Shown in pieces: positions 1 through 64,000 of a DNA stretch of 64,000 nt (position 1 is its first letter; the number at the start of each line of letters is the position of its first letter). Origin of the DNA: Variovorax sp. HW608 (GTDB lineage: Bacteria > Pseudomonadota > Gammaproteobacteria > Burkholderiales > Burkholderiaceae_C). The notes under the pieces were generated by a model. That model made no database searches. It worked only from the letters and a program-made list of their open reading frames with translations, and was not told where the DNA came from. The translations under genes and the position numbers were made by a program. The stretch covers positions 2,232,001 to 2,296,000 of the forward strand of contig NZ_LT607803.1 of NCBI RefSeq assembly GCF_900090195.1. Direction: 5' to 3'.

Positions 1-348
1 GATCTGATGATCCGGCGGATGATGCCCAGGGGCTGCATCGCCAGTGTGGGCAACGCGGCCGGAAACACCTTCGCGTCCAACCTTCTGCCCTTTATCCTGC
101 GAGGCGTCAGGATCATCGGCGTCAACCTTACCGAGTACGCGGAACTGATGGACACACTGATGGCGAGGCTCGCCGACGAGCTCAAGCCGGTCCGAGCCCT
201 CGGTCTCACGCAGATCGTTGACATGGAGGACGTCCCGCACATGCTCAACGCCATGCTGGAACGAAGAACGACGGGGCGCATCGTGATGCACCCGTTTCCC
301 ACCGGGCGCACGGCCTCGTGTGGGTTTCAATCAAGAAAAGGACCCTGA
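1..348 (+). CDS. Medium-chain dehydrogenase/reductase, YhdH/AcuI-like (3' part only)
   Basis: The frame is open from base 1, so only the C-terminal ~115 residues are present and the start lies outside the window. The segment IASVGNAAGN followed by SNLLPFILRGV and IIGVN matches the nucleotide-domain end of the YhdH/AcuI group, NADPH-dependent acryloyl-CoA reductases of the zinc-alcohol-dehydrogenase superfamily. Members usually end shortly after a GRIVV-type strand. Here GRIVMH is followed by about 20 further residues that look unlike the family, so the end may be altered. An AAAAGGA sequence before the stop could serve as ribosome site for the remnant at 351. Family call is good; substrate is unknown. 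Confidence 0.7.
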   Translation, partial: DLMIRRMMPRGCIASVGNAAGNTFASNLLPFILRGVRIIGVNLTEYAELMDTLMARLADELKPVRALGLTQIVDMEDVPHMLNAMLERRTTGRIVMHPFPTGRTASCGFQSRKGP

Positions 349-350
349 CG

Positions 351-410
351 ATGAGCGCAGAACTGACCATTCACGACGACATTGCGCTAATCACACTACA
401 CCGGCCCGAA
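351..410 (+). pseudogene. Enoyl-CoA hydratase N-terminal remnant
   Basis: ATG at 351 is preceded by AAAAGGA. It opens a frame reading MSAELTIHDDIALITLHRPE, the typical first strand and HRPE turn of a crotonase-family enoyl-CoA hydratase. Homology stops after this glutamate and the same frame then runs into unrelated sequence. Only about 20 codons of a gene normally ~260 codons long remain. The next bases belong to another gene's 3' end in a different frame, so this is a deletion scar, not a short gene. Confidence 0.65.
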
Positions 411-519
411 GTTCCTGGCATCGCCGTATGCCAGCTATATCTCGGGCGCGCTGATCCCCTGCGATGGGGGCGGGGCGCTGGAAAGCGTCAAGCCCGTGTT
501 GGAGTCGGCTTTTCCTCGT
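409..519 (+). pseudogene. Short-chain dehydrogenase C-terminal remnant
   Basis: Read in frame from 409, the sequence gives FLASPYASYISGALIPCDGGGAL, the classical C-terminal signature of short-chain dehydrogenases (SDR): FLAS, then Y-I-S/T-G, then a D-G-G-G end. No start codon or upstream part of an SDR is present; the frame begins exactly where the hydratase remnant ends. The frame closes at 535-537, but the last residues overlap the 3' end of the convergent Rieske gene and are probably not native. The two remnants plus the neighbour imply two breakpoints within about 110 bp. Confidence 0.65.
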
Positions 520-1525
520 TGGCGATCAGTTGCTTGAGGACGCGCCGTGCACGCACCGGGCCGCCGTCGGTTGCCAGCATCACGGGACGCAGCGAGTCGA
601 GGTCGGTCGTGCCCATGTTGCGCTGTACGGCCTCGATCATGGGCTTGTCCTGGGTGTCGAAGGCCTTGCGCAGGGAGTCCAGCCGCATTGCGTCCATCGC
701 CGGGTCCCGCTCGCCCCAGTTCCGCCCTTGCGCCCAGTAGTAGTGCGTCGTGGTTTCCGTCGCGGGCGTCATCAGGTGACAGCCCTGGCTTTCGTGCGCG
801 TTCTCGCGAGGCTCTCCTTCAGGCAGGACACCCACCGTGAGCTTCATCACACCGGCGGGATCCCAGCGGACATTGAGCCAGCGTTGCACGCGCCGGTCGC
901 CGGCCTCGTACCACTTCTGCAGCACCGGCGGTAGCACCTCGTTGCTGGTCAGGCGATTCGAGTAGACGGTGTTGCCTTCCTGAACGATCTCTGTTTGGGC
1001 ACGCCGCACAGCGTCGCTTCCAAGCAGGCCAGGATGCAGGAACTCGATATGGCCGAGGTCCATGATGTTGTCCGTCATGAGCTCGTAGTGGCCCTCCGCC
1101 AGCGTGTAGCCCTTGACGTTCTGAAAGTTCGGATCGCTCAGGAAGTCGAACTCGGGGATGGCGGCCGCATCGGCCTTTTCTGCGTCTCCCATCCAGATCC
1201 AGAGAAGCTCGTATCGCTCGACGAGCGGATAGCTACGCACCACCGCCCTCGGCGGGATGTTGCCGTTGCCGTGAGGATTGAGGGTGCATGCGCCGCTGCA
1301 GTCGAACCGCAGGCCGTGGTAGGCGCATTCGATCTGGTCGTCGACAAGGCGCCCCATGTGCAGCGGCGCGAAACGATGCGGGCAGCGATCTTCGAGTGCA
1401 ACGGCGACGCCATCGCTGCGCCGGTACATCACGACGGGCTTGCCGAGCAGCTGCTTCGCCAGCATGCTCGCGCCGAGTTCGTCGGCCCATGCGGCGACGT
1501 ACCAGGCGTTCATCAGGAATGCCAT
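488..1525 (-). CDS. Rieske non-heme iron oxygenase, vanillate O-demethylase oxygenase-like
   Basis: A 345-residue protein of the VanA type. The N-terminal Rieske [2Fe-2S] motif is C48-P-H50 and C67-A-Y-H70. The catalytic iron site is visible in the segment DNIMDLGHIEFLH (Asp and two His). VanA-type oxygenases demethylate methoxylated aromatic acids or hydroxylate related substrates with electrons from a VanB-type reductase. No reductase gene lies in this cluster, so an outside partner is needed. It is the last gene of the leftward operon starting at 7003, 18 bp after the Bug receptor. Its last ~8 residues are read through remnant sequence, so the original C-terminus was probably trimmed. Substrate is not predictable. 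Confidence 0.85.
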   Translation of the reverse strand: MAFLMNAWYVAAWADELGASMLAKQLLGKPVVMYRRSDGVAVALEDRCPHRFAPLHMGRLVDDQIECAYHGLRFDCSGACTLNPHGNGNIPPRAVVRSYPLVERYELLWIWMGDAEKADAAAIPEFDFLSDPNFQNVKGYTLAEGHYELMTDNIMDLGHIEFLHPGLLGSDAVRRAQTEIVQEGNTVYSNRLTSNEVLPPVLQKWYEAGDRRVQRWLNVRWDPAGVMKLTVGVLPEGEPRENAHESQGCHLMTPATETTTHYYWAQGRNWGERDPAMDAMRLDSLRKAFDTQDKPMIEAVQRNMGTTDLDSLRPVMLATDGGPVRARRVLKQLIANEEKPTPTRA

Positions 1526-1543
1526 GTCCGGTGCTCCTCGTTC

Positions 1544-2518
1544 CTATTCAGGAAGAATGTTCAGGTCGCTGGTGAGCCTGGCCCAGCGCGAGTGCTCGGC
1601 GGCAAGGTAGGCAGCCATCTGATCCACGGTGCCCGCGCCCTCGGTCATGGGGCCGATGTCGAGCAGGCGCGCTGCCATATCCTTGTCGCTCAGCACTGCA
1701 TCGAGATCTCGGTTGAATCGCTGGATGGCTGCCGCTGGAGTGCGAGCGGGCGCGACGATGCCGACCCAACCGGCGTAGTCAAAGCCGGGAAGGGTTTCCG
1801 CAAGGGCCGGAACACTCTCCCAGCCAGCGATGCGCCTTGCCGTGGTCACTGCGATCGGGCGCAGCCTTCCGGCCTTGACCATTTGAGCGATCGATGGAAC
1901 GTCGCTCACGATCACCTCGGTCTGGCCGCCGACCGTGTCGGTCACGCCAGCGGACACCGATGCATAAGGCACCGAATTCACCTGGATGCCGAGCTGTGCG
2001 GCAATGAGGCGCGTCATCATGCCGCTGAAGGTCTTGGGGCCTTCGTTGGCCACGCTCAGCTGTTCGGGGTTTGCCTTTGCGTAGGCGACGAGATCGGAGA
2101 GCGATTTGATCTTCGAGTTCGCGTTGACGGAGATCGCGAAAGGCACCTTGCCCACCATGCCCACGGGAACGAAGTCCTTCCTGGGTTCGTAGGGCAGGTT
2201 CTTGAAGAGGTAGACGTTGGTGACGAGCGCCGCCGCAGTAGCGAAATAGAAGGTGTAGCCGTCGGGAGCAGCCCTGGTGACCGCCTGAGCACCGATGGCA
2301 TTCTGGCCGCCCGGCTTGTTCTCCACGACGATCGGCTGGTTCCACTTTCTCGAGAGCTGGTCGCTGATCATTCGCGCCATGGCATCGGCACCCGAGCCGG
2401 CTGGCTGCGACAGTACAAGCTTGACCGGCTTGTCGGGCCAGGTCTGCGCCGAGGCGGCGAAGGTGGCGGCGTAGAGCGCCGTCGCGCTGACCGAAAGGGT
2501 GAATTGACGTCGATTCAT
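1544..2518 (-). CDS. Bug/TctC-family periplasmic solute receptor
   Basis: About 324 residues. The start is ATG at 2518, opening MNRRQFTLSVSATALYAATF with a twin-arginine-like or Sec signal ending AASAQ. The mature start WPDKPVKLV and the segments QPAGSGADAMAR and VVENKPGGQNAIGAQ are hallmarks of Bug (Bordetella uptake gene) receptors, which bind carboxylic or aromatic acids in the periplasm for tripartite tricarboxylate transporters. No TctA/TctB membrane genes are nearby, which is common for these receptors in Burkholderiales. Position between a hydroxylase and a Rieske oxygenase suggests it binds the aromatic acid degraded by this operon (inference). Confidence 0.9.
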   Translation of the reverse strand: MNRRQFTLSVSATALYAATFAASAQTWPDKPVKLVLSQPAGSGADAMARMISDQLSRKWNQPIVVENKPGGQNAIGAQAVTRAAPDGYTFYFATAAALVTNVYLFKNLPYEPRKDFVPVGMVGKVPFAISVNANSKIKSLSDLVAYAKANPEQLSVANEGPKTFSGMMTRLIAAQLGIQVNSVPYASVSAGVTDTVGGQTEVIVSDVPSIAQMVKAGRLRPIAVTTARRIAGWESVPALAETLPGFDYAGWVGIVAPARTPAAAIQRFNRDLDAVLSDKDMAARLLDIGPMTEGAGTVDQMAAYLAAEHSRWARLTSDLNILPE

Positions 2519-2562
2519 TGCATGTCTCCTGAGTTGGTATGTCTTGTTCTCGTGGGTCTTGG

Positions 2563-4116
2563 TCACGCGAGGCAGGCCTGCGCGACTCCGAGCATTGCAG
2601 CGGCTTCGTCGACCAGTTCCGCGGCCGCGCTGGTGGAAGCGGCCACGCCGAAGACATAGTTGTCGGGCCGCACCAAGGCCGCCCGGCATTCGTTGCGTTG
2701 GAACCAGTTCGCTGCGACGCCTTCCGTCTCCGGGGCCGATGCGAGATCGACGACTTGCAGCCCGGGAGGCGCACTCGCAGGTCCCCGGAACGTCGCGGCA
2801 TCGGCGAGCACGAGTCGCCAGCCATTGCCGAAAACCGTATCCATGCGCTGCTTGCCCGTCCGGGTCCGAAGCCAAGGCTGCGGGAAGAGGGTTCCCCGGG
2901 CGGCATGCGGCTGCTTCGACAGGAGTCCACCTTCGAGCCGAGGCAGGATGTCCTGGCGCGGCGTGCCGCGGACTTGACCGCCGCAATCGGCCAGCATGCG
3001 CGAGTCACGCTCTCGAGCCTTGTCGACATCGCGCTCGCAGATCACCGCGCCGATGCCCTTGATCCGACTCGTGAGCTCGCGCACGTGCGCCTTGCGTTCG
3101 GTGCCATAGCTGCCGAGCAGCGTGTCGGCAGCTGCTCCGTGCACCTCGCCGGCGAGGACGGCGCCGAGTTTCCAGGAGAGATTGGCCGCATCGCGCACGC
3201 CCTGGCACATGCCCTGGCCCAGGAAGGGCGGCTGCATATGGGCGGCATCGCCCGCCAGGAAGACGCGACCTCGGCGCCACTCTACCGCGACCAGGGCGTG
3301 GAAGCGATAGCTTGCCTGGCGCCACAACTGCCCATCCTCGGGCCCGAGCCAGCGGGCCAACAACTTCCAGGTCTCCTCGGCCTTTTCGACCTGGCGCGGA
3401 TCCTCGCCGGGCTTCAGCGAAATCTCCCAGCGCCGGTGGTTCCTGGGGCCGATCACCAGCGTGCACGGGCGCTCGGGTTCGCAGTACTGCACACTGACCT
3501 GGGGCAGCTTGGCGAGCCCGCGCTCGTTGACCAGAACGTCCACGACGAGCCACGGCTCATCGAAGTCGAGGTCCTCGAGCGGCATGTCGAGCTGCGTGCG
3601 CACGGCACTCGACCCGCCATCGCACGCGATCGCGTAGCGGGCACGGACGGTCTTCATGCCCTTGCCGGGGCTGTCGATCGCGAGGGAGACGCCATCCGTG
3701 TCCTGGTCGATGCGCAGCATCTCCACGCCAAGATCGACTTCGACGTTCGGCATCCTGGCCACCCGTTCACGCAGGGTGCGCTCGACCGCCGGCTGCGTAA
3801 ACACCAGCGAAGGCGTGTACCCCTGGGGGTACGGCGGATCGACCATCGTCATGCGACGAATGAGCTGGCCGTCGACCCCGAAGTACTCGGAGTTGGTGAA
3901 GGGTTCGCAGAAGGGCTGCACGGCCTCGGCGACCCCCAGTTGCTGGAACACGCGCATGATCTCGTGGTCCAGTGCGATCGCGCGGGGGATCTGGTAGACA
4001 TCGACGAGGCGCTCGCACACATAGACACGCAGTCCGCGTTGTCCCAGCAGCCCAGCGGCTACCTGGCCCACCGGGCCGTAGCCGATGATCGCCACATCGA
4101 ACACGGCGGCGCTCAT
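2563..4116 (-). CDS. FAD-dependent aromatic monooxygenase, MhpA-like
   Basis: A 517-residue flavoprotein hydroxylase. The N-terminal dinucleotide fold is GYGPVGQVAAG, with a second FAD motif RVFLAGDAAHMQPPFLGQGM typical of class A monooxygenases such as MhpA (3-(3-hydroxyphenyl)propionate 2-hydroxylase) and PheA. Family members hydroxylate phenolic acids using NAD(P)H and O2 to make catechols for ring cleavage. GGAGG sits 7 bases before the ATG at 4116. It lies 61 bp downstream of the FAH gene and 44 bp before the Bug gene, in the same leftward operon as an extradiol dioxygenase, which fits hydroxylation followed by meta-cleavage. MhpA is the closest name; the true substrate is open. Confidence 0.85.
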   Translation of the reverse strand: MSAAVFDVAIIGYGPVGQVAAGLLGQRGLRVYVCERLVDVYQIPRAIALDHEIMRVFQQLGVAEAVQPFCEPFTNSEYFGVDGQLIRRMTMVDPPYPQGYTPSLVFTQPAVERTLRERVARMPNVEVDLGVEMLRIDQDTDGVSLAIDSPGKGMKTVRARYAIACDGGSSAVRTQLDMPLEDLDFDEPWLVVDVLVNERGLAKLPQVSVQYCEPERPCTLVIGPRNHRRWEISLKPGEDPRQVEKAEETWKLLARWLGPEDGQLWRQASYRFHALVAVEWRRGRVFLAGDAAHMQPPFLGQGMCQGVRDAANLSWKLGAVLAGEVHGAAADTLLGSYGTERKAHVRELTSRIKGIGAVICERDVDKARERDSRMLADCGGQVRGTPRQDILPRLEGGLLSKQPHAARGTLFPQPWLRTRTGKQRMDTVFGNGWRLVLADAATFRGPASAPPGLQVVDLASAPETEGVAANWFQRNECRAALVRPDNYVFGVAASTSAAAELVDEAAAMLGVAQACLA

Positions 4117-4177
4117 TGGGTAACCTCCGTGCTCCGCACTGCGGTGCGAGCCCCCTTCGGAACGGCCGGGCGGGGGC

Positions 4178-5044
4178 TCATGACGCCTCGTTCACGATCG
4201 GGTTGGACAACATGCCGACGCGCTCGATTTCCACCTCGTAGGTGTCGCCGGCCTTCATCCAGACGGCAGGCGTGCGGGCCTGGCCGACGCCCGCGGGCGT
4301 GCCCATCACGATCACGTCGCCGGGCTCCAGCGTGAGCACGTCGGCCAAGAGGGCAATGGTCTCGGCGACGCTGAAGATCATGTCGGTGGTGTTGGCGTCC
4401 TGCATCACCTCGCCGTTGAGGCGGCCCTGGATCTTGAGGCCCACTGCACCGGGCGGCAGTTCATCGGCCGTGACCAGTACCGGGCCGAAGCCGCCGGTGC
4501 CGTCGAAGTTCTTGCCGATGGTCCATTGCGGCGTGCGCTTCTGGTAGTCGCGCACGCTCATGTCGTTGAAGCAGCTGTAGCCGAAGACGTATTGCAGGGC
4601 GTCGGCTTCCCTGGTGTGACGCGGCACCTTGCGTCCGATGACGACGGCGAGTTCGGCTTCGAAGTCGAACTTCGAGGACACGCTGGGCACCACGCCCGCA
4701 TCTCCGTGCGCGATCAGCGAGCTCGCCCCGCGGAAGAAGAACCACGGGTAGTCCGGCTTCTCGCGGCCGCCTTCCTTCGCATGATCGAAGTAGTTCAGGC
4801 CGAGGCAGACGGTCTTTCCCGGCTCGGGTACCAGCGGAGCAAGAGGCGTGTCGGCCAGCTTCGCCTTGGACTTCGGGTTCTCGAGCGCGGCGCGGCCGAC
4901 GGCGTGCAGGTCGACGCCCGCCTCGAGCGCACGCCGCAGATCGCTGGGAACTTGCGGTTGCGCGTCATTCAGGTCAATCAGGGTGTCGCCTTCGACGACG
5001 GCCAGGCGGGGCGCGCCATCGCGCAGGTAGGTGGTGAATTTCAT
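4178..5044 (-). CDS. Fumarylacetoacetate hydrolase family protein
   Basis: 288 residues, the usual length of the short FAH family. It has an N-terminal lid of about 70 residues, then the catalytic core with CLGLNYFDHAKE, FDFEAELAVVIG (acidic metal ligands) and the C-terminal VIVMGTPAGVG loop. Family members include fumarylpyruvate hydrolase, 2-hydroxypentadienoate hydratase-like and oxalocrotonate decarboxylase-like enzymes. In this operon it should act on the product of extradiol ring cleavage made by the gene directly upstream (22 bp away). The exact reaction, C-C hydrolysis or hydration/decarboxylation, cannot be told from sequence. Confidence 0.88.
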   Translation of the reverse strand: MKFTTYLRDGAPRLAVVEGDTLIDLNDAQPQVPSDLRRALEAGVDLHAVGRAALENPKSKAKLADTPLAPLVPEPGKTVCLGLNYFDHAKEGGREKPDYPWFFFRGASSLIAHGDAGVVPSVSSKFDFEAELAVVIGRKVPRHTREADALQYVFGYSCFNDMSVRDYQKRTPQWTIGKNFDGTGGFGPVLVTADELPPGAVGLKIQGRLNGEVMQDANTTDMIFSVAETIALLADVLTLEPGDVIVMGTPAGVGQARTPAVWMKAGDTYEVEIERVGMLSNPIVNEAS

Positions 5045-5066
5045 GACAGAGGTGCTTGGTTGGAGA

Positions 5067-5972
5067 TCAGGGATTCGGAGCGAAGAAGACGCGCTTTTGC
5101 GCCTGCTTCAGCGTGGCGCCGGGAGGCGGCGAGATGCCCCATTGGTCCACGCGGCCGGGAGGCCACTTCCAGTGTTCGGGGCCGTGCGAGGCGTAGCTGT
5201 CGTCGATCTGTTCCACTTCGGCCGTGTATTCAATGACCACGCCAAAGGGGTCGAGAAAGTAATTGAAGAGGTTGTTGCCGGGCCCGTGGCGGCCCGGTCC
5301 CCACTGAATTGGGAATCCGGCATCCTTCATGCGACCGCCGCCGCGCATCACCGACTCGTAGTCCGGCATCAGGAACGCGATGTGGTTGAGCGCGTCGTTG
5401 TCCGAGATGCCGATGGCGATCGTGTGGTGATCGCTCGCGCAGTTCATGAAGGCCATGATCCCGGTGCGATCCGCGAGACGGAACCCCAGCGCCTGCTGCA
5501 GGAATGCTTGCGTTTCATCCACCGCGTGGCTGTTGAGCACCACGTGCGTGAGACGGATGGGCCGATCGGCAACGAGCGCATCCTCGGAGCGACGCGCGTC
5601 GCCGTGCACGACCTGGAAGACCCGGCCATGCGGATCCTTGAACTTGAGGCCGATACCCCCGGCCGGATCGCGCGTCAGTTCATGAGGCGCCGCAAGCAAG
5701 GTTCCTCCGGCGGCCAGCACCTGGCCTTGGATCACATCGAGCGCCGCGCGGCTGCGCGCACGCAATGTCACCTGTCGAAGCTGCGGCACCTCGCCACCGC
5801 GATGCAGCGCCAGCAGGTAGGTGTTGCTGCCTGTGCCGCGCAGGTACAGCGCGTCGTCGCCTCGATGCGCCACTTCGAGGTTCCAGGTGCGTGTATAGAA
5901 GTCCTCGGCCTTCGCCAGGTCGGGAACAAGGAGCGCCACGCTGCGCAAACTCTCGATCCAGGGTGAACTCAT
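5067..5972 (-). CDS. VOC-fold extradiol ring-cleavage dioxygenase
   Basis: 301 residues from ATG 5972, chosen because it forms an ATGA overlap with the stop of the upstream amidohydrolase. It is a two-module vicinal-oxygen-chelate protein. The second module has the three iron ligands of type I extradiol dioxygenases: His in LTHVVLNSH, His in LNHIAFLMPD, and Glu in VVIEYTAE. The FNYFLDPFG segment before the Glu is also typical. Such enzymes (catechol 2,3-dioxygenase, dihydroxybiphenyl dioxygenase) cleave catechols next to the hydroxyls. In the operon it should follow the MhpA-like hydroxylase. Ring substituents are unknown. Confidence 0.85.
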   Translation of the reverse strand: MSSPWIESLRSVALLVPDLAKAEDFYTRTWNLEVAHRGDDALYLRGTGSNTYLLALHRGGEVPQLRQVTLRARSRAALDVIQGQVLAAGGTLLAAPHELTRDPAGGIGLKFKDPHGRVFQVVHGDARRSEDALVADRPIRLTHVVLNSHAVDETQAFLQQALGFRLADRTGIMAFMNCASDHHTIAIGISDNDALNHIAFLMPDYESVMRGGGRMKDAGFPIQWGPGRHGPGNNLFNYFLDPFGVVIEYTAEVEQIDDSYASHGPEHWKWPPGRVDQWGISPPPGATLKQAQKRVFFAPNP

Positions 5973-7003
5973 GGGGTGGTCTCTTTCGTCGTCAGGCCGA
6001 GAAAGCGCTCGGCGTTGCGGTGCACGAGCGCGCAGGCGGTGTCGGCGTCGAAGCCGGCGGCTTCGATGCGTTGCACCGGCGTGCGATCGTGGAAGTTGAA
6101 GGGGTAGTCGGTTCCCACCAGCAGTTGACCGGGACCGAACTGATCGACCAGATGGCGAAGCATCGGCGTGTCGAACACGAGGGTGTCGTAGAAGAGCTGG
6201 CGTGCCTGCAGGGCAGGGGAGGCGCCGATGCTTTCCTTGAGGGCCGGAAAGACGCCCCATCCCTGCTGAAGGCGCGGCAGCAGCGAGGCCAAGGTGCCGC
6301 CGCCGTGGCTGAAAGCGATGCGCAACCGCGGTCGTCGCAGCAGCAGATTGCTGGTGATGACAGATGCTGCCGCCAGGCCCACGTCACCCGGATAGGCCAG
6401 CACCTGCTGCAAGGGGGCGGGTCCGACGAGGCGGTCCATGCCAGCGGGCCGCAAGGCATGCACGAACACCGCTGCCCCCATGTCCTCGCAGGCTTCGAAG
6501 AACGGGTCGAGTTGCGGGGCGCCAACCGGGACGCCATTGATATTGCTGCCGATCTCCACGCCGGCAAAGCCAAGCGTCCTCACGACGTATTCGAGTTCGG
6601 AGATCGCCAGGTCGATGTCCTGCAGCGGCACGGCCCCCAGTCCGGCGATGCGACCGGCGCCTTGCCGGGCCATCTCCGCGATGCAATCGTTCGTGTAGCG
6701 AAGCAGTTGCTGCGCGTCACCTGCTGCCATCCAGTACGACAGCAGCTCGGGCATCGGCGAGACCACCTGCAGCGCCAGGCCCATCCCGGGGAGATCCTCC
6801 AGGCGGCGGGCGGTGCTCCAGCAGGCATCGGACACCGTTCGGTACACCTTGTCCGCGATCATCACGTGCCGGTGACATGCGTGTGCGGGGGCCATGGACG
6901 GCCAGTCGGCAGGCACCTTCGCGCCGATATAGCGCGGGAAGGATTCGGGCACCACGTGCGCATGCACGTCGATGCCGCAGTTGCAGGCGGTCGTATGTTT
7001 CAT
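5969..7003 (-). CDS. Amidohydrolase family 2 protein (ACMSD-like)
   Basis: 344 residues from ATG 7003; a TTG at 7030 is in frame but the His-X-His metal motif IDVHAHVVPE sits right after the ATG start. Later features are SFSHGGG (metal His), and LLVGTDYPF with the catalytic Asp. This is the pattern of the ACMSD-type decarboxylase/hydrolase family (aminocarboxymuconate-semialdehyde decarboxylase, gamma-resorcylate and 5-carboxyvanillate decarboxylases). It is the first gene of the leftward catabolic operon and overlaps the dioxygenase start by 4 bases (ATGA). A non-oxidative decarboxylase acting on an aromatic acid or a ring-cleavage product is the likely role (inference). Confidence 0.85.
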   Translation of the reverse strand: MKHTTACNCGIDVHAHVVPESFPRYIGAKVPADWPSMAPAHACHRHVMIADKVYRTVSDACWSTARRLEDLPGMGLALQVVSPMPELLSYWMAAGDAQQLLRYTNDCIAEMARQGAGRIAGLGAVPLQDIDLAISELEYVVRTLGFAGVEIGSNINGVPVGAPQLDPFFEACEDMGAAVFVHALRPAGMDRLVGPAPLQQVLAYPGDVGLAAASVITSNLLLRRPRLRIAFSHGGGTLASLLPRLQQGWGVFPALKESIGASPALQARQLFYDTLVFDTPMLRHLVDQFGPGQLLVGTDYPFNFHDRTPVQRIEAAGFDADTACALVHRNAERFLGLTTKETTP

Positions 7004-7068
7004 CGTGTCGAGACTGTCTCCGGGGCGCAATCCTAGAAATCGGCGTCAATCCTGTACAGCCGTTTTGG

Positions 7069-7085
7069 CCGATACATAAAATCGG
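7069..7085. promoter_or_regulatory. Inverted repeat, candidate LysR-type operator
   Basis: CCGAT and ATCGG arms separated by 7 bases (ACATAAA) sit 5 bp before the LysR start at 7090, in the 86-bp region shared with the leftward operon that starts at 7003. A further ATCGG lies at 7039-7043. LysR regulators commonly bind imperfect inverted repeats of this size between divergent genes. Position and symmetry are seen; function is inferred. Confidence 0.45.
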
Positions 7086-7089
7086 TTTC

Positions 7090-8016
7090 ATGGATATTCG
7101 TTCGGTCGACCTCAATCTCCTGGTGCTGTTCGATGCGATGGCGCGGCTGCGCAGCGTGAACAAGACGGCCGAGGAGATCGGCCTGAGCCAATCGGCCACC
7201 AGCGGCGCGCTGTCACGATTGCGGGAAGTGTTCGACGACGCGCTGTTCGTGCGAACGGCATCGCGAATGGAGCCCACGCCGCGGGCGCTGGAACTTGCGC
7301 CGGCAGTGCACAGGGTGGTTCAGGCCATCCAGTCGGAGATCCTTCAGCAGCCGAGCTTCGATCCGCTTCGTGCCGAGCGGACATTCACCATCCTCACGCC
7401 GGACATCGGCGAGGTGGCTTTCTTGCCGGGCGTGCTGCGGCGCCTGCGGCAGGAGGCGCCACGGGTGCGGCTGCATGCGCTCTCCAAGCCCAGAGCGGCG
7501 GCTGCGGAATCCCTGGAAAAAGGTGAAGCGGATCTGGCGGTCGGCTTCTTTCCCGACCTGCAGCGCGCGGGCTATTTCCAGCAGGCGCTATTCACGAGTT
7601 CCTATGCGTGCGTCGCATGCGCGCGCAACGATGCGGCCGGCGATCGCATGACCCTCAAACAATACCTTGCGGCTCGACATGTGGTTGTAAGACCCGATGG
7701 ACGGGAGCACCTGTTGGACCGCTACCTCGATGACAAGGGCTGGCATCGGCCGGTGACTTTGGAGTTGTCGCATTTCATGAGCCTGGTGTCGATCCTGCCG
7801 GGCAGCGATCTCATCGCCACGGTGCCCCAGGACATCGCGACGGTCCTCGGGCGACTGGTCAAGGTGCGCGAGATCGCGCTGCCGTTCAAGCCGCCTCCAT
7901 TGCAGGTGCGGCAGTTCTGGCATCGGCGGATGCAGAACGACCCCGCGAACCGCTGGTTGCGGGACCTCTTCTATGCGGTCAACCGCCGCGATACCGGCGC
8001 GCAGATGCCCCTCTGA
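7090..8016 (+). CDS. LysR-family transcriptional regulator
   Basis: 308 residues. The winged helix-turn-helix is at about residues 5-65 (NLLVLFDAM, then TAEEIGLSQSATSGALSRLR), followed by a periplasmic-binding-like inducer domain. LFVRTASRMEPTPRA resembles the NahR/NagR/LinR branch, which usually responds to aromatic acids. The gene is divergent from the aromatic ring-cleavage operon starting at 7003, so it most likely activates that operon with a pathway substrate or intermediate as inducer (inference from arrangement). ATG at 7090 is the only start giving a normal LysR N-terminus. Confidence 0.92.
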   Translation: MDIRSVDLNLLVLFDAMARLRSVNKTAEEIGLSQSATSGALSRLREVFDDALFVRTASRMEPTPRALELAPAVHRVVQAIQSEILQQPSFDPLRAERTFTILTPDIGEVAFLPGVLRRLRQEAPRVRLHALSKPRAAAAESLEKGEADLAVGFFPDLQRAGYFQQALFTSSYACVACARNDAAGDRMTLKQYLAARHVVVRPDGREHLLDRYLDDKGWHRPVTLELSHFMSLVSILPGSDLIATVPQDIATVLGRLVKVREIALPFKPPPLQVRQFWHRRMQNDPANRWLRDLFYAVNRRDTGAQMPL

Positions 8017-8081
8017 GCGGCGTCCGCGACGGCGGCCAGGCGTGCTGTCTGCCAGCAGCCGCCTGATCGATCGTCCGTTCC

Positions 8082-9014
8082 CTAGGGAATCTCCCCGATC
8101 CAGCGAGCCGGCCAGGCGCTGGAAAGAACCATATCGCGTATCACGTCGTGCACCAACGAGTGGACGGCCGACTTCGCCGGAGTGGTCGGACGCGCCATGC
8201 TGGTGGCGCACACGACCCTGCGCGTCATCGCGGAGCTTTCCAGGCGGGCGCTTCGAAGATTGCCTTGCGCCACCTCTTCGGCCACGGAGCCAAGGGGCAG
8301 GATGGTTGCGCCGATTCCCGACTGCACTGCGAGTTTGACGCTGCGCAGGGCTTCGACTTCGGCCACGACATTGGGTTCGATCGACAGGGGCGCGCAGGCG
8401 TCGTCGATGATCTTGCGCAATCCGTGCTCTTTTCCCGGCAGGATCATCGGCCGCCGGGCGAGCGCCGACAAAGGAAGGCGCTTGGGTAGCTTGGGGCCCG
8501 TTGGCCCATCGACGAAGACCAACCATTCATCCAACAGTGGCTGCTTGAGCAGGCCGGGTTCGATGGCGTCACCGAAGAGCACCGCCAGATCGAGTCGTCC
8601 GGACTGCAGCCACTCGCGCAGAAACCCGCTGTAGGCCTCGACGACCTTGAGGCGCACCTCGGGCAGCCGAGTCCGGCAGGCGCTGAGGATCGCAACCGTG
8701 GCGGTCAGGCCAACGGTGGTCGGCAGGCCAATGGCCACCTCGCCTCGCGGCACCGAGCCAAGTTCGCGCACGGCGTCACGCGCTCTTTCAATGTCGGAAA
8801 GGACCACCTTTGCGTGGTCCAGGAAGACCTTTCCAGCATCGGTCAACGTGACGCCGCGGCTCGACCGATTGAAGAGTTGAGCGCCGACCTCCGACTCGAG
8901 GGCGGCAATCTGCTGACCCAGCGCCGGTTGCGCGACATGAAGCCGGGTCGAGGCCTTGAGCAGGCTTCCGGCCTCGCTGGCGCCGATGAAGTAGCGAAGT
9001 TGCCGTAGTTCCAT
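8082..9014 (-). CDS. LysR-family transcriptional regulator (Nac/Cbl-like branch)
   Basis: 310 residues. It starts MELRQLRYF, with the helix-turn-helix ASTRLHVAQPALGQQIAALE near residues 20-40 and LFNRSSRGVTLTDAG after it. The effector domain is complete (GLPTTVGLTA, then GIGATILPLG). The gene is divergent from the hydratase/acyl-CoA dehydrogenase/CoA-transferase operon at 9121, and a perfect inverted repeat lies 2 bp before its start. Autorepression and control of the operon are likely. A 12-bp palindrome TTCCCTAGGGAA covers its stop codon. Confidence 0.92.
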   Translation of the reverse strand: MELRQLRYFIGASEAGSLLKASTRLHVAQPALGQQIAALESEVGAQLFNRSSRGVTLTDAGKVFLDHAKVVLSDIERARDAVRELGSVPRGEVAIGLPTTVGLTATVAILSACRTRLPEVRLKVVEAYSGFLREWLQSGRLDLAVLFGDAIEPGLLKQPLLDEWLVFVDGPTGPKLPKRLPLSALARRPMILPGKEHGLRKIIDDACAPLSIEPNVVAEVEALRSVKLAVQSGIGATILPLGSVAEEVAQGNLRSARLESSAMTRRVVCATSMARPTTPAKSAVHSLVHDVIRDMVLSSAWPARWIGEIP

Positions 9015-9015
9015 G

Positions 9016-9045
9016 GCTATCCGTAAATCGTCTATCGGATAGCCC
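9016..9045. promoter_or_regulatory. Perfect 9-bp inverted repeat operator between LysR and its target operon
   Basis: GGCTATCCG (9016-9024) and CGGATAGCC (9037-9045) are exact reverse complements separated by 12 bases. The repeat abuts the start of the leftward LysR gene (9014) and lies 75 bp before the rightward gene at 9121. Symmetry and place fit a LysR binding site that blocks its own gene and activates the divergent operon. The repeat is seen; regulator binding is inferred. Confidence 0.65.
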
Positions 9046-9120
9046 CATTATGTATTTCTCAAGGAGCGTCCGAATCCCGAGAATGACTGCACCGGACCCC
9101 ACTCAAAAGGAGACAAGTCA

Positions 9121-9972
9121 ATGGCTGTCGACATTGATCATCTGCGCACCTGGATCGACAAGACCGTCGTCATCGACGACCTGGTGACACCTGTGCCGCT
9201 CAAGGCATTGACCGCGACGCTTGATCGCGACGATCCACCTGTAGGCCCGGATAGTGCGGTGCCGCCCTGCTGGCATTGGTTGTACTTCCTGCCGCTTCCC
9301 CAGCAGTCGGAAATCGGCCCCGACGGGCATCCCCGGCGAGGAGGCTTCCTGCCGCCGGTGCCGCTCCCGCGACGGATGTGGGCGGGCAGCCAGCTGAGCT
9401 TTCACAGTCCTCTGCACGTCGGCCAGCGCATCTCGAGGACATCGCGGATCGCGGATGTTCGCTTGAAGGAAGGTCGCACGGGGCCACTGGTATTCGTGAA
9501 CGTCGATCACGAGATTCACGCTGAGGGGACACTGGCGATCTCGGAGCGCCACGACATCGTGTACCGCGACATGCCTGCTCCCGGCGAGAGCGCTCCGGCC
9601 GGCGTGGCGGCGCCTGAGGGCGAGGAGTGGAGCCGCCGCATCGAACCCGATGATGTGCTGTTGTTCCGCTACTCGGCGCTCACGTTCAACGGCCATCGAA
9701 TCCACTACGACCGCCGCTATGTGACGGAAGTGGAGGGCTACCCGGGCCTCATCGTGCACGGACCGCTGATTGCCACGCTGTTGCTGGATCTGCTGCGGCG
9801 CAGCCTGCCCGATGCGCAGGTCAGGAACTTCTCATTTCGCGCCATCAAGCCGCTGTTCGACGTTGCGCCCTTCACGGTCTGTGGTCGTCGCGAGGACGCC
9901 GAGACCGTGAAGCTCTGGGCCCGCAGCCCGGAGGGCCATCTCGCGATGGACGCCACCGCGAGTCTGTACTGA
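9121..9972 (+). CDS. FAS1-like dehydratase / mesaconyl-C4-CoA hydratase-like protein
   Basis: 283 residues. It has two hot-dog modules: an N-terminal one with PPCWHWLYFLP and GGFLPPVPLPRRMWAGSQ, and a C-terminal MaoC-like one with FRYSALTFNGHRIHYDRRY. The latter carries the N-x-H-x-I-H-Y-D hydratase-2 motif. This is the pattern of 3-methylfumaryl-CoA (mesaconyl-C4-CoA) hydratase and related enzymes. AAGGAG precedes the ATG. It is the first gene of an operon with acyl-CoA dehydrogenase (22 bp on) and a class III CoA transferase, so it should hydrate an enoyl-CoA made by the dehydrogenase. Exact acyl chain unknown. Confidence 0.85.
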   Translation: MAVDIDHLRTWIDKTVVIDDLVTPVPLKALTATLDRDDPPVGPDSAVPPCWHWLYFLPLPQQSEIGPDGHPRRGGFLPPVPLPRRMWAGSQLSFHSPLHVGQRISRTSRIADVRLKEGRTGPLVFVNVDHEIHAEGTLAISERHDIVYRDMPAPGESAPAGVAAPEGEEWSRRIEPDDVLLFRYSALTFNGHRIHYDRRYVTEVEGYPGLIVHGPLIATLLLDLLRRSLPDAQVRNFSFRAIKPLFDVAPFTVCGRREDAETVKLWARSPEGHLAMDATASLY

Positions 9973-9994
9973 ACACGCCTGCAAGGAGACACCC

Positions 9995-11155
9995 ATGTTC
10001 AACGAGAGCGACGAGTATCAGGAAATCCGTGACGCCATCCGCCAGTTGTGCCGCCAGTTTCCGGACGAATACTTCCGCGAGATCGATCGGAAGGATGCGT
10101 ACCCCGAAGCGTTCGTCAACGCGCTGATGGAGGCCGGCTGGCTGGCGGCCATGATCCCCGAGGAGTACGGCGGCACCGGGCTGGGCCTCACGGCGGCCAC
10201 GGTGATCATGGAAGAGATCAACCGCAACGGCGGCAACGCGGGTGCTGTGCACGGCCAGATGTACAACATGGGCACGTTGCTGCGCAACGGAAGCAAGGCG
10301 CAAAAGGAGAAGTACCTGCCCGGCATCGCAGCCGGCAAGCTGCGCATCCAGTCGATGGCCGTCACGGAACCGACGACCGGGACCGACACGACGAAGACCA
10401 AGACCACCGCGCTAAGGAAGGACGGCCGTTGGGTTGTCAACGGCCAGAAGGTCTGGATCTCGCGTGTCCAGCATTCCGACCTGATGATTCTCCTGGCCCG
10501 TACGACGCCCTTGGCCGAGGTGAAGAAGAAGTCCGAGGGGATGTCGGTCTTCATCGTCGACTTGCACCAGTCGATCGGCAAGGGCCTCGAGGTGCGTCCC
10601 ATTCCCAACCTCGTGAACCACGAGACCAACGAGCTTTTCTTCGACAACCTCGAGATTCCCGAGGAGAACCTGATCGGCGAGGAGGGCAAGGGTTTCAAGT
10701 ACATCCTCGACGGCCTCAATGCGGAGCGCACGCTGATTGCGGCCGAGTGCATCGGGGACGGCTATTGGTTCATCGAACGTGCCCGCAAATATGCGAACGA
10801 GCGCATCGTGTTCGATCGGCCGATCGGGCAGAACCAGGGGGTTCAGTTTCCCCTGGCCGATGCGTTCATCGAGGTCGAAGCGGCCAACCTCATGCGCTTC
10901 GAGGCGGCGCGTCGCTTCGATGCGCATCAGCCTTGCGGCGCACAGGCCAACATGGCCAAGTTTCTCGCCGCCAAGGCGAGCTGGGAGGCGGCCAACGTGT
11001 GCCTGCAGACGCATGGCGGCTTCGGCTTCGCGAAGGAATACGACATCGAGCGCAAGTTCAGGGAGACCCGCCTCTACCAGGTGGCGCCCATCTCCACCAA
11101 TCTGATCTACGCGTACGTTGCCGAGCACATCCTCGGTCTGCCGCGTTCGTTCTGA
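9995..11155 (+). CDS. Acyl-CoA dehydrogenase
   Basis: 386 residues, full length for the FAD-dependent family. Seen are the N-terminal helical domain (MIPEEYGGTGLG), the flavin-binding middle strand (MAVTEPTTGTDT, then WVVNGQKVWIS) and the C-terminal helices (QTHGGFGFAKEYDIERKFRE). The usual catalytic glutamate of the Y-E-G-T motif is absent: the segment reads LYQVAPIST. An AERTLIAAE segment near residue 246 holds a glutamate where isovaleryl-CoA dehydrogenase carries its base (known family fact). GGAG precedes the ATG. It oxidises an acyl-CoA thioester between the CoA transferase and the hydratase encoded beside it. Confidence 0.92.
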   Translation: MFNESDEYQEIRDAIRQLCRQFPDEYFREIDRKDAYPEAFVNALMEAGWLAAMIPEEYGGTGLGLTAATVIMEEINRNGGNAGAVHGQMYNMGTLLRNGSKAQKEKYLPGIAAGKLRIQSMAVTEPTTGTDTTKTKTTALRKDGRWVVNGQKVWISRVQHSDLMILLARTTPLAEVKKKSEGMSVFIVDLHQSIGKGLEVRPIPNLVNHETNELFFDNLEIPEENLIGEEGKGFKYILDGLNAERTLIAAECIGDGYWFIERARKYANERIVFDRPIGQNQGVQFPLADAFIEVEAANLMRFEAARRFDAHQPCGAQANMAKFLAAKASWEAANVCLQTHGGFGFAKEYDIERKFRETRLYQVAPISTNLIYAYVAEHILGLPRSF

Positions 11156-11173
11156 CCCTGCGAGGAGCCTGTC

Positions 11174-12355
11174 ATGAAACGACCTCTGGATGGCGTGACG
11201 GTCGTCACCCTGGAGCACGCAATCGCGGCCCCGTTCTGTACGCGTCAACTGGCCGACCTGGGCGCCCGTGTGATCAAGGTGGAACGCCCCGGTGTGGGCG
11301 ACTTTGCGCGCGCCTATGACGAGCGGGTGCAAGGGATGGCCTCGCATTTCGTCTGGACCAATCGCTCGAAGGAGAGTTTGACGCTGGACGTCAAGCATCC
11401 GGAGGCGCAGAAGGTGCTGGCACAGCTGCTCGAAGGCGCGGACGTGCTGGTACAGAACCTGGCGCCCGGTGCGGCCGCCAGGCTGGGCTTGTCTTTCGAA
11501 GCGCTGCATGAGAAGCATCCCAGACTCATCGTGTGCGACATCTCGGGCTACGGGGACGACGGCCCGTACCGCGACAAGAAGGCCTATGACCTCCTGATTC
11601 AAAGCGAGTCGGGCTTCCTCTCGGTGACCGGATCGGATGCGGAGCCTGCGAAAGCGGGTTGCTCCATCGCGGACATCGCGGCCGGGATGTATGCATACAC
11701 CAGTATCCTTGCCGCTCTCATCCAGCGCGACAAGACGGGCCAGGGGAGCCGTATCGATGTCTCGATGCTCGAGAGCATGGTCGAATGGATGAGCTATCCG
11801 CTCTACTACGCGTTCGAGGGGGCGGCCCCGCCGCCGCGAGCCGGCGCGGCTCATGCCACGATCTATCCCTATGGGCCATTCCCGGCCGGCGATGGCCGCA
11901 CGGTCATGCTGGGACTGCAGAACGAGCGCGAGTGGATGGCCTTCTGCAAGACGGTGCTGGGGCAGCCGGAACTCGCGGTCGACGAACGCTTTGCATCGAA
12001 CACCAGGCGCGTAGCCAACCGCGAGGCGCTCCGGGCGCTCATCGCTCAAGGCTTCTCGTCGCTCACGCTCGAGCAGGTCGTCCAGCGCCTGGACGACGCC
12101 CAGATCGCCAACGCCAGCGTGAACGACATGCACGATGTCTGGGAGCATCCGCAACTGAAGGCACGCAAGCGGTGGACCCAGGTCTCGACGCCAGGCGGGC
12201 CGATCCCCGCGCTGTTGCCGCCCGGAAGGACGGAGGCTTACGCCCCGCGGATGGATGCCGTGCCCGGCCTTGGCCAGAACACGGACGCCATCCTGCACGA
12301 ACTCGGCTGGATGAACGAGCAGATCGCGTCGATGCGAAGCGCCAACGCCATCTGA
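11174..12355 (+). CDS. CaiB/BaiF (family III) CoA transferase
   Basis: 393 residues. The N-terminus GVTVVTLEHAIAAPFCTRQLADLGARVIKVERPG is the CaiB/BaiF signature. The catalytic aspartate typical of the family lies in the AYDLLIQSESG region. These enzymes move CoA between carboxylic acids as homodimers with interlocked chains. It is the third gene of the rightward operon, 18 bp after the acyl-CoA dehydrogenase, and would activate the acid that the dehydrogenase and hydratase then process. It ends 16 bp from the convergent alpha/beta hydrolase. Substrate not predictable from sequence. Confidence 0.9.
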   Translation: MKRPLDGVTVVTLEHAIAAPFCTRQLADLGARVIKVERPGVGDFARAYDERVQGMASHFVWTNRSKESLTLDVKHPEAQKVLAQLLEGADVLVQNLAPGAAARLGLSFEALHEKHPRLIVCDISGYGDDGPYRDKKAYDLLIQSESGFLSVTGSDAEPAKAGCSIADIAAGMYAYTSILAALIQRDKTGQGSRIDVSMLESMVEWMSYPLYYAFEGAAPPPRAGAAHATIYPYGPFPAGDGRTVMLGLQNEREWMAFCKTVLGQPELAVDERFASNTRRVANREALRALIAQGFSSLTLEQVVQRLDDAQIANASVNDMHDVWEHPQLKARKRWTQVSTPGGPIPALLPPGRTEAYAPRMDAVPGLGQNTDAILHELGWMNEQIASMRSANAI

Positions 12356-12371
12356 TGAAGCGCGGCCGCCA

Positions 12372-13175
12372 TCAATGTGCGGTGATCCAGGCCGCAATAC
12401 GATCCACCACCTCGGTCTCCAAACCGTTGTAGCCGTGGTGGCTCCAAGCCTCGCAGGGGTCGCCCTTGCTGATGCCGCCGCTGACCGGGATGAGTTCCTT
12501 GCGCGGCGCGCTGGTGAACTTCTCCATCAGGCCCGAGGTCTCGCTGAAGGGGCACTGCTTGCAACCGTCCTGCTGGTGGTGCACCACCAGCACCGGTACG
12601 GTGACGCGATCCAGTGGCATGGCCGGCACCGGGCGGCCGCGCGGGTCGCTCAGGATGGTGGAGGTCAACACCAGGCCGTCCGGCCCTCCATCGGCACGCG
12701 GCAGTTGCGTGCTGATCCAGGCGGCCGACTGTGTGCCTCGGCTGGTGCCCACCAGCCACACCGGAACCCCGGTCTTGTCGCGCATCCATCCGATCACCGC
12801 CTTCAGATCGGCCACGTGCTCGGGCGTCTGGCGAAAGCCATTGAGGAACGGCGCCGACTGCCGGTCCGAGGGTGCATCGACGACCGCCACGGCGAGGCCT
12901 TGCTGCCTGAACAGGTCGCGTGTGCGCACAAGGAAGTTGCCATCGCCCCAGTTGACGCTTCCGTTAGGAAATATCTGCAGGCCACCGTGACCGCCGGCCA
13001 GCAGAATGACCGCGGCGCGCGGCTTGTCAGGGGCGAGGTAGAGGAAGCGCTGCGTCACGCCGGGTCGTGTCGGAATGTCGACCACCTGGGCTGCGGTCTG
13101 CGCCCTCGGCGAAAGGGACAGGACGAACAACAGCAGAAACAGAAACGACCGCCGGCGAGCCATGAAGGGTTTCAC
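12372..13175 (-). CDS. Secreted alpha/beta hydrolase
   Basis: 267 residues. The GTG start at 13175 is chosen because AAGGAG lies 6 bases upstream; an ATG at 13163 is the alternative. The signal peptide runs from RRRSFLFLLLFVLSL to AQTAAQ. The alpha/beta fold core has VILLAGGHGG, the nucleophile elbow VGTSRGT with Ser, and a closing SHHGYNGLE with the probable catalytic His. C-x-x-C (CKQCPF) may form a disulfide. It resembles small secreted dienelactone-hydrolase-like enzymes. It lies 21 bp after the cyclase gene on the same strand. Substrate unknown. Confidence 0.75.
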   Translation of the reverse strand: MKPFMARRRSFLFLLLFVLSLSPRAQTAAQVVDIPTRPGVTQRFLYLAPDKPRAAVILLAGGHGGLQIFPNGSVNWGDGNFLVRTRDLFRQQGLAVAVVDAPSDRQSAPFLNGFRQTPEHVADLKAVIGWMRDKTGVPVWLVGTSRGTQSAAWISTQLPRADGGPDGLVLTSTILSDPRGRPVPAMPLDRVTVPVLVVHHQQDGCKQCPFSETSGLMEKFTSAPRKELIPVSGGISKGDPCEAWSHHGYNGLETEVVDRIAAWITAH

Positions 13176-13196
13176 GGTGAACTCCTTGGAAAGAGA

Positions 13197-14879
13197 TCAT
13201 CGACTTCGAGCGTCTACTTCAAGCCGCGCCAGGGCGGGCGAATCGAGCACAAGGACATCCAGGGGGGCCTGTCTTCCGCGCACCGAGATGCGCTGCACGG
13301 GTGGCATCTCGGATTCCGGAATGCCTGCGTTACGGGCTGCGAAGTCCGAGATCACGAGCGTCGCACTGCTCAACTTGGTCTGGTCCTGAAGGCGGCTCGC
13401 CGTGTTCACCACCTCGCCCACGGCCGTGAACGAACGTACGCCGCGATGCCCCACGTCGGCCACGGCGGCGCTGCCAGCGTGTATTCCAATCCCGAACGCC
13501 AGCGGCTGCCCGAAGTCCGCCTCGAACACCGCACTCCAGGCGCGCATGCGTTCGTCGATGAGCTTTGCGGCGTGGACGGCGCCGCGGCAGGCGTTCTGAA
13601 GATTTCCTTCCAGGCCGAAGAGGGCCATGACGCTGTCGCCGATGTACTGATTGGCAACGCCGCCCGACTCATGGACTGCGTCGCCGACCAGCGCAAAGTA
13701 GTGGTCCAGGACGTAGACCAGGTCGAAGGGCCATTGCTTCTCGGACAACCCGGACCAACGCCGCAGATCGACGAACAGCACGGCCACTTCCCGCTCGCTG
13801 TCGAGCCTGTTCAGGCTGGCTGTTCGGGCGGTCATCACCGGCGTGACCTGCAGGTCACCCAGCGGTCGCAACTGACATGCCAGTCGGACGTTCTCTCCAG
13901 CGCGCACCCGGGCGAGCGTTCGCTGTTCATCCGGGCCTGGCGGAGGGGAGTTTGCAATGGGGCCCGAAACCCGAATGCGGCAAGTCGAGCACCGGGCCCG
14001 ACCGCCGCACACGGACAAGTGCGCGATGCCGTGCTTCCGACTGGCTTCCAGGACGCTCCAGCCCAAGGGAACCCTGACTGTCCGGTCGGGGTAGGTCAGC
14101 GTGATCGTTCGTCCTCCCAGGCGCTCCGATCTTGCCCTCCATGCGAGCGCGAGCAGGAAAGCCGACAGGCCGGCAGCGTAGCCGATGCGCCCAGTGCCGA
14201 CAGCGTCCTTGAGCAGCGCGGAAACGCTTGAAGGCGGCTGACTGTTCGCGATCGGTTGGGCTGCGGCTTCGCGCCCCATCGACAAGAAGCCGAGCGCCGC
14301 AATGAGGGGCAGGACGACGGCGGCCGTCAGCAGGAGAGGCTGTGCATGTCGCCAGGAAGAACGCTGGCGCAGGGCGAAGTGCAGTCCCATGCACCCATGG
14401 GTCCAGGCCACCACCATGATGAACATCTGCCACCAGCCGCCGGTACCCCAGAGATTTCGCAAGGTCTGCGCATAGGTCGCCTCGAATCCGGCCAGCGTGT
14501 AGGGCCCGCGCGTCGCTGCCAGGTGCGAGGCCAGCAGCAGCGGCAGTGCCAGGCCGAGGCCGATTCGAAGCATCTGGGGGACGGGCATGCGCAGCGTGCG
14601 GCGCTCCCAAAGGGCCGAGAACGCCAGCACGAGATGAATGAACGCGGCACCATACAGCAGCAATGTGCCTGGCCACGAATGCCAGAGCGCGGTCGCCCAG
14701 CGCAATGTCGTCTCGGCGGCCTCCAGCGACACCAGGCCCATGGCGTGGTTGAGCAGGTGCAGCGCCACATAGATCATGAGCACCCAGCCACTGGCCCAGC
14801 GCAGGTTGCGGCGGGAAAGTGGAGGCAGCGCGGGCTGTTTGAGCAACGAAGTCATCGGCGCATGAGCATAGCGCCGCAT
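13197..14879 (-). CDS. Membrane adenylate/guanylate cyclase with heme-anchor-like and [2Fe-2S] ferredoxin domains
   Basis: About 560 residues (ATG 14855 is an alternative start). Order: residues ~25-210, about six hydrophobic helices with many histidines (LHLLNH, FIHLV, ASHLAA, WTHGCMGLH), like the SdhC-type anchor of redox-regulated cyclases. Residues ~245-345 form a plant-type ferredoxin with C-x5-C-x2-C near 292-301 and a fourth Cys near 334. Residues ~360-560 form a class III cyclase with FVDLRRWSG and IGDSVMALFG metal aspartates. The usual substrate Lys and Asp are changed: NQYIGD and VGEVVN. It probably makes cAMP or cGMP in response to quinone or redox state (inference from the S. meliloti CyaC precedent). 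Confidence 0.85.
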   Translation of the reverse strand: MRRYAHAPMTSLLKQPALPPLSRRNLRWASGWVLMIYVALHLLNHAMGLVSLEAAETTLRWATALWHSWPGTLLLYGAAFIHLVLAFSALWERRTLRMPVPQMLRIGLGLALPLLLASHLAATRGPYTLAGFEATYAQTLRNLWGTGGWWQMFIMVVAWTHGCMGLHFALRQRSSWRHAQPLLLTAAVVLPLIAALGFLSMGREAAAQPIANSQPPSSVSALLKDAVGTGRIGYAAGLSAFLLALAWRARSERLGGRTITLTYPDRTVRVPLGWSVLEASRKHGIAHLSVCGGRARCSTCRIRVSGPIANSPPPGPDEQRTLARVRAGENVRLACQLRPLGDLQVTPVMTARTASLNRLDSEREVAVLFVDLRRWSGLSEKQWPFDLVYVLDHYFALVGDAVHESGGVANQYIGDSVMALFGLEGNLQNACRGAVHAAKLIDERMRAWSAVFEADFGQPLAFGIGIHAGSAAVADVGHRGVRSFTAVGEVVNTASRLQDQTKLSSATLVISDFAARNAGIPESEMPPVQRISVRGRQAPLDVLVLDSPALARLEVDARSR

Positions 14880-14939
14880 GAATGAATGCCGATCCTCCTC
14901 CAGCCCGACGCTGCGTCGCTTTGCTTTCGGGATCTCGAT

Positions 14940-15395
14940 CTAGTTGAGGCCGCGCTGGCGACCTGCCAGTGCGTAGCGGCCGGCGCCCAGCAACATCACG
15001 GCGAACGCGCCGAACAGGTACAGGCCCTGCAGTTCGAGCGCCCAACCGCCCTGGTTCGTCAGCTCGAAGAGGTGGCCGGTATGCACCAGCAGGACGGCCA
15101 CGACCATGTTGACGACCACGACGGCGGCCGCGGCGCGCGTCCACAGTCCTGCAATCATCAAGGCAGGCGCGAGGATCTCGCCCACGTAGACGAGATAGCC
15201 CAGCGCACCGGGCAGGTCGTGGGCGGCCAGCATCTTGAGGACGAAGCCGGGACCGGAGCCGAGCTTGAACAGTCCATGGAGAAGCACCAGCACGCCGACA
15301 GTCACGCGCAGGACCAACTTGCCGGCGTCATCGCCCCAGGATGGAGCCAGCCCCTGCCTGGAGTCGGTTGCGGGGGCAGCCATTACCGCGTTCAT
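14940..15395 (-). CDS. DoxX family membrane protein
   Basis: 151 residues. After a short N-terminal tail there are four hydrophobic helices, beginning KLVLRVTVGVLVLLHGLFKL, then LVYVGEILAPALMIAG, AAAVVVVNMVVAVLL and LYLFGAFAVMLLGAG. This is the DoxX/YqjF pattern, a small inner-membrane family linked with redox metabolism and thiol stress. The start codon overlaps the stop of a tiny upstream frame by ATGA. It follows the cyclase gene's promoter region on the same strand but is downstream of nothing obvious that sets its function. Confidence 0.85.
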   Translation of the reverse strand: MNAVMAAPATDSRQGLAPSWGDDAGKLVLRVTVGVLVLLHGLFKLGSGPGFVLKMLAAHDLPGALGYLVYVGEILAPALMIAGLWTRAAAAVVVVNMVVAVLLVHTGHLFELTNQGGWALELQGLYLFGAFAVMLLGAGRYALAGRQRGLN

Positions 15396-15481
15396 TGCAG
15401 ATGCTCCAGGTTCTGGTTGGGTGCGTGGGCGATTGACATGGCTTCGGCCTGCGAAAGAGCGCGGGCGAGCACGAATGACAT
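15392..15481 (-). CDS. Possible 29-residue upstream peptide overlapping doxX
   Basis: The frame beginning at ATG 15481 (MSFVLARALSQAEAMSIAHA) ends in TGA overlapping the DoxX start as ATGA, the usual geometry of translational coupling. An AAGGAG lies upstream but 15 bases away, too far for good initiation, and the frame is open further upstream to 15622. The peptide matches nothing I recognise. It may be a coupling leader or chance. Confidence 0.3.
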   Translation of the reverse strand: MSFVLARALSQAEAMSIAHAPNQNLEHLQ

Positions 15482-15666
15482 CGTGTTGATGATGAACTCC
15501 TTGAAAGGGGGGTGAATTGAGAATTCGAGCCAGCTTAGCCCCTCGGGCGCTGCGCTTCGATGAGCGGGAGTTTGCTTGCCGCGGCCGAACTTGAATGTGC
15601 GTTTACGCACATCCCGGAGCAAGTCGTTTTCGCCCGTTCTGCAGGCTCTCTCTCACTGCAAGGAAC

Positions 15667-16749
15667 TCAGTCGGCCTGCAAGACGCCGCGCTGGATCTGG
15701 TCGCGCTCCAGCGATTCGAACAGCGCCTTGAAGTTGCCTTCGCCGAAGCCTTCGCGGTAGTCGCCCTTGCGCTCGATGAATTCGAAGAACACCGGTCCGA
15801 GCATCGGCTGCGAGAAGATCTGAAGCAGCAGACGCGGCTGGCCGCCTTCCGTCGTGCCGTCCAGCAGGATGCCGCGTGCCTGCAGCTCACCCACCGGCTG
15901 GCCGTGGCCGGGGAGACGCTTTTCCAGGTTCTCGTAGTAGATGTCGTTGGGCGCGGTCAGCAAGGGAATGCCGGCCATCTGCAGTTGGTCGATCGAGTCG
16001 AGCAGGTTGTCGGTCAAGAGGGCGATGTGCTGGATGCCCTCGCCATTGAACTGCATGAGGAACTCTTCGATCTGGCCGCCGCCCTGCTTCGCCTCCTCGT
16101 TGAGCGGGATGCGGATCAGCCCGTCGGGTGCGGTCATGGCCTTGGAGGTCAGCCCGGTGTACTCGCCGCTGATGTCGAAGTAGCGGATCTCGCGGAAGTT
16201 GAAGAGCTTGGCGTAGAAGTCGGCCCAGTAGGCCATGCGCCCACGATAGACGTTGTGCGTGAGGTGGTCGACGACCTGGAAGCCGTGGCCCTCGGGGTGG
16301 CGCTCCACGCCCGGGAGGAATTCGAAGTCGATGTCGTAGATCGACTTGCCGTCTTCGAAGCGGTCGATGAGGTACAGCGGCGCGCCGCCAATGCCCTTGA
16401 TGGCAGGCAGGCGCAGTTCCATCGGTCCGGTGGGAATTTCGATCGGCTGTGCGCCCAGCTCGAGCGCGCGATGGTAGGCCTTGTGCGAATCCTTCACGCG
16501 GAAGGCCAGGCCGCAGGCCGAAGCGCCGTGCTCCGCGGCGAAGTACGCGGCCTGGCTCTTCGGCTCCCGGTTGACGATGAAGTTGATGCCGCCCTGGCGG
16601 TACAGCAGCACGTCCTTCGAGCGATGCCGCGCCACCAGCTCGAAGCCCATCTTCTCGAAGAGCGGTTCCAGGACGTTGGGCGCCGGAGAGGCGAATTCGA
16701 CGAACTCGAAGCCGCACAGGCCCATGGGATTGTCGAAGAGATCAGTCAT
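15667..16749 (-). CDS. hppD: 4-hydroxyphenylpyruvate dioxygenase
   Basis: 360 residues from ATG 16749; the upstream in-frame start would overlap the Bug gene. It is a two-module VOC protein. The C-terminal module has the iron ligands His in [12 protein letters not shown], His in [10 protein letters not shown], and Glu in [11 protein letters not shown], plus the C-terminal [13 protein letters not shown] helix seen in HPPD. The enzyme converts 4-hydroxyphenylpyruvate to homogentisate in tyrosine catabolism. Only 4 bp separate it from the Bug receptor gene upstream, so they are probably cotranscribed. No homogentisate dioxygenase is in the window. Confidence 0.93.
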
Positions 16750-16753
16750 GGCA

Positions 16754-17722
16754 TCAGTCCAGTTGGACGCCCGCCTTCTTGACAAGGCCGGCATACCGGT
16801 TGATTTCGGTTTCGAAGTAGCTGCGCGAATCTGCCACCGACATCGGCCGGATCACGTTCTGTTGTTCCGCCATGGCCTGCTTGGCCTCGGGCGTGTTGAA
16901 TGCAGTGACCACTGCGTCGTGAATCCTGTTGACGTCGGCCGGCTTCATTTTGGCAGGGCCGATGACCGCGAACCAGCCGTTGATGTCCACGTTCGGAAAG
17001 CCTTGCTCCGCATAGGTCGGAACATCAGGCATCGATGCGACGCGCTGGCGCGTGGCGACGGCGAGCGGGCGCAGCGCGCCGCTCTGGACATAGGGCTGCG
17101 CAACCGGCACGGAAATGATTCCGAACTCGACGACGCCGGCAATGATGTCCGTCACCATGGGTGCCATTCCCTTGTAGGGGATGTGCCTGGCCTCCACGCC
17201 CAGTTCGTCCAGCAGTTGCGCCGCAGCCAGGTGGATGATCGTGCCATTGCCGGAAGATGCGAAGTTGTACTTGCCGGGCTTCGCCTTCAGCATCGCCTGC
17301 AGCTCCTTCACGCTCTTGGCCGGAACCTTGGGATTGACCACCAGGACGAATGGCGTGGCGCCGATCACGCAGATCGGCGTGATGTCCTTCAGCGAATCGA
17401 ATGGCATCTTCTTGAAGACGCTCGGGTTCACCGCGTGATTGTTGGAAACCCACCCCAGGGTGTTGCCGTCAGGCGCGGCCCTGACGATCTGCTGAGTGCC
17501 GGGAATGCCACCGGCGCCGGCAATGTTCTCCACCACGAGCGGCTGGCCGAGGGCCTTGGTCATCTGGGGCGCCACGGAGCGAAGCTGCATATCGATGCCC
17601 GAGCCGGCGCTCGCAGGCACGATGAAGCGAACGGGCGGCTTGTCCTCTGCATGGACCGCGCCGGCGGCGAATCCGGCGATGGCGGTGGCGAGCAGGCTGC
17701 GGCGAGTCAGGTTGAATTGCAT
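16754..17722 (-). CDS. Bug/TctC-family periplasmic solute receptor
   Basis: 322 residues. Signal peptide with twin arginine ([17 protein letters not shown]) cut near VHAEDK, then [17 protein letters not shown] and [15 protein letters not shown], the Bug receptor hallmarks. The AGGAGACAAC ribosome site lies directly before the ATG, and the group II intron boundary falls right behind that site (17732/17733). Without the intron the start would be 20 bp from the stop of the CoA-transferase gene now at 19700, so this was an operon gene (seen by joining the exons). The intron may deprive it of its original promoter. Confidence 0.9.
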
Positions 17723-18123
17723 GTTGTCTCCTGTGCGCCGGTCAAAACCGGCAAAGTGTTGTGAATGAAAGTTTCATACGTTGAAGGCTTAGCCAGCTAC
17801 GGCGGCCCCGAGTCATGCGTGCACATCCGCGAGGGTGTGGGCGAAGCGTTGATAGGGGGACGAGCGGGCCGGGTATCGAGCCGCGTAATACATGCCCCGT
17901 GGCGACAGCTGCGGGTGGTCCGGGGTGCCGAGGCAGTAGGAGAATGCCGAAGGTCACACCGTCGCTGCCGCATTGGCGAGGCAGAGGCGGACCCCGCGCG
18001 GTCAAAGACCCCGAGCACGCACGCAAGCACTTTGTTCGGGAACCGGGAGATCCCGCGTCCTTCTGCGCAGCGCTGGGAAGCGCTGGCTGCAGAGCGCATC
18101 GTGAAGCCCAAGGGCGTACGACG

Positions 18124-19632
18124 ATGAGCCACAGGCGCGGGAAGTCGGACTGCTGCGTAGTACCGAAGAAGCTGCCGAACAAGGCTGCGGGGGAAGCTCC
18201 TGCGGCGGCGGAGGTGGTGGAGGGAAGGCGGCAGGCCAAGGGAAATGCCATCGCGGCGCGCATGTCCCGCAGATCGGTGCGGGTCTATGACATGGGAACC
18301 GCGCTCGATGGCATACGACAGACGGCAAAGGGCCGTCGTGATGCGAAGTTCACGGGACTGCTGCATCACATCTACGCGGTCGAACGCCTGCGGGCGGCTT
18401 ACCTCGCGCTCAAGCGCGACGCGGCCGCCGGGGTGGACGGCCAGACCTGGCAGACGTACGGACAGGACCTGGAGGGCAATCTCCTGGAGTTGTCCGAGCG
18501 GCTGGCCCGAGGGGGCTACCGGCCCCAGCCTGTGAAGAGGGCGTACATCGACAAGGCCGACGGCAGCAAGCGCCCGCTGGGCGTGCCGGCGCTGGAGGAC
18601 AAGCTCGTCCAGCGTGCCACGGTCGAAGTGTTGAACGCCATCTACGAGCAGGACTTCCTCGGGTTCAGCTACGGCTTCAGGCCCGGGCGCAGCGCGCACA
18701 ACGCGCTGGATGCCGTGGCGGTGGGTGTGGGCGCAAGGAAGGTGAACTGGATACTCGATGCGGACATCGCCAAGTTCTTCGACACGATCGAAAGGGACTG
18801 GCTGGTGAAGTTCATCGAACATCGCGTGGCTGACACGCGCGTGGTGCGGCTGATCAAGAAATGGCTGCACGCGGGCGTGCTGGAGGACGGCAGGCTCACG
18901 CAAGGTGAGTTGGGGACGGTTCAGGGCGGGAGCATCAGTCCGCTGCTGGCCAACATCTACCTGCACTATGCGTTGGACCTGTGGGTGAAGCAGTGGAGGG
19001 GGCGCCATGCCCGGGGTGACGTGATCGTCGTGCGCTACGCCGACGATTGGGTTGCGGGGTTCCAGTTCCGTGATGACGCCGAGCGCTTCCAGCGCGCGGT
19101 GGCCGAGCGGCTGGGCCAGTTCGGGTTGAAGCTGCATCCCGAGAAGACGCGGCTGATCGAGTTCGGGCGCTTCGCCCACGAGAACCGACGCCGCAAGGGA
19201 CAAGGCAAGCCGCAGACCTTCGACTTCCTGGGGTTCACGCATTGCTGCGGGACGACCCGAAAGGGCAAGTTCATGGTCCTGCGACTCACCAGTGCCAAAC
19301 GCCTGCGAGCCAAGCTGCAGGTGATCAAGCTCGAACTCAGAAGGCGCATGCACCAACCCATCCCGGAGCAGGGCCAGTACCTGCGGGCGGTGGTGACTGG
19401 GCATGCGCGCTACTTCGGCGTGCCGTGCAACGGCGCGCGGCTGAGGACATTCCGCCATCAGGTCGTCGGGCTGTGGCATCGCACGCTGTGCCGCCGCAGC
19501 CAGAGCCACGACCTGCCTTGGCGACGCATGTATCGCTTGATGGCGCGCTGGCTGCCTGTCCCGAACATCTGCCACCCCTACCCGAACCAGCGTCTGATCG
19601 TCATGACCCAAGGCAGGAGCCGTATGCGGTAG
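18124..19632 (+). CDS. ltrA: Group II intron reverse transcriptase/maturase
   Basis: 502 residues from ATG 18124; the frame is open upstream into intron domain structure and ATG 18262 is also possible. Reverse transcriptase blocks are in order: GVDGQTWQTY, RPLGVPALEDKLVQRA, GFSYGFRPGRSAH, the first catalytic Asp in ILDADIAKFFD, GTVQGGSISPLLANIYLH, and the RYADDWV active site. After KPQTFDFLGF the maturase (X) domain follows. The protein ends without an HNH endonuclease, so it belongs to the endonuclease-lacking group that usually inserts at replication forks or hairpins (family knowledge). It would splice its own intron RNA and drive retrohoming. Confidence 0.95.
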   Translation: MSHRRGKSDCCVVPKKLPNKAAGEAPAAAEVVEGRRQAKGNAIAARMSRRSVRVYDMGTALDGIRQTAKGRRDAKFTGLLHHIYAVERLRAAYLALKRDAAAGVDGQTWQTYGQDLEGNLLELSERLARGGYRPQPVKRAYIDKADGSKRPLGVPALEDKLVQRATVEVLNAIYEQDFLGFSYGFRPGRSAHNALDAVAVGVGARKVNWILDADIAKFFDTIERDWLVKFIEHRVADTRVVRLIKKWLHAGVLEDGRLTQGELGTVQGGSISPLLANIYLHYALDLWVKQWRGRHARGDVIVVRYADDWVAGFQFRDDAERFQRAVAERLGQFGLKLHPEKTRLIEFGRFAHENRRRKGQGKPQTFDFLGFTHCCGTTRKGKFMVLRLTSAKRLRAKLQVIKLELRRRMHQPIPEQGQYLRAVVTGHARYFGVPCNGARLRTFRHQVVGLWHRTLCRRSQSHDLPWRRMYRLMARWLPVPNICHPYPNQRLIVMTQGRSRMR

Positions 19633-19650
19633 CTCCGCACGTACGGATCT
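19617..19650 (+). ncRNA. Group II intron domain V
   Basis: A 34-base hairpin starting GAGCCGTATGCGG and ending CGTACGGATCT. It contains the AGC catalytic triad near its 5' end and a two-base bulge on the 3' side, matching domain V. It overlaps the last codons of the maturase gene. Domain VI follows directly (19651-19689). Confidence 0.8.
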
Positions 19651-19699
19651 GTGGAGGGGGTGTTGGGTGACTGACATTCCTACTCTGACTCTTGAATGA

Positions 19700-20857
19700 T
19701 TACGCAGTGCGGCTGGCTTCAAGCCTCGAAAGAACCTCGTCCGTGTGTTCACCCACGCGCGGCAATGCGCGACGCACGCCGGGGCGCCGGCCGCCCATCA
19801 GGAGCGGAAGCAAGACCGCCTTGGTGATGCTGCCGTCCTCGGTCTGCATGTCCACGAGTCCGCCGGATTGGATCAGGTGCGGGTCGCTCACGAGCTGGTC
19901 GGGGCTCACGATGGGGGCGTAGGGGATGCCCGCCGATTCCAGCTTCGGCGTCAGTTCGGCGAGCTTGTGGGTCTTGAGCGTCTGGCCGAGTCGCTCCAGC
20001 AGCTGCGGGCGTTGCGCGACGCGCTGCGCGTTGGTCGCGAGGTAGGGATCGGCCGCGAGGTCGGGGCGATCGAGCACGTTGCAAAGAATCGCGAACTGCT
20101 TGTCGCTCGTTGCGCCGATGAAGAGCTGCTCGTTGTCCGCGAGCGTGAAGATGTCGTAGACGCTCCAGGCCGAAACACGCGACGGCATGGGCGGGGGCGG
20201 CTCGCCGCTCATCAGGAATTGCTGCATGTGCTGCGCCGCCAGCAGGGTGCAGTTCTCGAACAGCGCGCTCTGGATTTCCTGTCCGCGGCCGGTGCGATGG
20301 CGCTCCTGCAGCGCCGCAAGGGCTCCGATGGCGCCGAACATGCCGCCCATGATGTCGTTGACGGAAGAGCCGGCGCGCAGCGGCTGGCCCTTCGGTCCGG
20401 TCATGTAGGTGAGGCCGGCCATGTTCTGGACCACCTCGTCGAGTGCGAGGCGCCTCTCGTAGGGTCCGGGCAGGAAGCCCTTGTGGGACACGTAGATGAT
20501 GTACGGGAACTTCTTCGAGAGCTGCGCGTAGTCGAGCCCGAACTTCGCCATGAGGCCGGGGCGGAAGTTCTCCAGCACGATGTCGCACTGGCCGATGAGC
20601 TCCTCGGCCGTGTCGCGGCCGCTTGGCGTGTTGATGTCGATCAGGACGCTCTTCTTGTTGCGGTTGAAGGTCCGGAAGAACCCCATGCCAAGACCGGGAA
20701 GGTTGCGGGTCTTGTCGCCACCGGGTGGCTCGACCTTGATGACCTCGGCGCCCAGGTCGGCCAGGATCATCCCGCAGGTGGGACCCATGACCATGTGGGT
20801 GAACTCGACGACGCGAACGCCTTCCAGCGGCAGGCCGCTTCCTTCTTGCTTTTCCAT
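19700..20857 (-). CDS. CaiB/BaiF (family III) CoA transferase
   Basis: 385 residues. GVRVVEFTHMVMGPTCGMILADLGAEVIKVEPP is the N-terminal family signature; LALDEVVQNMAGLTYMTG holds the region of the catalytic Asp; GPEGQ-type loops follow. It is the third gene of the leftward operon after the HMG-CoA-lyase-like and aconitase-like genes, 15 bp from the aconitase stop. The intron is inserted 10 bp past its stop. In this context it should form the CoA ester that the lyase cleaves (inference). TAA stop at 19700-19702. Confidence 0.9.
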   Translation of the reverse strand: MEKQEGSGLPLEGVRVVEFTHMVMGPTCGMILADLGAEVIKVEPPGGDKTRNLPGLGMGFFRTFNRNKKSVLIDINTPSGRDTAEELIGQCDIVLENFRPGLMAKFGLDYAQLSKKFPYIIYVSHKGFLPGPYERRLALDEVVQNMAGLTYMTGPKGQPLRAGSSVNDIMGGMFGAIGALAALQERHRTGRGQEIQSALFENCTLLAAQHMQQFLMSGEPPPPMPSRVSAWSVYDIFTLADNEQLFIGATSDKQFAILCNVLDRPDLAADPYLATNAQRVAQRPQLLERLGQTLKTHKLAELTPKLESAGIPYAPIVSPDQLVSDPHLIQSGGLVDMQTEDGSITKAVLLPLLMGGRRPGVRRALPRVGEHTDEVLSRLEASRTA

Positions 20858-20872
20858 GATGTTCCTTGAGAG

Positions 20873-22819
20873 TCAGGCGACAGCCCGCGCACGCAGCTGT
20901 TCGAAGCTGAGGATGTGACCGGCGATGGCGCTCGCTGCGACCGTCGAAGGGCTGGCCAGCCAGACCTGGCCGGGTCCCGAGCGACCGGGGAAGTTTCGAT
21001 TGATGGCGCTCACGGTGACCTGGTCCGGGCGCTCGGAGACGCCCGGGCCGGCGTTGACGCACGCCCCGCAACCCGGCTCGATGAGTTCAGCCCCGACGCG
21101 CTCGAACGTATCGAGCATGCCTTGCCTGGCGCAGTATTCGCGCACGTCCTGGCTGCCGAACTGCAGGATGAGCCGTGTGCCTTCGGCCACCCGCAATCCG
21201 TGGTCTTGAGCCCAGTGCAGGACTTCATGGACCCGCTGCAGGTCCTCGCGCTTGCCACCCGTGCAGGAACCACCGTAGGCAATGTCCACGCGCACCGGCG
21301 CGGGAAGTTCCGATACGGCCATGCCTCGCCCTGGGTCGCCGGGCTGGGCCAGCATGGGCTCGATGCTGCTGCAATCGACCTCGAGAACGTGCTCGATCTC
21401 GGCATCGGGGTCGCTTGTCATCCAGGGTTCCAGCTGCACCTCGATGCCACGCCGTTCCCGAAGGAATCGCACCGTCTCGGCGTCGGGAATGACGAGTCCC
21501 GTCATGCCCCCGATCTCGGCGACCATGTTCGTGAGGGTGGACCGCTCGTCGGTGCCGAGCGTGGCGACGACCTCGCCCGTGTACTCGAACACCTGGCCGA
21601 TGGCCCGGCCCTCGCGAACATACGGCAGTCGCAGCAGGTGCAGCACGATGTCCTTGGCTTCGACGCCCGGCCGGAGCCTTCCATGGAGTTTCACCCGGCA
21701 GGTCGCAGGAACCTGGGTGCGGATCTCGCCGGTCAGCCATGCGCATGCCATGTCCGTGGAGCCCACGCCGAAGGCAAACGCGCCCAGGGCACCGCAGTGC
21801 GTCGTGTGCGAGTCGGTGCCGATCGCGAGTTGTCCCGGCAGGACATAGCGCTCGCTCATGATCGAGTGGCTGATGCCTTCGGACCCTTCGCGGTCCTTGA
21901 GGAAACCATGCAGCGTCGCCCCATGCTGCCGGCTGAAGCGTTGCTGCACCTTGGCGAGGGCCTGCGCGAGATCGAGCATGCCGATCTTCTTGCGCTCCTC
22001 GGGCATCGCGCGTTCGACGAAGGTGAGGTGGTCCGAGAAGAAGATGATCGTCGACGGGTCATGCAGCCGTACATCGGTGCCCATCTCGCGCTCCAGCGCG
22101 GCGATGCCGAGCGGCGAGCTGTACTCGTGCGCATAGCGCCAGTCGGCCTTGGCGAAGACCGAATCCCCGGGCCGGACAGTCGCTCCCCCGCTCGCTCGCG
22201 CGATGATCTTCTCGGCGTAGGTCATCGGACGCGGGGCCGTCGGCCGAGGCGGCAAGGTCCAGCCGTCGCGGCGGGCGCGCATGAGGTTGAAGAGACCTCG
22301 CCGGCGGATGAGCTCGGTGGTGAGTTCGTCTTCGCCGCGGGTGAATTCCTCGACCGGAATGGCCTCGCCCCGGCGGATTCGATCGATGAGACCGAAATCG
22401 GTCGAGGTGAAGATGCCCAGGTTGCGGCAGTTCTGCCGATAGATGCGCTCGAAGTTCTCGGCGATCACCAGACGGATGCCTGCACACCACTCGGCGAAGG
22501 GACTGGCCTCCCGTGACGAGCCCTTGCCATAGCGGCGCCCGGCGACGGTCACGCCAAAGCCGCCGTTGCGGACGCTGTTGGGAACGATCGGCGTGCGGTC
22601 GCCGGCCTTGAGGCCAAGGTAGGGATAGTCGCCGAGCTTTTCGTCGTAGTGGTAGGTGATCCAGGTCGGCGAGATCTCGTCGGTGGAGATGTCGGTGCGC
22701 AGCGGCTGCGCCTCTTGCAGGGTCAGGTCCTGCCCGGCCAGCTGGCGCTCGATGACGGCGGGGTCCTCGCAGAGGAACAGGATACGGCCGTCGAAACGGA
22801 TGGTCTCGGTGTGGGTCAT
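20873..22819 (-). CDS. Aconitase-family hydro-lyase with permuted domains
   Basis: 648 residues from ATG 22819. The small swivel domain (LeuD-like) comes first: RTDISTDEISP, GGFGVTVAGRRYGKGSSREASPFAEWCAG at ~70-110. The large Fe-S domain follows from ~210: GTDSHTTHCGALG, then AYGGSCTGGKREDL with the first cluster Cys, then EPGCGACVNAGPG with the other two. Aconitase A and most fused forms have the reverse order. It isomerises or hydrates a hydroxy-di- or tricarboxylate via a [4Fe-4S] cluster. Its start overlaps no gene but lies 8 bp after the lyase stop. Substrate may be a citrate- or isopropylmalate-like acid; homology alone does not settle it. Confidence 0.88.
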   Translation of the reverse strand: MTHTETIRFDGRILFLCEDPAVIERQLAGQDLTLQEAQPLRTDISTDEISPTWITYHYDEKLGDYPYLGLKAGDRTPIVPNSVRNGGFGVTVAGRRYGKGSSREASPFAEWCAGIRLVIAENFERIYRQNCRNLGIFTSTDFGLIDRIRRGEAIPVEEFTRGEDELTTELIRRRGLFNLMRARRDGWTLPPRPTAPRPMTYAEKIIARASGGATVRPGDSVFAKADWRYAHEYSSPLGIAALEREMGTDVRLHDPSTIIFFSDHLTFVERAMPEERKKIGMLDLAQALAKVQQRFSRQHGATLHGFLKDREGSEGISHSIMSERYVLPGQLAIGTDSHTTHCGALGAFAFGVGSTDMACAWLTGEIRTQVPATCRVKLHGRLRPGVEAKDIVLHLLRLPYVREGRAIGQVFEYTGEVVATLGTDERSTLTNMVAEIGGMTGLVIPDAETVRFLRERRGIEVQLEPWMTSDPDAEIEHVLEVDCSSIEPMLAQPGDPGRGMAVSELPAPVRVDIAYGGSCTGGKREDLQRVHEVLHWAQDHGLRVAEGTRLILQFGSQDVREYCARQGMLDTFERVGAELIEPGCGACVNAGPGVSERPDQVTVSAINRNFPGRSGPGQVWLASPSTVAASAIAGHILSFEQLRARAVA

Positions 22820-22827
22820 GGTCGCCC

Positions 22828-23769
22828 TCACGCCGCGACTGCGGAGGTCGCCCGGCCAAAGCCCTTCGGCAGGCCGGCGCGCCACAGGGCCCCGTGTGTC
22901 TGCTCGCCGGCAATCCAGCCGGCAATCCGTTCGCGCAGGCGCAGGAGCGCTTCGATGTCGATGCCGGTGTCGATGCCCATGGCCTCCAGCATGAAGACCA
23001 GGTCTTCGGTGCTGGCGTTGCCGCTCGCACCCGGTGCATGAGGGCATCCGCCGATGCCTGCCAGGGAGGCATCGAATCGGGCCACGCCGAGCTGCATGGC
23101 GGCATGGATGTTCGCCAGGGCCAGGCCTCGGGTGTCATGGAAGTGGCCGCACCAGAAGCGGTCGCCCGCAATCCGCAAGGCCTGCTCGAAGAGGCGGCTG
23201 ACGGACGCCGGATCGGCATAACCCACGGTGTCGGCGATGCTCACGCGGTCGGCGCCGGCGTCCAGCAGGCCCTGCATCACGCGAAGCACCTCGGAGGGCT
23301 TCACTTCTCCCTGCAGCGTGCAACCGAATGCGGTACCGACGCCGCCTTCGATCAGGGTCCTGGAACCCGCGGCGTCCCGTGCTGCACGGATGCGACCCAG
23401 TTCGGCAACGACCTCATCGGTGGACTTGCGCAGGTTGGCCCGGCTGTGCGCCTCGCTGGCAGAGACCGGCAGCACCATCAGGTCCGCACCGCCCTCGATC
23501 GCGCGCTCCGCGCCCTTGAGGTTCGGCACCAGGACCGATGCGAAGAGGCCCGGCAGGGTCTTGGCATAGGCGAGGACCTCGGCCGTGTCGGCCATCTGCG
23601 GGAGCAGTCTGGGTGGGACGAACGAGCCGACCTCGATCTCGCGCTGCCCGGCGGCGTGCGCCTCACCAATCCACTGGCGCTTGTGGTCTGTACTGACGAT
23701 CGTGGCGATGGCCTGCAGCCCATCGCGCATGCCGACTTCGCGTACCGTGACCTTGTCCGGATAGGACAT
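22828..23769 (-). CDS. Hydroxymethylglutaryl-CoA lyase family protein
   Basis: 313 residues, TIM-barrel HMGL-like family. Seen: the N-terminal VTVREVGMRDGLQ metal/catalytic segment, CGHFHDTRGLALAN metal-binding strand, and GIGGCPHAPGASGNASTEDLV, which is the HMG-CoA lyase signature with its catalytic Cys. It cleaves a 3-hydroxy-3-methylglutaryl-CoA-type ester into an acyl-CoA and a keto acid. It is the first gene of the leftward operon with the aconitase-like and CoA-transferase genes, and is divergent from a LysR gene. The trio suggests breakdown of a branched hydroxy-dicarboxylate rather than leucine only (inference). Confidence 0.88.
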   Translation of the reverse strand: MSYPDKVTVREVGMRDGLQAIATIVSTDHKRQWIGEAHAAGQREIEVGSFVPPRLLPQMADTAEVLAYAKTLPGLFASVLVPNLKGAERAIEGGADLMVLPVSASEAHSRANLRKSTDEVVAELGRIRAARDAAGSRTLIEGGVGTAFGCTLQGEVKPSEVLRVMQGLLDAGADRVSIADTVGYADPASVSRLFEQALRIAGDRFWCGHFHDTRGLALANIHAAMQLGVARFDASLAGIGGCPHAPGASGNASTEDLVFMLEAMGIDTGIDIEALLRLRERIAGWIAGEQTHGALWRAGLPKGFGRATSAVAA

Positions 23770-23843
23770 GGTTGTCTCCTCTGTTTGACGTGGGGATGGA
23801 CAGGAGCTTAGGATTTTCCTGATCGAATGAAAAACGGTATTTT

Positions 23844-23860
23844 GGAACGATCAACGTTCC
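23844..23860. promoter_or_regulatory. Inverted repeat, candidate LysR-type operator
   Basis: GGAACG and CGTTCC arms, exact complements, 5 bases apart (ATCAA). They lie 24 bp before the LysR start at 23884 and 75 bp from the divergent lyase operon start at 23769. This supports starting the LysR gene at 23884, because the earlier in-frame ATG at 23827 would put the repeat inside the gene. Confidence 0.5.
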
Positions 23861-23883
23861 GTTTCGGAAAGGCACAAAAGGAG

Positions 23884-24786
23884 ATGAAGGAGCTCGACCT
23901 GGTATCCCTGCGGTATTTCGTGGCGGTGGGTGACACGGGGAACATCACGCGGGCTGCCGCGCAGGAGCACATCGTTGCTTCGGCCATCAGCAAGCGCGTC
24001 GCGCAGCTCGAGCTGGACCTTGGCGTGCCGCTGTTCGAGCGGCAGCGCCGGGGCGTGCGCCTCACGCCGGCCGGCGAGACGCTGATGGATCACGCCAGGT
24101 CCATGCTCGCGACCTCGAGAAGCATCATGAACGACATGGCCGCCTTTGCCGCCGGCGTGCGCGGCAAGGTCCATCTGTTGGCGTCGGTCTCGGTGATCTC
24201 CGAAGCGCTTCCCGACGATGTCGCCGCATTCATGCAGATGCCCGAGCACCGCGAGATCAAGGTGGACATCGAAGAAGAGGTGAGTCGCGATATCGTGAGA
24301 CGCATCAGCGAGGGCAGCGCCCGGGTAGGCGTTCTCTGGGACGGTACGGACCTGGGCGATCTGCAGACCAGTCCCTACCGCACGGATCATCTCGCCGCGG
24401 TCGTCCACCCCGAGCACCCGCTCGCGAAGAAGCGCCGCTGCGAGTTCGTCGAGACGCTGGCCTGGGAGCATGTCGGGCTCGACCCCGCGAGTGCCGCGAA
24501 CCAGATGCAGGCGCGCGCGGCGGCCATGGCGGGCAAGCGGGTGCAGTACCGCGCGATCGTCTCCAACTTCGAGTCGGCACTGCGGGTCGTGCGCGCGAAT
24601 CTCGGGATTTCGATCATCCCGCGCGAGATTGCCGAGACCTACGTGAGCACGTTCGGAATCCGGGTGATCCCGTTGGCCGATGCGTGGGCGAAGCGCCGCT
24701 TCGTGATCTGCAGGCGCCCGAAGGAGAAGCTTCCGAAGGCGGCGGAGTTGCTGGTCGAATACCTGGAGCGTGCCGCCCGGCACTGA
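23884..24786 (+). CDS. LysR-family transcriptional regulator
   Basis: 300 residues from ATG 23884 (MKELDLVSLRYF). An in-frame ATG at 23827 would add 19 residues unlike LysR proteins and would cover an inverted repeat. AAAGGAG directly abuts the ATG, a poor spacing, so the start is not certain. The helix-turn-helix is TRAAAQEHIVASAISKRVAQLE, with LFERQRRGVRLTPAG after it; the effector domain is complete. It is divergent from the lyase/aconitase/CoA-transferase operon and probably controls it. Confidence 0.88.
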   Translation: MKELDLVSLRYFVAVGDTGNITRAAAQEHIVASAISKRVAQLELDLGVPLFERQRRGVRLTPAGETLMDHARSMLATSRSIMNDMAAFAAGVRGKVHLLASVSVISEALPDDVAAFMQMPEHREIKVDIEEEVSRDIVRRISEGSARVGVLWDGTDLGDLQTSPYRTDHLAAVVHPEHPLAKKRRCEFVETLAWEHVGLDPASAANQMQARAAAMAGKRVQYRAIVSNFESALRVVRANLGISIIPREIAETYVSTFGIRVIPLADAWAKRRFVICRRPKEKLPKAAELLVEYLERAARH

Positions 24787-24802
24787 TTCCAGGGCCCCGC
24801 AC

Positions 24803-26671
24803 TCAGATCTCGACCTTCGACCCCAGTTCGACGACCGAATTGTTGGGCAGGTAGAGGTATTCGGCAGCGGCGCTCGCGCTGCTGTGCATCGCCGCAAAGA
24901 TCTTTTCGCGCCAGTCGGCCATGCCGTCGCCGACGGTCGGCACCACGATGTCGCGCGAAAGGAAGTAGCTGGTCGTCATGGAATCGAGCTCGAAGTGGCC
25001 GTGCGTGACGTGCCTGAGCGCCTCGGGTACGTCCGGACTTTGCATGAAGCCGAAGTCCAGCGCCACTCGCCAGCAGCCCGGGCAGATCGGGGCAATCTCG
25101 CCGCGCTGGTCGGGCTCCAGCCTCGGGACCTCATGCGTGCGAACGGTCACGAACAGATTGCGTTCGTGCAGCACCTTGTTGTGCTTCAGGTTGTGCAGCA
25201 ACGCGTTGGGGACCGTCTCCGATTGGGCGGTGAGGAATACCGCGGTGCCGGGCACCCGGGTCGGCGGATGGCTGACCACACTCTCCAGGAAGGTCTTCAG
25301 GTCCAGCGCCTCGGCGCGCTGCTTGTCCGAAAGAATGGCCCGACCGTCGCTCCACGTCGCCAGAATGATGTAAAGCGCAGCGGCCAGCAGCAGCGGGAAC
25401 CAGCCACCGTCCGCGATCTTGAGCAGGTTCGAAGCAAAGAACACGGTATCGACCACCAGGAAGAAACCCGTGGCCGCAATGCACAGTGGCAGCGGATAGC
25501 CCCAGCCATAGCGGATGACGAAGAAGGTCATGGCCGTGGTGATCACCATCACCAGACTGACCGAGATGCCGTACGCGGCGGCGAGCGCGGACGAGGAGTG
25601 GAACATCGCCACTGCGAGAACCACGCCGACCAGCAGCGCCAGGTTCACCGCCGGCACGTAGATCTGTCCCTTGTCGTGCTCGGAGGTGTGCAGGATCGTC
25701 ATGCGCGGCAGGTAGCCGAGCTGGATGGTCTGCTTGGTGGCCGAGAAGGCGCCCGAGATCAGCGCCTGCGAGGCGATCACGGTGGCGGCGGTGGCGAGGC
25801 CGACCATGCCCATCAGCGCCCAGGTCGGTGTCATCAGGAAGAAGGGGTTTTCGATCGCCTTCGGATCGGCCAGCACCAGGGCCCCCTGGCCGAAGTAGTT
25901 CAGCACCAGCGCCGGCATCACCAGGGCGAACCAGGCCGATTGGATCGGAGCCTTGCCGAAGTGCCCCATGTCGGCGTACAGCGCCTCGGCCCCGGTGACG
26001 CAAAGAAAGACCGCGCCGAGCAGCACGAAGGCAAGCGGCAGATTCGCCAATCCGAATCGCAGCGCGTGATGGGGCGACAGGGCCCAGAGCACGGACGGAT
26101 TGCGCAGCACCGGCACCAGGCCGCAAAGCGCGATGGCAAGAAACCACAGCACCATGATCGGGCCGAAGTAGCGCCCGATCCGCGCCGTCCCGTGCTTTTG
26201 CGCCAGGAAAAGCGCGCCCAGCACGGCAAAGGAGATCGGCAGCACGTAGGGCTTGGCCGCCGGTGTCACGATCTCGAGGCCTTCCACTGCCGACAGCACC
26301 GAGATCGCGGGCGTGATCACGCCGTCGCCGAAGAACAACGCCAGTCCGAAGATCCCGCACACCATCAGCACGCGGCGGACCTGCGGGCGATCGCGAACCG
26401 AGTGAGACGCGAGCGCGAGGAGGGCCATCAGACCGCCCTCGCCGTGGTTGTCGGCGCGCATGACGAGCCCGACATACTTGACCGAGACGACGATCGTCAG
26501 GGTCCAGAAGATCAGCGACAGGATGCCCAGGATGTTGTCGGGCGTGACCGCAACGTGCCCGCTGGCAAAGACTTCCTTGAACGCATACAAGGGCGATGTG
26601 CCGATGTCGCCGTACACCACCCCGACGGCGCCCAGGCAAAGCGCGCCGAGTGAAGAGCGAGAACTGCTCAT
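24803..26671 (-). CDS. kup: Low-affinity potassium transporter Kup
   Basis: 622 residues from ATG 26671, preceded by GGGAG, the same length as E. coli Kup; ATG 26701 is an alternative start. [22 protein letters not shown] is the Kup/HAK/KT N-terminal signature. About twelve membrane helices follow up to ~residue 440, including [19 protein letters not shown]. The remaining ~180 residues form the cytoplasmic tail. It imports K+ with protons, mainly at acid pH (family knowledge). No kdp or trk genes are near. The gene stands alone between a LysR gene and an FHA gene. Confidence 0.95.
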
Positions 26672-26779
26672 TGAATGGTCGCTCCCATCATTCGGATTCA
26701 TTATTGGCGCGGCGCACGGGCCTCATCCTGACTCATGCCGCGTAAATACGGTGTAAAAATTCCACGCGGACTTCGCGGC

Positions 26780-27130
26780 TCATTGGCGAGCAGCCTGCTC
26801 CGCCAGCGCCAGCTCCTTGGGCAGTTCGAAGTGGGTGTGGCGCGTCAGGAAGCGGATGCTGCAGTCGCCGATGGACACCACGTCCCCGTGGTGCAAGGGC
26901 CAGTGTTTCACCCGGCGGCCGTTGACCAGGGTGCCGTTGCGGCTGCCCAGGTCGATGACCCAGGTCGTGGCCCCTTCAACGCGAAGCTCCACGTGGTGCC
27001 GGCTCACCTGGGGATGGTCGATCTGGAGGTCGTTGCTCGCGTCGCGTCCGATGAGCGTCCGTTCGCCAGACAGTTCGATTTGCTTCGGGGCACTGTTCTT
27101 TCGCATCAGGAGCAAGCGGGCCATTGTCAT
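26780..27130 (-). CDS. FHA-domain protein
   Basis: About 116 residues from ATG 27130 (27124 also possible). It is nearly all one forkhead-associated domain: TLIGRDASNDLQIDHPQVSRHHVEL with Arg, Ser-Arg-His-His, then DLGSRNGTLVNG. These residues bind phosphothreonine peptides in other FHA proteins. There is no kinase, phosphatase or secretion gene beside it. It is divergent from a phospholipase-D-like gene, with a strong palindrome between. A second FHA protein is encoded at 52540. Partner unknown. Confidence 0.85.
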   Translation of the reverse strand: MTMARLLLMRKNSAPKQIELSGERTLIGRDASNDLQIDHPQVSRHHVELRVEGATTWVIDLGSRNGTLVNGRRVKHWPLHHGDVVSIGDCSIRFLTRHTHFELPKELALAEQAARQ

Positions 27131-27169
27131 CGGACTCTGAGCTGTATCGGCGGGCGTATAAAACTTTAT

Positions 27170-27186
27170 GTTACACAAAGTGTAAC
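27170..27186. promoter_or_regulatory. Perfect palindrome in an AT-rich divergent promoter
   Basis: GTTACAC and GTGTAAC arms, exact complements, 3 bases (AAA) apart. They sit in an AT-rich island (27156-27200) that contrasts with the GC-rich surroundings, 39 bp from the FHA start (27130) and 44 bp from the phospholipase-D start (27231). This is the form of an operator for a dimeric regulator. TATAAAACTTTAT next to it may hold the -10 elements. Function inferred from position. Confidence 0.6.
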
Positions 27187-27230
27187 CTATTTACTTAAGT
27201 GCCTCGGGGCAGAATCGTGCGAAAAATCTC

Positions 27231-28808
27231 ATGTACAGCTTCGCCCGTCTTGTTTCCTGCGTGCTTGCGCTCCTGGTGGCCTGTTGCTCGCTGCCTCCGC
27301 TCGAGGGCCGCAGCCAGTCGCATGCGCTGCCGGCGGCCGAAGCCCGCAACACGGCGCTGGGCCAGGCCGTCGCCGCCGCGGCGCAGCTGCATCCGGGCCT
27401 CACCGGGGTTCATACACTGCTGGACGCCCACGAGGCATTCGCTGCGCGGGTGCAACTGGCACAGCACGCCGAGCGCACGCTGGACGTGCAGTACTACATC
27501 TGGCGCAACGACACCACCGGCCACCTCCTGCTGGAGGCGCTGCGTGCGGCCGCCGAGCGTGGCGTGCGGGTGCGTCTGCTGCTGGACGACAACGGCATCG
27601 CGGGCCTGGATGAAGAGCTGGCCGCGCTCGATGCGCATCCCAACATCGAGGTGCGCCTGTTCAACCCGTTCGTGTTCCGGCCCTTCAAGCCATTGGGCTT
27701 CGTGACCGACTTCTCGCGCGCCAACCGGCGCATGCACAACAAGAGCTTCACCGCCGACAACGCGATCACGATCCTCGGCGGCCGCAATGTGGGCGACGAA
27801 TACTTCGGCGCCACCGATGGTGTGCTCTTCGCCGATCTGGACGTGCTGGCGACGGGACCGGTGGTCGAGCAGATCTCGAACTCGTTCGATGCCTACTGGG
27901 CCAGCGCATCCGCCTATCCGATCGCCTCGATGGTGAAGGCGCCTTCCGCGCAAGCCGTGGCCGCGATCGCGGCACGCGAAGCCCTGATCGATCGCTCCGA
28001 GCTGGCGGCGACCTACAAGAAGGCGGTGCGCGAGCTGCCGTCGTACGGCGCGCTGATCCGGGGCGACCTGCTGCTGGTCTGGGCGCCTGCGCACCTGCTG
28101 GTGGACGACCCGGCCAAGGGCCTGGCGCTGGCCGAGCCCGAGCAACTGCTGCTGCACCACATGAACGAGGCCGTGGGCACGCCGAAGCTTGCGCTGGACC
28201 TGGTCTCCCCGTACTTCGTGCCGACCGATCCCGGGACGGACTATTTCGTGGACCTGGCCCGCCACGGCGTACGGGTGCGCATCCTCACCAACTCGCTGGC
28301 CGCCACCGACGTGTTGCCGGTGCATTCGGGCTACGCGCGCCATCGGCAGCGGCTGCTGGAGGCTGGCGTGGTCTTGTACGAACTCAAGCCCGAGCTCGTC
28401 GAGCCGGCCGGCAAGGCCGAGCGAAGGGACGAAGGATTCCGCATGCCGGGCGGCTCGGGCAGTGCCGGCAGTTCGGGCTCCAGCCTGCATGCCAAGACCT
28501 TCGGCGTGGACAAGGAACGCATCTTCGTCGGCTCGTTCAACTTCGACCCGCGCTCGGCCCGGCTCAACACCGAGCTGGGGATCATCATCGACAGCCCCCG
28601 GTTGGCGGCGGCGATGGCAGAGATCTTCGAGAAGCGCGTGCCCTTGCGCAGTTGGGAGGTGAAGCTGAATCCCGACAGCGGCGCACTGCAGTGGTTCGGC
28701 GCCGCCGGCACGCCGCCTTCGACCCTGTCGGTCGAGCCCGCCACGACATGGTGGCAGCGGGCTGCCGTGTGGCTGCTCGAGCCCCTGCCCATCGATTGGC
28801 TGCTGTGA
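27231..28808 (+). CDS. Phospholipase D / cardiolipin-synthase-like lipoprotein
   Basis: 525 residues. The N-terminal signal CVLALLVACCSLPP carries a lipobox-like Cys, so it is probably an outer or inner membrane lipoprotein. Two HKD motifs are complete: H169-N-K-S-F-T-A-D in the first half and H420-A-K-T-F-G-V-D in the second, each followed by GGRN or GSFN. This is the layout of ClsC (YmdC)-type phosphatidyl transferases and PLD phosphodiesterases. It ends next to the convergent universal stress gene. No ymdB-like partner is present. Cardiolipin synthesis is possible but not certain. Confidence 0.88.
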   Translation: MYSFARLVSCVLALLVACCSLPPLEGRSQSHALPAAEARNTALGQAVAAAAQLHPGLTGVHTLLDAHEAFAARVQLAQHAERTLDVQYYIWRNDTTGHLLLEALRAAAERGVRVRLLLDDNGIAGLDEELAALDAHPNIEVRLFNPFVFRPFKPLGFVTDFSRANRRMHNKSFTADNAITILGGRNVGDEYFGATDGVLFADLDVLATGPVVEQISNSFDAYWASASAYPIASMVKAPSAQAVAAIAAREALIDRSELAATYKKAVRELPSYGALIRGDLLLVWAPAHLLVDDPAKGLALAEPEQLLLHHMNEAVGTPKLALDLVSPYFVPTDPGTDYFVDLARHGVRVRILTNSLAATDVLPVHSGYARHRQRLLEAGVVLYELKPELVEPAGKAERRDEGFRMPGGSGSAGSSGSSLHAKTFGVDKERIFVGSFNFDPRSARLNTELGIIIDSPRLAAAMAEIFEKRVPLRSWEVKLNPDSGALQWFGAAGTPPSTLSVEPATTWWQRAAVWLLEPLPIDWLL

Positions 28809-28829
28809 AGCGCGACTGCGCGCCCGCGC

Positions 28830-29282
28830 TCAGCGCAGGACCAGCACCGGCGTGTGCGAGTGCGTCAGTACCTGCAGGGTTTCGCTCCCCATCAGCAGCC
28901 GCTTGAGGCCCTTGCGGCCGTGCGAGGACATGACGATCAGCCCGCATTGATGCGTCTGGGCGGCCTCGATGATGGCATCGGAGACCACCTCGGCCTGCAC
29001 GACGATGGCCTGCGTCTTCTTCACACCCTTGGCGTCGGCCGCGGCCTTGACCTGATCGACCGTGCGCTGCGCCTCGGCGTTCATCTGCTCGGCCAGCCGG
29101 GCAACGTCCACTTGCGGCAGCACCACCGATCCTTCGAAGTAGCTGGTGGGGTCGCGGCGCACGACCCTGATCGCCACCAGCTCCGCCTGCATCGAAAGGG
29201 CCAGATCGATCGCGCTTTGAACCGCCAGGTCCGAAAGCTCGGACCCGTCGGTCGCAACGAGGATGCGTTCGTACATCGACAT
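28830..29282 (-). CDS. Universal stress protein (UspA family)
   Basis: 150 residues. Starts MYERILVATDGSELS and ends with the ATP-binding loop G-R-K-G-L-K-R-L-L-M-G-S, the G2xG9xG(S/T) pattern of ATP-binding Usp proteins. The last strand is HTPVLVLR. A GGAG lies 7 bases before the ATG at 29282. It is a stand-alone cytoplasmic stress protein with no obvious operon. Confidence 0.93.
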   Translation of the reverse strand: MSMYERILVATDGSELSDLAVQSAIDLALSMQAELVAIRVVRRDPTSYFEGSVVLPQVDVARLAEQMNAEAQRTVDQVKAAADAKGVKKTQAIVVQAEVVSDAIIEAAQTHQCGLIVMSSHGRKGLKRLLMGSETLQVLTHSHTPVLVLR

Positions 29283-29350
29283 GTGTCACTCCACAGCCTG
29301 GAGAAGTCCGGCCGCGGCTCAGCGTAGCGCACACGCGGGCGGCGAGCAAG

Positions 29351-29374
29351 GCGCGCCGGCCCGAACCGGCGCGC
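29351..29374. repeat. Strong GC hairpin upstream of usp
   Basis: GCGCGCCGG and CCGGCGCGC, exact complements separated by CCCGAA. It lies between the universal stress gene and a LuxR-tail remnant. There is no T-run, so it is not a plain terminator. It may mark the breakpoint that removed the rest of the LuxR gene, or be a structural element. Confidence 0.5.
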
Positions 29375-29380
29375 GGCCCC

Positions 29381-29464
29381 GTGTCCCAGGTGACGATCTA
29401 CAGCAAGTTCGGCGTGCGGAATCGCTCGGCGCTCACCGCGCTCTGGCTCGGCAAGCTGCGATAG
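29381..29464 (+). pseudogene. LuxR-type helix-turn-helix C-terminal remnant
   Basis: Read from 29381 the frame gives VSQVTIYSKFGVRNRSALTALW followed by LGKLR and a stop. This matches the recognition helix and last helix of LuxR/NarL DNA-binding domains (T-V-x-x-H-x-x-x-I-Y-x-K-L-G-V-R-N-R). No upstream part of such a gene remains; the hairpin at 29351 replaces it. So about 27 codons of a normally 200-codon gene survive. Confidence 0.55.
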
Positions 29465-29507
29465 CGAATGGTGGAGTGGGGAGGGCCACTGGATCGATGA
29501 TCGCGGC

Positions 29508-29675
29508 CTAGAAGCGACCCGTCGCCCGCCGCTGGACCGCCGTCTTGGCCGGCGGCTTGTCGGTCTGCGCCGGCGCGTTCTTCCGCGGCGCGCGCTTGGC
29601 GGGCTTGCGCCTTCCCTTGAGGGACTCGATCAGGGACAGGGCACCCTTGTCGAACTTCGCGTTTTCATCGGGCAT
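29508..29675 (-). CDS. Small Lys/Arg-rich protein
   Basis: 55 residues from ATG 29675, with GGAG 7 bases before it. The frame is open upstream but only this start has a ribosome site. It begins MPDENAKFDKGALSLIESLKG and ends in a basic tail with repeated KPAKRAPRK, PPAKTAVQRR. Composition suggests a nucleic-acid-binding or ribosome-associated peptide, but I recognise no family. Confidence 0.55.
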   Translation of the reverse strand: MPDENAKFDKGALSLIESLKGRRKPAKRAPRKNAPAQTDKPPAKTAVQRRATGRF

Positions 29676-29742
29676 GGCGGGCTCCGGATGGCGAAGCCGG
29701 ATGGTACGCCGCGCCGGGTCCACCGGGTGGTTATTTCGATTG

Positions 29743-29759
29743 GTGATGCGTCGAATCAC
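29743..29759. promoter_or_regulatory. Inverted repeat upstream of the salicylate operon (NagR-type site candidate)
   Basis: GTGAT (29743-29747) and ATCAC (29755-29759), 7 bases apart; the sequence AATCACGCT inside it differs by one base from the ATTCACGCT core of NahR/NagR sites (family knowledge). It lies 10 bp before the likely -35 box. The same half sites occur at 37459-37475 before the NagR-like gene. Confidence 0.55.
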
Positions 29760-29769
29760 GCTTGCCGCA

Positions 29770-29798
29770 TTGACGGAATATTGCGCCAAATCAATGAT
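29770..29798 (+). promoter_or_regulatory. Candidate sigma-70 promoter of the salicylate operon
   Basis: TTGACG (29770-29775) and AATGAT (29793-29798) with 17 bases between, 83 bp before the first gene at 29881. A palindrome AATCAATGATT (29789-29799) covers the -10 box. The activator-type inverted repeat sits just upstream, which is usual for LysR-controlled promoters. Confidence 0.5.
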
Positions 29799-29880
29799 TC
29801 GTCCCAAGCCGCGAGCTAGTGCGGCTCGAACATCACCGCAAAGGCGCCCGCCAGTGGCTGCCGACAGCCAAGGAGACCCC

Positions 29881-31143
29881 ATGAGTGAATGCCCCGTCAC
29901 GGTGTTCCCGCCCCGCATCCAGTGGGAAAGCGATGGAACCAGCCGGATTCCCTTCCAGGCCTACACCGACGAAGCCATCTACAAGAAGGAGCTCGACCGC
30001 TTCTTCTACCGAAACCACTGGTGCTACGTCGGCCTCGAAGCCGAGATCCCGAATGCGGGCGACTTCAAGCGCACCGTGGTCGGCGAGCGCTCCGTCATCA
30101 TGGTGCGCGACAAGGACGGATCGATCCACGTCGTCGAGAACGTCTGCGCGCATCGCGGCATGGCTTTTTGCCGCGAGCGGCACGGCAACCGCGAGAGCTT
30201 CACCTGCCCCTACCACCAGTGGAACTACACGCTCTCGGGCGAGCTCCAGGGCGTGCCGTTCCGGCGCGGCGTGAAGCAGGACGGCAAGGTCCACGGCGGC
30301 ATGCCGGCGGACTTCAAGCCTGCGGACCACGGGCTCACCAAGCTCAAGGTGGCGACGCGCGGCGGCGTCGTGTTCGCATCGTTCGACCACGAGGTCGAGC
30401 CGCTCGAGGACTTCCTCGGGCCGGTGATCCTCGGCTACTTCGATCGGCTCTTCAACGGCCGCAAGCTCAGGATCCTCGGCTACAACCGCCAGCGCATCCC
30501 GGGCAACTGGAAGCTGATGCAGGAGAACATCAAGGACCCGTACCACCCCGGGCTGCTCCACACCTGGTTCGTGACCTTCGGGCTCTGGCGTGCGGACAAC
30601 AAGTCGCAGCTCCTGATGGACGAGCGCCATCGTCACGCGGCGATGGTGTCGACGCGCGGCGCGGCCGGCAAGGCGGACCAGGTGACGCAGGTGTCGAGCT
30701 TCAAGGACAGCATGCAGCTGCACGACGCGCGCTTCCTCGACATCGTGCAGGAGCCCTGGTGGGGCGGACCGACCGCGGTGATGACCACCATCTTCCCGAG
30801 CGTGATCTTCCAGCAGCAGGTCAACAGCGTGTCGACGCGGCACATCCAGCCCGACGGGCATGGCGCCTTCGATTTCGTCTGGACCCATTTCGGCTTCGAG
30901 GACGACACCGAGGAGATGACCCAGCGGCGCCTGCGCCAGGCGAACCTCTTCGGCCCGGCGGGCTTTGTTTCCGCGGACGACGGCGAGGTGATCGAGTGGT
31001 CCCAGGAAGGCTTCGAGACCAAGCCCTACCACCGCACGGTCGCTGAACTCGGGGGGCGCGAGGTGGGCGACACCGACCACATGGTGACCGAGACCCTGAT
31101 CCGCGGCATGTACGCGTACTGGCGCAAGGCGATGGAGGCCTGA
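29881..31143 (+). CDS. nagG: Salicylate 5-hydroxylase large (oxygenase) subunit
   Basis: 420 residues; ATG 29881 with AAGGAG upstream. Rieske motif C89-A-H91 and C109-P-Y-H112; catalytic iron motif [12 protein letters not shown] near 217-228. The whole sequence resembles NagG (for example NPGDFKRT-like and [13 protein letters not shown] segments), the large subunit that 5-hydroxylates salicylate to gentisate with NagH, a ferredoxin and a reductase. Its stop overlaps the small subunit start. The gentisate dioxygenase and fumarylpyruvate hydrolase encoded downstream agree with this reaction. An anthranilate or substituted salicylate substrate is the main alternative. Confidence 0.9.
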
Positions 31144-31619
31144 TGATGGAATTTCAGGACTACTTCGAACTCACGCAGCTCTACGCCGAGTACGCCTCGG
31201 CCCTCGACCGGGCCGACTGGGATGCCTGGCCCGAGTTCTTCATCGACGAGTGCATCTACAAACTGCAGCCGCGCGAGAACCACGAGCGGGGCTTCCCGCT
31301 CGCGACCCTCGCCTTCGACAGCAAGGGCATGCTGAAGGACCGCGTCTACGGCATCCGCGAGACGCTGTTCCACGACCCGTACTACCAGCGCCACGTGGTC
31401 GGCGCGCCGATCGTGCGCCGGACCGATCCGGACGGCCGCATCCACTGCGAAGCAAACTACGCGGTGTTCAGGACGCGGCTGTCCAAGGAGAGCACGGTCT
31501 TCAACGTGGGACGGACGATCGACGAGATCGTGCGCACCCCCGGCGGACTCAGGTTCGCCTCGCGTGTCGTCGTCTACGACAGCGAAATGATCCCGAACTC
31601 GATCATCTATCCCATCTGA
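31143..31619 (+). CDS. nagH: Salicylate 5-hydroxylase small subunit
   Basis: 158 residues. Its ATG (31143, with a second ATG at 31146) overlaps the last base of the nagG stop. It has the SnoaL/NTF2-like cone fold of ring-hydroxylating dioxygenase beta subunits: [26 protein letters not shown] at the start and [20 protein letters not shown] at the end. Beta subunits are structural and help set substrate specificity. It forms the alpha-beta oxygenase with the preceding gene. Confidence 0.9.
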
Positions 31620-31630
31620 AGAGGCACTCC

Positions 31631-31951
31631 ATGACCATGACGATCAACTGGGTTGACGCGGCCGCACACGAAGACGTGCCGCAGGAAGACGTGATCGGTC
31701 TGGCAGTTGCCGGACGCGACATCGCGCTCTACAGCGTCGAAGGCGAAGTGTTCGCCACCGACAACATCTGCTCGCACGGCCATGCACGCCTGTGCGACGG
31801 CTTCCTCGAGGGCCACGAGATCGAATGCCCGCTGCACCAGGGCAGGTTCGATGTGCGTACCGGCAAGCCGAGTTGCGCGCCGGTCACCGAGGCGATCCGC
31901 AGCTATCCGGTGAAGGTCGAAGGCGGCCGCATCTGGCTCGCGATCGAGTAG
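31631..31951 (+). CDS. nagAb: Rieske [2Fe-2S] ferredoxin
   Basis: 106 residues. The cluster motif is C47-S-H49 and C66-P-L-H69, as in the small ferredoxins of naphthalene and salicylate oxygenases. It lies 11 bp after nagH, with GAGGCACTCC before its ATG, and 24 bp before the reductase. It carries electrons from the reductase to the Rieske centre of the large subunit. Confidence 0.92.
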
Positions 31952-31975
31952 TCCTTTTCCACTCCCGAGGTCTAC

Positions 31976-33229
31976 ATGGACACCATGGCAATGGGTGTCG
32001 CGGCCGGCGTCCGCCCGGACGCGACGATCGTGATCGTCGGCGCGGGACAGGCCGGCGGCTGGGCTGCGCAGACCCTGCGCAGCGAAGGCTTCGGCGGCCG
32101 CATCGTGCTCGTCGGCGACGAGGCCCATCTTCCGCACGAGCGACCGCCGCTGTCGAAGTCGGTGCTCGCGGGCGAAGCGGCCCCCGAGAGCACCTGGCTC
32201 TTCAAGGAAGACGCATTCGCGGCGCTCGGTCTCGACTGGCGCCCCGGGGCGCGCGTCACGCGCATCGACCGGGCGCTCAAGCGGGTCGATCTCGCCGACG
32301 GCGAGCCGATCGTCTACGACAAGCTGATCCTCTGTTCCGGCGGCCGTGCAAGGCCGCTCGCCGTGCCGGGTGCCGATACGGCGCGCGTTCACACGCTGCG
32401 CACCATCGACGACGCGCAGCGCCTGGGTTCGGTGCTCGGGAGTGCGCGCAGCTTGGTCGTGATCGGCGGCGGATGGATCGGGCTCGAAGTGGCCGCGACT
32501 GCGCGCAAGAAAGGGCTCGACGTGGTGGTGCTCGAATCGCAGCGCCGTCTCTGCGAGCGCAGCGTTCCGGCCCAGGTGTCTGAGCACCTGCTGGAACTCC
32601 ATCGCGCCCACGGCACGCGCGTCGTGCTCGATGCCAAGGTCAAAGCCTTCGGCAGGGATGAGGAGGGGCGCTCGACGGTCGAGCTCGGCGACGGCGAGAG
32701 CTTGCGCGCCGACGCGATCTTCGTCGGCGTCGGCCTGGTCCCGAACGACGAGCTGGCACGCGAGGCGGGCCTGGAATGCGACGGCGGCGTGATCGTCGAT
32801 GCGCGCTGCGTGAGTTCCGATGCGGACATCCTCGCCGCCGGCGATGTCGCGGTGACGCCGAATCGCTGGGCCGGACGGCGCCTGCGCCTCGAATCGTGGC
32901 AGAACGCGCAGGAGCAGGGCATGGCCGCCGCGCGATCGGCGCTCGGCCAGGCGGTGGACCATCAGCCGCTGCCGTGGTTCTGGTCCGACCAGTACGACAT
33001 GAACCTGCAGATCTACGGCATGCCCTCGGCGACGGATCGCGTCGTGATGCGAGGCCAGCCCGGCGCCGGCAGCTTCCTGCTGTTCTACCTCGATGGCGAG
33101 GTCGTCCGCGCGGCGATCGGCGCCAATGCCGCACGCGACCTGCGCTTCGCGCGCCGCCTCATCGAGCAGCGCAAGCCGGTGGAGGCCGCGCGGCTGGCCG
33201 ACCCCGACGTGCCGATGGCCAGGATCTGA
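31976..33229 (+). CDS. FAD/NAD(P)-dependent ferredoxin reductase (BphA4-like)
   Basis: 417 residues. Two dinucleotide folds: FAD at IVIVGAGQAGGWAA (~20-35) and NAD(P) at LVVIGGGWIGLEVAATAR (~160-180). The second FAD motif is ADILAAGDVAVTP. This is the glutathione-reductase-like reductase found with BphA4, AndAa and similar systems. The canonical nag cluster instead uses a NagAa reductase with a plant-type ferredoxin domain (family knowledge), so this component looks like a non-homologous replacement. It sits directly after the ferredoxin gene. Confidence 0.9.
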   Translation: MDTMAMGVAAGVRPDATIVIVGAGQAGGWAAQTLRSEGFGGRIVLVGDEAHLPHERPPLSKSVLAGEAAPESTWLFKEDAFAALGLDWRPGARVTRIDRALKRVDLADGEPIVYDKLILCSGGRARPLAVPGADTARVHTLRTIDDAQRLGSVLGSARSLVVIGGGWIGLEVAATARKKGLDVVVLESQRRLCERSVPAQVSEHLLELHRAHGTRVVLDAKVKAFGRDEEGRSTVELGDGESLRADAIFVGVGLVPNDELAREAGLECDGGVIVDARCVSSDADILAAGDVAVTPNRWAGRRLRLESWQNAQEQGMAAARSALGQAVDHQPLPWFWSDQYDMNLQIYGMPSATDRVVMRGQPGAGSFLLFYLDGEVVRAAIGANAARDLRFARRLIEQRKPVEAARLADPDVPMARI

Positions 33230-33271
33230 CACACGACCTCAAGACAAACGACGACGACGGAGACGAAATTC

Positions 33272-34630
33272 ATGCGAAAGATCAATGTTCATGCGCTGGC
33301 CGACGAGGCCCGCTTCAGCGGCTTCCATCTGCGGGTGCTCGCCATCTGCGCGCTCATCATCATCTTCGACGGCTATGACCTCGCCGTCGTGGGGGCTGCG
33401 CTGCCTTCGATCATGAAGGACCTTCATGTCGATCCGACCCACGCCGGCTTCATGGTGAGCTCGGCCCTGTTCGGGATGATGTTCGGCGCGATCGTCTTCG
33501 GCACCGTGGCCGACCGCATCGGCCGCCGCTGGACGATCGCGATCTGCATCCTGCTGTTCAGCCTGTTCACCGCCGCGGCTGGCCTGACGCGCGATCCGCT
33601 CGTCTTCGGCATCGCGCGCTTCTTCGCCGGTGTCGGCATCGGCGGCGTGATGCCGAACGTGGTGGCGCAGATGACCGAGTATTCGCCCAGGCGCATGCGC
33701 GCGACGCTCGTGACGCTGATGTTCAGCGGCTACGCGGTGGGCGGCATCGTCGCGGCGGTGCTCGGCAAGGGCCTCATCGAGACCTACGGTTGGCAATCGG
33801 TGTTCTTCGCGGCGGCGCTGCCGGTCGTGCTGATCCCGCCGATGCTCCGGCTGATGCCCGAGTCGATGCCCTTCCTGCTCGGCAAGGACCGGGTGGACGA
33901 ACTGAAATCGATCGCAGCGCGCCTCGATCCGGACTACCGTCCGCAAGGCGGCGACGAGTTCGTGGTGCCGCGCGAGGACAAGGCCGACAGCGCGCCCATC
34001 CGCCACCTGTTCGCCGAGGGCCGAGGCTTCAGCACCGTGATGTTCTGGGTCGCGTTCTTCATGTGCCTGTTCATGGTCTATGCGCTGAGCTCCTGGCTCA
34101 CCAAGCTCATGGCCAATGCGGGCTACAGCCTCGGCTCGGCGCTGACCTTCGTGCTGGTGCTGAACGTCGGCGCGATCGCCGGCTCGGTCGGCGGCGGCTG
34201 GCTCGCCGACCGTTTCCACATCAAGCACGTGCTGGCCGGCATGTACGCGCTGGCCGCGGTGTCGATCACCTTGCTGGGCTTCAGGATGCCGACAGCGGCG
34301 CTCTACGTGCTCGTTGCGCTTGCCGGCGCCTCGACCATCGGCACGCAGATCGTGGCCAATGCCTACACCGGGCAGTTCTATCCGATGGCGGTGCGCTCGA
34401 CCGGGCTCGGCTGGGCGCTCGGGATCGGACGCAGCGGCGCGATCATCGCCCCGATCCTGATCGGTGTGCTGGTCGGCATGAACCTCCCGCTGCAGCAGAA
34501 CTTCGTCGCCATCGCGGTGCCGGCGTTGATCGGGATGATCGCTGTGCTGCTCATCGATCACGACAAGTCGGCGTCGCATCGTGCCCGAGCCGCGCACCGC
34601 AGCGGCAAGCCGGCCCTCGGCCAAATCTGA
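33272..34630 (+). CDS. Aromatic acid:H+ symporter (MFS, AAHS family)
   Basis: 452 residues, about twelve membrane helices. FDGYDLAVVGAALPSIM and the DRIGRRWT loop between helices 2 and 3 are AAHS family hallmarks (PcaK, BenK, MhpT). The charged Asp of FDGYD is needed for transport in PcaK (family knowledge). It lies 42 bp after the reductase and 14 bp before the hydrolase gene, so it should import salicylate or gentisate for this pathway. Confidence 0.92.
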   Translation: MRKINVHALADEARFSGFHLRVLAICALIIIFDGYDLAVVGAALPSIMKDLHVDPTHAGFMVSSALFGMMFGAIVFGTVADRIGRRWTIAICILLFSLFTAAAGLTRDPLVFGIARFFAGVGIGGVMPNVVAQMTEYSPRRMRATLVTLMFSGYAVGGIVAAVLGKGLIETYGWQSVFFAAALPVVLIPPMLRLMPESMPFLLGKDRVDELKSIAARLDPDYRPQGGDEFVVPREDKADSAPIRHLFAEGRGFSTVMFWVAFFMCLFMVYALSSWLTKLMANAGYSLGSALTFVLVLNVGAIAGSVGGGWLADRFHIKHVLAGMYALAAVSITLLGFRMPTAALYVLVALAGASTIGTQIVANAYTGQFYPMAVRSTGLGWALGIGRSGAIIAPILIGVLVGMNLPLQQNFVAIAVPALIGMIAVLLIDHDKSASHRARAAHRSGKPALGQI

Positions 34631-34644
34631 AGAAAGGACAAGCC

Positions 34645-35358
34645 ATGAACGAACCCACCACTTACCTCTGGAACCCGCCGCCGGTGCCTTCGGTCGCCGT
34701 GCAAGGCCGCAGCGAGCGCTACCCGGTCAACCGGCTCTTCTTCGTCGGCCGCAACTACCACGCGCATGCGATCGAGATGGGGCGGCCGGTCGACAAGTCG
34801 GCCGAGGTGCCGTTCTATTTCACCAAGAGCCCCTCGACGCTGGTTGCCTCGGGCGCGACGGTCGCCTATCCGCCGGGCACGCGCGACTACCAGCACGAGA
34901 TGGAACTCGTGGTCGCGATCGGTGCACCGGGCTTCCGCGTGAGCGAGGGCCAGGCCGCTTCGCTGATCTACGGCTACGCCTGCGGCCTCGACATGACCCG
35001 GCGCGACCTGCAGCTGGTGGCGCGCGAGAAAGGCCGCCCCTGGGACCTCGGCAAGGACGTCGAGGATTCGTCCGTCGTCTCCGAGATCGTTCCGGCCCCC
35101 GGCGTGGTGCAGGGCAGCGGCGAGCTCGCGATGACGGTGAACGGCAAGCTGCGCCAGAAGTCCGACCTGTCGCGGCTCATCTGGTCGATCCCCGAGCTGA
35201 TCGCCGATCTCTCGAAGTACTACCACCTGCAGCCGGGCGATTTGATCTTCACCGGCACGCCCGAGGGCGTCGGACCGTTGCAGCCGGGCGACCGCATCGA
35301 AGGCCACGTGGCGGGCATCGGGTCCATCGTGCTGAACGTGGGGCCGGAGCAGCCATGA
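34645..35358 (+). CDS. nagK: Fumarylpyruvate hydrolase (FAH family)
   Basis: 237 residues. FFVGRNYHAHAIEMG, HEMELVVAIG (metal ligands) and LIFTGTPEGVGPLQPGD are the core FAH motifs of NagK-type hydrolases. It ends in an ATGA overlap with the gentisate dioxygenase start. It should cleave fumarylpyruvate, or maleylpyruvate directly, to pyruvate and fumarate/maleate. No maleylpyruvate isomerase (NagL) is encoded in the window, so direct hydrolysis or an isomerase elsewhere is required. Confidence 0.88.
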   Translation: MNEPTTYLWNPPPVPSVAVQGRSERYPVNRLFFVGRNYHAHAIEMGRPVDKSAEVPFYFTKSPSTLVASGATVAYPPGTRDYQHEMELVVAIGAPGFRVSEGQAASLIYGYACGLDMTRRDLQLVAREKGRPWDLGKDVEDSSVVSEIVPAPGVVQGSGELAMTVNGKLRQKSDLSRLIWSIPELIADLSKYYHLQPGDLIFTGTPEGVGPLQPGDRIEGHVAGIGSIVLNVGPEQP

Positions 35359-36509
35359 CCACTGTCGATCCGACCGCTTCGGTTCCGTCCCCGGTGCGGC
35401 TCAAGGCCGTCCAGGGCCGCGGGCAGCCCGAGCCGACCGAAGCGCTCGAAAGCCTCTACCGCGGATTCGAGCGCGAGTTGCTGGTGCCCTTGTGGACCGA
35501 GATCGGCGATCTGATGCCGGTCCATCCGAAGTCCAAGGCGAGCCCGCACCTCTGGCGCTGGGACCGCCTCGTCGAGCTGGCCTCGGAAGCGGGCCGGATC
35601 GTTCCGGTCGGCCGTGGCGGCGAGCGGCGCGCGATCGCGCTCGCCAACCCCTCGCTCGGCGGCCGGCCCTTCGCGACGCCGACGCTGTGGGCGGCGATCC
35701 AGTACCTGATGCCCGGCGAAGACGCGCCCGAGCACCGCCACACGCAGCATGCCTTCCGCTTCGTCGTCGAAGGCGAGGGCGTGTGGACCGTCGTCAATGG
35801 CGACCCGGTGCGCATGTCGCGCGGCGACTTCCTGCCGCAGGCGGGCTGGAACTGGCACGCGCACCACAACGCGGCCACGCAGCCGATGGCATGGATCGAC
35901 GGCCTGGACATCCCGTTTTCCTACTACACCGAGAGCCAGTTCTTCGAGGTGGGCCGCGAACGCATCGGCCCTGCCGAAAAGAGCACGCCGGAGCGCTCGC
36001 GCTCGGAGCGCCTGTGGGGGCATCCGGGCCTGCGTCCGCTGTCGCAGCCCGATTCGCCGGCGGCAACGCCCTTGCTGGCCTATCGCTGGGTCGATACCGA
36101 CAGGGCGCTCGCCGACCAGCTCGCGCTCGAGCAGGAGGGCCACCAGGCGACGCTGAGCCCCGGGCACGCGGCCGTGCGCTTCACAAATCCGGGCACCGGC
36201 GGCGACGTGATGCCCACGATCCGCGCCGAGATGCATCGCCTGCGCGGCGGGTTCCAATCCCTGGAGCGGCGGGAAGTCGGCTCGTCGGTGTACCAGGTGT
36301 TCGATGGCACGGGCACCGTGACCGTCGGCGAACGCCAGTGGGAGGTCGCGCGCGGCGACATGTTCGTCGTGTCGTCATGGGCGCCCTTCACGGCGCGCGC
36401 GGCGCGCGACGTGCCGAGCCTCGATCTCTTCCGCTTCGGCGACGCGCCGATCTTCGAGGCGCTGCACGCGCACCGGGTGCAGATCGGCGAGCCGGGCGCG
36501 AACGCCTGA
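35355..36509 (+). CDS. nagI: Gentisate 1,2-dioxygenase
   Basis: 384 residues, bicupin. The N-terminal cupin has iron ligands H127-x-H129 within APEHRHTQHAFRF and a third His near 169 in WNWHAHHN. A C-terminal cupin follows from ~270 without the full metal set. This is the layout of gentisate 1,2-dioxygenases, which open the ring of gentisate to maleylpyruvate. It can also fit salicylate 1,2-dioxygenase, but the upstream salicylate 5-hydroxylase favours gentisate. It is the last gene of the operon and ends 6 bp before the convergent NagR-like gene. Confidence 0.9.
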   Translation: MTTVDPTASVPSPVRLKAVQGRGQPEPTEALESLYRGFERELLVPLWTEIGDLMPVHPKSKASPHLWRWDRLVELASEAGRIVPVGRGGERRAIALANPSLGGRPFATPTLWAAIQYLMPGEDAPEHRHTQHAFRFVVEGEGVWTVVNGDPVRMSRGDFLPQAGWNWHAHHNAATQPMAWIDGLDIPFSYYTESQFFEVGRERIGPAEKSTPERSRSERLWGHPGLRPLSQPDSPAATPLLAYRWVDTDRALADQLALEQEGHQATLSPGHAAVRFTNPGTGGDVMPTIRAEMHRLRGGFQSLERREVGSSVYQVFDGTGTVTVGERQWEVARGDMFVVSSWAPFTARAARDVPSLDLFRFGDAPIFEALHAHRVQIGEPGANA

Positions 36510-36516
36510 AAGGCGT
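36502..36516. terminator. Short hairpin between convergent stops
   Basis: ACGCCT and AGGCGT with GAA between, covering the stop of the gentisate dioxygenase and reaching the stop of the LysR gene. It has no T-run. It may limit read-through in both directions, but the stem is only 6 bp. Confidence 0.25.
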
Positions 36517-37448
36517 CAGCTCGAGATCGCGCCGACCGGGCCGCCGTCCTGCCCGAACAGTTCGAAGATCAGCTCCCTGAGCCATTGGTGGATCGGCGAG
36601 CGATGCACCTTCGCGTGCCAGAACACGTTGATGGCCACTTCGGGGAGCTGAGCGGGATGCGGGCGATAGCTGAGCTGGAACGGCTCGACGAGGCTCGCGG
36701 CCAGCGTCTCGGTCACCGTCGCGACGAGGTCCGTCTCGCGAAGAATGTGGCCGACGCTCACGAAGTGCGGCACTGAAAGGATGATGTTGCGATCGACGCC
36801 GGCGCGGCGCAGCAGGTCGTCGATCCTGCCGTGTCCGGTTCCTGCCGAAACGATCGCAAGGTGCTCGGCGGCCTTGAAATCCGCCAACGTGATGCGCTTG
36901 CGGTCGAGCCGGTGCCCGCGCCGGAACAGGCACACATAGCGCTGGCGGAAGAGCTTCCGCTGGAAGAAGCCGCCCCGGAGTTGCGGCAGGGGGCCGATCG
37001 CGAGATCGACCTTGCCGGACTCCATGTCCTCGCGAAGATTGGTGGCCGAGTTGCGCACCGTGTTCAGCCGCACGCCGGGCGCCACCTCGCGCAGCCGCTT
37101 CACCAGCGCCGGCAGGAAGACCACTTCGCCGATGTCGGTCATCCCGATCGTCAGCAAGCGCCGGGCGCTCGCCGGGTCGAACTGGGGCTGCTGGTTCAGG
37201 CCGCTGTGGATCATGCCCAGCGCCTTGCCGACCGGCTCCGCGAGCTGCTCGGCGAAGGGCGTCGGGACCATGCCGGCGCCCGTGCGAACGAACAGGGCGT
37301 CCCCGAGGTGGCGCCGAAGCTTGGCCAGTGAATTGCTGACCGCGGGTTGCGAGACGCCGAGCGTTTCCGCAACGCGGGAGACACTGCGTTCGACCGTCAG
37401 TTGATGGAAGAGGACGAGGTGGTTGAGATCAAGGTCTGTGAGTTCCAT
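36516..37448 (-). CDS. nagR: LysR-family regulator, NahR/NagR-like
   Basis: 310 residues. The N-terminus MELTDLDLNHLVLFHQL with ETLGVSQPAVSNSLAKLRR and LFVRTGAGMVPTPFA closely follows NahR/NagR, activators that respond to salicylate. The effector domain is complete. The gene is convergent with the salicylate operon, not divergent as in the classic nag arrangement. Its promoter carries ATCAC/GTGAT half sites like those at the operon promoter, which links the two (inference). Confidence 0.88.
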   Translation of the reverse strand: MELTDLDLNHLVLFHQLTVERSVSRVAETLGVSQPAVSNSLAKLRRHLGDALFVRTGAGMVPTPFAEQLAEPVGKALGMIHSGLNQQPQFDPASARRLLTIGMTDIGEVVFLPALVKRLREVAPGVRLNTVRNSATNLREDMESGKVDLAIGPLPQLRGGFFQRKLFRQRYVCLFRRGHRLDRKRITLADFKAAEHLAIVSAGTGHGRIDDLLRRAGVDRNIILSVPHFVSVGHILRETDLVATVTETLAASLVEPFQLSYRPHPAQLPEVAINVFWHAKVHRSPIHQWLRELIFELFGQDGGPVGAISS

Positions 37449-37458
37449 CGGGTGGTGG

Positions 37459-37475
37459 TATCACAGATCGTGATA
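37459..37475. promoter_or_regulatory. Inverted repeat operator upstream of nagR-like gene
   Basis: TATCAC and GTGATA, exact complements, 5 bases (AGATC) apart, 11 bp before the start of the NagR-like gene at 37448. The ATCAC/GTGAT half sites recur upstream of nagG (29743-29759), in the opposite order. Likely autoregulatory site. Confidence 0.55.
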
Positions 37476-37501
37476 AAGGGCAAACCGTCGTTGCAAAGAG
37501 C

Positions 37502-37523
37502 CAGCGCCCCGAACGGGGCGCTG
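37502..37523 (-). terminator. Hairpin terminator after the large lipoprotein gene
   Basis: CAGCGCCCC and GGGGCGCTG with a 4-base loop, 11 bp beyond the lipoprotein stop at 37534. On the minus strand the stem is followed by GGCTCTTTGC, a weak T-rich run. It lies between that gene and the promoter of the NagR-like gene. Confidence 0.55.
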
Positions 37524-37533
37524 ATGCCTGCGA

Positions 37534-39438
37534 CTACTTGTAATAGTAGGTCTGGATGCTGCGGCGATGGGCGTCCGGCGACTCGACCCACATCGTCTGC
37601 GAAGCGACCGACGCGTTCGCCGCGAAGCTGAGGGTGGTCGAGACGGCGCCCGACGTGTTCGGCAGCACCGATTTCTCGACGCCATCGATGTTGGCGAGCG
37701 TCGCATCCGAGCGCCGCATCTGCACGTAGGCCTGCGACAGAGGATAGAGATTGCTCGCGCCGAACGAAATCGTGCCGCCCGCGGTGTCGAAGGCCGTGAA
37801 CGCGCTGACGGTCGCGTCGTCGATCACCGGGAACACGCCGCTCGCGCCGGCCTCCGCCAGCGTGAGCGGGCGCCGTTCGATCTTGAAGCGATAGATGCCG
37901 TCGGACGGTGCGCTAGGCGCCTTCACCTGCATGTCGGTGCTGTCATACGCGGTCAGCGTGTACGGCGCGTTGTCCGGAATGGCGGCGATCTGGTCGTCGC
38001 TCATCGCGGCCGACGAGGTGTTCGCGCAGGTCGTGGCCAGCAGGTAGGTCTCCGAGCTGGTGCCTTTGATCATCCACCGTCCGCCGAGCGCGGGCTGCTC
38101 GTAGCGCAGGCCCGCGGCCGGCAGGCCCGGCCCCTGCACGATGATGTAGGCGATGGTGCCGCCGTCGTTGGCGGTGTTGGGGTTCTCGATGTTGAACTCG
38201 AGGCCGGTCTTCACGCAGGTGCCGCTGCCCGGCAGTCCGTGGTGCTGCGACGTGACCGCGAACCACTCCAGGTCGAGCGAACGCTGGTCGCCGTGCAGCC
38301 GCCAGAGGCCGTCCGTCAGACTCTTGCGGACCTTCCAGTTGTCGAGGCGGCCGAGCTCCACGCCGCTACCGGACTTGACGGAGAACGACAGGTGCGCGGT
38401 CACGCCGTTGGGGTTGGCGTAGTCGATCTGGCGCAACTCGATGTCGGTGAACGAGCCGCCGATGAGATCCACGTTCTGGGTGAGCGCGGCCTGCGCCGTC
38501 GCGCGGTTCATGTCGTTCCAGAGGAAGCCGTTGGTCATCAGCGGCGTCAGGTCCGCATTCGTGGGCAGTCCGTTCGCGAACTTGGCGCTGAAGTCCTTGA
38601 GCACCTGGCGCACGAGGTCCTGGTCGGTCGCGCCGGAGGCGACGTTGGCATCGCTGAGGGTCGCCGGCGAAGTCTCTGCCGCGGCCTTGACCGCGAGATC
38701 GTCCGTGACCGTGACGGCGTTGACCACGTTGGAGATCGTGGCCGTGTTCGCCGCGGTGTCGTAGCTCACACGGATCACGTCGAGCGCCTTGTCGAGCGGA
38801 TCGGACAGCGGCGTGAACGCGCTGTGCAGAAGGTCGATCGCGGCATCGACGCCCAGGGCCGTGAGCACCGGCAGCAGCTTCTCCTTGAGCTTGGCGACCT
38901 CTGCATCCACCAGCGCCTTGCTCGCGAGGTCGGCGTTGCCGCTCTGCTCGAACTTGTCGAAATAGTTCTGCGCGAGCTGGCCGGCGATGTTGGAGACCAC
39001 CAGGTCCGTGAGCTGCGTGATGTTGATGCGGCCGTTGAGGTCGGCCTCGGTGGCGATCGAATGCACGATCGCGTACACGCCATTGGCCGAGCCCTCGGCG
39101 CGGAACACGAACGGCGCGGTCATGCCGCTGACGTCGATCGAATAGCTGCCGTTGGTGCCGATCGGGGCGGTCCGGGTCGCGCCCTTTGCGTCCTTCACCG
39201 TGACGGTGCCCACCAGCGGCGCGCCCACTGCGGCGACGCCGGCGATCGTGGCGCTCGACTGCGTGTCGCCGCCGCTGGCCGTGCCCGAGCCCGTGCTGGT
39301 GCTGGTGCTGGTGCTGGTGCCGCTCCCGGTGCCCAGCCCGGCGATGCCGCTGCTGCCACCGCCCCCACCACATGCGGCCAACGAGGCCGCGAGTGCCAGG
39401 ACGGCACCATGGATTCCCCAACGCTTTGCTGATTTCAT
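37534..39438 (-). CDS. Large lipoprotein of unknown function
   Basis: 634 residues from ATG 39438. Lipoprotein signal AVLALAASLAAC with the Cys followed by GGGGGSS, then a flexible Gly/Ser/Thr linker (GTSTSTSTSTGSGT) coded by hexanucleotide repeats. A beta-rich domain follows (SATIAGVAAVGAPLVGTVTV, ~65-125), like carboxypeptidase-regulatory/Big-type modules. The rest has no motif I recognise. The layout (lipid anchor, linker, sandwich domain) suggests an outer-membrane or surface protein. AGAAAGA precedes the start. Its neighbours give no functional clue. Confidence 0.75.
   Translation of the reverse strand: MKSAKRWGIHGAVLALAASLAACGGGGGSSGIAGLGTGSGTSTSTSTSTGSGTASGGDTQSSATIAGVAAVGAPLVGTVTVKDAKGATRTAPIGTNGSYSIDVSGMTAPFVFRAEGSANGVYAIVHSIATEADLNGRINITQLTDLVVSNIAGQLAQNYFDKFEQSGNADLASKALVDAEVAKLKEKLLPVLTALGVDAAIDLLHSAFTPLSDPLDKALDVIRVSYDTAANTATISNVVNAVTVTDDLAVKAAAETSPATLSDANVASGATDQDLVRQVLKDFSAKFANGLPTNADLTPLMTNGFLWNDMNRATAQAALTQNVDLIGGSFTDIELRQIDYANPNGVTAHLSFSVKSGSGVELGRLDNWKVRKSLTDGLWRLHGDQRSLDLEWFAVTSQHHGLPGSGTCVKTGLEFNIENPNTANDGGTIAYIIVQGPGLPAAGLRYEQPALGGRWMIKGTSSETYLLATTCANTSSAAMSDDQIAAIPDNAPYTLTAYDSTDMQVKAPSAPSDGIYRFKIERRPLTLAEAGASGVFPVIDDATVSAFTAFDTAGGTISFGASNLYPLSQAYVQMRRSDATLANIDGVEKSVLPNTSGAVSTTLSFAANASVASQTMWVESPDAHRRSIQTYYYK
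39293..39320. repeat. Hexanucleotide tandem repeat (GTGCTG)
   Basis: Four copies of GTGCTG plus four bases, encoding the Ser-Thr linker of the lipoprotein on the minus strand. Copy change would alter linker length without a frameshift, so it is a length-variable site rather than an on/off switch. Confidence 0.8.
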
Positions 39439-39618
39439 CGATCTTTCTTTCAGTTCCGAAGGTTGTTGTTCTTGCCGCCGCCCCCCTCGGGCCGCGACCG
39501 ACGAAGAGAGGCTATCGGTGTGCTGCGCGGCCCACATCCCTAGTTCATGGGGTCGGGGTCGCATCGAAAGATCGCCGGGACGTGCGAATATTCACGCCCA
39601 GTCCATCCCACCCCCGAA

Positions 39619-40281
39619 ATGTCGAGTCCAGCCTCCATCAGCGTCGCCCTTGTCGAAGACGATCCGGCCATGCGCAATGCCCTGGAGCGCGTGATCCGCG
39701 CCGAACCCAGCCTGCGCTTTGCCTTCGGTGCGTCCACAGCTGCGGAACTGCTCGCATGGTTCGAGGTCCATTCGATCGATGTGCTGCTGGTCGACCTGGG
39801 CCTGCCGGACCAGCCGGGCCTCGAGGTGATCCGGCGCTGCCGCGAGCTGCAGCCGCACTGCGCGACGATGGTGCTGACGATCTTCGGCGACGAGGTCAAC
39901 ATGCTCAGCGCCTTCGAAGCGGGGGCCAGCGGCTATCTGCTGAAGGACGGCACCGAAGCCGACCTGGCCGCGCACATCCTGAGCCTTCATGCGGGCGGCT
40001 CGCCGATGTCGCCCACCATCGCGCGGCAACTCCTCGTGCGCTGGCGGGGGCGCAGTCCCTCGCAACCCGCGGCGGCGCCTTCCAGCGACGCGCTGTCGCC
40101 GCGCGAGACGGAAGTGCTGAACCTGATCGCGCGCGGCTTCACCTATGCGGAGGTGGCGACCCGCATGGACATCCTGCTGTCGACGGTGCAAAGCCACGTG
40201 CGCAACATCTACGGCAAGCTCGACGTGCACAACAAGGCCGAGGCCCTGTTCGAAGCGCGGCAGCTCGGCATCCTGGGCTGA
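39619..40281 (+). CDS. Response regulator, NarL/LuxR type
   Basis: 220 residues from ATG 39619 (an earlier in-frame start lacks support). The receiver domain has acidic pair E13-D14-D15, phosphoacceptor D59 in VLLVDLGLPDQPG, and the K in GYLLKDG. The C-terminal LuxR helix-turn-helix is SPRETEVLNLIARGFTYAEVA and STVQSHVRNIYGKL. It lies 15 bp before the histidine kinase gene and forms a two-component pair with it. Targets are unknown; the large lipoprotein divergent from it is one candidate. Confidence 0.93.
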   Translation: MSSPASISVALVEDDPAMRNALERVIRAEPSLRFAFGASTAAELLAWFEVHSIDVLLVDLGLPDQPGLEVIRRCRELQPHCATMVLTIFGDEVNMLSAFEAGASGYLLKDGTEADLAAHILSLHAGGSPMSPTIARQLLVRWRGRSPSQPAAAPSSDALSPRETEVLNLIARGFTYAEVATRMDILLSTVQSHVRNIYGKLDVHNKAEALFEARQLGILG

Positions 40282-40296
40282 CCGGCAGACGGGCGC

Positions 40297-42228
40297 ATGA
40301 CCGTGCGTTCATCGAGCTCATCGCCAGGCGCCCTGCGATGGCTCTTCGCATGCGCGGCCGTGGTCGCTCTCGCCCTGGGCATGAAGGCCGCCATCGCGCC
40401 GCCCGCCGAGCCCGCCGGAACGATCCGGACCTTCGATGCGGCAGAGGCCGTGCTCGAGCCCGACGGAAAGCCGTCCATCGAAGGGCGGGTCGACCTGGCG
40501 CGGCGCTGGGACGGCGATTTCCCGGGGCAGGGCGGCCGCGCGAGCTACCGCATCATGCTGCCGCCCCACCAGGGCCAGGCGCCGATGGCGCTCTTGTTCT
40601 CCCGCGTCGGCAACCAGGTCGAAGTCCTCGTCAACGGCGGCATCGTCCAGCACTGGGGGCGCCTCGGAGACCCGCTCTTCGACGCGGCCAAGCACCCGGT
40701 GATGGCCGTGGTGCCGGCCGCGCTGCTGCATGCCGACCGCGAGAACGAACTGCGGGTCGAGGTGACGATCCAGCCGCAACGCCTCGGCGGGCTGTCGGTG
40801 CTGCGCTACGGCCCGCAGGACGAGATCGAGGCCCTGTACGACGCGAACCGTCGCGGGCGCGAGATCGCCATGCTCGTGTTCGCGGTCGGACTGCTCGGCA
40901 TGGGCGTGTTCACCGGGGTGCTCTGGGTCCGGCAGCGCCTGCCGATGTACGGCTGGTTCAGCCTGGGGGCCCTCTTGGGCATGCTGCGGATCATCGACCG
41001 GGCCTGGGCCGATGTGCCCGTGCCGTGGCCCTGGCTCGGCGCCCTGGCGGCGATCTGCTACATGTCGCACATGGCCCTGATGTGCCGCTTCGCGGTGCTC
41101 GCGACCGGCCCGGCGCCGCGCCCCGTCGATCGCGCGGTCGATGTCGCCATCCTGGTCAGCGCCGCGCTCACCGTGCTTTCGTTCGCGCTTCGCAAGCCGC
41201 TGTGGCTGACCCTCGGGATCTGCACGATCGTGCCGATGGCTCTCGCGTGCCTGTGGACTGTCGCAAGGCGCGCCTGGGCACGGGCCGGAGCGGGCGCATG
41301 GCTTCTCGCGGCGGCGCTTGCGGCGTCGATCGCCGCCGGGCTGCACGATCTTCTGCTGGTCCGGCTGTCCAACGCGAGCGGACTGCGATCGACCTATCTC
41401 CAGCACGCGATGTTCGCGTTCGTGCCCATCATGGGCTGGCTGATCGCGGAGCGCTACAGCCGCACCGCTGCGAATTTCCACGCGCTCAACGCCGAGCTCT
41501 CGCGCCGCGTGGACGAGCGCGAGCAGCAGCTCAAGTCCGCCTTCGACGTACTGCGCGAGCAGCAGCACCACCAGGCCATCTCGAACGAACGCCAGCGGAT
41601 CATGCGGGAGATCCATGACGGCGTGGGCTCGCAGCTGGTCGCGCTCCTGAACATGGTCGCCCACCCCGGAGCGGATCCGCAGGCGCTGCGCGAGCATGCA
41701 CAAGTCGCGCTCGACGAGATGCGCATGGCCGTCGATTCGCTGCGGCCCGAGAACGACGATCTCGCCACGGTGCTCGCGACGCTGCGCTACCGGCTGCAGC
41801 CGAGGCTGGAGGCCGCGGGCATCGGCGTCGTGTGGGACGTGGCGGAGCTGCCGCAGCTGCGCGAGTTGTCTCCCAACGTGGTCATGCACGTGCAGCGCAT
41901 CCTGCTCGAAGCCTTCACCAATGTGCTGAAGCACGCGCGCGCGACACGCATCATCGTCCGCGCCCGCCTGTGCGACGACGGGGCGGCCGTGACCCTGCAG
42001 ATCGCCGACAACGGCGTCGGCCTGCGGGGGAGCCCGGCCGCGGCGGGTGCCGGCCGGCGGCGCGGCGGACGCGGCCTGGACAACATGCGCTCCCGGGCCG
42101 CCTCGATCGGGGCGAAGTTCCACATCGACGGGTCGGCCGAGGGCGGCACCTGCCTCACGCTCGCGCTGAAGGTCGAGCCCGGCGAGTCGGCGTTCTCCCC
42201 CCTGTCGCGGCCGTCGGTGCTGACCTGA
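40297..42228 (+). CDS. Sensor histidine kinase (7TM-sensor/HisKA_3 type)
   Basis: 643 residues. N-terminal signal helix, then a periplasmic beta-rich sensor (~45-190) and about seven membrane helices (~195-390), the 7TMR-DISM arrangement for extracytoplasmic ligands. A coiled coil leads to the HisKA_3 dimerisation helix with H440 in MREIHDGVGSQL, then an HATPase domain (LQIADNGVGL, RGLDNMRSRA). NarX/DesK-like kinases of this type pair with LuxR-type regulators such as the gene just before it. Signal unknown. Confidence 0.92.
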   Translation: MTVRSSSSSPGALRWLFACAAVVALALGMKAAIAPPAEPAGTIRTFDAAEAVLEPDGKPSIEGRVDLARRWDGDFPGQGGRASYRIMLPPHQGQAPMALLFSRVGNQVEVLVNGGIVQHWGRLGDPLFDAAKHPVMAVVPAALLHADRENELRVEVTIQPQRLGGLSVLRYGPQDEIEALYDANRRGREIAMLVFAVGLLGMGVFTGVLWVRQRLPMYGWFSLGALLGMLRIIDRAWADVPVPWPWLGALAAICYMSHMALMCRFAVLATGPAPRPVDRAVDVAILVSAALTVLSFALRKPLWLTLGICTIVPMALACLWTVARRAWARAGAGAWLLAAALAASIAAGLHDLLLVRLSNASGLRSTYLQHAMFAFVPIMGWLIAERYSRTAANFHALNAELSRRVDEREQQLKSAFDVLREQQHHQAISNERQRIMREIHDGVGSQLVALLNMVAHPGADPQALREHAQVALDEMRMAVDSLRPENDDLATVLATLRYRLQPRLEAAGIGVVWDVAELPQLRELSPNVVMHVQRILLEAFTNVLKHARATRIIVRARLCDDGAAVTLQIADNGVGLRGSPAAAGAGRRRGGRGLDNMRSRAASIGAKFHIDGSAEGGTCLTLALKVEPGESAFSPLSRPSVLT

Positions 42229-42258
42229 AAGGGGCGACGCGGGCTGCTTCTGCAGCAA

Positions 42259-42293
42259 TTCATAAATGTGTTTAATATCTATGCGTTTATGAA
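42259..42293. promoter_or_regulatory. Inverted repeat over the marR start, candidate MarR operator
   Basis: TTCATAAA (42259-42266) and TTTATGAA (42286-42293) are exact 8-bp complements, 19 bp apart; the second arm contains the ATG at 42289. TTTAATATCT between them supplies a -10-like box. This is where MarR repressors bind to control their own gene. With the -10 so close, the transcript may be nearly leaderless. Confidence 0.6.
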
Positions 42294-42762
42294 ATTCGAC
42301 CACACGCAGCGTTTCAGCTTTCTGGTCAACCATGTGGCCAAGCTGCACGGTGGGCATTTCGACCGGCTGGCACGCGAACGACTCGGGCTCTCGCTGGCCC
42401 AGTGCCGCCTGATCGGTGCCCTGGCCATTCATGAAGGCTCGGTGCCTCTTTCGCAGGCCGAGCTTGCGCAGCGGCTGGAGCAGAGCGCGATGGGCGTGGC
42501 CGCCCTGTGCGACCGCATGGAAACCGCGGGCTGGATACGCCGGGAGCCTTCCCCCACCGACCGCCGGGTGAACTGGGTGCATCCGCAGCCGCGCGCGCTG
42601 ACCGCATTCGACGAAGCGCTGAAGATCAGCGACGAGGTGCAGGCGCACGGCCTGCGCAACCTCAGCGCGGCCGAGCGCAAGCAGCTCATCGCGCTGCTGC
42701 GCAAGGCGCGCGAAGGCCTGCTGGCCTGGGAACCGGGCGCAACGGAAGCGGGGAAGGCATGA
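42289..42762 (+). CDS. MarR-family transcriptional regulator
   Basis: 157 residues from ATG 42289; a GTG at 42268 would add 7 residues and lies inside the operator. Winged helix: LSQAELAQRLEQSAMGVAALCDRMETAGWIRREPSPTDRR, with the D-R wing typical of MarR proteins. No Shine-Dalgarno sequence precedes either start. It overlaps the efflux gene start by ATGA, so the two are one operon. It most likely represses itself and the pump, released by an aromatic or drug ligand (family knowledge). Confidence 0.88.
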   Translation: MKFDHTQRFSFLVNHVAKLHGGHFDRLARERLGLSLAQCRLIGALAIHEGSVPLSQAELAQRLEQSAMGVAALCDRMETAGWIRREPSPTDRRVNWVHPQPRALTAFDEALKISDEVQAHGLRNLSAAERKQLIALLRKAREGLLAWEPGATEAGKA

Positions 42763-44282
42763 GCCCATCCACCTACGCCGTGCCGAACCGCGGAATGATC
42801 ACGATCTCGATCATGCTCGCGACCATCATGCAGGCGCTGGACACCACCATCGCCAACGTCGCGTTGCCGCACATGCAGGGCAGCCTGCAGGCATCGCAGG
42901 ACCAGATCACCTGGGTGCTGACCTCCTACATCGTCGCCTCCGCGATCGCGCTGCCCCTCACCGGCTGGCTGTGCGGGCACTGGGGGCGCCGCCGGGTGTT
43001 CCTGGTCTCGGTGATCGGCTTCACGATCGCGTCCGCGCTCTGCGGACTCGCGGGCTCGATGGCGCAGATCGTGGGGGCGCGGCTCCTGCAGGGCATCTTC
43101 GGGGCGGCGCTGGTGCCGCTTTCGCAGGCGGTGCTGCTGGACATCAATCCGCCGCACAAGGTCGGCCAGGCGATGGCGATCTGGGGTGCCGGCATCATGG
43201 TCGGCCCCATCCTCGGCCCGCTGCTGGGCGGCTGGCTCACCGACCAGTTCGACTGGCGCTGGGTGTTCTTCATCAACCTGCCGGTGGGCCTCTTCGCGCT
43301 GTGGGGCATCGGGCGCTTCCTGCCCGAGAGCCGGCCGCGCGCGGAGAAGCTCGATGTCTTCGGCTTCGTCACGCTGAGCCTCGGCATCGGCCTTTTGCAG
43401 CTGTTCCTCGATCGCGGCGAGCAACTGGACTGGTTCGATTCATGGGAGATCCGCCTGGAAGCCGCGGGCGCACTGGTCGCGCTCGCGTTCTTCGCGATCC
43501 ATACCTGGACGGTGCAGGGCGTGAGCTTCCTCAACCGCGAGCTGCTCAAGGACCGCAACTTCGTCACCGGGCTGCTGTTCGCCTTCATCGTCGGCATGAT
43601 CCTGTTCGCCACGATGTCGCTGCTGCCCACCTTCCTTCAGGGCTTGATGGGCTACCCCGTGGTCTACACCGGCGCGGTCACGGCGCCCCGCGGTGTGGGC
43701 ACGATGATCGCCATGATGGTCGTCGGCCGGCTGGTGCAGCGCGTGGACGTGCGCGGGATCATGGCGGTGGGCTTCGGGCTCACGGCCTTCTCGCTGTGGC
43801 AGATGACGCGCTTCACGCCCGACATGGACAGCACGCTGATCATCACCTCGGGCTTCATCCAGGGCCTGGGCATCGGCTTCACCTTCGTGCCGCTGTCGAC
43901 CGCCACCTTCGCCACGCTGGCCCCGCATCTGCGGCACCAGGGCACGCCCATCTTCAGCCTGCTGCGCAACATCGGCAGCAGCGTGGGCATCTCGATCGTC
44001 CAGGCGCTTCTGACCGAAGGCTCGACCAGTGCCCACGCCAACCTGGCGTCCCTGGTCGCGCCCGGCAATGCGGCCCTGGCCTATCTGGGAAGCGCGGTGA
44101 ACATCGGCACCCAGTCCGGCCTGGCCGCGCTGAACGCGGAGGTGACGCGCCAGGCGGCGATGATCGCCTACCTCGACGACTTCTGGATCATGATGGCGAT
44201 GACCGCGGTGTCGATCCCGCTGCTGCTGCTGATCCGCAAGCCGCGGCGCGCGTCCAGCGGGCCGGCGGAAGTGCCCCACTAG
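42759..44282 (+). CDS. DHA2-family (EmrB/QacA) multidrug efflux transporter
   Basis: 507 residues, about fourteen membrane helices. MLATIMQALDTTIANVALPHMQGSL is the DHA2 motif of helix 1 (D-T-T-I-V/A-N-V-A-L-P); GRRRVFL is the loop between helices 2 and 3. EmrB-type pumps work with an EmrA membrane-fusion protein and an outer-membrane channel, neither encoded here. The gene overlaps marR. Its 3' end overlaps the convergent dimethylformamidase-like gene by 95 bp, but its own C-terminus looks normal. Confidence 0.92.
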   Translation: MSPSTYAVPNRGMITISIMLATIMQALDTTIANVALPHMQGSLQASQDQITWVLTSYIVASAIALPLTGWLCGHWGRRRVFLVSVIGFTIASALCGLAGSMAQIVGARLLQGIFGAALVPLSQAVLLDINPPHKVGQAMAIWGAGIMVGPILGPLLGGWLTDQFDWRWVFFINLPVGLFALWGIGRFLPESRPRAEKLDVFGFVTLSLGIGLLQLFLDRGEQLDWFDSWEIRLEAAGALVALAFFAIHTWTVQGVSFLNRELLKDRNFVTGLLFAFIVGMILFATMSLLPTFLQGLMGYPVVYTGAVTAPRGVGTMIAMMVVGRLVQRVDVRGIMAVGFGLTAFSLWQMTRFTPDMDSTLIITSGFIQGLGIGFTFVPLSTATFATLAPHLRHQGTPIFSLLRNIGSSVGISIVQALLTEGSTSAHANLASLVAPGNAALAYLGSAVNIGTQSGLAALNAEVTRQAAMIAYLDDFWIMMAMTAVSIPLLLLIRKPRRASSGPAEVPH

Positions 44283-46551
44283 GTCTGCGCGGTTTGCACC
44301 CGAAGCGATGCAGCACGTTGCGCAGCAGGCCGTCGAACACCGGATCGCTGCCGACCACCCATGCGGCACCGACGGCGCCGGCGTGGAACACGTGGCCGCC
44401 CTGGGGGCGGTCCCAGTAGATCATCTCCGCCGACAGGCCGTCCAGCGAGTCGGTCACGCGCGAGTGCCAGTCCAGGTAGGTGTCCATCGCGCCGGGCACG
44501 CGGCGGATGCCTTGTGCGATCACGGTCAGACCGGCCGGCGGCTCGGGCAACGTAGCGCCGGGCGGTGTGTCGTGCGTCATATGCAGCAGGGTCGCGGTGC
44601 AGAGGTCCCATTCGTGGCCGATGGCGCGCGGCAGGCCGCCGCCGGGCGCATGGCCGAAGGTCCGGCCGCGTTCCAGGCCCAGCGAGTGCGGATGGTTGAA
44701 CAGCACATGCCCCGGGTCGGCCACGTGGTAGACGCCGAAATCCTCCGCGTCGGCGAAGCCCCAGCCTGCGGATTCGAGGCCGATGATGCTCGCGGCCGAA
44801 CGGCCCACCGCACGCAACTGTCCGCCGCGCGCCCAGTCCTGGCTGTGGAACGCTTCGCCGAAGGGGCCGGCGGGCGGTCGCAGTTCGGCATCGGCCGGAT
44901 CGGCGCCGCGCTCTTCGTTCTTGCGCTGCTCCATCACGCCCATCGCTTCGTCGAAGCTCACGCGCAGGTACATGGTGTTGCCCGAGAGCACCAGCGCGTT
45001 GCCGCCGCGCCTGAGCATGGCGTCGAAGGCATCGACGACGGGCGTGGACCAGTACTCGCTGTGGCCGTTGACCACGACCGTGCGGTAGCGCGCGAGCAGG
45101 TCCGGATCGGCGTGCACGTCGAGGTCGGCGACGAGGTCGAATTGGTAGCCTTCACGTTCGAGCCAGGCATGCAGGCGGCGCTCCAGCCGCGTCCATTGCG
45201 AGAAGCCGCTGCCCGCCGGATCGTAGAGCGCGGCCGGGCTCGCGTTGGGCCATGGCATGCGCAGCCCGGTGAAGTAGCTGGGCTGGCCGGCATGGTGGCA
45301 GGTGTAGCTGCAGAAGGCGGGCGCCTGCGGATGGCTGTTGGGCAAGCCGGTGGAGCGGCGCGGCCACACCGGGTCGTCCACCTGGTTGCGCGCGAAGGGC
45401 GTGGCCGCGTAGGCCAGCCAGCTGCTCATCGCGCAAAGCACCAGCAGCGGCGCGGGCCGCGCACCGGCAGGGCGCTTGACGAGGAAGGTGATGTCGTAGA
45501 CCGCCTCGCGTCCTTCGCAGTCGAAGCGCAGCCGCGCCACATGCAGGCCGGGGCGTGCGTCGGCGGGCAGCGTGATGCCGTGGCTCGCGGCCCACCGGCA
45601 GTCGTAGAGGTCGTCGCTCGCGAGACGCAGCCCTTGCCGCTGTCCCGGCACGGCGAATGGGTCGCGCGCATCCTCGGCCTCTTCATCGAAGGCCGGGCCG
45701 CGGATCATCCACGTGCCGTGGTTGACGATGCGACCGTCGCGCTGGTGGCCGCTGGCGTCGGCCACGCAATCGCCGCGGCCTTCGCGCAGCGGCCAGCAGG
45801 CGCGCAGCGCCGGGTCGGACGGAAGCTGCTGCGCACGCAAGGCCACGCGCGCGGCGATCTCGTCGGCGGGCAGGGCGCGCTCGTAGATCGCGGGCATCGC
45901 AAGGTCCACATCGGCGAGCGCGTCGGTGCCATGGGGTTCGCCGGCCGCGCCCAGACGCAGCGGTGCCGGGCCCGGACACACCGGACCCGTCGACGGCCAG
46001 CGGCCGGAGCACACGCCGTCGATCCACAAGGCCGCCCATCGGCCATCCCATGTCGCGGCCACATGCTGCCAGCGCCGTGCGATCAGCCGGCTGCCGATGT
46101 GCAGGGCGGCATCACGCTGCGCACCGCCATCGCCCAAATACAGCGAGAGTGCGCCATCGGCCTCGATGAAAAGCCCGAAGCCGCAATGCGCCGGCCCGTC
46201 GTACTGCGTGATCAGCGCCTGCCGCGCGCCGGTGCTGCGCCACGGCATGACCCAGCATTCGAGCGTGAGCCCGGGCAACGGCAAGGTCGCGGGCAAGCCC
46301 CTCTCGACATGCACGTACGAGCCCGGGTGAATCGGTTGCACGCACGCGGCCGATGCGCCGAGATCCGCGACCTCTGTGTCGCCGCGGCGGCTGTCCGCGT
46401 CGTGGCCGAGGCGCCATACGGAGATGTCGTAGGGCCGGTCGCTGCTGATATGGAAGTCGATGCGCTGGCCGGCATGCACGCTCTTCGCGCTGGCGTAGCC
46501 ATGCACGCCCGGCACGGCCAGCGGGCGGTGCGGCGGGATCGGCCGGCTCAT
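44188..46551 (-). CDS. N,N-dimethylformamidase large-subunit-like protein
   Basis: 787 residues from ATG 46551. N-terminal ~60-residue beta region, a LamG-like concanavalin module (~75-240: LECWVMPWRSTG, WQHVAATWDGRWAALWIDG), then the DMFase core with FCSYTCHHAGQPSYFTGL, VVVNGHSEYWS and LSGNTMYLRVSFDE. Dimethylformamidases hydrolyse formamides with an iron held by two Tyr and a Glu (family knowledge); those Tyr may lie in these segments. No small subunit is encoded beside it. Core homology ends near LLRNVLHRF (~44302); the last ~37 residues are read through the tail of the efflux gene, so the native stop may be lost. Start overlaps the Bug stop (ATGA). Confidence 0.82.
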   Translation of the reverse strand: MSRPIPPHRPLAVPGVHGYASAKSVHAGQRIDFHISSDRPYDISVWRLGHDADSRRGDTEVADLGASAACVQPIHPGSYVHVERGLPATLPLPGLTLECWVMPWRSTGARQALITQYDGPAHCGFGLFIEADGALSLYLGDGGAQRDAALHIGSRLIARRWQHVAATWDGRWAALWIDGVCSGRWPSTGPVCPGPAPLRLGAAGEPHGTDALADVDLAMPAIYERALPADEIAARVALRAQQLPSDPALRACWPLREGRGDCVADASGHQRDGRIVNHGTWMIRGPAFDEEAEDARDPFAVPGQRQGLRLASDDLYDCRWAASHGITLPADARPGLHVARLRFDCEGREAVYDITFLVKRPAGARPAPLLVLCAMSSWLAYAATPFARNQVDDPVWPRRSTGLPNSHPQAPAFCSYTCHHAGQPSYFTGLRMPWPNASPAALYDPAGSGFSQWTRLERRLHAWLEREGYQFDLVADLDVHADPDLLARYRTVVVNGHSEYWSTPVVDAFDAMLRRGGNALVLSGNTMYLRVSFDEAMGVMEQRKNEERGADPADAELRPPAGPFGEAFHSQDWARGGQLRAVGRSAASIIGLESAGWGFADAEDFGVYHVADPGHVLFNHPHSLGLERGRTFGHAPGGGLPRAIGHEWDLCTATLLHMTHDTPPGATLPEPPAGLTVIAQGIRRVPGAMDTYLDWHSRVTDSLDGLSAEMIYWDRPQGGHVFHAGAVGAAWVVGSDPVFDGLLRNVLHRFGCKPRRPSGALPPARWTRAAACGSAAAAGSTPRSSPS

Positions 46552-47525
46552 TCCGTGGTGAAGCCCGAGGCCTTGACCACCGGTCCCCAGCGCTTGAGGT
46601 CGTCGGCGATCAGCGCCGAGAGTTCTTCCGCCGTGCTGGGGTTGGCGTCGCTGCCGAGCTTGGCGAGACGCTCCTGCACTTCGGGCAGCGCGAGGGCCTT
46701 GCCGAGTGCCGCATGCAATTGCGTGACGGTGGCGCGCGGCGTGGCGGCGGGCACGAAGAGGCCGGTCCATTCGAGGGTGTCGAAATTCGGCTGTCCCAGT
46801 TCCTTCAGTGTCGGCACATCCGGCAGCAGCGAGGTGCGCTTGACGCCGTTCACCGCCAGAACCCTGAGCTTGCCACTCTGCTGGTACTGCACGAGATCCG
46901 CGATCGGCGTGATGCCGGCCACCACCTGGTTGCCCAGAAGGTCCTGGACCAGCGGCGCCGCGCCGCGATAGGGGACGGCCGTGAGTTCGATCTTCGCGTC
47001 GCGGCCGAGGCGATAGCCCATGAACTGCGCCACGCTGCCGGCCGCCGGCACGCCATAGCCGGACTTCGACTTGTCATTTCGGGCCAGCATCAGCCATTCG
47101 TTGACGTTGCGCACCGGCACCGCTGTCGGCACCGCGATGCCCTCGTAGAAGGTCGCGATGCGGCCGACAGCCTGGAAGTCCTTCAGCGGGTCGTAGCGCA
47201 CCGATTTCGAGGTCAGCGGCAGCATCACCATCATGTGCATGTTGGCCAGCAGCACGGTCAGGCCGTCGGGCTGCGCGGCGCGCACGAAGTCGGCGGCGAT
47301 CTGGCCGCCTGCGCCGGTGCGGTTCTCCACCACGACCGTCGTGCCGAGTTCCGACGCGAGCTTGTCGGCCAGCGTGCGCGCCTGCACGTCGGCCGAGCCG
47401 CCCGCGGGGTAGCCGACGATCAGCCGCAGCGGCCCCTTGCCCGTGGGCACCTGCGCGGAGGCCGCACAGGCGCAGGCGATGCCCGTGCAGGCGAGCGTGA
47501 TGCGAAGCAGGGCGGGCAGCGTCAT
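46548..47525 (-). CDS. Bug/TctC-family periplasmic solute receptor
   Basis: 325 residues. Signal peptide LLRITLACTGIACACAASAQ, then PLRLIVGYPAGGSADVQAR and VVENRTGAGGQIAADFVRAAQ, the Bug hallmarks. It lies between a class III aminotransferase and the dimethylformamidase-like gene and overlaps the latter as ATGA. An amide or amino compound carried to those enzymes is a sensible ligand (inference). No TctAB genes nearby. Confidence 0.9.
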   Translation of the reverse strand: MTLPALLRITLACTGIACACAASAQVPTGKGPLRLIVGYPAGGSADVQARTLADKLASELGTTVVVENRTGAGGQIAADFVRAAQPDGLTVLLANMHMMVMLPLTSKSVRYDPLKDFQAVGRIATFYEGIAVPTAVPVRNVNEWLMLARNDKSKSGYGVPAAGSVAQFMGYRLGRDAKIELTAVPYRGAAPLVQDLLGNQVVAGITPIADLVQYQQSGKLRVLAVNGVKRTSLLPDVPTLKELGQPNFDTLEWTGLFVPAATPRATVTQLHAALGKALALPEVQERLAKLGSDANPSTAEELSALIADDLKRWGPVVKASGFTTE

Positions 47526-47631
47526 GGGGTCATCCTCGGTGAGGGTCTGCGGAGTTGGAGCGTGAGAAAGGAAGGGTGGTGCAGAACGGGTTCGCGCCGT
47601 TGCGCGCCTTGCGAGTGATTCGCGCGGTCGC

Positions 47632-49050
47632 TCAGATCAGCTTGAGTCGCGTCACTTCGTCCGCCAGATCGGCCAGCGCGCGCTCCAGCCGTTCGACCAG
47701 CTCGTCGAGCTCGGATTCGCTGATCGTCAGCGGCGGCGTGATCATCTGGAAGTCGCCGAAGGCGCCGAGGTTGGCCCGGCGGTTGTAGAGGGCGATGCCG
47801 TGCCGAAGCCCATGCAGCGTGAGCTTCGCGGGCGCATTGAATTCCGGTGGCAGGGCGCGGCGCGAGGCCTTGTCGGCCACGATCTCGATCGCGCTGAGCA
47901 AGCCGAGGCCACGCACGTCGCCCACCATCGGCGAACGATCGGCGAGCGCTTCGAGCCGCCGGCGCAGGCCAAGGCCGCGTTCGCGGGCGCGGGCCACGAG
48001 GCCCTGGCGCTCGACCTCGTCCATCACCGCATTGGCGACCGCGCACGACAGCGGGTTCGTGAAATAGGTGTGCCCATGCACGAAGCCGCCGCTGCCGGCC
48101 ACCGCGTCGACGATGCGGTCGGGTGCCAGAAGACAGCCGAGCGGCGTGTAGCCGGCGGCGAGGCCCTTGGCCAGCGTCACGAGATCGGGCCGTGCGGCGC
48201 GCCAGTGGTGGGCCGCGAGGAACTCGCCGGTGCGGCCCGCGCCGCTCATGATCTCGTCGTAGATCAGCAGCACGCCGTACTGGTCGCAGATCTGCCGCAC
48301 CCGCGCGAAATAGGCGGCCGGCGACACCACCGCGCCGGTCGACAGGCCGCCGATCGGTTCGAGGATGAAGGCCAGCACCGTCTCCGGTCCTTCGCGCTCG
48401 ATGGTCCGGGCCAGGTCCTCGGCGCAGGCCATCGCATAGCTTTCCTCGGTATGGCCCTCGGGCAGCCGGTACGACAGCGGCGCGGGCACTTTGGGCATCG
48501 TCTTGATCATGGGCCCGTAGATCGCCTGCGTGTGTTCATCGCCGGTGACCGCAAGCGCGCCGAGCGTCGAGCCGTGGTAGCTCGGGTTGCGCGAGATCAC
48601 CTTCCAGCGGCTGCCCTGGCCGCTCACCACCGCGTAGTGGCGCGCGAGCTTGAGCGCCGACTCGTTCGCCTCCGACCCTCCCGAGACGAAGAAGGCGCGG
48701 TCGAAGCCGTCGCCGGCCAATGTGCAAACGCGGTCGGCCAGCGCGATGTTGTGCTCGCTCTCGAAGAAGCGCGGATACGCGAAGCTCACCCGCGCGGCCT
48801 GTTCCTGCATGGCGGCCAGCACGTGCGGGTTGCCGTGGCCGATGTTGGCCACCACCGCGCCGGCGGTCGCATCCAGGTAGCGGTGTCCGTCCGCATCCCA
48901 CAGGTAGACGCCCTCGCCGCGGCCGACGCGCGGGGGGCGCGGCGAGCCCTTGGGGCTGTAGAAGGCGAGGACCGAGCCGCCGTGCGGCGTGTCGCCCAGG
49001 AGGCGTGTCGGGGCGGAGATCGCGGAAGAACGGGCAGCGGGTTGATTCAT
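47632..49050 (-). CDS. Class III PLP-dependent aminotransferase
   Basis: 472 residues from ATG 49050; the frame is open to 49092 but a normal N-terminus begins here. Features: FFVSGGSEANESALKLAR (PLP phosphate region), YDEIMSGAGRTGEF with Asp contacting the PLP nitrogen, and the Schiff-base Lys K295 in LVTLAKGLAAGYTPLG. Class III enzymes move amino groups from omega-amino acids, polyamines or amines. It heads the leftward aminotransferase/Bug/dimethylformamidase-like operon and is divergent from a LysR gene. Confidence 0.92.
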   Translation of the reverse strand: MNQPAARSSAISAPTRLLGDTPHGGSVLAFYSPKGSPRPPRVGRGEGVYLWDADGHRYLDATAGAVVANIGHGNPHVLAAMQEQAARVSFAYPRFFESEHNIALADRVCTLAGDGFDRAFFVSGGSEANESALKLARHYAVVSGQGSRWKVISRNPSYHGSTLGALAVTGDEHTQAIYGPMIKTMPKVPAPLSYRLPEGHTEESYAMACAEDLARTIEREGPETVLAFILEPIGGLSTGAVVSPAAYFARVRQICDQYGVLLIYDEIMSGAGRTGEFLAAHHWRAARPDLVTLAKGLAAGYTPLGCLLAPDRIVDAVAGSGGFVHGHTYFTNPLSCAVANAVMDEVERQGLVARARERGLGLRRRLEALADRSPMVGDVRGLGLLSAIEIVADKASRRALPPEFNAPAKLTLHGLRHGIALYNRRANLGAFGDFQMITPPLTISESELDELVERLERALADLADEVTRLKLI

Positions 49051-49121
49051 GGCGCAACGATACGGAGATCGCAGCCACAAAGGAAGCAGCATGGAAGGAT
49101 GAAGTCCTATACGCTAGATGC

Positions 49122-50039
49122 ATGAAGCTCGTTCACGACCGCATCGACCTGCTGGCCACTTTCCTGCGCATCGCCGAGACCGGCTCGCTCAGCAAGGCTG
49201 CGCGCCTGCTGGGCATCACCCAGCCCACCGCCAGCCGGCGCCTGTTGGAACTGGAGCGGCTGCTCGGCTGCAGGCTCGCGCTGCGGACCACCGCCAGCTT
49301 CTCGCTGACCGACGAGGGGCGGCTCCTGATGGTCGAGGCGAGGGCCTTGTCCGATCGCTGGGCGAGCCTCTCCGAGCGGATCTCCGGCGGCCGCAGCCGC
49401 CCCGAGGGCACCTTGCGCGTGATCGGTCCCTCGGGCTACGGCACCGGCTTCCTGACCGATGCAGTGACGGACCTGCGCGCCGCATGGCCGCAACTGCGCG
49501 TGGAGCTCACGCTGACCGACCGCGTGGTTGACCTGGTCGCGACCGGCGCCGAATGCTGGGTCTGCGTGGGCGAAGTGCGCGACCCGGGCCTCGTGAGCCG
49601 GCACCTGGGCGACATGGAGCGCATCCTCGTCGCGCATCCCGCGCTGCTGCGCCGCGTCGGGCGCGTGACTCCGGCCAGCTTGCCGACCCTGCCGTGCGTG
49701 GGTCTCGTGCCGTACTTCGTCGATGCGGTCCGCCTGCTCGACAAGTCCGGGCGTTCGCAGACGGTATCGATCGACACGCCCCTGCGCACCGACAGCCTGC
49801 TGTCGAGCTACCGCGCGATCCTGAACGGCGACGGCATCGGCGCCGCCGCGCCGTGGATGTGCCAGGCCGATCTGGAGTCGGGTCGCCTCAAGCGCGTGCT
49901 GCCGCGCCTGTGGCTCGAACCGGTGGGCATCCACGTGGCGCTGCCGCCGGGCCTGCACCGGCCGGCGCGCGTGACGGCTTTCATCGATGCCTTGCGGCGA
50001 AGGATCAAGGACATGCGGGGATTTCGCGCCGCGATGTAG
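49122..50039 (+). CDS. LysR-family transcriptional regulator
   Basis: 305 residues from ATG 49122 (MKLVHDRIDLLATFLRI). Helix-turn-helix SKAARLLGITQPTASRRLLELE near residues 25-45, then a full effector domain ending VTAFIDALRRRIKDM. It is divergent from the aminotransferase operon starting at 49050 and probably controls it. No clean inverted repeat was seen in the 71 bp between. Confidence 0.9.
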   Translation: MKLVHDRIDLLATFLRIAETGSLSKAARLLGITQPTASRRLLELERLLGCRLALRTTASFSLTDEGRLLMVEARALSDRWASLSERISGGRSRPEGTLRVIGPSGYGTGFLTDAVTDLRAAWPQLRVELTLTDRVVDLVATGAECWVCVGEVRDPGLVSRHLGDMERILVAHPALLRRVGRVTPASLPTLPCVGLVPYFVDAVRLLDKSGRSQTVSIDTPLRTDSLLSSYRAILNGDGIGAAAPWMCQADLESGRLKRVLPRLWLEPVGIHVALPPGLHRPARVTAFIDALRRRIKDMRGFRAAM

Positions 50040-50150
50040 AGGCCGCCGGGAGATCCCCATTACATTCAGGCCCTGTTCACCCTCATTAACGTGTGATTCA
50101 TTCCCACGTAGCAACCTCCCGGGCTCTTCTCCGGCCATCATCGACTTCCC

Positions 50151-51830
50151 GTGTTTCCTGCAACCCGATCACATTCGACCCGACCTGTCGCGCTCGCGTC
50201 GCTGGGCCTCGCACTGATGCTCGTGGTGCTCGGCGTGATCTGGTTCGCCGGCCTCGGCGCGCGATCGTTGATCAGCCCGGACGAAGGCCGCTACGCCTCG
50301 ATCGCGCTCGCGATGGCGCGCAGCGGCGACTGGGTCACGCCGCGCCTGAACGGACTGCTCTATTTCGAGAAGCCGGTCATGCAGTACTGGATCGGCGCGC
50401 TGGCCTTCCTCGGCCTTGGCGTATCCGAATTCTCGGCCCGCCTGTGGCCCGCGCTCTCGGGCTTCCTCACGCTGCTGATGGTGGGCTACACCGCCGCGCG
50501 CCTCTGGGGACGCGAGAGCGGCATCCGCGCGCTGGCGATCGCCGCGTCGATGACCTGGATCATCGGCAACAGCCACTTCCTCACGCTCGATGCGGGACTG
50601 ACCTTCTTCCTGACCGTGGTGCTCTGCGCGGTCCTTCTGGCCGAAGGTGCGACGTCGGGTTCCGCCGCGGCGCGACGCCGCTGGATCTGGCTCGCCTGGG
50701 CGGCGATGGCGGGCGCCGTGCTGAGCAAGGGCCTGGTGGGCCTGCTGATCCCGGCCGCTGTCCTGTTCCTCACCAGCCTGTGGCGCCGCGATGCGTCGCT
50801 GATTCGCGGCATGCACTGGCTCTCGGGCCTCACGATCCTCTTCGCGCTCGCGGCGCCGTGGTTCGTCCTAGTGTCGATGCGCAATCCGATCTTCGCCCAG
50901 TTCTTCTTCGTGCACGAGCACTTCGCGCGCTATCTGACCACCGTGCATCAGCGGCAGGGCGCGTGGTGGTACTACGTCCCGCTGCTGCTGGGCGGCATGC
51001 TGCCGTGGACCAGCGCCTTGCCGTGGCTGGCGCGCGCAAGCGCGACGGACCACGGCCGCCCCGCCAGCACCCAGGAGCGCGACCTGCTCGTCATCTGGTG
51101 CGCCTTCCTGTTCCTCTTCTTCAGCGCATCGGGCTCCAAGCTGCCCTCGTACATCCTGCCGATGTTCCCGGCGCTCGCGCTGCTGGCGGCGCGCGCGCTT
51201 CGCGATGCGCGGCCGACCGCATTGCGCTGGCATCTTCTGCTGCCGACGCTCGCATGGGTAGTGGCCTTCGTCGCCTCGACGAAGGTGGCCCGGTTCGCAT
51301 CACCCGTCACGCCGGCCGAGGTGCTGGCGCCGATCGCGGAGGCGGTGCGCCTCGGCGCCATCGTCTTCGTGACCTGCGCCGCGCTCGCAGGGTTCTGCCT
51401 CGGCCGCCGGCGAGTGACGGTCGCGATCCTCTCTGTCGCATTCGGTCATCTGATCGCGACCTCGGCGGTCCTTCGATCGCTCGATGCGTTCGGCCAGCTC
51501 GAGAGCGCGGCGCCTGTTGCTGCGGCACTGCGCCCCGAACTGCAGCCGGGAACGCCGGTGTTCGCCGTCGGCGCGTACGACCAGACGCTGCCCTTCTATC
51601 TCGGCCGCAACGTGACGCTGGCGGGCTACGCCGATGAATTCGCGCTCGGCGAAGTCCAGGAACCCGACAAGTGGCTCAAGTCAGTCGACGACTTCGTCGA
51701 GCGCTGGCAGGCGCTCCCGCAGGCCGCGGCCTACATGAACCCGGCGACCTGGACCGAGCTGAAGCAGCGCGGCGTGCCGATGCGTGTCGTCTACCACGAT
51801 CGGCGCCGTGTCGTCGTCGTGAAGAACTGA
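50151..51830 (+). CDS. ArnT/PMT-family membrane glycosyltransferase
   Basis: 559 residues from GTG 50151; later ATGs would cut the first helix. No Shine-Dalgarno is visible, so the start is tentative. The family signature is SPDEGRYASIA just after helix 1, with the catalytic acidic pair D-E, followed by about ten helices and a soluble C-terminal domain. ArnT-like enzymes move sugars from undecaprenyl phosphate to lipid A, lipid or protein in the periplasm. No arn operon partners are near, so the acceptor is unknown. A 111-bp gap before it shows no clear promoter. Confidence 0.85.
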   Translation: MFPATRSHSTRPVALASLGLALMLVVLGVIWFAGLGARSLISPDEGRYASIALAMARSGDWVTPRLNGLLYFEKPVMQYWIGALAFLGLGVSEFSARLWPALSGFLTLLMVGYTAARLWGRESGIRALAIAASMTWIIGNSHFLTLDAGLTFFLTVVLCAVLLAEGATSGSAAARRRWIWLAWAAMAGAVLSKGLVGLLIPAAVLFLTSLWRRDASLIRGMHWLSGLTILFALAAPWFVLVSMRNPIFAQFFFVHEHFARYLTTVHQRQGAWWYYVPLLLGGMLPWTSALPWLARASATDHGRPASTQERDLLVIWCAFLFLFFSASGSKLPSYILPMFPALALLAARALRDARPTALRWHLLLPTLAWVVAFVASTKVARFASPVTPAEVLAPIAEAVRLGAIVFVTCAALAGFCLGRRRVTVAILSVAFGHLIATSAVLRSLDAFGQLESAAPVAAALRPELQPGTPVFAVGAYDQTLPFYLGRNVTLAGYADEFALGEVQEPDKWLKSVDDFVERWQALPQAAAYMNPATWTELKQRGVPMRVVYHDRRRVVVVKN

Positions 51831-51923
51831 CCCGACCGCGCGCGCTCGGCCGTCCATTTGCGCGCCTCGCGCACCGGCGGACTCCAGTGCCATCCGCACG
51901 CACGTGGCGCTGCTGCGGCCCGC

Positions 51924-52382
51924 CTACGCGAGGTAGCCGACGAACTGCGGGATCACCTCCCGCAGGAAGTGGATCTCTTCGCTGGGAATGCTGCGCGGCT
52001 CGAGGTCGAAATGGATGAAGGTCCCATAGGGCTCGCCGGATTCCTTCGTCAGCAGCCGCCCGTAGTACGACTCGACCATGCCGACATAGGGCCGGTCGGT
52101 CAGGCGCTGATCCCGGGAGGCATGGCTGGTCACGAATTCGCCATGCTCCACCGCGTGCTGGCAGAAGCTCCGGCCGAGCGGCACCACCTTCAGCCAGCTT
52201 CGGTATTCGGATTCGCGATCGAAGGCGTGCGCCGCATGCATCACGTCGCCGTTCAGTCTGTAGATCGCCGTGAACCGGAAGCGCGTCCGGTCGTTGAGCA
52301 TGGCCAGCGCCGGCACGATCCCGCTATTGGCCAGGAGGTCGCGAACCGCTGCCGCGGGGGTGGGCAAATCGATATCGTGCAT
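51924..52382 (-). CDS. GAF-domain protein
   Basis: 152 residues from ATG 52382. It is one GAF fold: FRFTAIYRLNGDVMHAAHAFDRE, then SFCQHAVEHGEFVTSHASRDQRL and YYGRLLTKESGEPYGTFIHFD. Stand-alone GAF proteins may bind cyclic nucleotides, heme or small ligands. It is divergent from an FHA gene with a two-component pair behind it, so it may be part of local signalling. Ligand unknown. Confidence 0.8.
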   Translation of the reverse strand: MHDIDLPTPAAAVRDLLANSGIVPALAMLNDRTRFRFTAIYRLNGDVMHAAHAFDRESEYRSWLKVVPLGRSFCQHAVEHGEFVTSHASRDQRLTDRPYVGMVESYYGRLLTKESGEPYGTFIHFDLEPRSIPSEEIHFLREVIPQFVGYLA

Positions 52383-52539
52383 GTGTTCCCTGATTGAGAG
52401 GCGGGTGCGAATCTTACGCAATTCTTACGACGGCCCGGATCAGGGTTGACCCCCTCTGGGCCCTACAGATTCGCCCCTACCCAGCCGATATAGCACGTGC
52501 GCGTGAAGGTCTTGTGGCCACGCGTCTGGACCACCCACC

Positions 52540-52959
52540 ATGCCAACCCTCCTCATGATGACCGCGGCCGGTGAAACCCGGCAGGTGCAACTCGCCCCCC
52601 AGGGGAACAGAGTGGGCCGCGGCCCGGGCAACGACGTGATCGTCGATTCCGCGCAGGCCAGCCGCGACCATGCGCTGATCGACGTCGAGCAGGCCTTCGT
52701 CACCATCACCGACCTCGGCAGCCGCAATGGCACCTTCGTCAACGACATCCGGATCGAGACCCAGGTGCTCGCCGACGGCGACGCGATCCGGCTCGGCAGC
52801 TACGAGATGCGCTTCGTCGCGACCGACCAGGAGTTCACCCGGATCGAGGCGCTGCGCATGCTCACGATGCACGGGCTGCTGGTCAACGTCCCGCGCCCGG
52901 CCGCCCCCGATGCACCGACCGCGCCGGAGGCGCCGCTCAGCGGACGCGGGCGCCTCTAG
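52540..52959 (+). CDS. FHA-domain protein
   Basis: 139 residues, one FHA domain plus a Pro/Ala-rich tail. Motifs: GNRVGRGPGNDVIVDSAQASRDHALI (the His-His of the usual S-R-x-H-x is changed to S-R-D-H) and DLGSRNGTFVND. It should bind a phosphothreonine peptide. No Ser/Thr kinase is encoded in the window. A response regulator and a hybrid kinase follow after 183 bp. This is the second FHA protein of the window (see 26780). Confidence 0.88.
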   Translation: MPTLLMMTAAGETRQVQLAPQGNRVGRGPGNDVIVDSAQASRDHALIDVEQAFVTITDLGSRNGTFVNDIRIETQVLADGDAIRLGSYEMRFVATDQEFTRIEALRMLTMHGLLVNVPRPAAPDAPTAPEAPLSGRGRL

Positions 52960-53142
52960 AAGGGCGTGTTCAACTGAGCGCCTGACCGCCGCGGTGGGCG
53001 CGACCTCGTCCAAAAGAAGGAGATCGCGCGCGCTGGCGAAGTGTTAGGCTGTGCCGGCCTGAATCCCGCGCCGCGCTCCGGCTGCCGCAGCCTCCGGGAT
53101 ATGTGCACGACGTGAAGAGCAGCCAGGGAGAGCTTTCAGTTT

Positions 53143-53793
53143 ATGCGCGCGCTTTGGATCGAGGATCACCAACTCGTCGGGGACTCCTTCGAGCTTCTAC
53201 TTCAATTGATCATGCCCGACGCCTCGCTCGACAAGGCCCGCGATCTCGATAGCGCACGGCGGCTCATGGAGACCTTCCCCTACGAGCTCGTCCTGCTCGA
53301 CTGGTGGCTCGGCACCCATGACGGCGAGCGTTCCATCCGGATGCTGCGCGAGGCGAGCCGCCACACGCCGATCATCGTGGTCTCGGGCGACGACCGCGAC
53401 GTGGTGATGGACCGCGCGCTGGCCCTCGGCGCCTCCGGCTACGTGCCCAAGAGCGCCGACCCCGGTGCGCTGCTCGAAGCGGTGCGCGTCGCCCTGCGCG
53501 GCGGGGTGAGCCGGCCGCCGCGCCAGAACGGCAAAGCCGGTGACGGCGCACCCGGCGGCGGCCCCCTGCAGCCGGTCGACGTCGAAACCCTCTATCCGGA
53601 CCTGACCCCGCGTCAGGCCGAAGTCTTCCGGGCGCTGATGCGCGGCAGCTCGGACAAGCAGATCGCGCGCGAACTCGACATCTCCGACACCACGGTGAAG
53701 ACGCATGTTCGCGCCATCCTGCAGATCGTCGGTGTTCACAAGCGAGGAGAAGCAGCGCACGAAGCTCGCGTCAGGGGTGCGGGTGATCTCTGA
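53143..53793 (+). CDS. Response regulator, NarL/LuxR type
   Basis: 216 residues. Receiver domain with phosphoacceptor D53 in LVLLDWWLGTHDGE, Thr/Ser in VVSGDD and Lys in GYVPKSAD. The LuxR output domain is LTPRQAEVFRALMRGSSDKQIARELDISDTTVKTHVRAIL. It overlaps the downstream hybrid kinase gene by 11 bp (GTG start) or more, so the two form an operon and probably a phosphorelay. Target genes unknown; the FHA gene just upstream is one candidate. Confidence 0.92.
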   Translation: MRALWIEDHQLVGDSFELLLQLIMPDASLDKARDLDSARRLMETFPYELVLLDWWLGTHDGERSIRMLREASRHTPIIVVSGDDRDVVMDRALALGASGYVPKSADPGALLEAVRVALRGGVSRPPRQNGKAGDGAPGGGPLQPVDVETLYPDLTPRQAEVFRALMRGSSDKQIARELDISDTTVKTHVRAILQIVGVHKRGEAAHEARVRGAGDL

Positions 53794-55558
53794 CGCGAGC
53801 ATCGGCCTGTCCGTCCGGGAGCTGCAGCCCCTGGTCGAGGCCGAGCAGGTGCGGCTGTCGGTGCAGCAGCTGCGCCGGCTGCTGCTGCCGCTGATTCTTG
53901 CGGATGCCTTCGTCACCTGGGTCGGGTGGCAGGTCGGGCTGCAGGCGATCGCGCTCGCCTGGTTCGCGGTCATGGTGGTCGCCCATACCGCGCGCTGGTT
54001 CTACCTGCTGCGCATCGGCGAGCCGGGCCGCGTTGAGCCGGCCACATGGCTGTCGCGGTCGGCCGCCGCGCTGATCGGGCTGGCGGTGCTGCGCTCGGCG
54101 ATGGTGCTGATGATCTTCACGCGTCCGGTCGGCGAATACCACTATGTGCTCACGATGATCTCCTTCGGCAGCGCGGTCGGCGCGATCTCGCCGGTCGCAG
54201 GCCACCTGCGCAGCTACGTGGGCTGGATGGCGATCGTCGGCGCGGCGCTGTGCATCGGCTGGGTCACGCGCGGCACGCTCGAAGGCAGCGCCATCGCGAC
54301 GCTGCTGCTGCTGCTCTTCGTGGTGCTCACCTTCTACGTGCGCGACCAGGGGCGCGCGCTGGTGCAGCTCGTGTCCCTGTCCGAATCGCTGCGGCGCGAA
54401 CGCGACCGGGCGGAAAAAGCCAGCGAGGCCAAGACGCGCTTCTTCGCCGCCGCGAGCCACGACCTGCGGCAGCCGCTCACCGCGCTGTCGTACAACGCCG
54501 CGACGGTGCAGGAACTCGCGCGCCTGAGCGGCGACGAAATGCTCGACCGCGTGGGGCAGGGCATCCGCCGCGCGCTCTCCGAAAGCAGCTCGCTGCTCGA
54601 CAGCCTGCTCGAAGTCTCCAAGCTCGATGCCGGCGCGGTGCGCGCGGAGGAGCGCGAGGTCGACGTGATGAAGCTGCTCGGGCGCATCGCCGAATCGTTC
54701 ACCCCGGTCGCGAACGCGGCGGGGCTCGAACTGCGCTGCCTCGGCGGCCATCACAAGGGCCTGTGGGTGCGCACCGATCTGGCCCTGCTGCGGCGGATCA
54801 TCCAGAACCTGCTGGGCAACGCGATCAAGTTCACGCACGAGGGCCATGTCTCGATCGAGGCCTTCGCCGACGACCGCACCGGCAAGGACTGCGTGTGCAT
54901 CCGCGTGTCCGACACCGGGCCGGGCATCCCGGACGAGCTCCAGGAGCATGTGTTCGAGGAGTTCTATCAGGTCGGCAATCCCGAGCGCAACCGCAGCCGC
55001 GGTCTGGGCCTGGGGCTCGCGATCGTGCGGCGCATCGCGGGCTTGTTGAACATCAACGTCACGCTGACCAGCCAGCCCGGCCAGGGGGCCGTGTTCGAGC
55101 TGCGCATGCCGCGCATCCCCGCGCCGCGCGGTGCCGGCGCGCAACTGCTTCCCGATGGCACCGAGGCCGCGCCGGCCAGCACGCGCAAGCGGGTGCTCTT
55201 CATCGACGACGAGCCCGAGATCCGGGAATCGTTGACCACATTGCTGTCCACCCTCGGCTGGGAGGTACGGTCCGCCAGTGACCAGCAGGAAGCCGAGGAA
55301 ATCCACGAGGCGGGCTTCTCGCCCGATGTGCTGCTGATCGACTTCCGGCTGCGCGACAACGCATCGGGACTCGACGCGTGGAGGGCGCTGAAGCGGCGCG
55401 GCTGCGACGCCCCGGGTCTGATGATCACGGGCGAGACGGAGCCGCGCCGCATTGCGGCGGCGCGGGAAGCGGGCATCACGGTGCTCTACAAGCCTGTGGA
55501 TGGCGCGCAGTTGCTGCAGGCGATGGGGCAGGCGCTGGGTTCGGCGATAACTTCCTGA
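53783..55558 (+). CDS. Hybrid sensor histidine kinase with C-terminal receiver
   Basis: 591 residues from GTG 53783, chosen for AGGGG 5 bases upstream; ATG 53705 in the same frame would overlap the response regulator by 89 bp. About six N-terminal membrane helices (~25-185) without a clear periplasmic domain, then HisKA with H226 in AASHDLRQPLTALSY, HATPase (NLLGNAIKFTHEG, DTGPGIP, GLGLGLAIVRRI) and a receiver with D520 in VLLIDFRLRDN. The SHDLRQPL box is typical of RpfC/FixL-like hybrid kinases acting with a LuxR-type regulator. It should feed the gene before it. Confidence 0.9.
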   Translation: MISDASIGLSVRELQPLVEAEQVRLSVQQLRRLLLPLILADAFVTWVGWQVGLQAIALAWFAVMVVAHTARWFYLLRIGEPGRVEPATWLSRSAAALIGLAVLRSAMVLMIFTRPVGEYHYVLTMISFGSAVGAISPVAGHLRSYVGWMAIVGAALCIGWVTRGTLEGSAIATLLLLLFVVLTFYVRDQGRALVQLVSLSESLRRERDRAEKASEAKTRFFAAASHDLRQPLTALSYNAATVQELARLSGDEMLDRVGQGIRRALSESSSLLDSLLEVSKLDAGAVRAEEREVDVMKLLGRIAESFTPVANAAGLELRCLGGHHKGLWVRTDLALLRRIIQNLLGNAIKFTHEGHVSIEAFADDRTGKDCVCIRVSDTGPGIPDELQEHVFEEFYQVGNPERNRSRGLGLGLAIVRRIAGLLNINVTLTSQPGQGAVFELRMPRIPAPRGAGAQLLPDGTEAAPASTRKRVLFIDDEPEIRESLTTLLSTLGWEVRSASDQQEAEEIHEAGFSPDVLLIDFRLRDNASGLDAWRALKRRGCDAPGLMITGETEPRRIAAAREAGITVLYKPVDGAQLLQAMGQALGSAITS

Positions 55559-55622
55559 TCCTGGCTACGACGACGACTCCTACCGAGCTGTGTAGGGCAA
55601 ATGGGTCTCTGCCGGGGAATGG

Positions 55623-56276
55623 TCAGGAAATCGCCATCGTGGTGACGCCTGCCGCGACGTCGAGCTTGGCTTCAGTTGCCGCCAGTACCTGCTCGACGCT
55701 CACGCCCGGCGCCGTCTCAATGAGCCTCAATCGTCCGCCTTGCTGGGCGATGACGGCCAGCTCCGTAACCACCAGGTCCACCGGCCGTGCCGAGGTCAGC
55801 GGCAAGTCACAGCGCTCGACGATCTTCGCCTTGCCTTTGGCGGTGTGCTGCATCGCCACCACGACACGCCGGGCGCCGGTGACGAGATCCATCGCGCCGC
55901 CCATGCCCGGGACCATCTTGCCGGGGATCATCCAGTTCGCGAGCAGGCCCTGGGCGTCCACCTGCATGCCGCCGAGCACGGTCATGTCGACGTGGCCGCC
56001 GCGGATCAGTCCGAACGAAATCGAGCTGTCGAAGGTGCAGGCACCGGGAATTGCCGTGACGGGGCGTCCGCCGGCATCCGTGAGCCTCGCCTGCACCAGC
56101 GCACCTTCGGGGATCGGGCCAGTGCCGATCAACCCGTTCTCGGACTGGAAGAACACGTTGATGCCGGCTGGCACGTAGCCCGCCACCAGCGTCGGGATGC
56201 CAATGCCAAGATTGACCAGCATGCCGTCCTTCAGTTCGAGGGCGATGCGCCGGGCGATGAGTGTTTGAGCGTCCAT
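55623..56276 (-). CDS. 3-oxoacid CoA-transferase subunit B
   Basis: 217 residues. It begins RRIALELKDGMLVNLGIGIPTLVAGYV and carries SENGLIGTGP with the catalytic Glu of family I CoA transferases. It lies 2 bp after subunit A; together they make the alpha-beta enzyme of the PcaIJ/ScoAB type, which moves CoA from succinyl-CoA to 3-oxoadipate or acetoacetate. No thiolase or other beta-ketoadipate genes are near, so the oxoacid is undetermined. Confidence 0.93.
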   Translation of the reverse strand: MDAQTLIARRIALELKDGMLVNLGIGIPTLVAGYVPAGINVFFQSENGLIGTGPIPEGALVQARLTDAGGRPVTAIPGACTFDSSISFGLIRGGHVDMTVLGGMQVDAQGLLANWMIPGKMVPGMGGAMDLVTGARRVVVAMQHTAKGKAKIVERCDLPLTSARPVDLVVTELAVIAQQGGRLRLIETAPGVSVEQVLAATEAKLDVAAGVTTMAIS

Positions 56277-56278
56277 GA

Positions 56279-56926
56279 TCAGCCCCTTCCGACCAGGTAG
56301 TCGACAAGCACGGCGGGCGTGACCACATGATCCGGCGACAACATGCCCACCGGCACGATCTGTTCGACCTCGGCAATCACCGTCTTGCCCGCCATCGCGA
56401 TCACCGGGTTGAAGTTTCGCGCGGTCAGCGCATAGACCAGGTTACCCAGGTAGTCGGACATGAAGGCTTGCACCAGTGCGAAGTCCGCATGCAGGGCCGT
56501 CTCCACGAGATAGGGACGGCCGTCGACCTCGATCTTCTGCTTGCCTGCTTCGACGACGGTTCCTATGCCCGTAGGAGTGAGCACGCCTCCGAGTCCGTGA
56601 CCGCCCGCGCGGATACGCTCGATCAGCGTGCCCTGCGGCACCAGGTCCACCTGCATCTCGCCGGAGAGCATCTTCTGCTGGGTTTCGGGGTTGAGGCCGA
56701 TGTGGCTGGCAATCAACCTGCGCACTGCCTTGGCGCTAACCAGCTTGCCGATGCCGACGCCTGGCGAGGCGGAGTCGTTCGCGATCACCGTCAGGTCGTG
56801 TCGGCCCTGGCGCACCAGTTCATCAATCAGCCGGTCCGGTGAACCGACGCCCATGAAGCCCCCGACCATCACGGTCGCGCCGTCGGGAACAAGGGCCGCT
56901 GCATCCTCCACCGTTGTCGTGCGCAT
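56279..56926 (-). CDS. 3-oxoacid CoA-transferase subunit A
   Basis: 215 residues from ATG 56926; a longer frame to 57079 has no family sequence. DGATVMVGGFMGVGSPDRLIDELV is the CoA-binding glycine loop of subunit A; GTLIERIRAGGHGLGGVLTPTG follows. It works with subunit B encoded 2 bp later. The operon runs leftward on its own, 200 bp from a small rightward gene. Confidence 0.92.
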   Translation of the reverse strand: MRTTTVEDAAALVPDGATVMVGGFMGVGSPDRLIDELVRQGRHDLTVIANDSASPGVGIGKLVSAKAVRRLIASHIGLNPETQQKMLSGEMQVDLVPQGTLIERIRAGGHGLGGVLTPTGIGTVVEAGKQKIEVDGRPYLVETALHADFALVQAFMSDYLGNLVYALTARNFNPVIAMAGKTVIAEVEQIVPVGMLSPDHVVTPAVLVDYLVGRG

Positions 56927-57126
56927 CTTTGGCCTCCGGGCAACAAGCATGGGCAGCATCCATCGCGGCCTCGCTTGAGTACCTCCGATGGAGCGATTGC
57001 ATCCTGGATGATCAAAGACTATCGTGTCGAACGCAAGCGCCTGGTGGTTGACGCGACAGGGTTGCGGTAGCTTGTTCAACGGCCGCTCGGCGATCGATAT
57101 TTGTATTTGCCTTGAGGAGTGCGCAA

Positions 57127-57399
57127 GTGATCAAGTTCGGAATCGCATATCGGCTCGCCGCCATTTCAGCAGGGGTCGCCGCAGTCGGCCTCTTCCTTGC
57201 CACGGGGACCGCGTTCGCCACGGAGCAGGCGCAACAACGCCAGCAAGGTCGAGCGGTGAATCAGGCTGCCAAGCAGGAGGCACACTCGACCAAGATCGAC
57301 TGCAGGGCGGAAAACCAGAAGAGCAACGCCCAATGTCGCCAGGACAAGCGCCACGCGAAGCAAGAGGGACGGCAGGCAAAGCGCGAGATCAAGTACTGA
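57127..57399 (+). CDS. Small secreted Lys/Gln-rich protein
   Basis: 90 residues from GTG 57127, with GAGGAG 7 bases upstream. Signal peptide RLAAISAGVAAVGLFLATGTAFA, then a mature part of ~55 residues rich in Gln, Lys and Arg with two Cys (IDCRAENQKSNAQCRQDKRH). The Cys pair could form a disulfide in the periplasm. No family recognised; composition resembles small periplasmic stress proteins. The 225-bp gap after it shows no gene. Confidence 0.65.
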   Translation: MIKFGIAYRLAAISAGVAAVGLFLATGTAFATEQAQQRQQGRAVNQAAKQEAHSTKIDCRAENQKSNAQCRQDKRHAKQEGRQAKREIKY

Positions 57400-57624
57400 A
57401 CGGGCGGCGAAAATACGCTACTTCGCGGCCGTCGGCACAGCCTCAGGCCGACCGCGAACATCATCTTCTCGTCAGCGGACCGGGGCGCCTCTCGTAAACC
57501 CTCTGGACCGCTCGTGCGCGCGGCGTTGCCCAAAGGGGCAATGTTCAATTCCACATGGGCTGTCAACAATGGGGGCATGCTGGCCCGGACTACCCGAAAG
57601 TATCTCGTGCATTGATTGCCGATC

Positions 57625-59004
57625 ATGAGACGCATGAACTTCTCTCTTGTTCCACCCTCGGCGCCGCTACCCTGCGCGCTGGCGCTGTCAGTATTTATCG
57701 CTGGATGCGCATACCCGGTGCCGGTGGCCGTTCAACAACCCGCGACGGTCGTGACAACGACGACAACGACGACCAGCACGCCCCGTCCGGCCGGCGCATC
57801 TGCGCCAGTACCCACGACGCCCGCACCAGACGGCACCTTCAGCCAGGCCCAGATCGACCAGTTGACGGCGCCCATTGCGCTATATCCAGACTCCCTGCTG
57901 TCGCAGGTATTGATGGCCTCGACGTATCCGGCCGATGTGGCTGATGCTGCGAAGTGGTCGAAGGCCAATCCCCAGCAATCTGGCGACGCTGCGGTGCGCG
58001 TCGTTGAGAATCAACCTTGGGACCCAAGCGTGAAATCGCTGGTGGCCTTTCCCCAGGTGATTCAGGCCATGGGCGATAAGCCCGACTGGGTGCAGAACCT
58101 TGGCGATGCGTTCCTCGCCTCATCCAAGGACGTGCTCGACTCCGCGCAACGCCTGCGCAGCAAGGCCCAGCAGGCCGGCAGCCTCAAGACCACCGAGCAG
58201 CAGACGGTGACCGTGGAGCAAGAGCCGCAGACGCAGCAGACGGTCATCAAGATCGAGCCCACGAACCCGCAAACGGTCTACGTGCCCACCTACAACCCGG
58301 CGGTGGTGTACGGCACCTGGCCATACCCCGCCTACCCGCCTTACTACTGGTATCCACCGGCGATGTACTACCCGGGCTACTACCCAGGCTATTACGCGGG
58401 GGCGGCGCTTGCCTTCGGCGTCGGGGTGGCGGCCACGGCGGCACTCTGGGGCAATGCCAATTGGGGCGGTGGCGACATCAACATCAACACGAACCGCTAC
58501 AACAGCATCAATTCCAACCGCCAGATCGCCGCCAACCAGAACCGCTTCCAGCACAACGCGCAGAACCGGCGCGGCGTGCCCTATCGCGACAGCCGCAGCC
58601 AGCAGCAGTTCGGCAAGAACCTGCCCGGCGCGGAAAACCGCGGCGACTTTCGAGGCCGGGACGCGCAGCGGCAGCAGGCACAGAACAACCTGCAGCAACG
58701 GGGCATGGATCCAGGTGCAGGACGCGAGCAGTTGCGCAACGACCCCGGCGCACGCCAGCGCGCCGAGGCCGCCGCTGGGAGGGGTGACAGAGGCGGATTC
58801 GGCGGTGCTGGCGGTGACAGTGCCTTCCGCGGTGTCGGCGATGCCGGCCAGGCGCGCCAGCAGATTGACCGCGGTAGTGGCAGCCGCCAGTCCATGCAGC
58901 GCCAGTCGGGGGGGCGCGGCGGCTTCGGAGGCGGGGGCTATAGCGGTGGCGGGCGTGGCGGGGGCGGTTTTTCCAGGGGTGGACGCGGTGGCGGACGCCG
59001 ATAG
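57625..59004 (+). CDS. DUF3300 family lipoprotein with Gly/Arg-rich tail
   Basis: About 459 residues from ATG 57625 (57634 also possible; no clear ribosome site). Lipobox SVFIAGC, a Thr-rich linker, then the DUF3300 region (QIDQLTAPIALYPDSLLSQVLMASTYP, DVADAAKWSKANP, ALVAFPQVIQAMGDKPDWVQNLG). A Tyr/Pro-rich stretch (YNPAVVYGTWPYPAYPPYY) and a Gln/Asn-rich part follow. The last 60 residues are Gly/Arg/Ser repeats ending GRGGGRR. It is followed within 24 bp by a DUF2950 gene, a pair often seen together in envelope contexts. Function unknown. Confidence 0.85.
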   Translation: MRRMNFSLVPPSAPLPCALALSVFIAGCAYPVPVAVQQPATVVTTTTTTTSTPRPAGASAPVPTTPAPDGTFSQAQIDQLTAPIALYPDSLLSQVLMASTYPADVADAAKWSKANPQQSGDAAVRVVENQPWDPSVKSLVAFPQVIQAMGDKPDWVQNLGDAFLASSKDVLDSAQRLRSKAQQAGSLKTTEQQTVTVEQEPQTQQTVIKIEPTNPQTVYVPTYNPAVVYGTWPYPAYPPYYWYPPAMYYPGYYPGYYAGAALAFGVGVAATAALWGNANWGGGDININTNRYNSINSNRQIAANQNRFQHNAQNRRGVPYRDSRSQQQFGKNLPGAENRGDFRGRDAQRQQAQNNLQQRGMDPGAGREQLRNDPGARQRAEAAAGRGDRGGFGGAGGDSAFRGVGDAGQARQQIDRGSGSRQSMQRQSGGRGGFGGGGYSGGGRGGGGFSRGGRGGGRR

Positions 59005-59027
59005 GCGTGAAGCAGAAAGGACAGATC

Positions 59028-59924
59028 ATGCGCAATCCCACCTGCCGTTCGCGCACCCCCTCCGCGGCCGCACTTGTCTTGATTGGCGCGCTACTGGGCC
59101 CGGTAGCGGCCAGTGCTCAGCAGCCGTATCGCAGCGCCGAAGCGGCCACCGAAGCCTTTCACGATGCCATCGCGAGCAACGACGTAAAGGCGCTCGAGAA
59201 AGTGCTCGGGCCCGACTGGAGGCGCTTTGTCCCCAGCGACGACATCGGCCAGAGTGAATTGCAGACCTTTCTCGCCGCCTGGGACAAGAAGCACGCGGTG
59301 GAGTCGATTGGACAGGACAAGGCAGCGCTGACCGTGGGAGAAGGCGGATGGACCCTGCCGATCCCGCTCGTACTGAAAGGCGGAAGCTGGCGTTTCGACC
59401 CACGCGCGGGAGCGGACGAGATGCGCACGCGTCGCATCGGACGCAATGAACTGTCCGCCATGCAGGCGGTGCTGGCCTACTTCGACGCGCAGAAGGAATA
59501 CGCTCAACGCGACCGGGACGGTGACGGCGTCCTCTCCTACGCGCAAAGGCTCGCCAGTACGCCGGGCCGACGCGACGGCCTGTACTGGCCGGCGGATGCT
59601 CAAGGCGAAAGCCCGCTCGGGCCGCGCTTCAGTTCCGTGAAGCCCGGCGAGGGCTACTACGGCTACCACTACAAGATTCTGACGGCCCAAGGAAAGGACG
59701 CGCCGGGCGGTGCTTACGACTACATCATCGGCAACCGCCTGCGTGCTGGTTTCGCGTTGATTGCGTGGCCCATCCGCTATGAGGATACGGGCGTGACCAG
59801 CTTCATGATCAGCCACGATGGTGTGCTCTATCAGAAGGACCTGGGGCCGCAAAGCGCAACGATCGCGGGGGAAATGAAGGTCTTCAACCCAGATTCGTCC
59901 TGGAGCAAAGCGACCGCGCCTTGA
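59028..59924 (+). CDS. DUF2950 family secreted protein
   Basis: 298 residues from ATG 59028, with AGAAAGGA 6-7 bases upstream. Signal peptide ALVLIGALLGPVAASAQQ, then SAEAATEAFHDAIASNDVKALEKVLG, and the conserved GYYGYHYKILTAQGKDAPGGAYDYI and GFALIAWPIRYEDTGVTSFM blocks of DUF2950. It follows the DUF3300 gene in the same operon, suggesting joint work in the periplasm or outer membrane. No enzyme motif recognised. The 311 bp after it show no supported gene. Confidence 0.88.
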   Translation: MRNPTCRSRTPSAAALVLIGALLGPVAASAQQPYRSAEAATEAFHDAIASNDVKALEKVLGPDWRRFVPSDDIGQSELQTFLAAWDKKHAVESIGQDKAALTVGEGGWTLPIPLVLKGGSWRFDPRAGADEMRTRRIGRNELSAMQAVLAYFDAQKEYAQRDRDGDGVLSYAQRLASTPGRRDGLYWPADAQGESPLGPRFSSVKPGEGYYGYHYKILTAQGKDAPGGAYDYIIGNRLRAGFALIAWPIRYEDTGVTSFMISHDGVLYQKDLGPQSATIAGEMKVFNPDSSWSKATAP

Positions 59925-60235
59925 TCGGCAGTCCAGGAGGCGTTGTGGCGCTGCCGCTTTCAAGCGACTTTCAGTCGGATCCGACTTCTTTTGAGCGCCT
60001 GATGGCCTGAAATACGCAGTCTGACTCTCACTCCGTTTCGCCGTGGCCACGTGCAATGCGAGGAGTCGTCGACGTGAACCTCTATCCCTCGAAGCCGGAC
60101 GCCGGAGGGCCGCCTGCGGATTCGGATGCGCGCCGCCTGCTGCGATGAAAACCGTCCGCTTGCCGCTGGCGGAGCTGGCGTTGCTGCTCCCGCGTACGTA
60201 CCATTGCGACGACAGCCTCGGAATGGAGTCGAAAG
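59925..60235. other. Intergenic region without a supported gene
   Basis: 311 bp between the DUF2950 gene and the gene at 60236. The only frames are short (70 residues or less) without ribosome sites or recognisable sequence. No hairpin terminator or palindrome stands out. It probably holds the end of the DUF operon transcript and the promoter of the hypothetical gene. Confidence 0.5.
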
Positions 60236-60904
60236 TTGACGTCGCCCAAACTTGATGCGCTGCTGCGCAGATGCGCATGTACCGCCGCGCCGGAAGCCGC
60301 GTTCTGGAAAGGTGTTGTCGCGAACCTCAACGAGGCCAGTCCAAACTGGGGCCTCGACCTCAATGTGACCCGCGCGCCGCGCTCCGCCGATGCATTCGTC
60401 TACCTGGTGGACACGAGCAACATGTGGCTTGCGAGTGCCGCGATTGAGCCGGAGCAGTTGGCCCGGCTCCGCCAGGAATACGGCGCGGGCGAAGCGGCCG
60501 CGAACAGTCAGCGTGCCCGCGCTGCGGAGGCGATTGCCGCTGCGAGTGCGACCGGCGATCCGACGGCATCACCGGAGACGCTCATCGCGTTCGCCGCGGC
60601 CCTGCGGGCGATCGCCGCGTCGCCGGACTTCGACGCCGCGAGCCGGCACGAATGCCCGTTGCTGGAGAACCACCACTGGATCGTGCTGCTGTATCGACTC
60701 GCGGATGGAGCGCTGACCGCGGGGCTGGGCCTCGTCGATGAGCCTTATGCGGGCATGCTCGAGCGCGGCGTGCTCCTGGAATGCATCGAGAACATGGTGC
60801 AAACGGATCTCGGGTCGCCGCGAACCTGCGTGAACCAGGCGATCAGGCGGGCGGGCGGCGTGCAGTTTGCGGCGGCCATGAGGCACTTGAAGCTGCACCC
60901 GTGA
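60236..60904 (+). CDS. Hypothetical protein
   Basis: 222 residues from TTG 60236, with GGAG about 8 bases before it. Predicted soluble and mostly helical; it has an unusual N-terminal RRCACTAAPEAAFW and a central Ala-rich helix. No motif or family recognised. It lies between the DUF2950 gene and a convergent DUF1345 gene. Coding bias fits the neighbours, so it is likely a real gene. Confidence 0.6.
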   Translation: MTSPKLDALLRRCACTAAPEAAFWKGVVANLNEASPNWGLDLNVTRAPRSADAFVYLVDTSNMWLASAAIEPEQLARLRQEYGAGEAAANSQRARAAEAIAAASATGDPTASPETLIAFAAALRAIAASPDFDAASRHECPLLENHHWIVLLYRLADGALTAGLGLVDEPYAGMLERGVLLECIENMVQTDLGSPRTCVNQAIRRAGGVQFAAAMRHLKLHP

Positions 60905-60949
60905 GTGCCGCGCACGACCTGCGCATCTCGAATACGCCAGGACCCGCCG

Positions 60950-61621
60950 TCAGAAGAGACTCGCTCCAATGTTGATCAGCAGTGCCAGCACGGTCGTGTT
61001 GAAGAGGTAGGACAGGATGCAGTGGACCGAGCCGATGCGGCGCATGGGCTTCGAGACAAACGACACATCAGCCGTTTGCCCGGATGTACCGATGATGGCC
61101 GCAAAGTGGAAGAAGTCCCCGTAGTCCGGCTGATCGTCATTCGGAAACGCCAGTCCCACGGGCCGGCCATGACATGCCGCTGCGTAGTAGTCGTGCGCAT
61201 AGTGGAGCGCGAACATCACCTGGATGAACGCCCAGGATGAAAGAACCGTGACGCCGGAAAGCGCGATGTGGGCAATCCTCAGCGAGCCATGCATGTCCTT
61301 GACCACCGCCAACTCGCCGGCGATCGCTGCGAGGCTCGCAATGGCGGACACGACGACAAGCAGCAGGATCACCAGCTGGCCCTCGTCCTGGATCTGCGCG
61401 CGATGGCGCATGCGATGCTGCGACGACCGAGCCATCATGATCGCAGCAAGTGCAACGTAGAGGCAGGTGCCGGCGTTCCAGGCAATCAGCCACCGTGTCA
61501 CGCCGTGACTTGCCACATCGACCGGCAAAAAGATGCCGACAAGGATCGCGATGCCAGTTGAAATATAGAGGCGTGGTCGCGCGCGCACCTGACGGAAGAT
61601 TCTGTTTCGCTGCCAATTCAT
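60950..61621 (-). CDS. DUF1345 family membrane protein
   Basis: 223 residues, about five to six membrane helices (LYISTGIAILVGIFLPV, LIAWNAGTCLYVALAAIMM, LVILLLVVVSAIASLAAI, ALSGVTVLSSWAFIQVMFALHYAHDYYA, ILSYLFNTTVLALLINIG). The HYAHDYY and QPDYGDFFHFAAIIGTSGQTADV segments are the DUF1345 signature. Function unknown; it stands alone between convergent or unlinked genes. Confidence 0.88.
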   Translation of the reverse strand: MNWQRNRIFRQVRARPRLYISTGIAILVGIFLPVDVASHGVTRWLIAWNAGTCLYVALAAIMMARSSQHRMRHRAQIQDEGQLVILLLVVVSAIASLAAIAGELAVVKDMHGSLRIAHIALSGVTVLSSWAFIQVMFALHYAHDYYAAACHGRPVGLAFPNDDQPDYGDFFHFAAIIGTSGQTADVSFVSKPMRRIGSVHCILSYLFNTTVLALLINIGASLF

Positions 61622-61763
61622 CTCGTGAGTCCGGAGAGAGGGAATGAAGGTCGGCGAAAAGAATAGACGATCTGGACTGGCATTCAGCGGCCGGGTCTGG
61701 TCCCGTGCTTGACGTGACGCAGCGCATTGCCCCCGCCAGATCCATCAGCGTCGAGGCTGCCAT

Positions 61764-63407
61764 CTAAGCCAGATCCAGTGTCCGCATCACCTTGCGCCGC
61801 GCGCCATCGAACTCCACGTCGAGGTGCCACGCCCCCTGTGCCGACCGATACGGCCGCAGGATCGCAAAGCCGTCCCCGCTGTCCGGAAAGAAGGTCTTCA
61901 CATGGCACCTGAACTTGCGGCAGAGGCCGGCGTGCTGCTGCTCGTCGATGAATTCGAAAGTCTCGTCGGCCGCGAAGTCTTCGATCGCTGAATTCGCGAA
62001 GGCATAGGGCGCATAGAGCGCCGAGCTGTGGACCGAGTACACGACCACCTTGCGCCCCTCGAACATGCATTCGATGGTGATGGTCGCGATGCACGACAGG
62101 TGCTCGTCGCCCGAGAGGAAGACCACGCGCTGCGCGTTGGCGTCGTACAGCCGGGCCAGCAGCTTGTGCAGCGAACCCGGATAGCCGGCCCAGGAGTCCG
62201 TCTGCAGCGCGAGGCCGAGCGGGTTCCGGCTCCCGGGGCGACCGCGCATCGAGAGATAGCGCGGCAGCACGATCGACGCCGAGACGACGAAGGCCGGCGG
62301 CGAGTCCGGCCCCTGCGTGCGGATCCACTTGTGCAGCTCGGCGGACTGGGGCTTGCGCAGGATCGACGCGTAGGCGAGGTTGCCGATGGTGCGGCCCTGC
62401 CGCTTGGAGCGGGTGTCGGTGAAGAAGAACGCGTGGCCGTGCAGTTCCGTGGCGAGCCAGAGGCGCTTGTCGCTCACCGTGCCGCGCACCGCCGGCGGCC
62501 ACATGCTGCGCTGGCGCATCACATACAGGCGGCGGCCCTGCGCCATCTCGTCCTGGAGCTCGTCGTGGCCATAGCCGCGCGGGCGCGGCTCCCAGTTGTC
62601 CGCCACCTCGTGGTCGTCGAGCATCGGGAAGATCTCGGCCCCGGCCACGCGCAGCACGCGCTGCAGGCCGGCATTGAGCAGGAAGGATTCGTAGGCGAAC
62701 GACAGCCGCTCCAGCAGCTTGCTCGGATCGAACAGGCCCGCGGTGCGATCGACGTAGACCTGGTCGCCGGTCAGCACGGTGAAGCGGATCGACGGGTCGT
62801 TCTCCAGCCGCGCGCCGAGCCGCCACAGCGAACGTTCGGCCGGGCCGATGTAGCGGTCCTCCAGCGCGCGGGTGCGCACCCGCACGGTGGCGTCGAGCAT
62901 GCCGGCCGGGTACTGGCAGCTGCCCAGCGCAAAGCTCGCACCGCGCCCGGGCGCGAGCGCCTGGTCGACGCGCCGCGTCACGATGCCGCTTTCGAGCGAC
63001 ACCGGCTCGCGGTGGCCGGCGATCTCGTCGTATTCCACGTCGCCGCCGATCGCCACCTGCGGATGCAGCAGGAGCAGCAGCGCGCGGCGCGCGTTGCCGG
63101 GCCATGGCAGCGTCACGGTCACGGCCTGCCGGTCGGCGCAGAGTTCGACCGCCACCGGCGCGGCATCGATGCGCCGAAGCGCCGGCAGGTCGACCAGCCG
63201 CCCGCCCTGGCGGATCTTCCAGCGGCCTTCGAAGTCCTCGACCGGCACCAGCACCGCCTTGTGCGGCACGCCGTTGCGCTGGTCGAAGGTCACGCGGCAG
63301 GCGAGCAGCGCGCCGGCCACCATCTCCGGCGGCGCCGCGAAGGACCTCGGCGGCAGCGCCTTATGCAGTTGCGACGCCGACGGCAGCGGTTTCGGGTTCT
63401 GGGTCAT
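61764..63407 (-). CDS. PhoD-like alkaline phosphatase/phosphodiesterase
   Basis: 547 residues from ATG 63407. After a ~180-residue N-terminal part there is the PhoD metallophosphatase core: LGSCQYPAGM, VLTGDQVYVDRT (metal Asp), MLDDHEVADNW (the D-D-H-E motif), and FLSGDEHLSCIATITIE. No signal peptide is seen, unlike secreted PhoD. Its start overlaps the upstream lipase-like gene by 47 bp, so the two are coupled. Confidence 0.87.
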   Translation of the reverse strand: MTQNPKPLPSASQLHKALPPRSFAAPPEMVAGALLACRVTFDQRNGVPHKAVLVPVEDFEGRWKIRQGGRLVDLPALRRIDAAPVAVELCADRQAVTVTLPWPGNARRALLLLLHPQVAIGGDVEYDEIAGHREPVSLESGIVTRRVDQALAPGRGASFALGSCQYPAGMLDATVRVRTRALEDRYIGPAERSLWRLGARLENDPSIRFTVLTGDQVYVDRTAGLFDPSKLLERLSFAYESFLLNAGLQRVLRVAGAEIFPMLDDHEVADNWEPRPRGYGHDELQDEMAQGRRLYVMRQRSMWPPAVRGTVSDKRLWLATELHGHAFFFTDTRSKRQGRTIGNLAYASILRKPQSAELHKWIRTQGPDSPPAFVVSASIVLPRYLSMRGRPGSRNPLGLALQTDSWAGYPGSLHKLLARLYDANAQRVVFLSGDEHLSCIATITIECMFEGRKVVVYSVHSSALYAPYAFANSAIEDFAADETFEFIDEQQHAGLCRKFRCHVKTFFPDSGDGFAILRPYRSAQGAWHLDVEFDGARRKVMRTLDLA

Positions 63408-64000
63408 GGTCCGGGTTCTCGATGTTCGCGCGAAGGAAGGCGCTGATCTCGCGATAGGCCAGGCGCGCGTTGATGCCGACCAGGCTGTCCTGGTGCCCCA
63501 TGTCGCGGAACTCGACCGAGCTGCCGCGGCAGTGCGCATCGTTCAGCAGGTCGACCACGCGCTGCCGGGTGGCGATGTCGAGCAGCCCGTTGTCGCTGCT
63601 GTGCAGCGACAGGATGCGGTGCGCAGGGTCCTTGTTCCAGACCTGCCTGATGTGATTCGGCACCATGCCCGCGCCGTTGCCGCAGCGGTCCGTCACCACG
63701 CCGTAGCGCGCGAAGGCGATCACTTGCGCGACGGTCTGCAGGTTCATCGGGCCGAAGAAGTCGTCGATCGCTTCGAGCACCGCATCCGACATGCCGTCGA
63801 GCTTGAAGGTCACGCCGTAGAGCGCATCCATGCGGTGCCGCGCAGCGACCCACGGCGTGCGCTTTCCCGGCGGCCAGAGGGGGTTCTCGCGGAAGAAGTC
63901 CTCGCGCGGATAGGGCACGGCCGCGAGCAGCCGGTCGAACATGTCGTCGGCCGAGCCGGGCTTCTCGGGCGTGAACTCGAAGGCGCCCATCCCGATGAAC
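63361..64000 (-). CDS. Alpha/beta-fold hydrolase (lipase-like), 5' end outside window
   Basis: The frame is open to the window end (FIG before the ATG at 63990), so the N-terminal part is missing. About 210 residues remain. Near the end it has ILSLHSSDNGLLDIATRQRVV and VEFRDMGHQDSLVGINA, which resemble the acid and histidine part of an alpha/beta hydrolase triad. It resembles the C-terminal part of hydrolases found next to PhoD-like genes and GMC oxidoreductases. It overlaps the PhoD-like gene start by 47 bp. Confidence 0.6.
   Translation of the reverse strand, partial: FIGMGAFEFTPEKPGSADDMFDRLLAAVPYPREDFFRENPLWPPGKRTPWVAARHRMDALYGVTFKLDGMSDAVLEAIDDFFGPMNLQTVAQVIAFARYGVVTDRCGNGAGMVPNHIRQVWNKDPAHRILSLHSSDNGLLDIATRQRVVDLLNDAHCRGSSVEFRDMGHQDSLVGINARLAYREISAFLRANIENPDHDPEPETAAVGVATA

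Follow-up and report, generated by a model that had tools for sequence, protein, structure and literature searches.

Beltz et al. (2016) identified 30 class IIIb cyclases that form a cluster set apart from the others and in which a ferredoxin domain is placed between a six-transmembrane (6TM) anchor and the catalytic domain (PMC4821796). In the accessible parts of that paper, the anchor is likened to the cytochrome b subunits of fumarate reductase and succinate dehydrogenase, two hemes are predicted for this ferredoxin cluster, and four histidines in helices are stated for the SdhC/fumarate reductase anchors. For CyaC of S. meliloti, a paper from 2023 (PMC10463352) reports, citing Wissig et al. 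2019, two b hemes in a six-TM anchor, together with quinone-dependent activity and activation upon oxidation by quinones, and the legend of its Fig. 6 provides the enzyme with a [2Fe-2S] cluster. The same source places Lys410 and Thr484 in the ATP site, assigns the transition-state role to the pair Asn491 and Arg495, describes a TetR regulator gene, cycR, ahead of cyaC, and reports an interaction of CyaC with the regulator Clr. S. meliloti Clr (PDB entry 7pza) responds to both cAMP and cGMP, as stated in the available text of its description (PMC10127613).

The window, by which we mean the whole stretch of 64,000 nucleotides analyzed here, encodes a protein of this layout, with the following parts:

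13197..14879, minus strand: cyclase gene, an intact open reading frame of 560 amino acids from the Met at 14879
14145..14789, minus strand: six-helix membrane anchor, from hydropathy and a weak match to TIGR02046 below cut-off
13863..14087, minus strand: Fer2 [2Fe-2S] domain (PF00111, residues 265-339, E 4.2e-7, over the curated cut-off)
13269..13796, minus strand: class III nucleotide cyclase catalytic domain (PF00211; PDB matches 2w01 and 1wc1)

The order of parts proposed in the first-pass annotation, i.e., membrane anchor, [2Fe-2S] domain and class III cyclase, was borne out by hydropathy and Pfam in an intact reading frame. The protein has six transmembrane helices, four intramembrane histidines, a Fer2 domain between anchor and catalytic domain, and a class III domain with Asp371, Asp415, Asn492, and Arg496. 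Considering the cluster of Beltz et al. and the CyaC data, this three-part fusion is therefore that of the CyaC family, a family of redox cyclases already known with all three parts, of which the window protein is a further member. The ferredoxin domain had been regarded as an addition to the S. meliloti enzyme. This view was mistaken, as was the novelty it implied: CyaC itself is drawn with a [2Fe-2S] cluster (Fig. 6 legend, PMC10463352), and the 30 cyclases of this layout were described already in 2016 (PMC4821796). The suggestion of a redox- or quinone-sensing cyclase is retained as the best reading because of the membership in the CyaC family, and we consider it fairly likely that the window protein is a quinone-linked redox sensor of this family, most probably making cAMP.

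Residue numbers are counted from the Met at 14879 (560-residue version). In the relative L012, an in-frame stop is located just ahead of the second Met (ATG at 14855), and for this reason the true start is probably this ATG, giving 552 residues. The cyclase gene is under purifying selection, with pairwise dN/dS values between the window and three relatives (L009, L010, and L012) of 0.14-0.19 over the gene. In the separate parts, the values were 0.10-0.25 for anchor and cyclase and lowest, at 0.04-0.13, for Fer2; the cyclase domain alone gave 0.10-0.13.

Conservation was assessed in an alignment of 84 distinct full-length sequences, i.e., the window protein and 83 others, from which three identical rows had been removed and which leaves out partial, anchorless, and anchor-only matches. 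The aligned loci came from among the matches listed and from 26 chosen stretches (the unaligned matches include the second G019 copy, G400, G727, G728, and G738), and the sample is weighted to close relatives, with 36 rows (window included) more than 50% identical to the window protein and 48 under. In the sample of the window's genus, the cyclase was present in 36 of 61 genomes, the own genome and fragments included, and the window protein was 76-81% identical to its counterparts in four genome records, of which two carry Variovorax in the title; a fifth record matched in the cyclase domain only. Matches at E up to 1e-30 were obtained in eight of 300 genomes of the order, own genome included (G499 without the cyclase part). 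In an even draw across the phylum, 49 of 397 genomes matched the anchor with an E-value of 1e-4 or lower, the match in G228 being weak and 62 residues long. Among 72,556 plasmid records, 554 matched, and in 166 of these a stretch spans 80% or more of the query; the genera most often represented among the 554 were Rhizobium (189) and Sinorhizobium (162).

The hydropathy scan (19-residue window, threshold 1.2) gave eight runs, which were merged into six spans at approximately residues 31-54, 68-92, 98-124, 152-170, 176-207, and 226-245, all of which precede the Fer2 and cyclase domains. Spans 1 to 4 each carry a predicted heme ligand:

14757..14759, minus strand: His41, span 1, invariant in 84 of 84
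14634..14636, minus strand: His82, span 2, invariant in 84 of 84
14523..14525, minus strand: His119, span 3, invariant in 84 of 84
14397..14399, minus strand: His161, span 4, invariant in 84 of 84

A further histidine, His45, is kept in 80 of the 84 sequences. The window anchor matched TIGR02046 (SdhC b558) over residues 23-89 with E-values of 0.15 and 0.033, far below cut-off. Of 35 family members, 11 matched this profile with E-values of 0.1 or less, the best being 0.00076 and still below cut-off, and two matched Pfam Sdh_cyt (best E 0.0056), while one member matched the unrelated DUF998 better (6.2e-5) than Sdh_cyt. SdhC b558 genes, searched for as a set for profile comparison, were found in none of 150 Pseudomonadota genomes. 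A profile of the 35 anchors gave no relevant match in the PDB at E up to 1; the sole chain obtained, sc-CC-6-95 (E 0.11), aligned through repeated low-scoring stretches and was rejected. AlphaFold2, run on five sequences (the window and the loci of four relatives), gave a mean pLDDT of 40.8, too poor for ligand geometry. The heme prediction draws mainly on the published work on CyaC and its cluster, together with the histidines.

The cluster motif of the Fer2 domain, which lies between anchor and cyclase domain, is Cys291-x5-Cys297-x2-Cys300-x34-Cys335, and the four cysteines are invariant in all 84 sequences.

The catalytic domain was matched by Guanylate_cyc (PF00211) over residues 362-537 (E 2e-10, over the curated cut-off) and, for the catalytic domain only, by 2w01 (E 6.5e-14) and 1wc1 (E 7.1e-13). 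The metal ligands Asp371 and Asp415 are invariant (84 of 84), Asn492 is kept in 80 and Arg496 in 82, and all four residues occur together in 80 sequences. Three further positions bear on the choice of substrate:

13647..13649, minus strand: Gln411, in the place of the base-selecting Lys (Lys410 of CyaC); Gln in 54, Lys in 26, other in 4 of 84
13425..13427, minus strand: Thr485, second base-selecting residue (CyaC Thr484); Thr in 77, Ser in 4 of 84
13413..13415, minus strand: Glu489, taken in the first-pass annotation for an altered base-selecting Asp; Asp in 44, Glu in 38, other in 2 of 84

Based on the PDB alignment, the 84-row alignment, and the CyaC numbering, Gln411 does occupy the Lys position, as had been proposed; 1wc1 has Lys and 2w01 has Glu at this place. 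By published residue numbers, the spacing of Gln411, Thr485, Asn492, and Arg496 equals that of Lys410, Thr484, Asn491, and Arg495 in CyaC. The same numbering puts the second base-selecting residue at Thr485, which is kept, so that the claimed exchange of Asp for Glu was mistaken: Glu489 is located four residues further on, in a different column of the 84-row alignment, and is not that residue. Of the canonical class IIIb adenylate pair, the window protein thus has the Thr and carries Gln in place of the Lys, and because of this replacement it is assigned to the architecture family rather than listed as a proven adenylate cyclase.

Directly upstream of the cyclase gene and on the same strand is a gene for a membrane protein:

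14940..15395, minus strand: DoxX-family membrane protein gene (PF07681, E 2.7e-15)

Of 36 close loci, 27, the window among them, have a DoxX gene on the upstream side of the cyclase, and L039 and L042 have a more distant DoxX copy downstream of the cyclase. The open reading frame downstream in the window (12372-13175) had no Pfam match and appears hydrolase-like by eye only. Elsewhere in the window, an open reading frame on the plus strand (17815-19632) resembles, by eye, a group II intron reverse transcriptase.

In 34 of the 36 distinct close loci (at least 53% identity, window included), a divergent Crp-type gene directly adjoins the cyclase, the exceptions being the window and L014, which is on the same contig as L009. 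L015 is the same locus as L011, where the regulator is known from its first 120 residues. Outside the 36, cyclase and Crp-type gene are side by side, by position, in G007, G011, and G014; in G029, cyclase and Crp match are on separate contigs, and G010 gave no Crp match. None of the 48 rows below 50% identity showed a gene of this Crp type within the available upstream flanks of 0.2 to 5.6 kb (mostly 1-1.5 kb), and the link is therefore seen only in close relatives. The linked regulators have the domains cNMP_binding and HTH_Crp_2, and their best PDB match is 7pza, i.e., S. meliloti Clr. In the alignment to this match, the Clr pocket residues Gly85, Glu86, Arg95, and Ser96 correspond to Gly, Asp, Arg, and Ser in the regulator of L010.

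The nearest Crp-type relative in the own genome (L126:5884-6588, C1 near 5,534,400) is located 3.3 Mb from the cyclase gene. This copy shares 59% identity with the regulator linked to the cyclase in L010, whereas the linked regulators of L011 (over the first 120 residues) and L012 share 88-89% with that of L010. Based on these identities, the own-genome copy more likely represents a separate paralogue, and it is unlikely that the window's Crp gene has merely moved. Across the genus, a Crp match (E up to 1e-25) was obtained in 35 of 36 genomes with the cyclase versus 15 of 25 without (Fisher p 0.0003, kinship uncontrolled); the cyclase count includes the fragments of G007, G010, G011, G014, and G029, and a 34% match in G023 was left out. 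A Crp gene that serves solely this cyclase is ruled out, since such a gene is carried by 15 of the 25 cyclase-less genomes.

As a working mechanism for the quinone-linked sensor, two b hemes in the anchor would exchange electrons with the quinone pool. By analogy with the arrangement in Wolinella fumarate reductase, the hemes may be held by the pairs His41/His119 and His82/His161. Together with the cytosolic [2Fe-2S] domain and the linker, the hemes would then relay the redox state to a dimeric cyclase domain, the dimer would form a cyclic nucleotide, most probably cAMP, and this would be read by Crp-type regulators. For the window protein, we infer the hemes, the response to quinones, the direction of regulation, and the cAMP product from S. 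meliloti CyaC. Points that weigh against this reading are the Gln at the Lys position, the weak resemblance of the anchor to SdhC models, and the lack of the Crp-type gene at the window's own locus, together with its presence in genomes without the cyclase.

The identity of the product depends on how the exchange at the Lys position is read. The residue pairs at the site are Asn-Gln in 51, Ala-Gln in three, and Asp-Lys in 26 of the 84 sequences, and among the 48 rows less than 50% identical to the window, 18 have Gln and 26 have Lys. In a tree from which these columns were withheld, the Lys and Gln states require four changes, and the branch holding the window protein has Gln in 49 of 50 rows (support 92, not starred); the tree comes from a quick search, has several long branches and is unrooted, so that gain and loss of Gln read alike on it. 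Gln is thus a trait of a large family branch and not peculiar to the window protein. The first-pass annotation had concluded that the nucleotide preference is open; this follows from Gln411, which is a trait of the branch. Titles and the beginnings of abstracts were searched, with most subscription journals out of reach, and none of the papers listed dealt with the Gln variant or, within this group of bacteria, with a Crp-type gene linked to the cyclase.

Because the Lys is replaced by Gln, the same sensor might have relaxed or guanylate specificity throughout the Asn-Gln branch, the product being cGMP, or cGMP together with cAMP. The preponderance of Gln over Lys pairs, the near uniformity of the branch, and the four changes on the tree speak for this reading, as does Clr, the nearest PDB relative of the neighboring regulator, in answering to both nucleotides (PMC10127613). 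The partner position, however, is Thr in 77 of 84 sequences, Thr485 included, and 2w01 has Glu at the Lys position. Known guanylate cyclases usually have this Glu, which counts against the Gln of the window as a mark of guanylate specificity. Rv0386 of M. tuberculosis also has Gln at the Lys position, in favor of a changed preference, but is mainly an adenylyl cyclase. On balance, we regard a cGMP or mixed product as unlikely.

A more far-reaching version is slightly more doubtful still. Here, a large proteobacterial branch of the family, the window protein included, would have swapped Asp-Lys for Asn-Gln, so that its signal would not be plain cAMP but cGMP or both; the back-to-back, Clr-like Crp regulator would read this signal in the closest relatives, and the window lineage would have lost this neighbor and rewired its output.

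The quinone-linked reading also has to be weighed against sensing of a diatomic gas (O2 or NO) by the anchor hemes in place of the quinone pool; for heme sensors as a class, gas binding is possible. Four invariant histidines in four helices would suit two bis-His hemes with no site free, nothing in the present results points to gas sensing, and S. meliloti CyaC responds to quinones according to the available text of its description (PMC10463352); gas sensing is thus improbable. A degenerate catalytic domain, in a protein that serves electron transfer only, is highly improbable, for although the Lys is lost in the window protein and L073, L078, L086, and L087 have lost further catalytic residues, the window protein has both metal Asp, Asn492, and Arg496, and the dN/dS of its cyclase domain is low (see above).

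Related proteins of other layouts were also observed. The own genome has a second full-length CyaC-like cyclase (L043:3731-5434, 43% identical), and upstream of it, with another open reading frame between, a four-His anchor alone, with neither ferredoxin nor cyclase (L043:6133-6969, minus strand, C1 near 1,859,300), which is 42% identical to the window's anchor. Anchor and [2Fe-2S] domain without a cyclase were found in L105:2971-3960 and L106:3796-4935, each overlapping an open reading frame for an MscS-type mechanosensitive channel; the L105 gene (G183) is the sole open frame under 550 amino acids among matches in 45 of 398 genomes, so this layout is rare. L097:442-1884 (minus strand, P0003) combines ferredoxin, cyclase, and Rieske [2Fe-2S] in one frame, with no anchor matched. 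Seven further loci (L092-L096, L098, and L099) encode ferredoxin-cyclase proteins without this membrane anchor, and the base position in these anchorless proteins is Lys in L092, L093, L095, and L096, Asn in L094, and Asp in L098 and L099. On rhizobial plasmids (L102, L103, and L104), a CyaC-like cyclase is flanked on one side by a divergent pair, glycosyltransferase and polysaccharide deacetylase, and followed downstream by an FkbM methyltransferase, with a one-base overlap between cyclase and methyltransferase genes in L102 and L104; this neighborhood is recurrent and unlike that of the window.

With the apparent novelty of the fusion corrected, the branch-wide Gln and the Crp-type neighbor are the parts worth following. 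The natural Lys/Gln split within one redox-cyclase family makes the role of the base-reading residue comparable while sensor and fold are constant, and the back-to-back Crp-type gene of the close relatives suggests a likely reader of the signal outside rhizobia.

Compared with known systems, the SdhC b558 anchors (TIGR02046) have, like the window protein, four helix histidines, and their profile matches it weakly over residues 23-89, far below cut-off. They differ in having no sixth helix, the anchor of Wolinella fumarate reductase having five, and no fused domains. Cluster 1 of Beltz et al., e.g., Q132R4 of Rhodopseudomonas palustris, has the same layout, four intramembrane histidines, and an alpha- and betaproteobacterial range, and we found no architectural difference from the window protein in what the available text gives, Q132R4 being compared by its description only (PMC4821796). 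S. meliloti CyaC (SMc01818) likewise has the six-helix, diheme-type anchor, the [2Fe-2S] domain, and the class III cyclase, with Thr, Asn, and Arg spaced as in the window protein when compared by published residue numbers and not by sequence; in the accessible account of this system, however, CyaC has Lys410 and a TetR gene (cycR) ahead, where the window has Gln411 and DoxX (PMC10463352).
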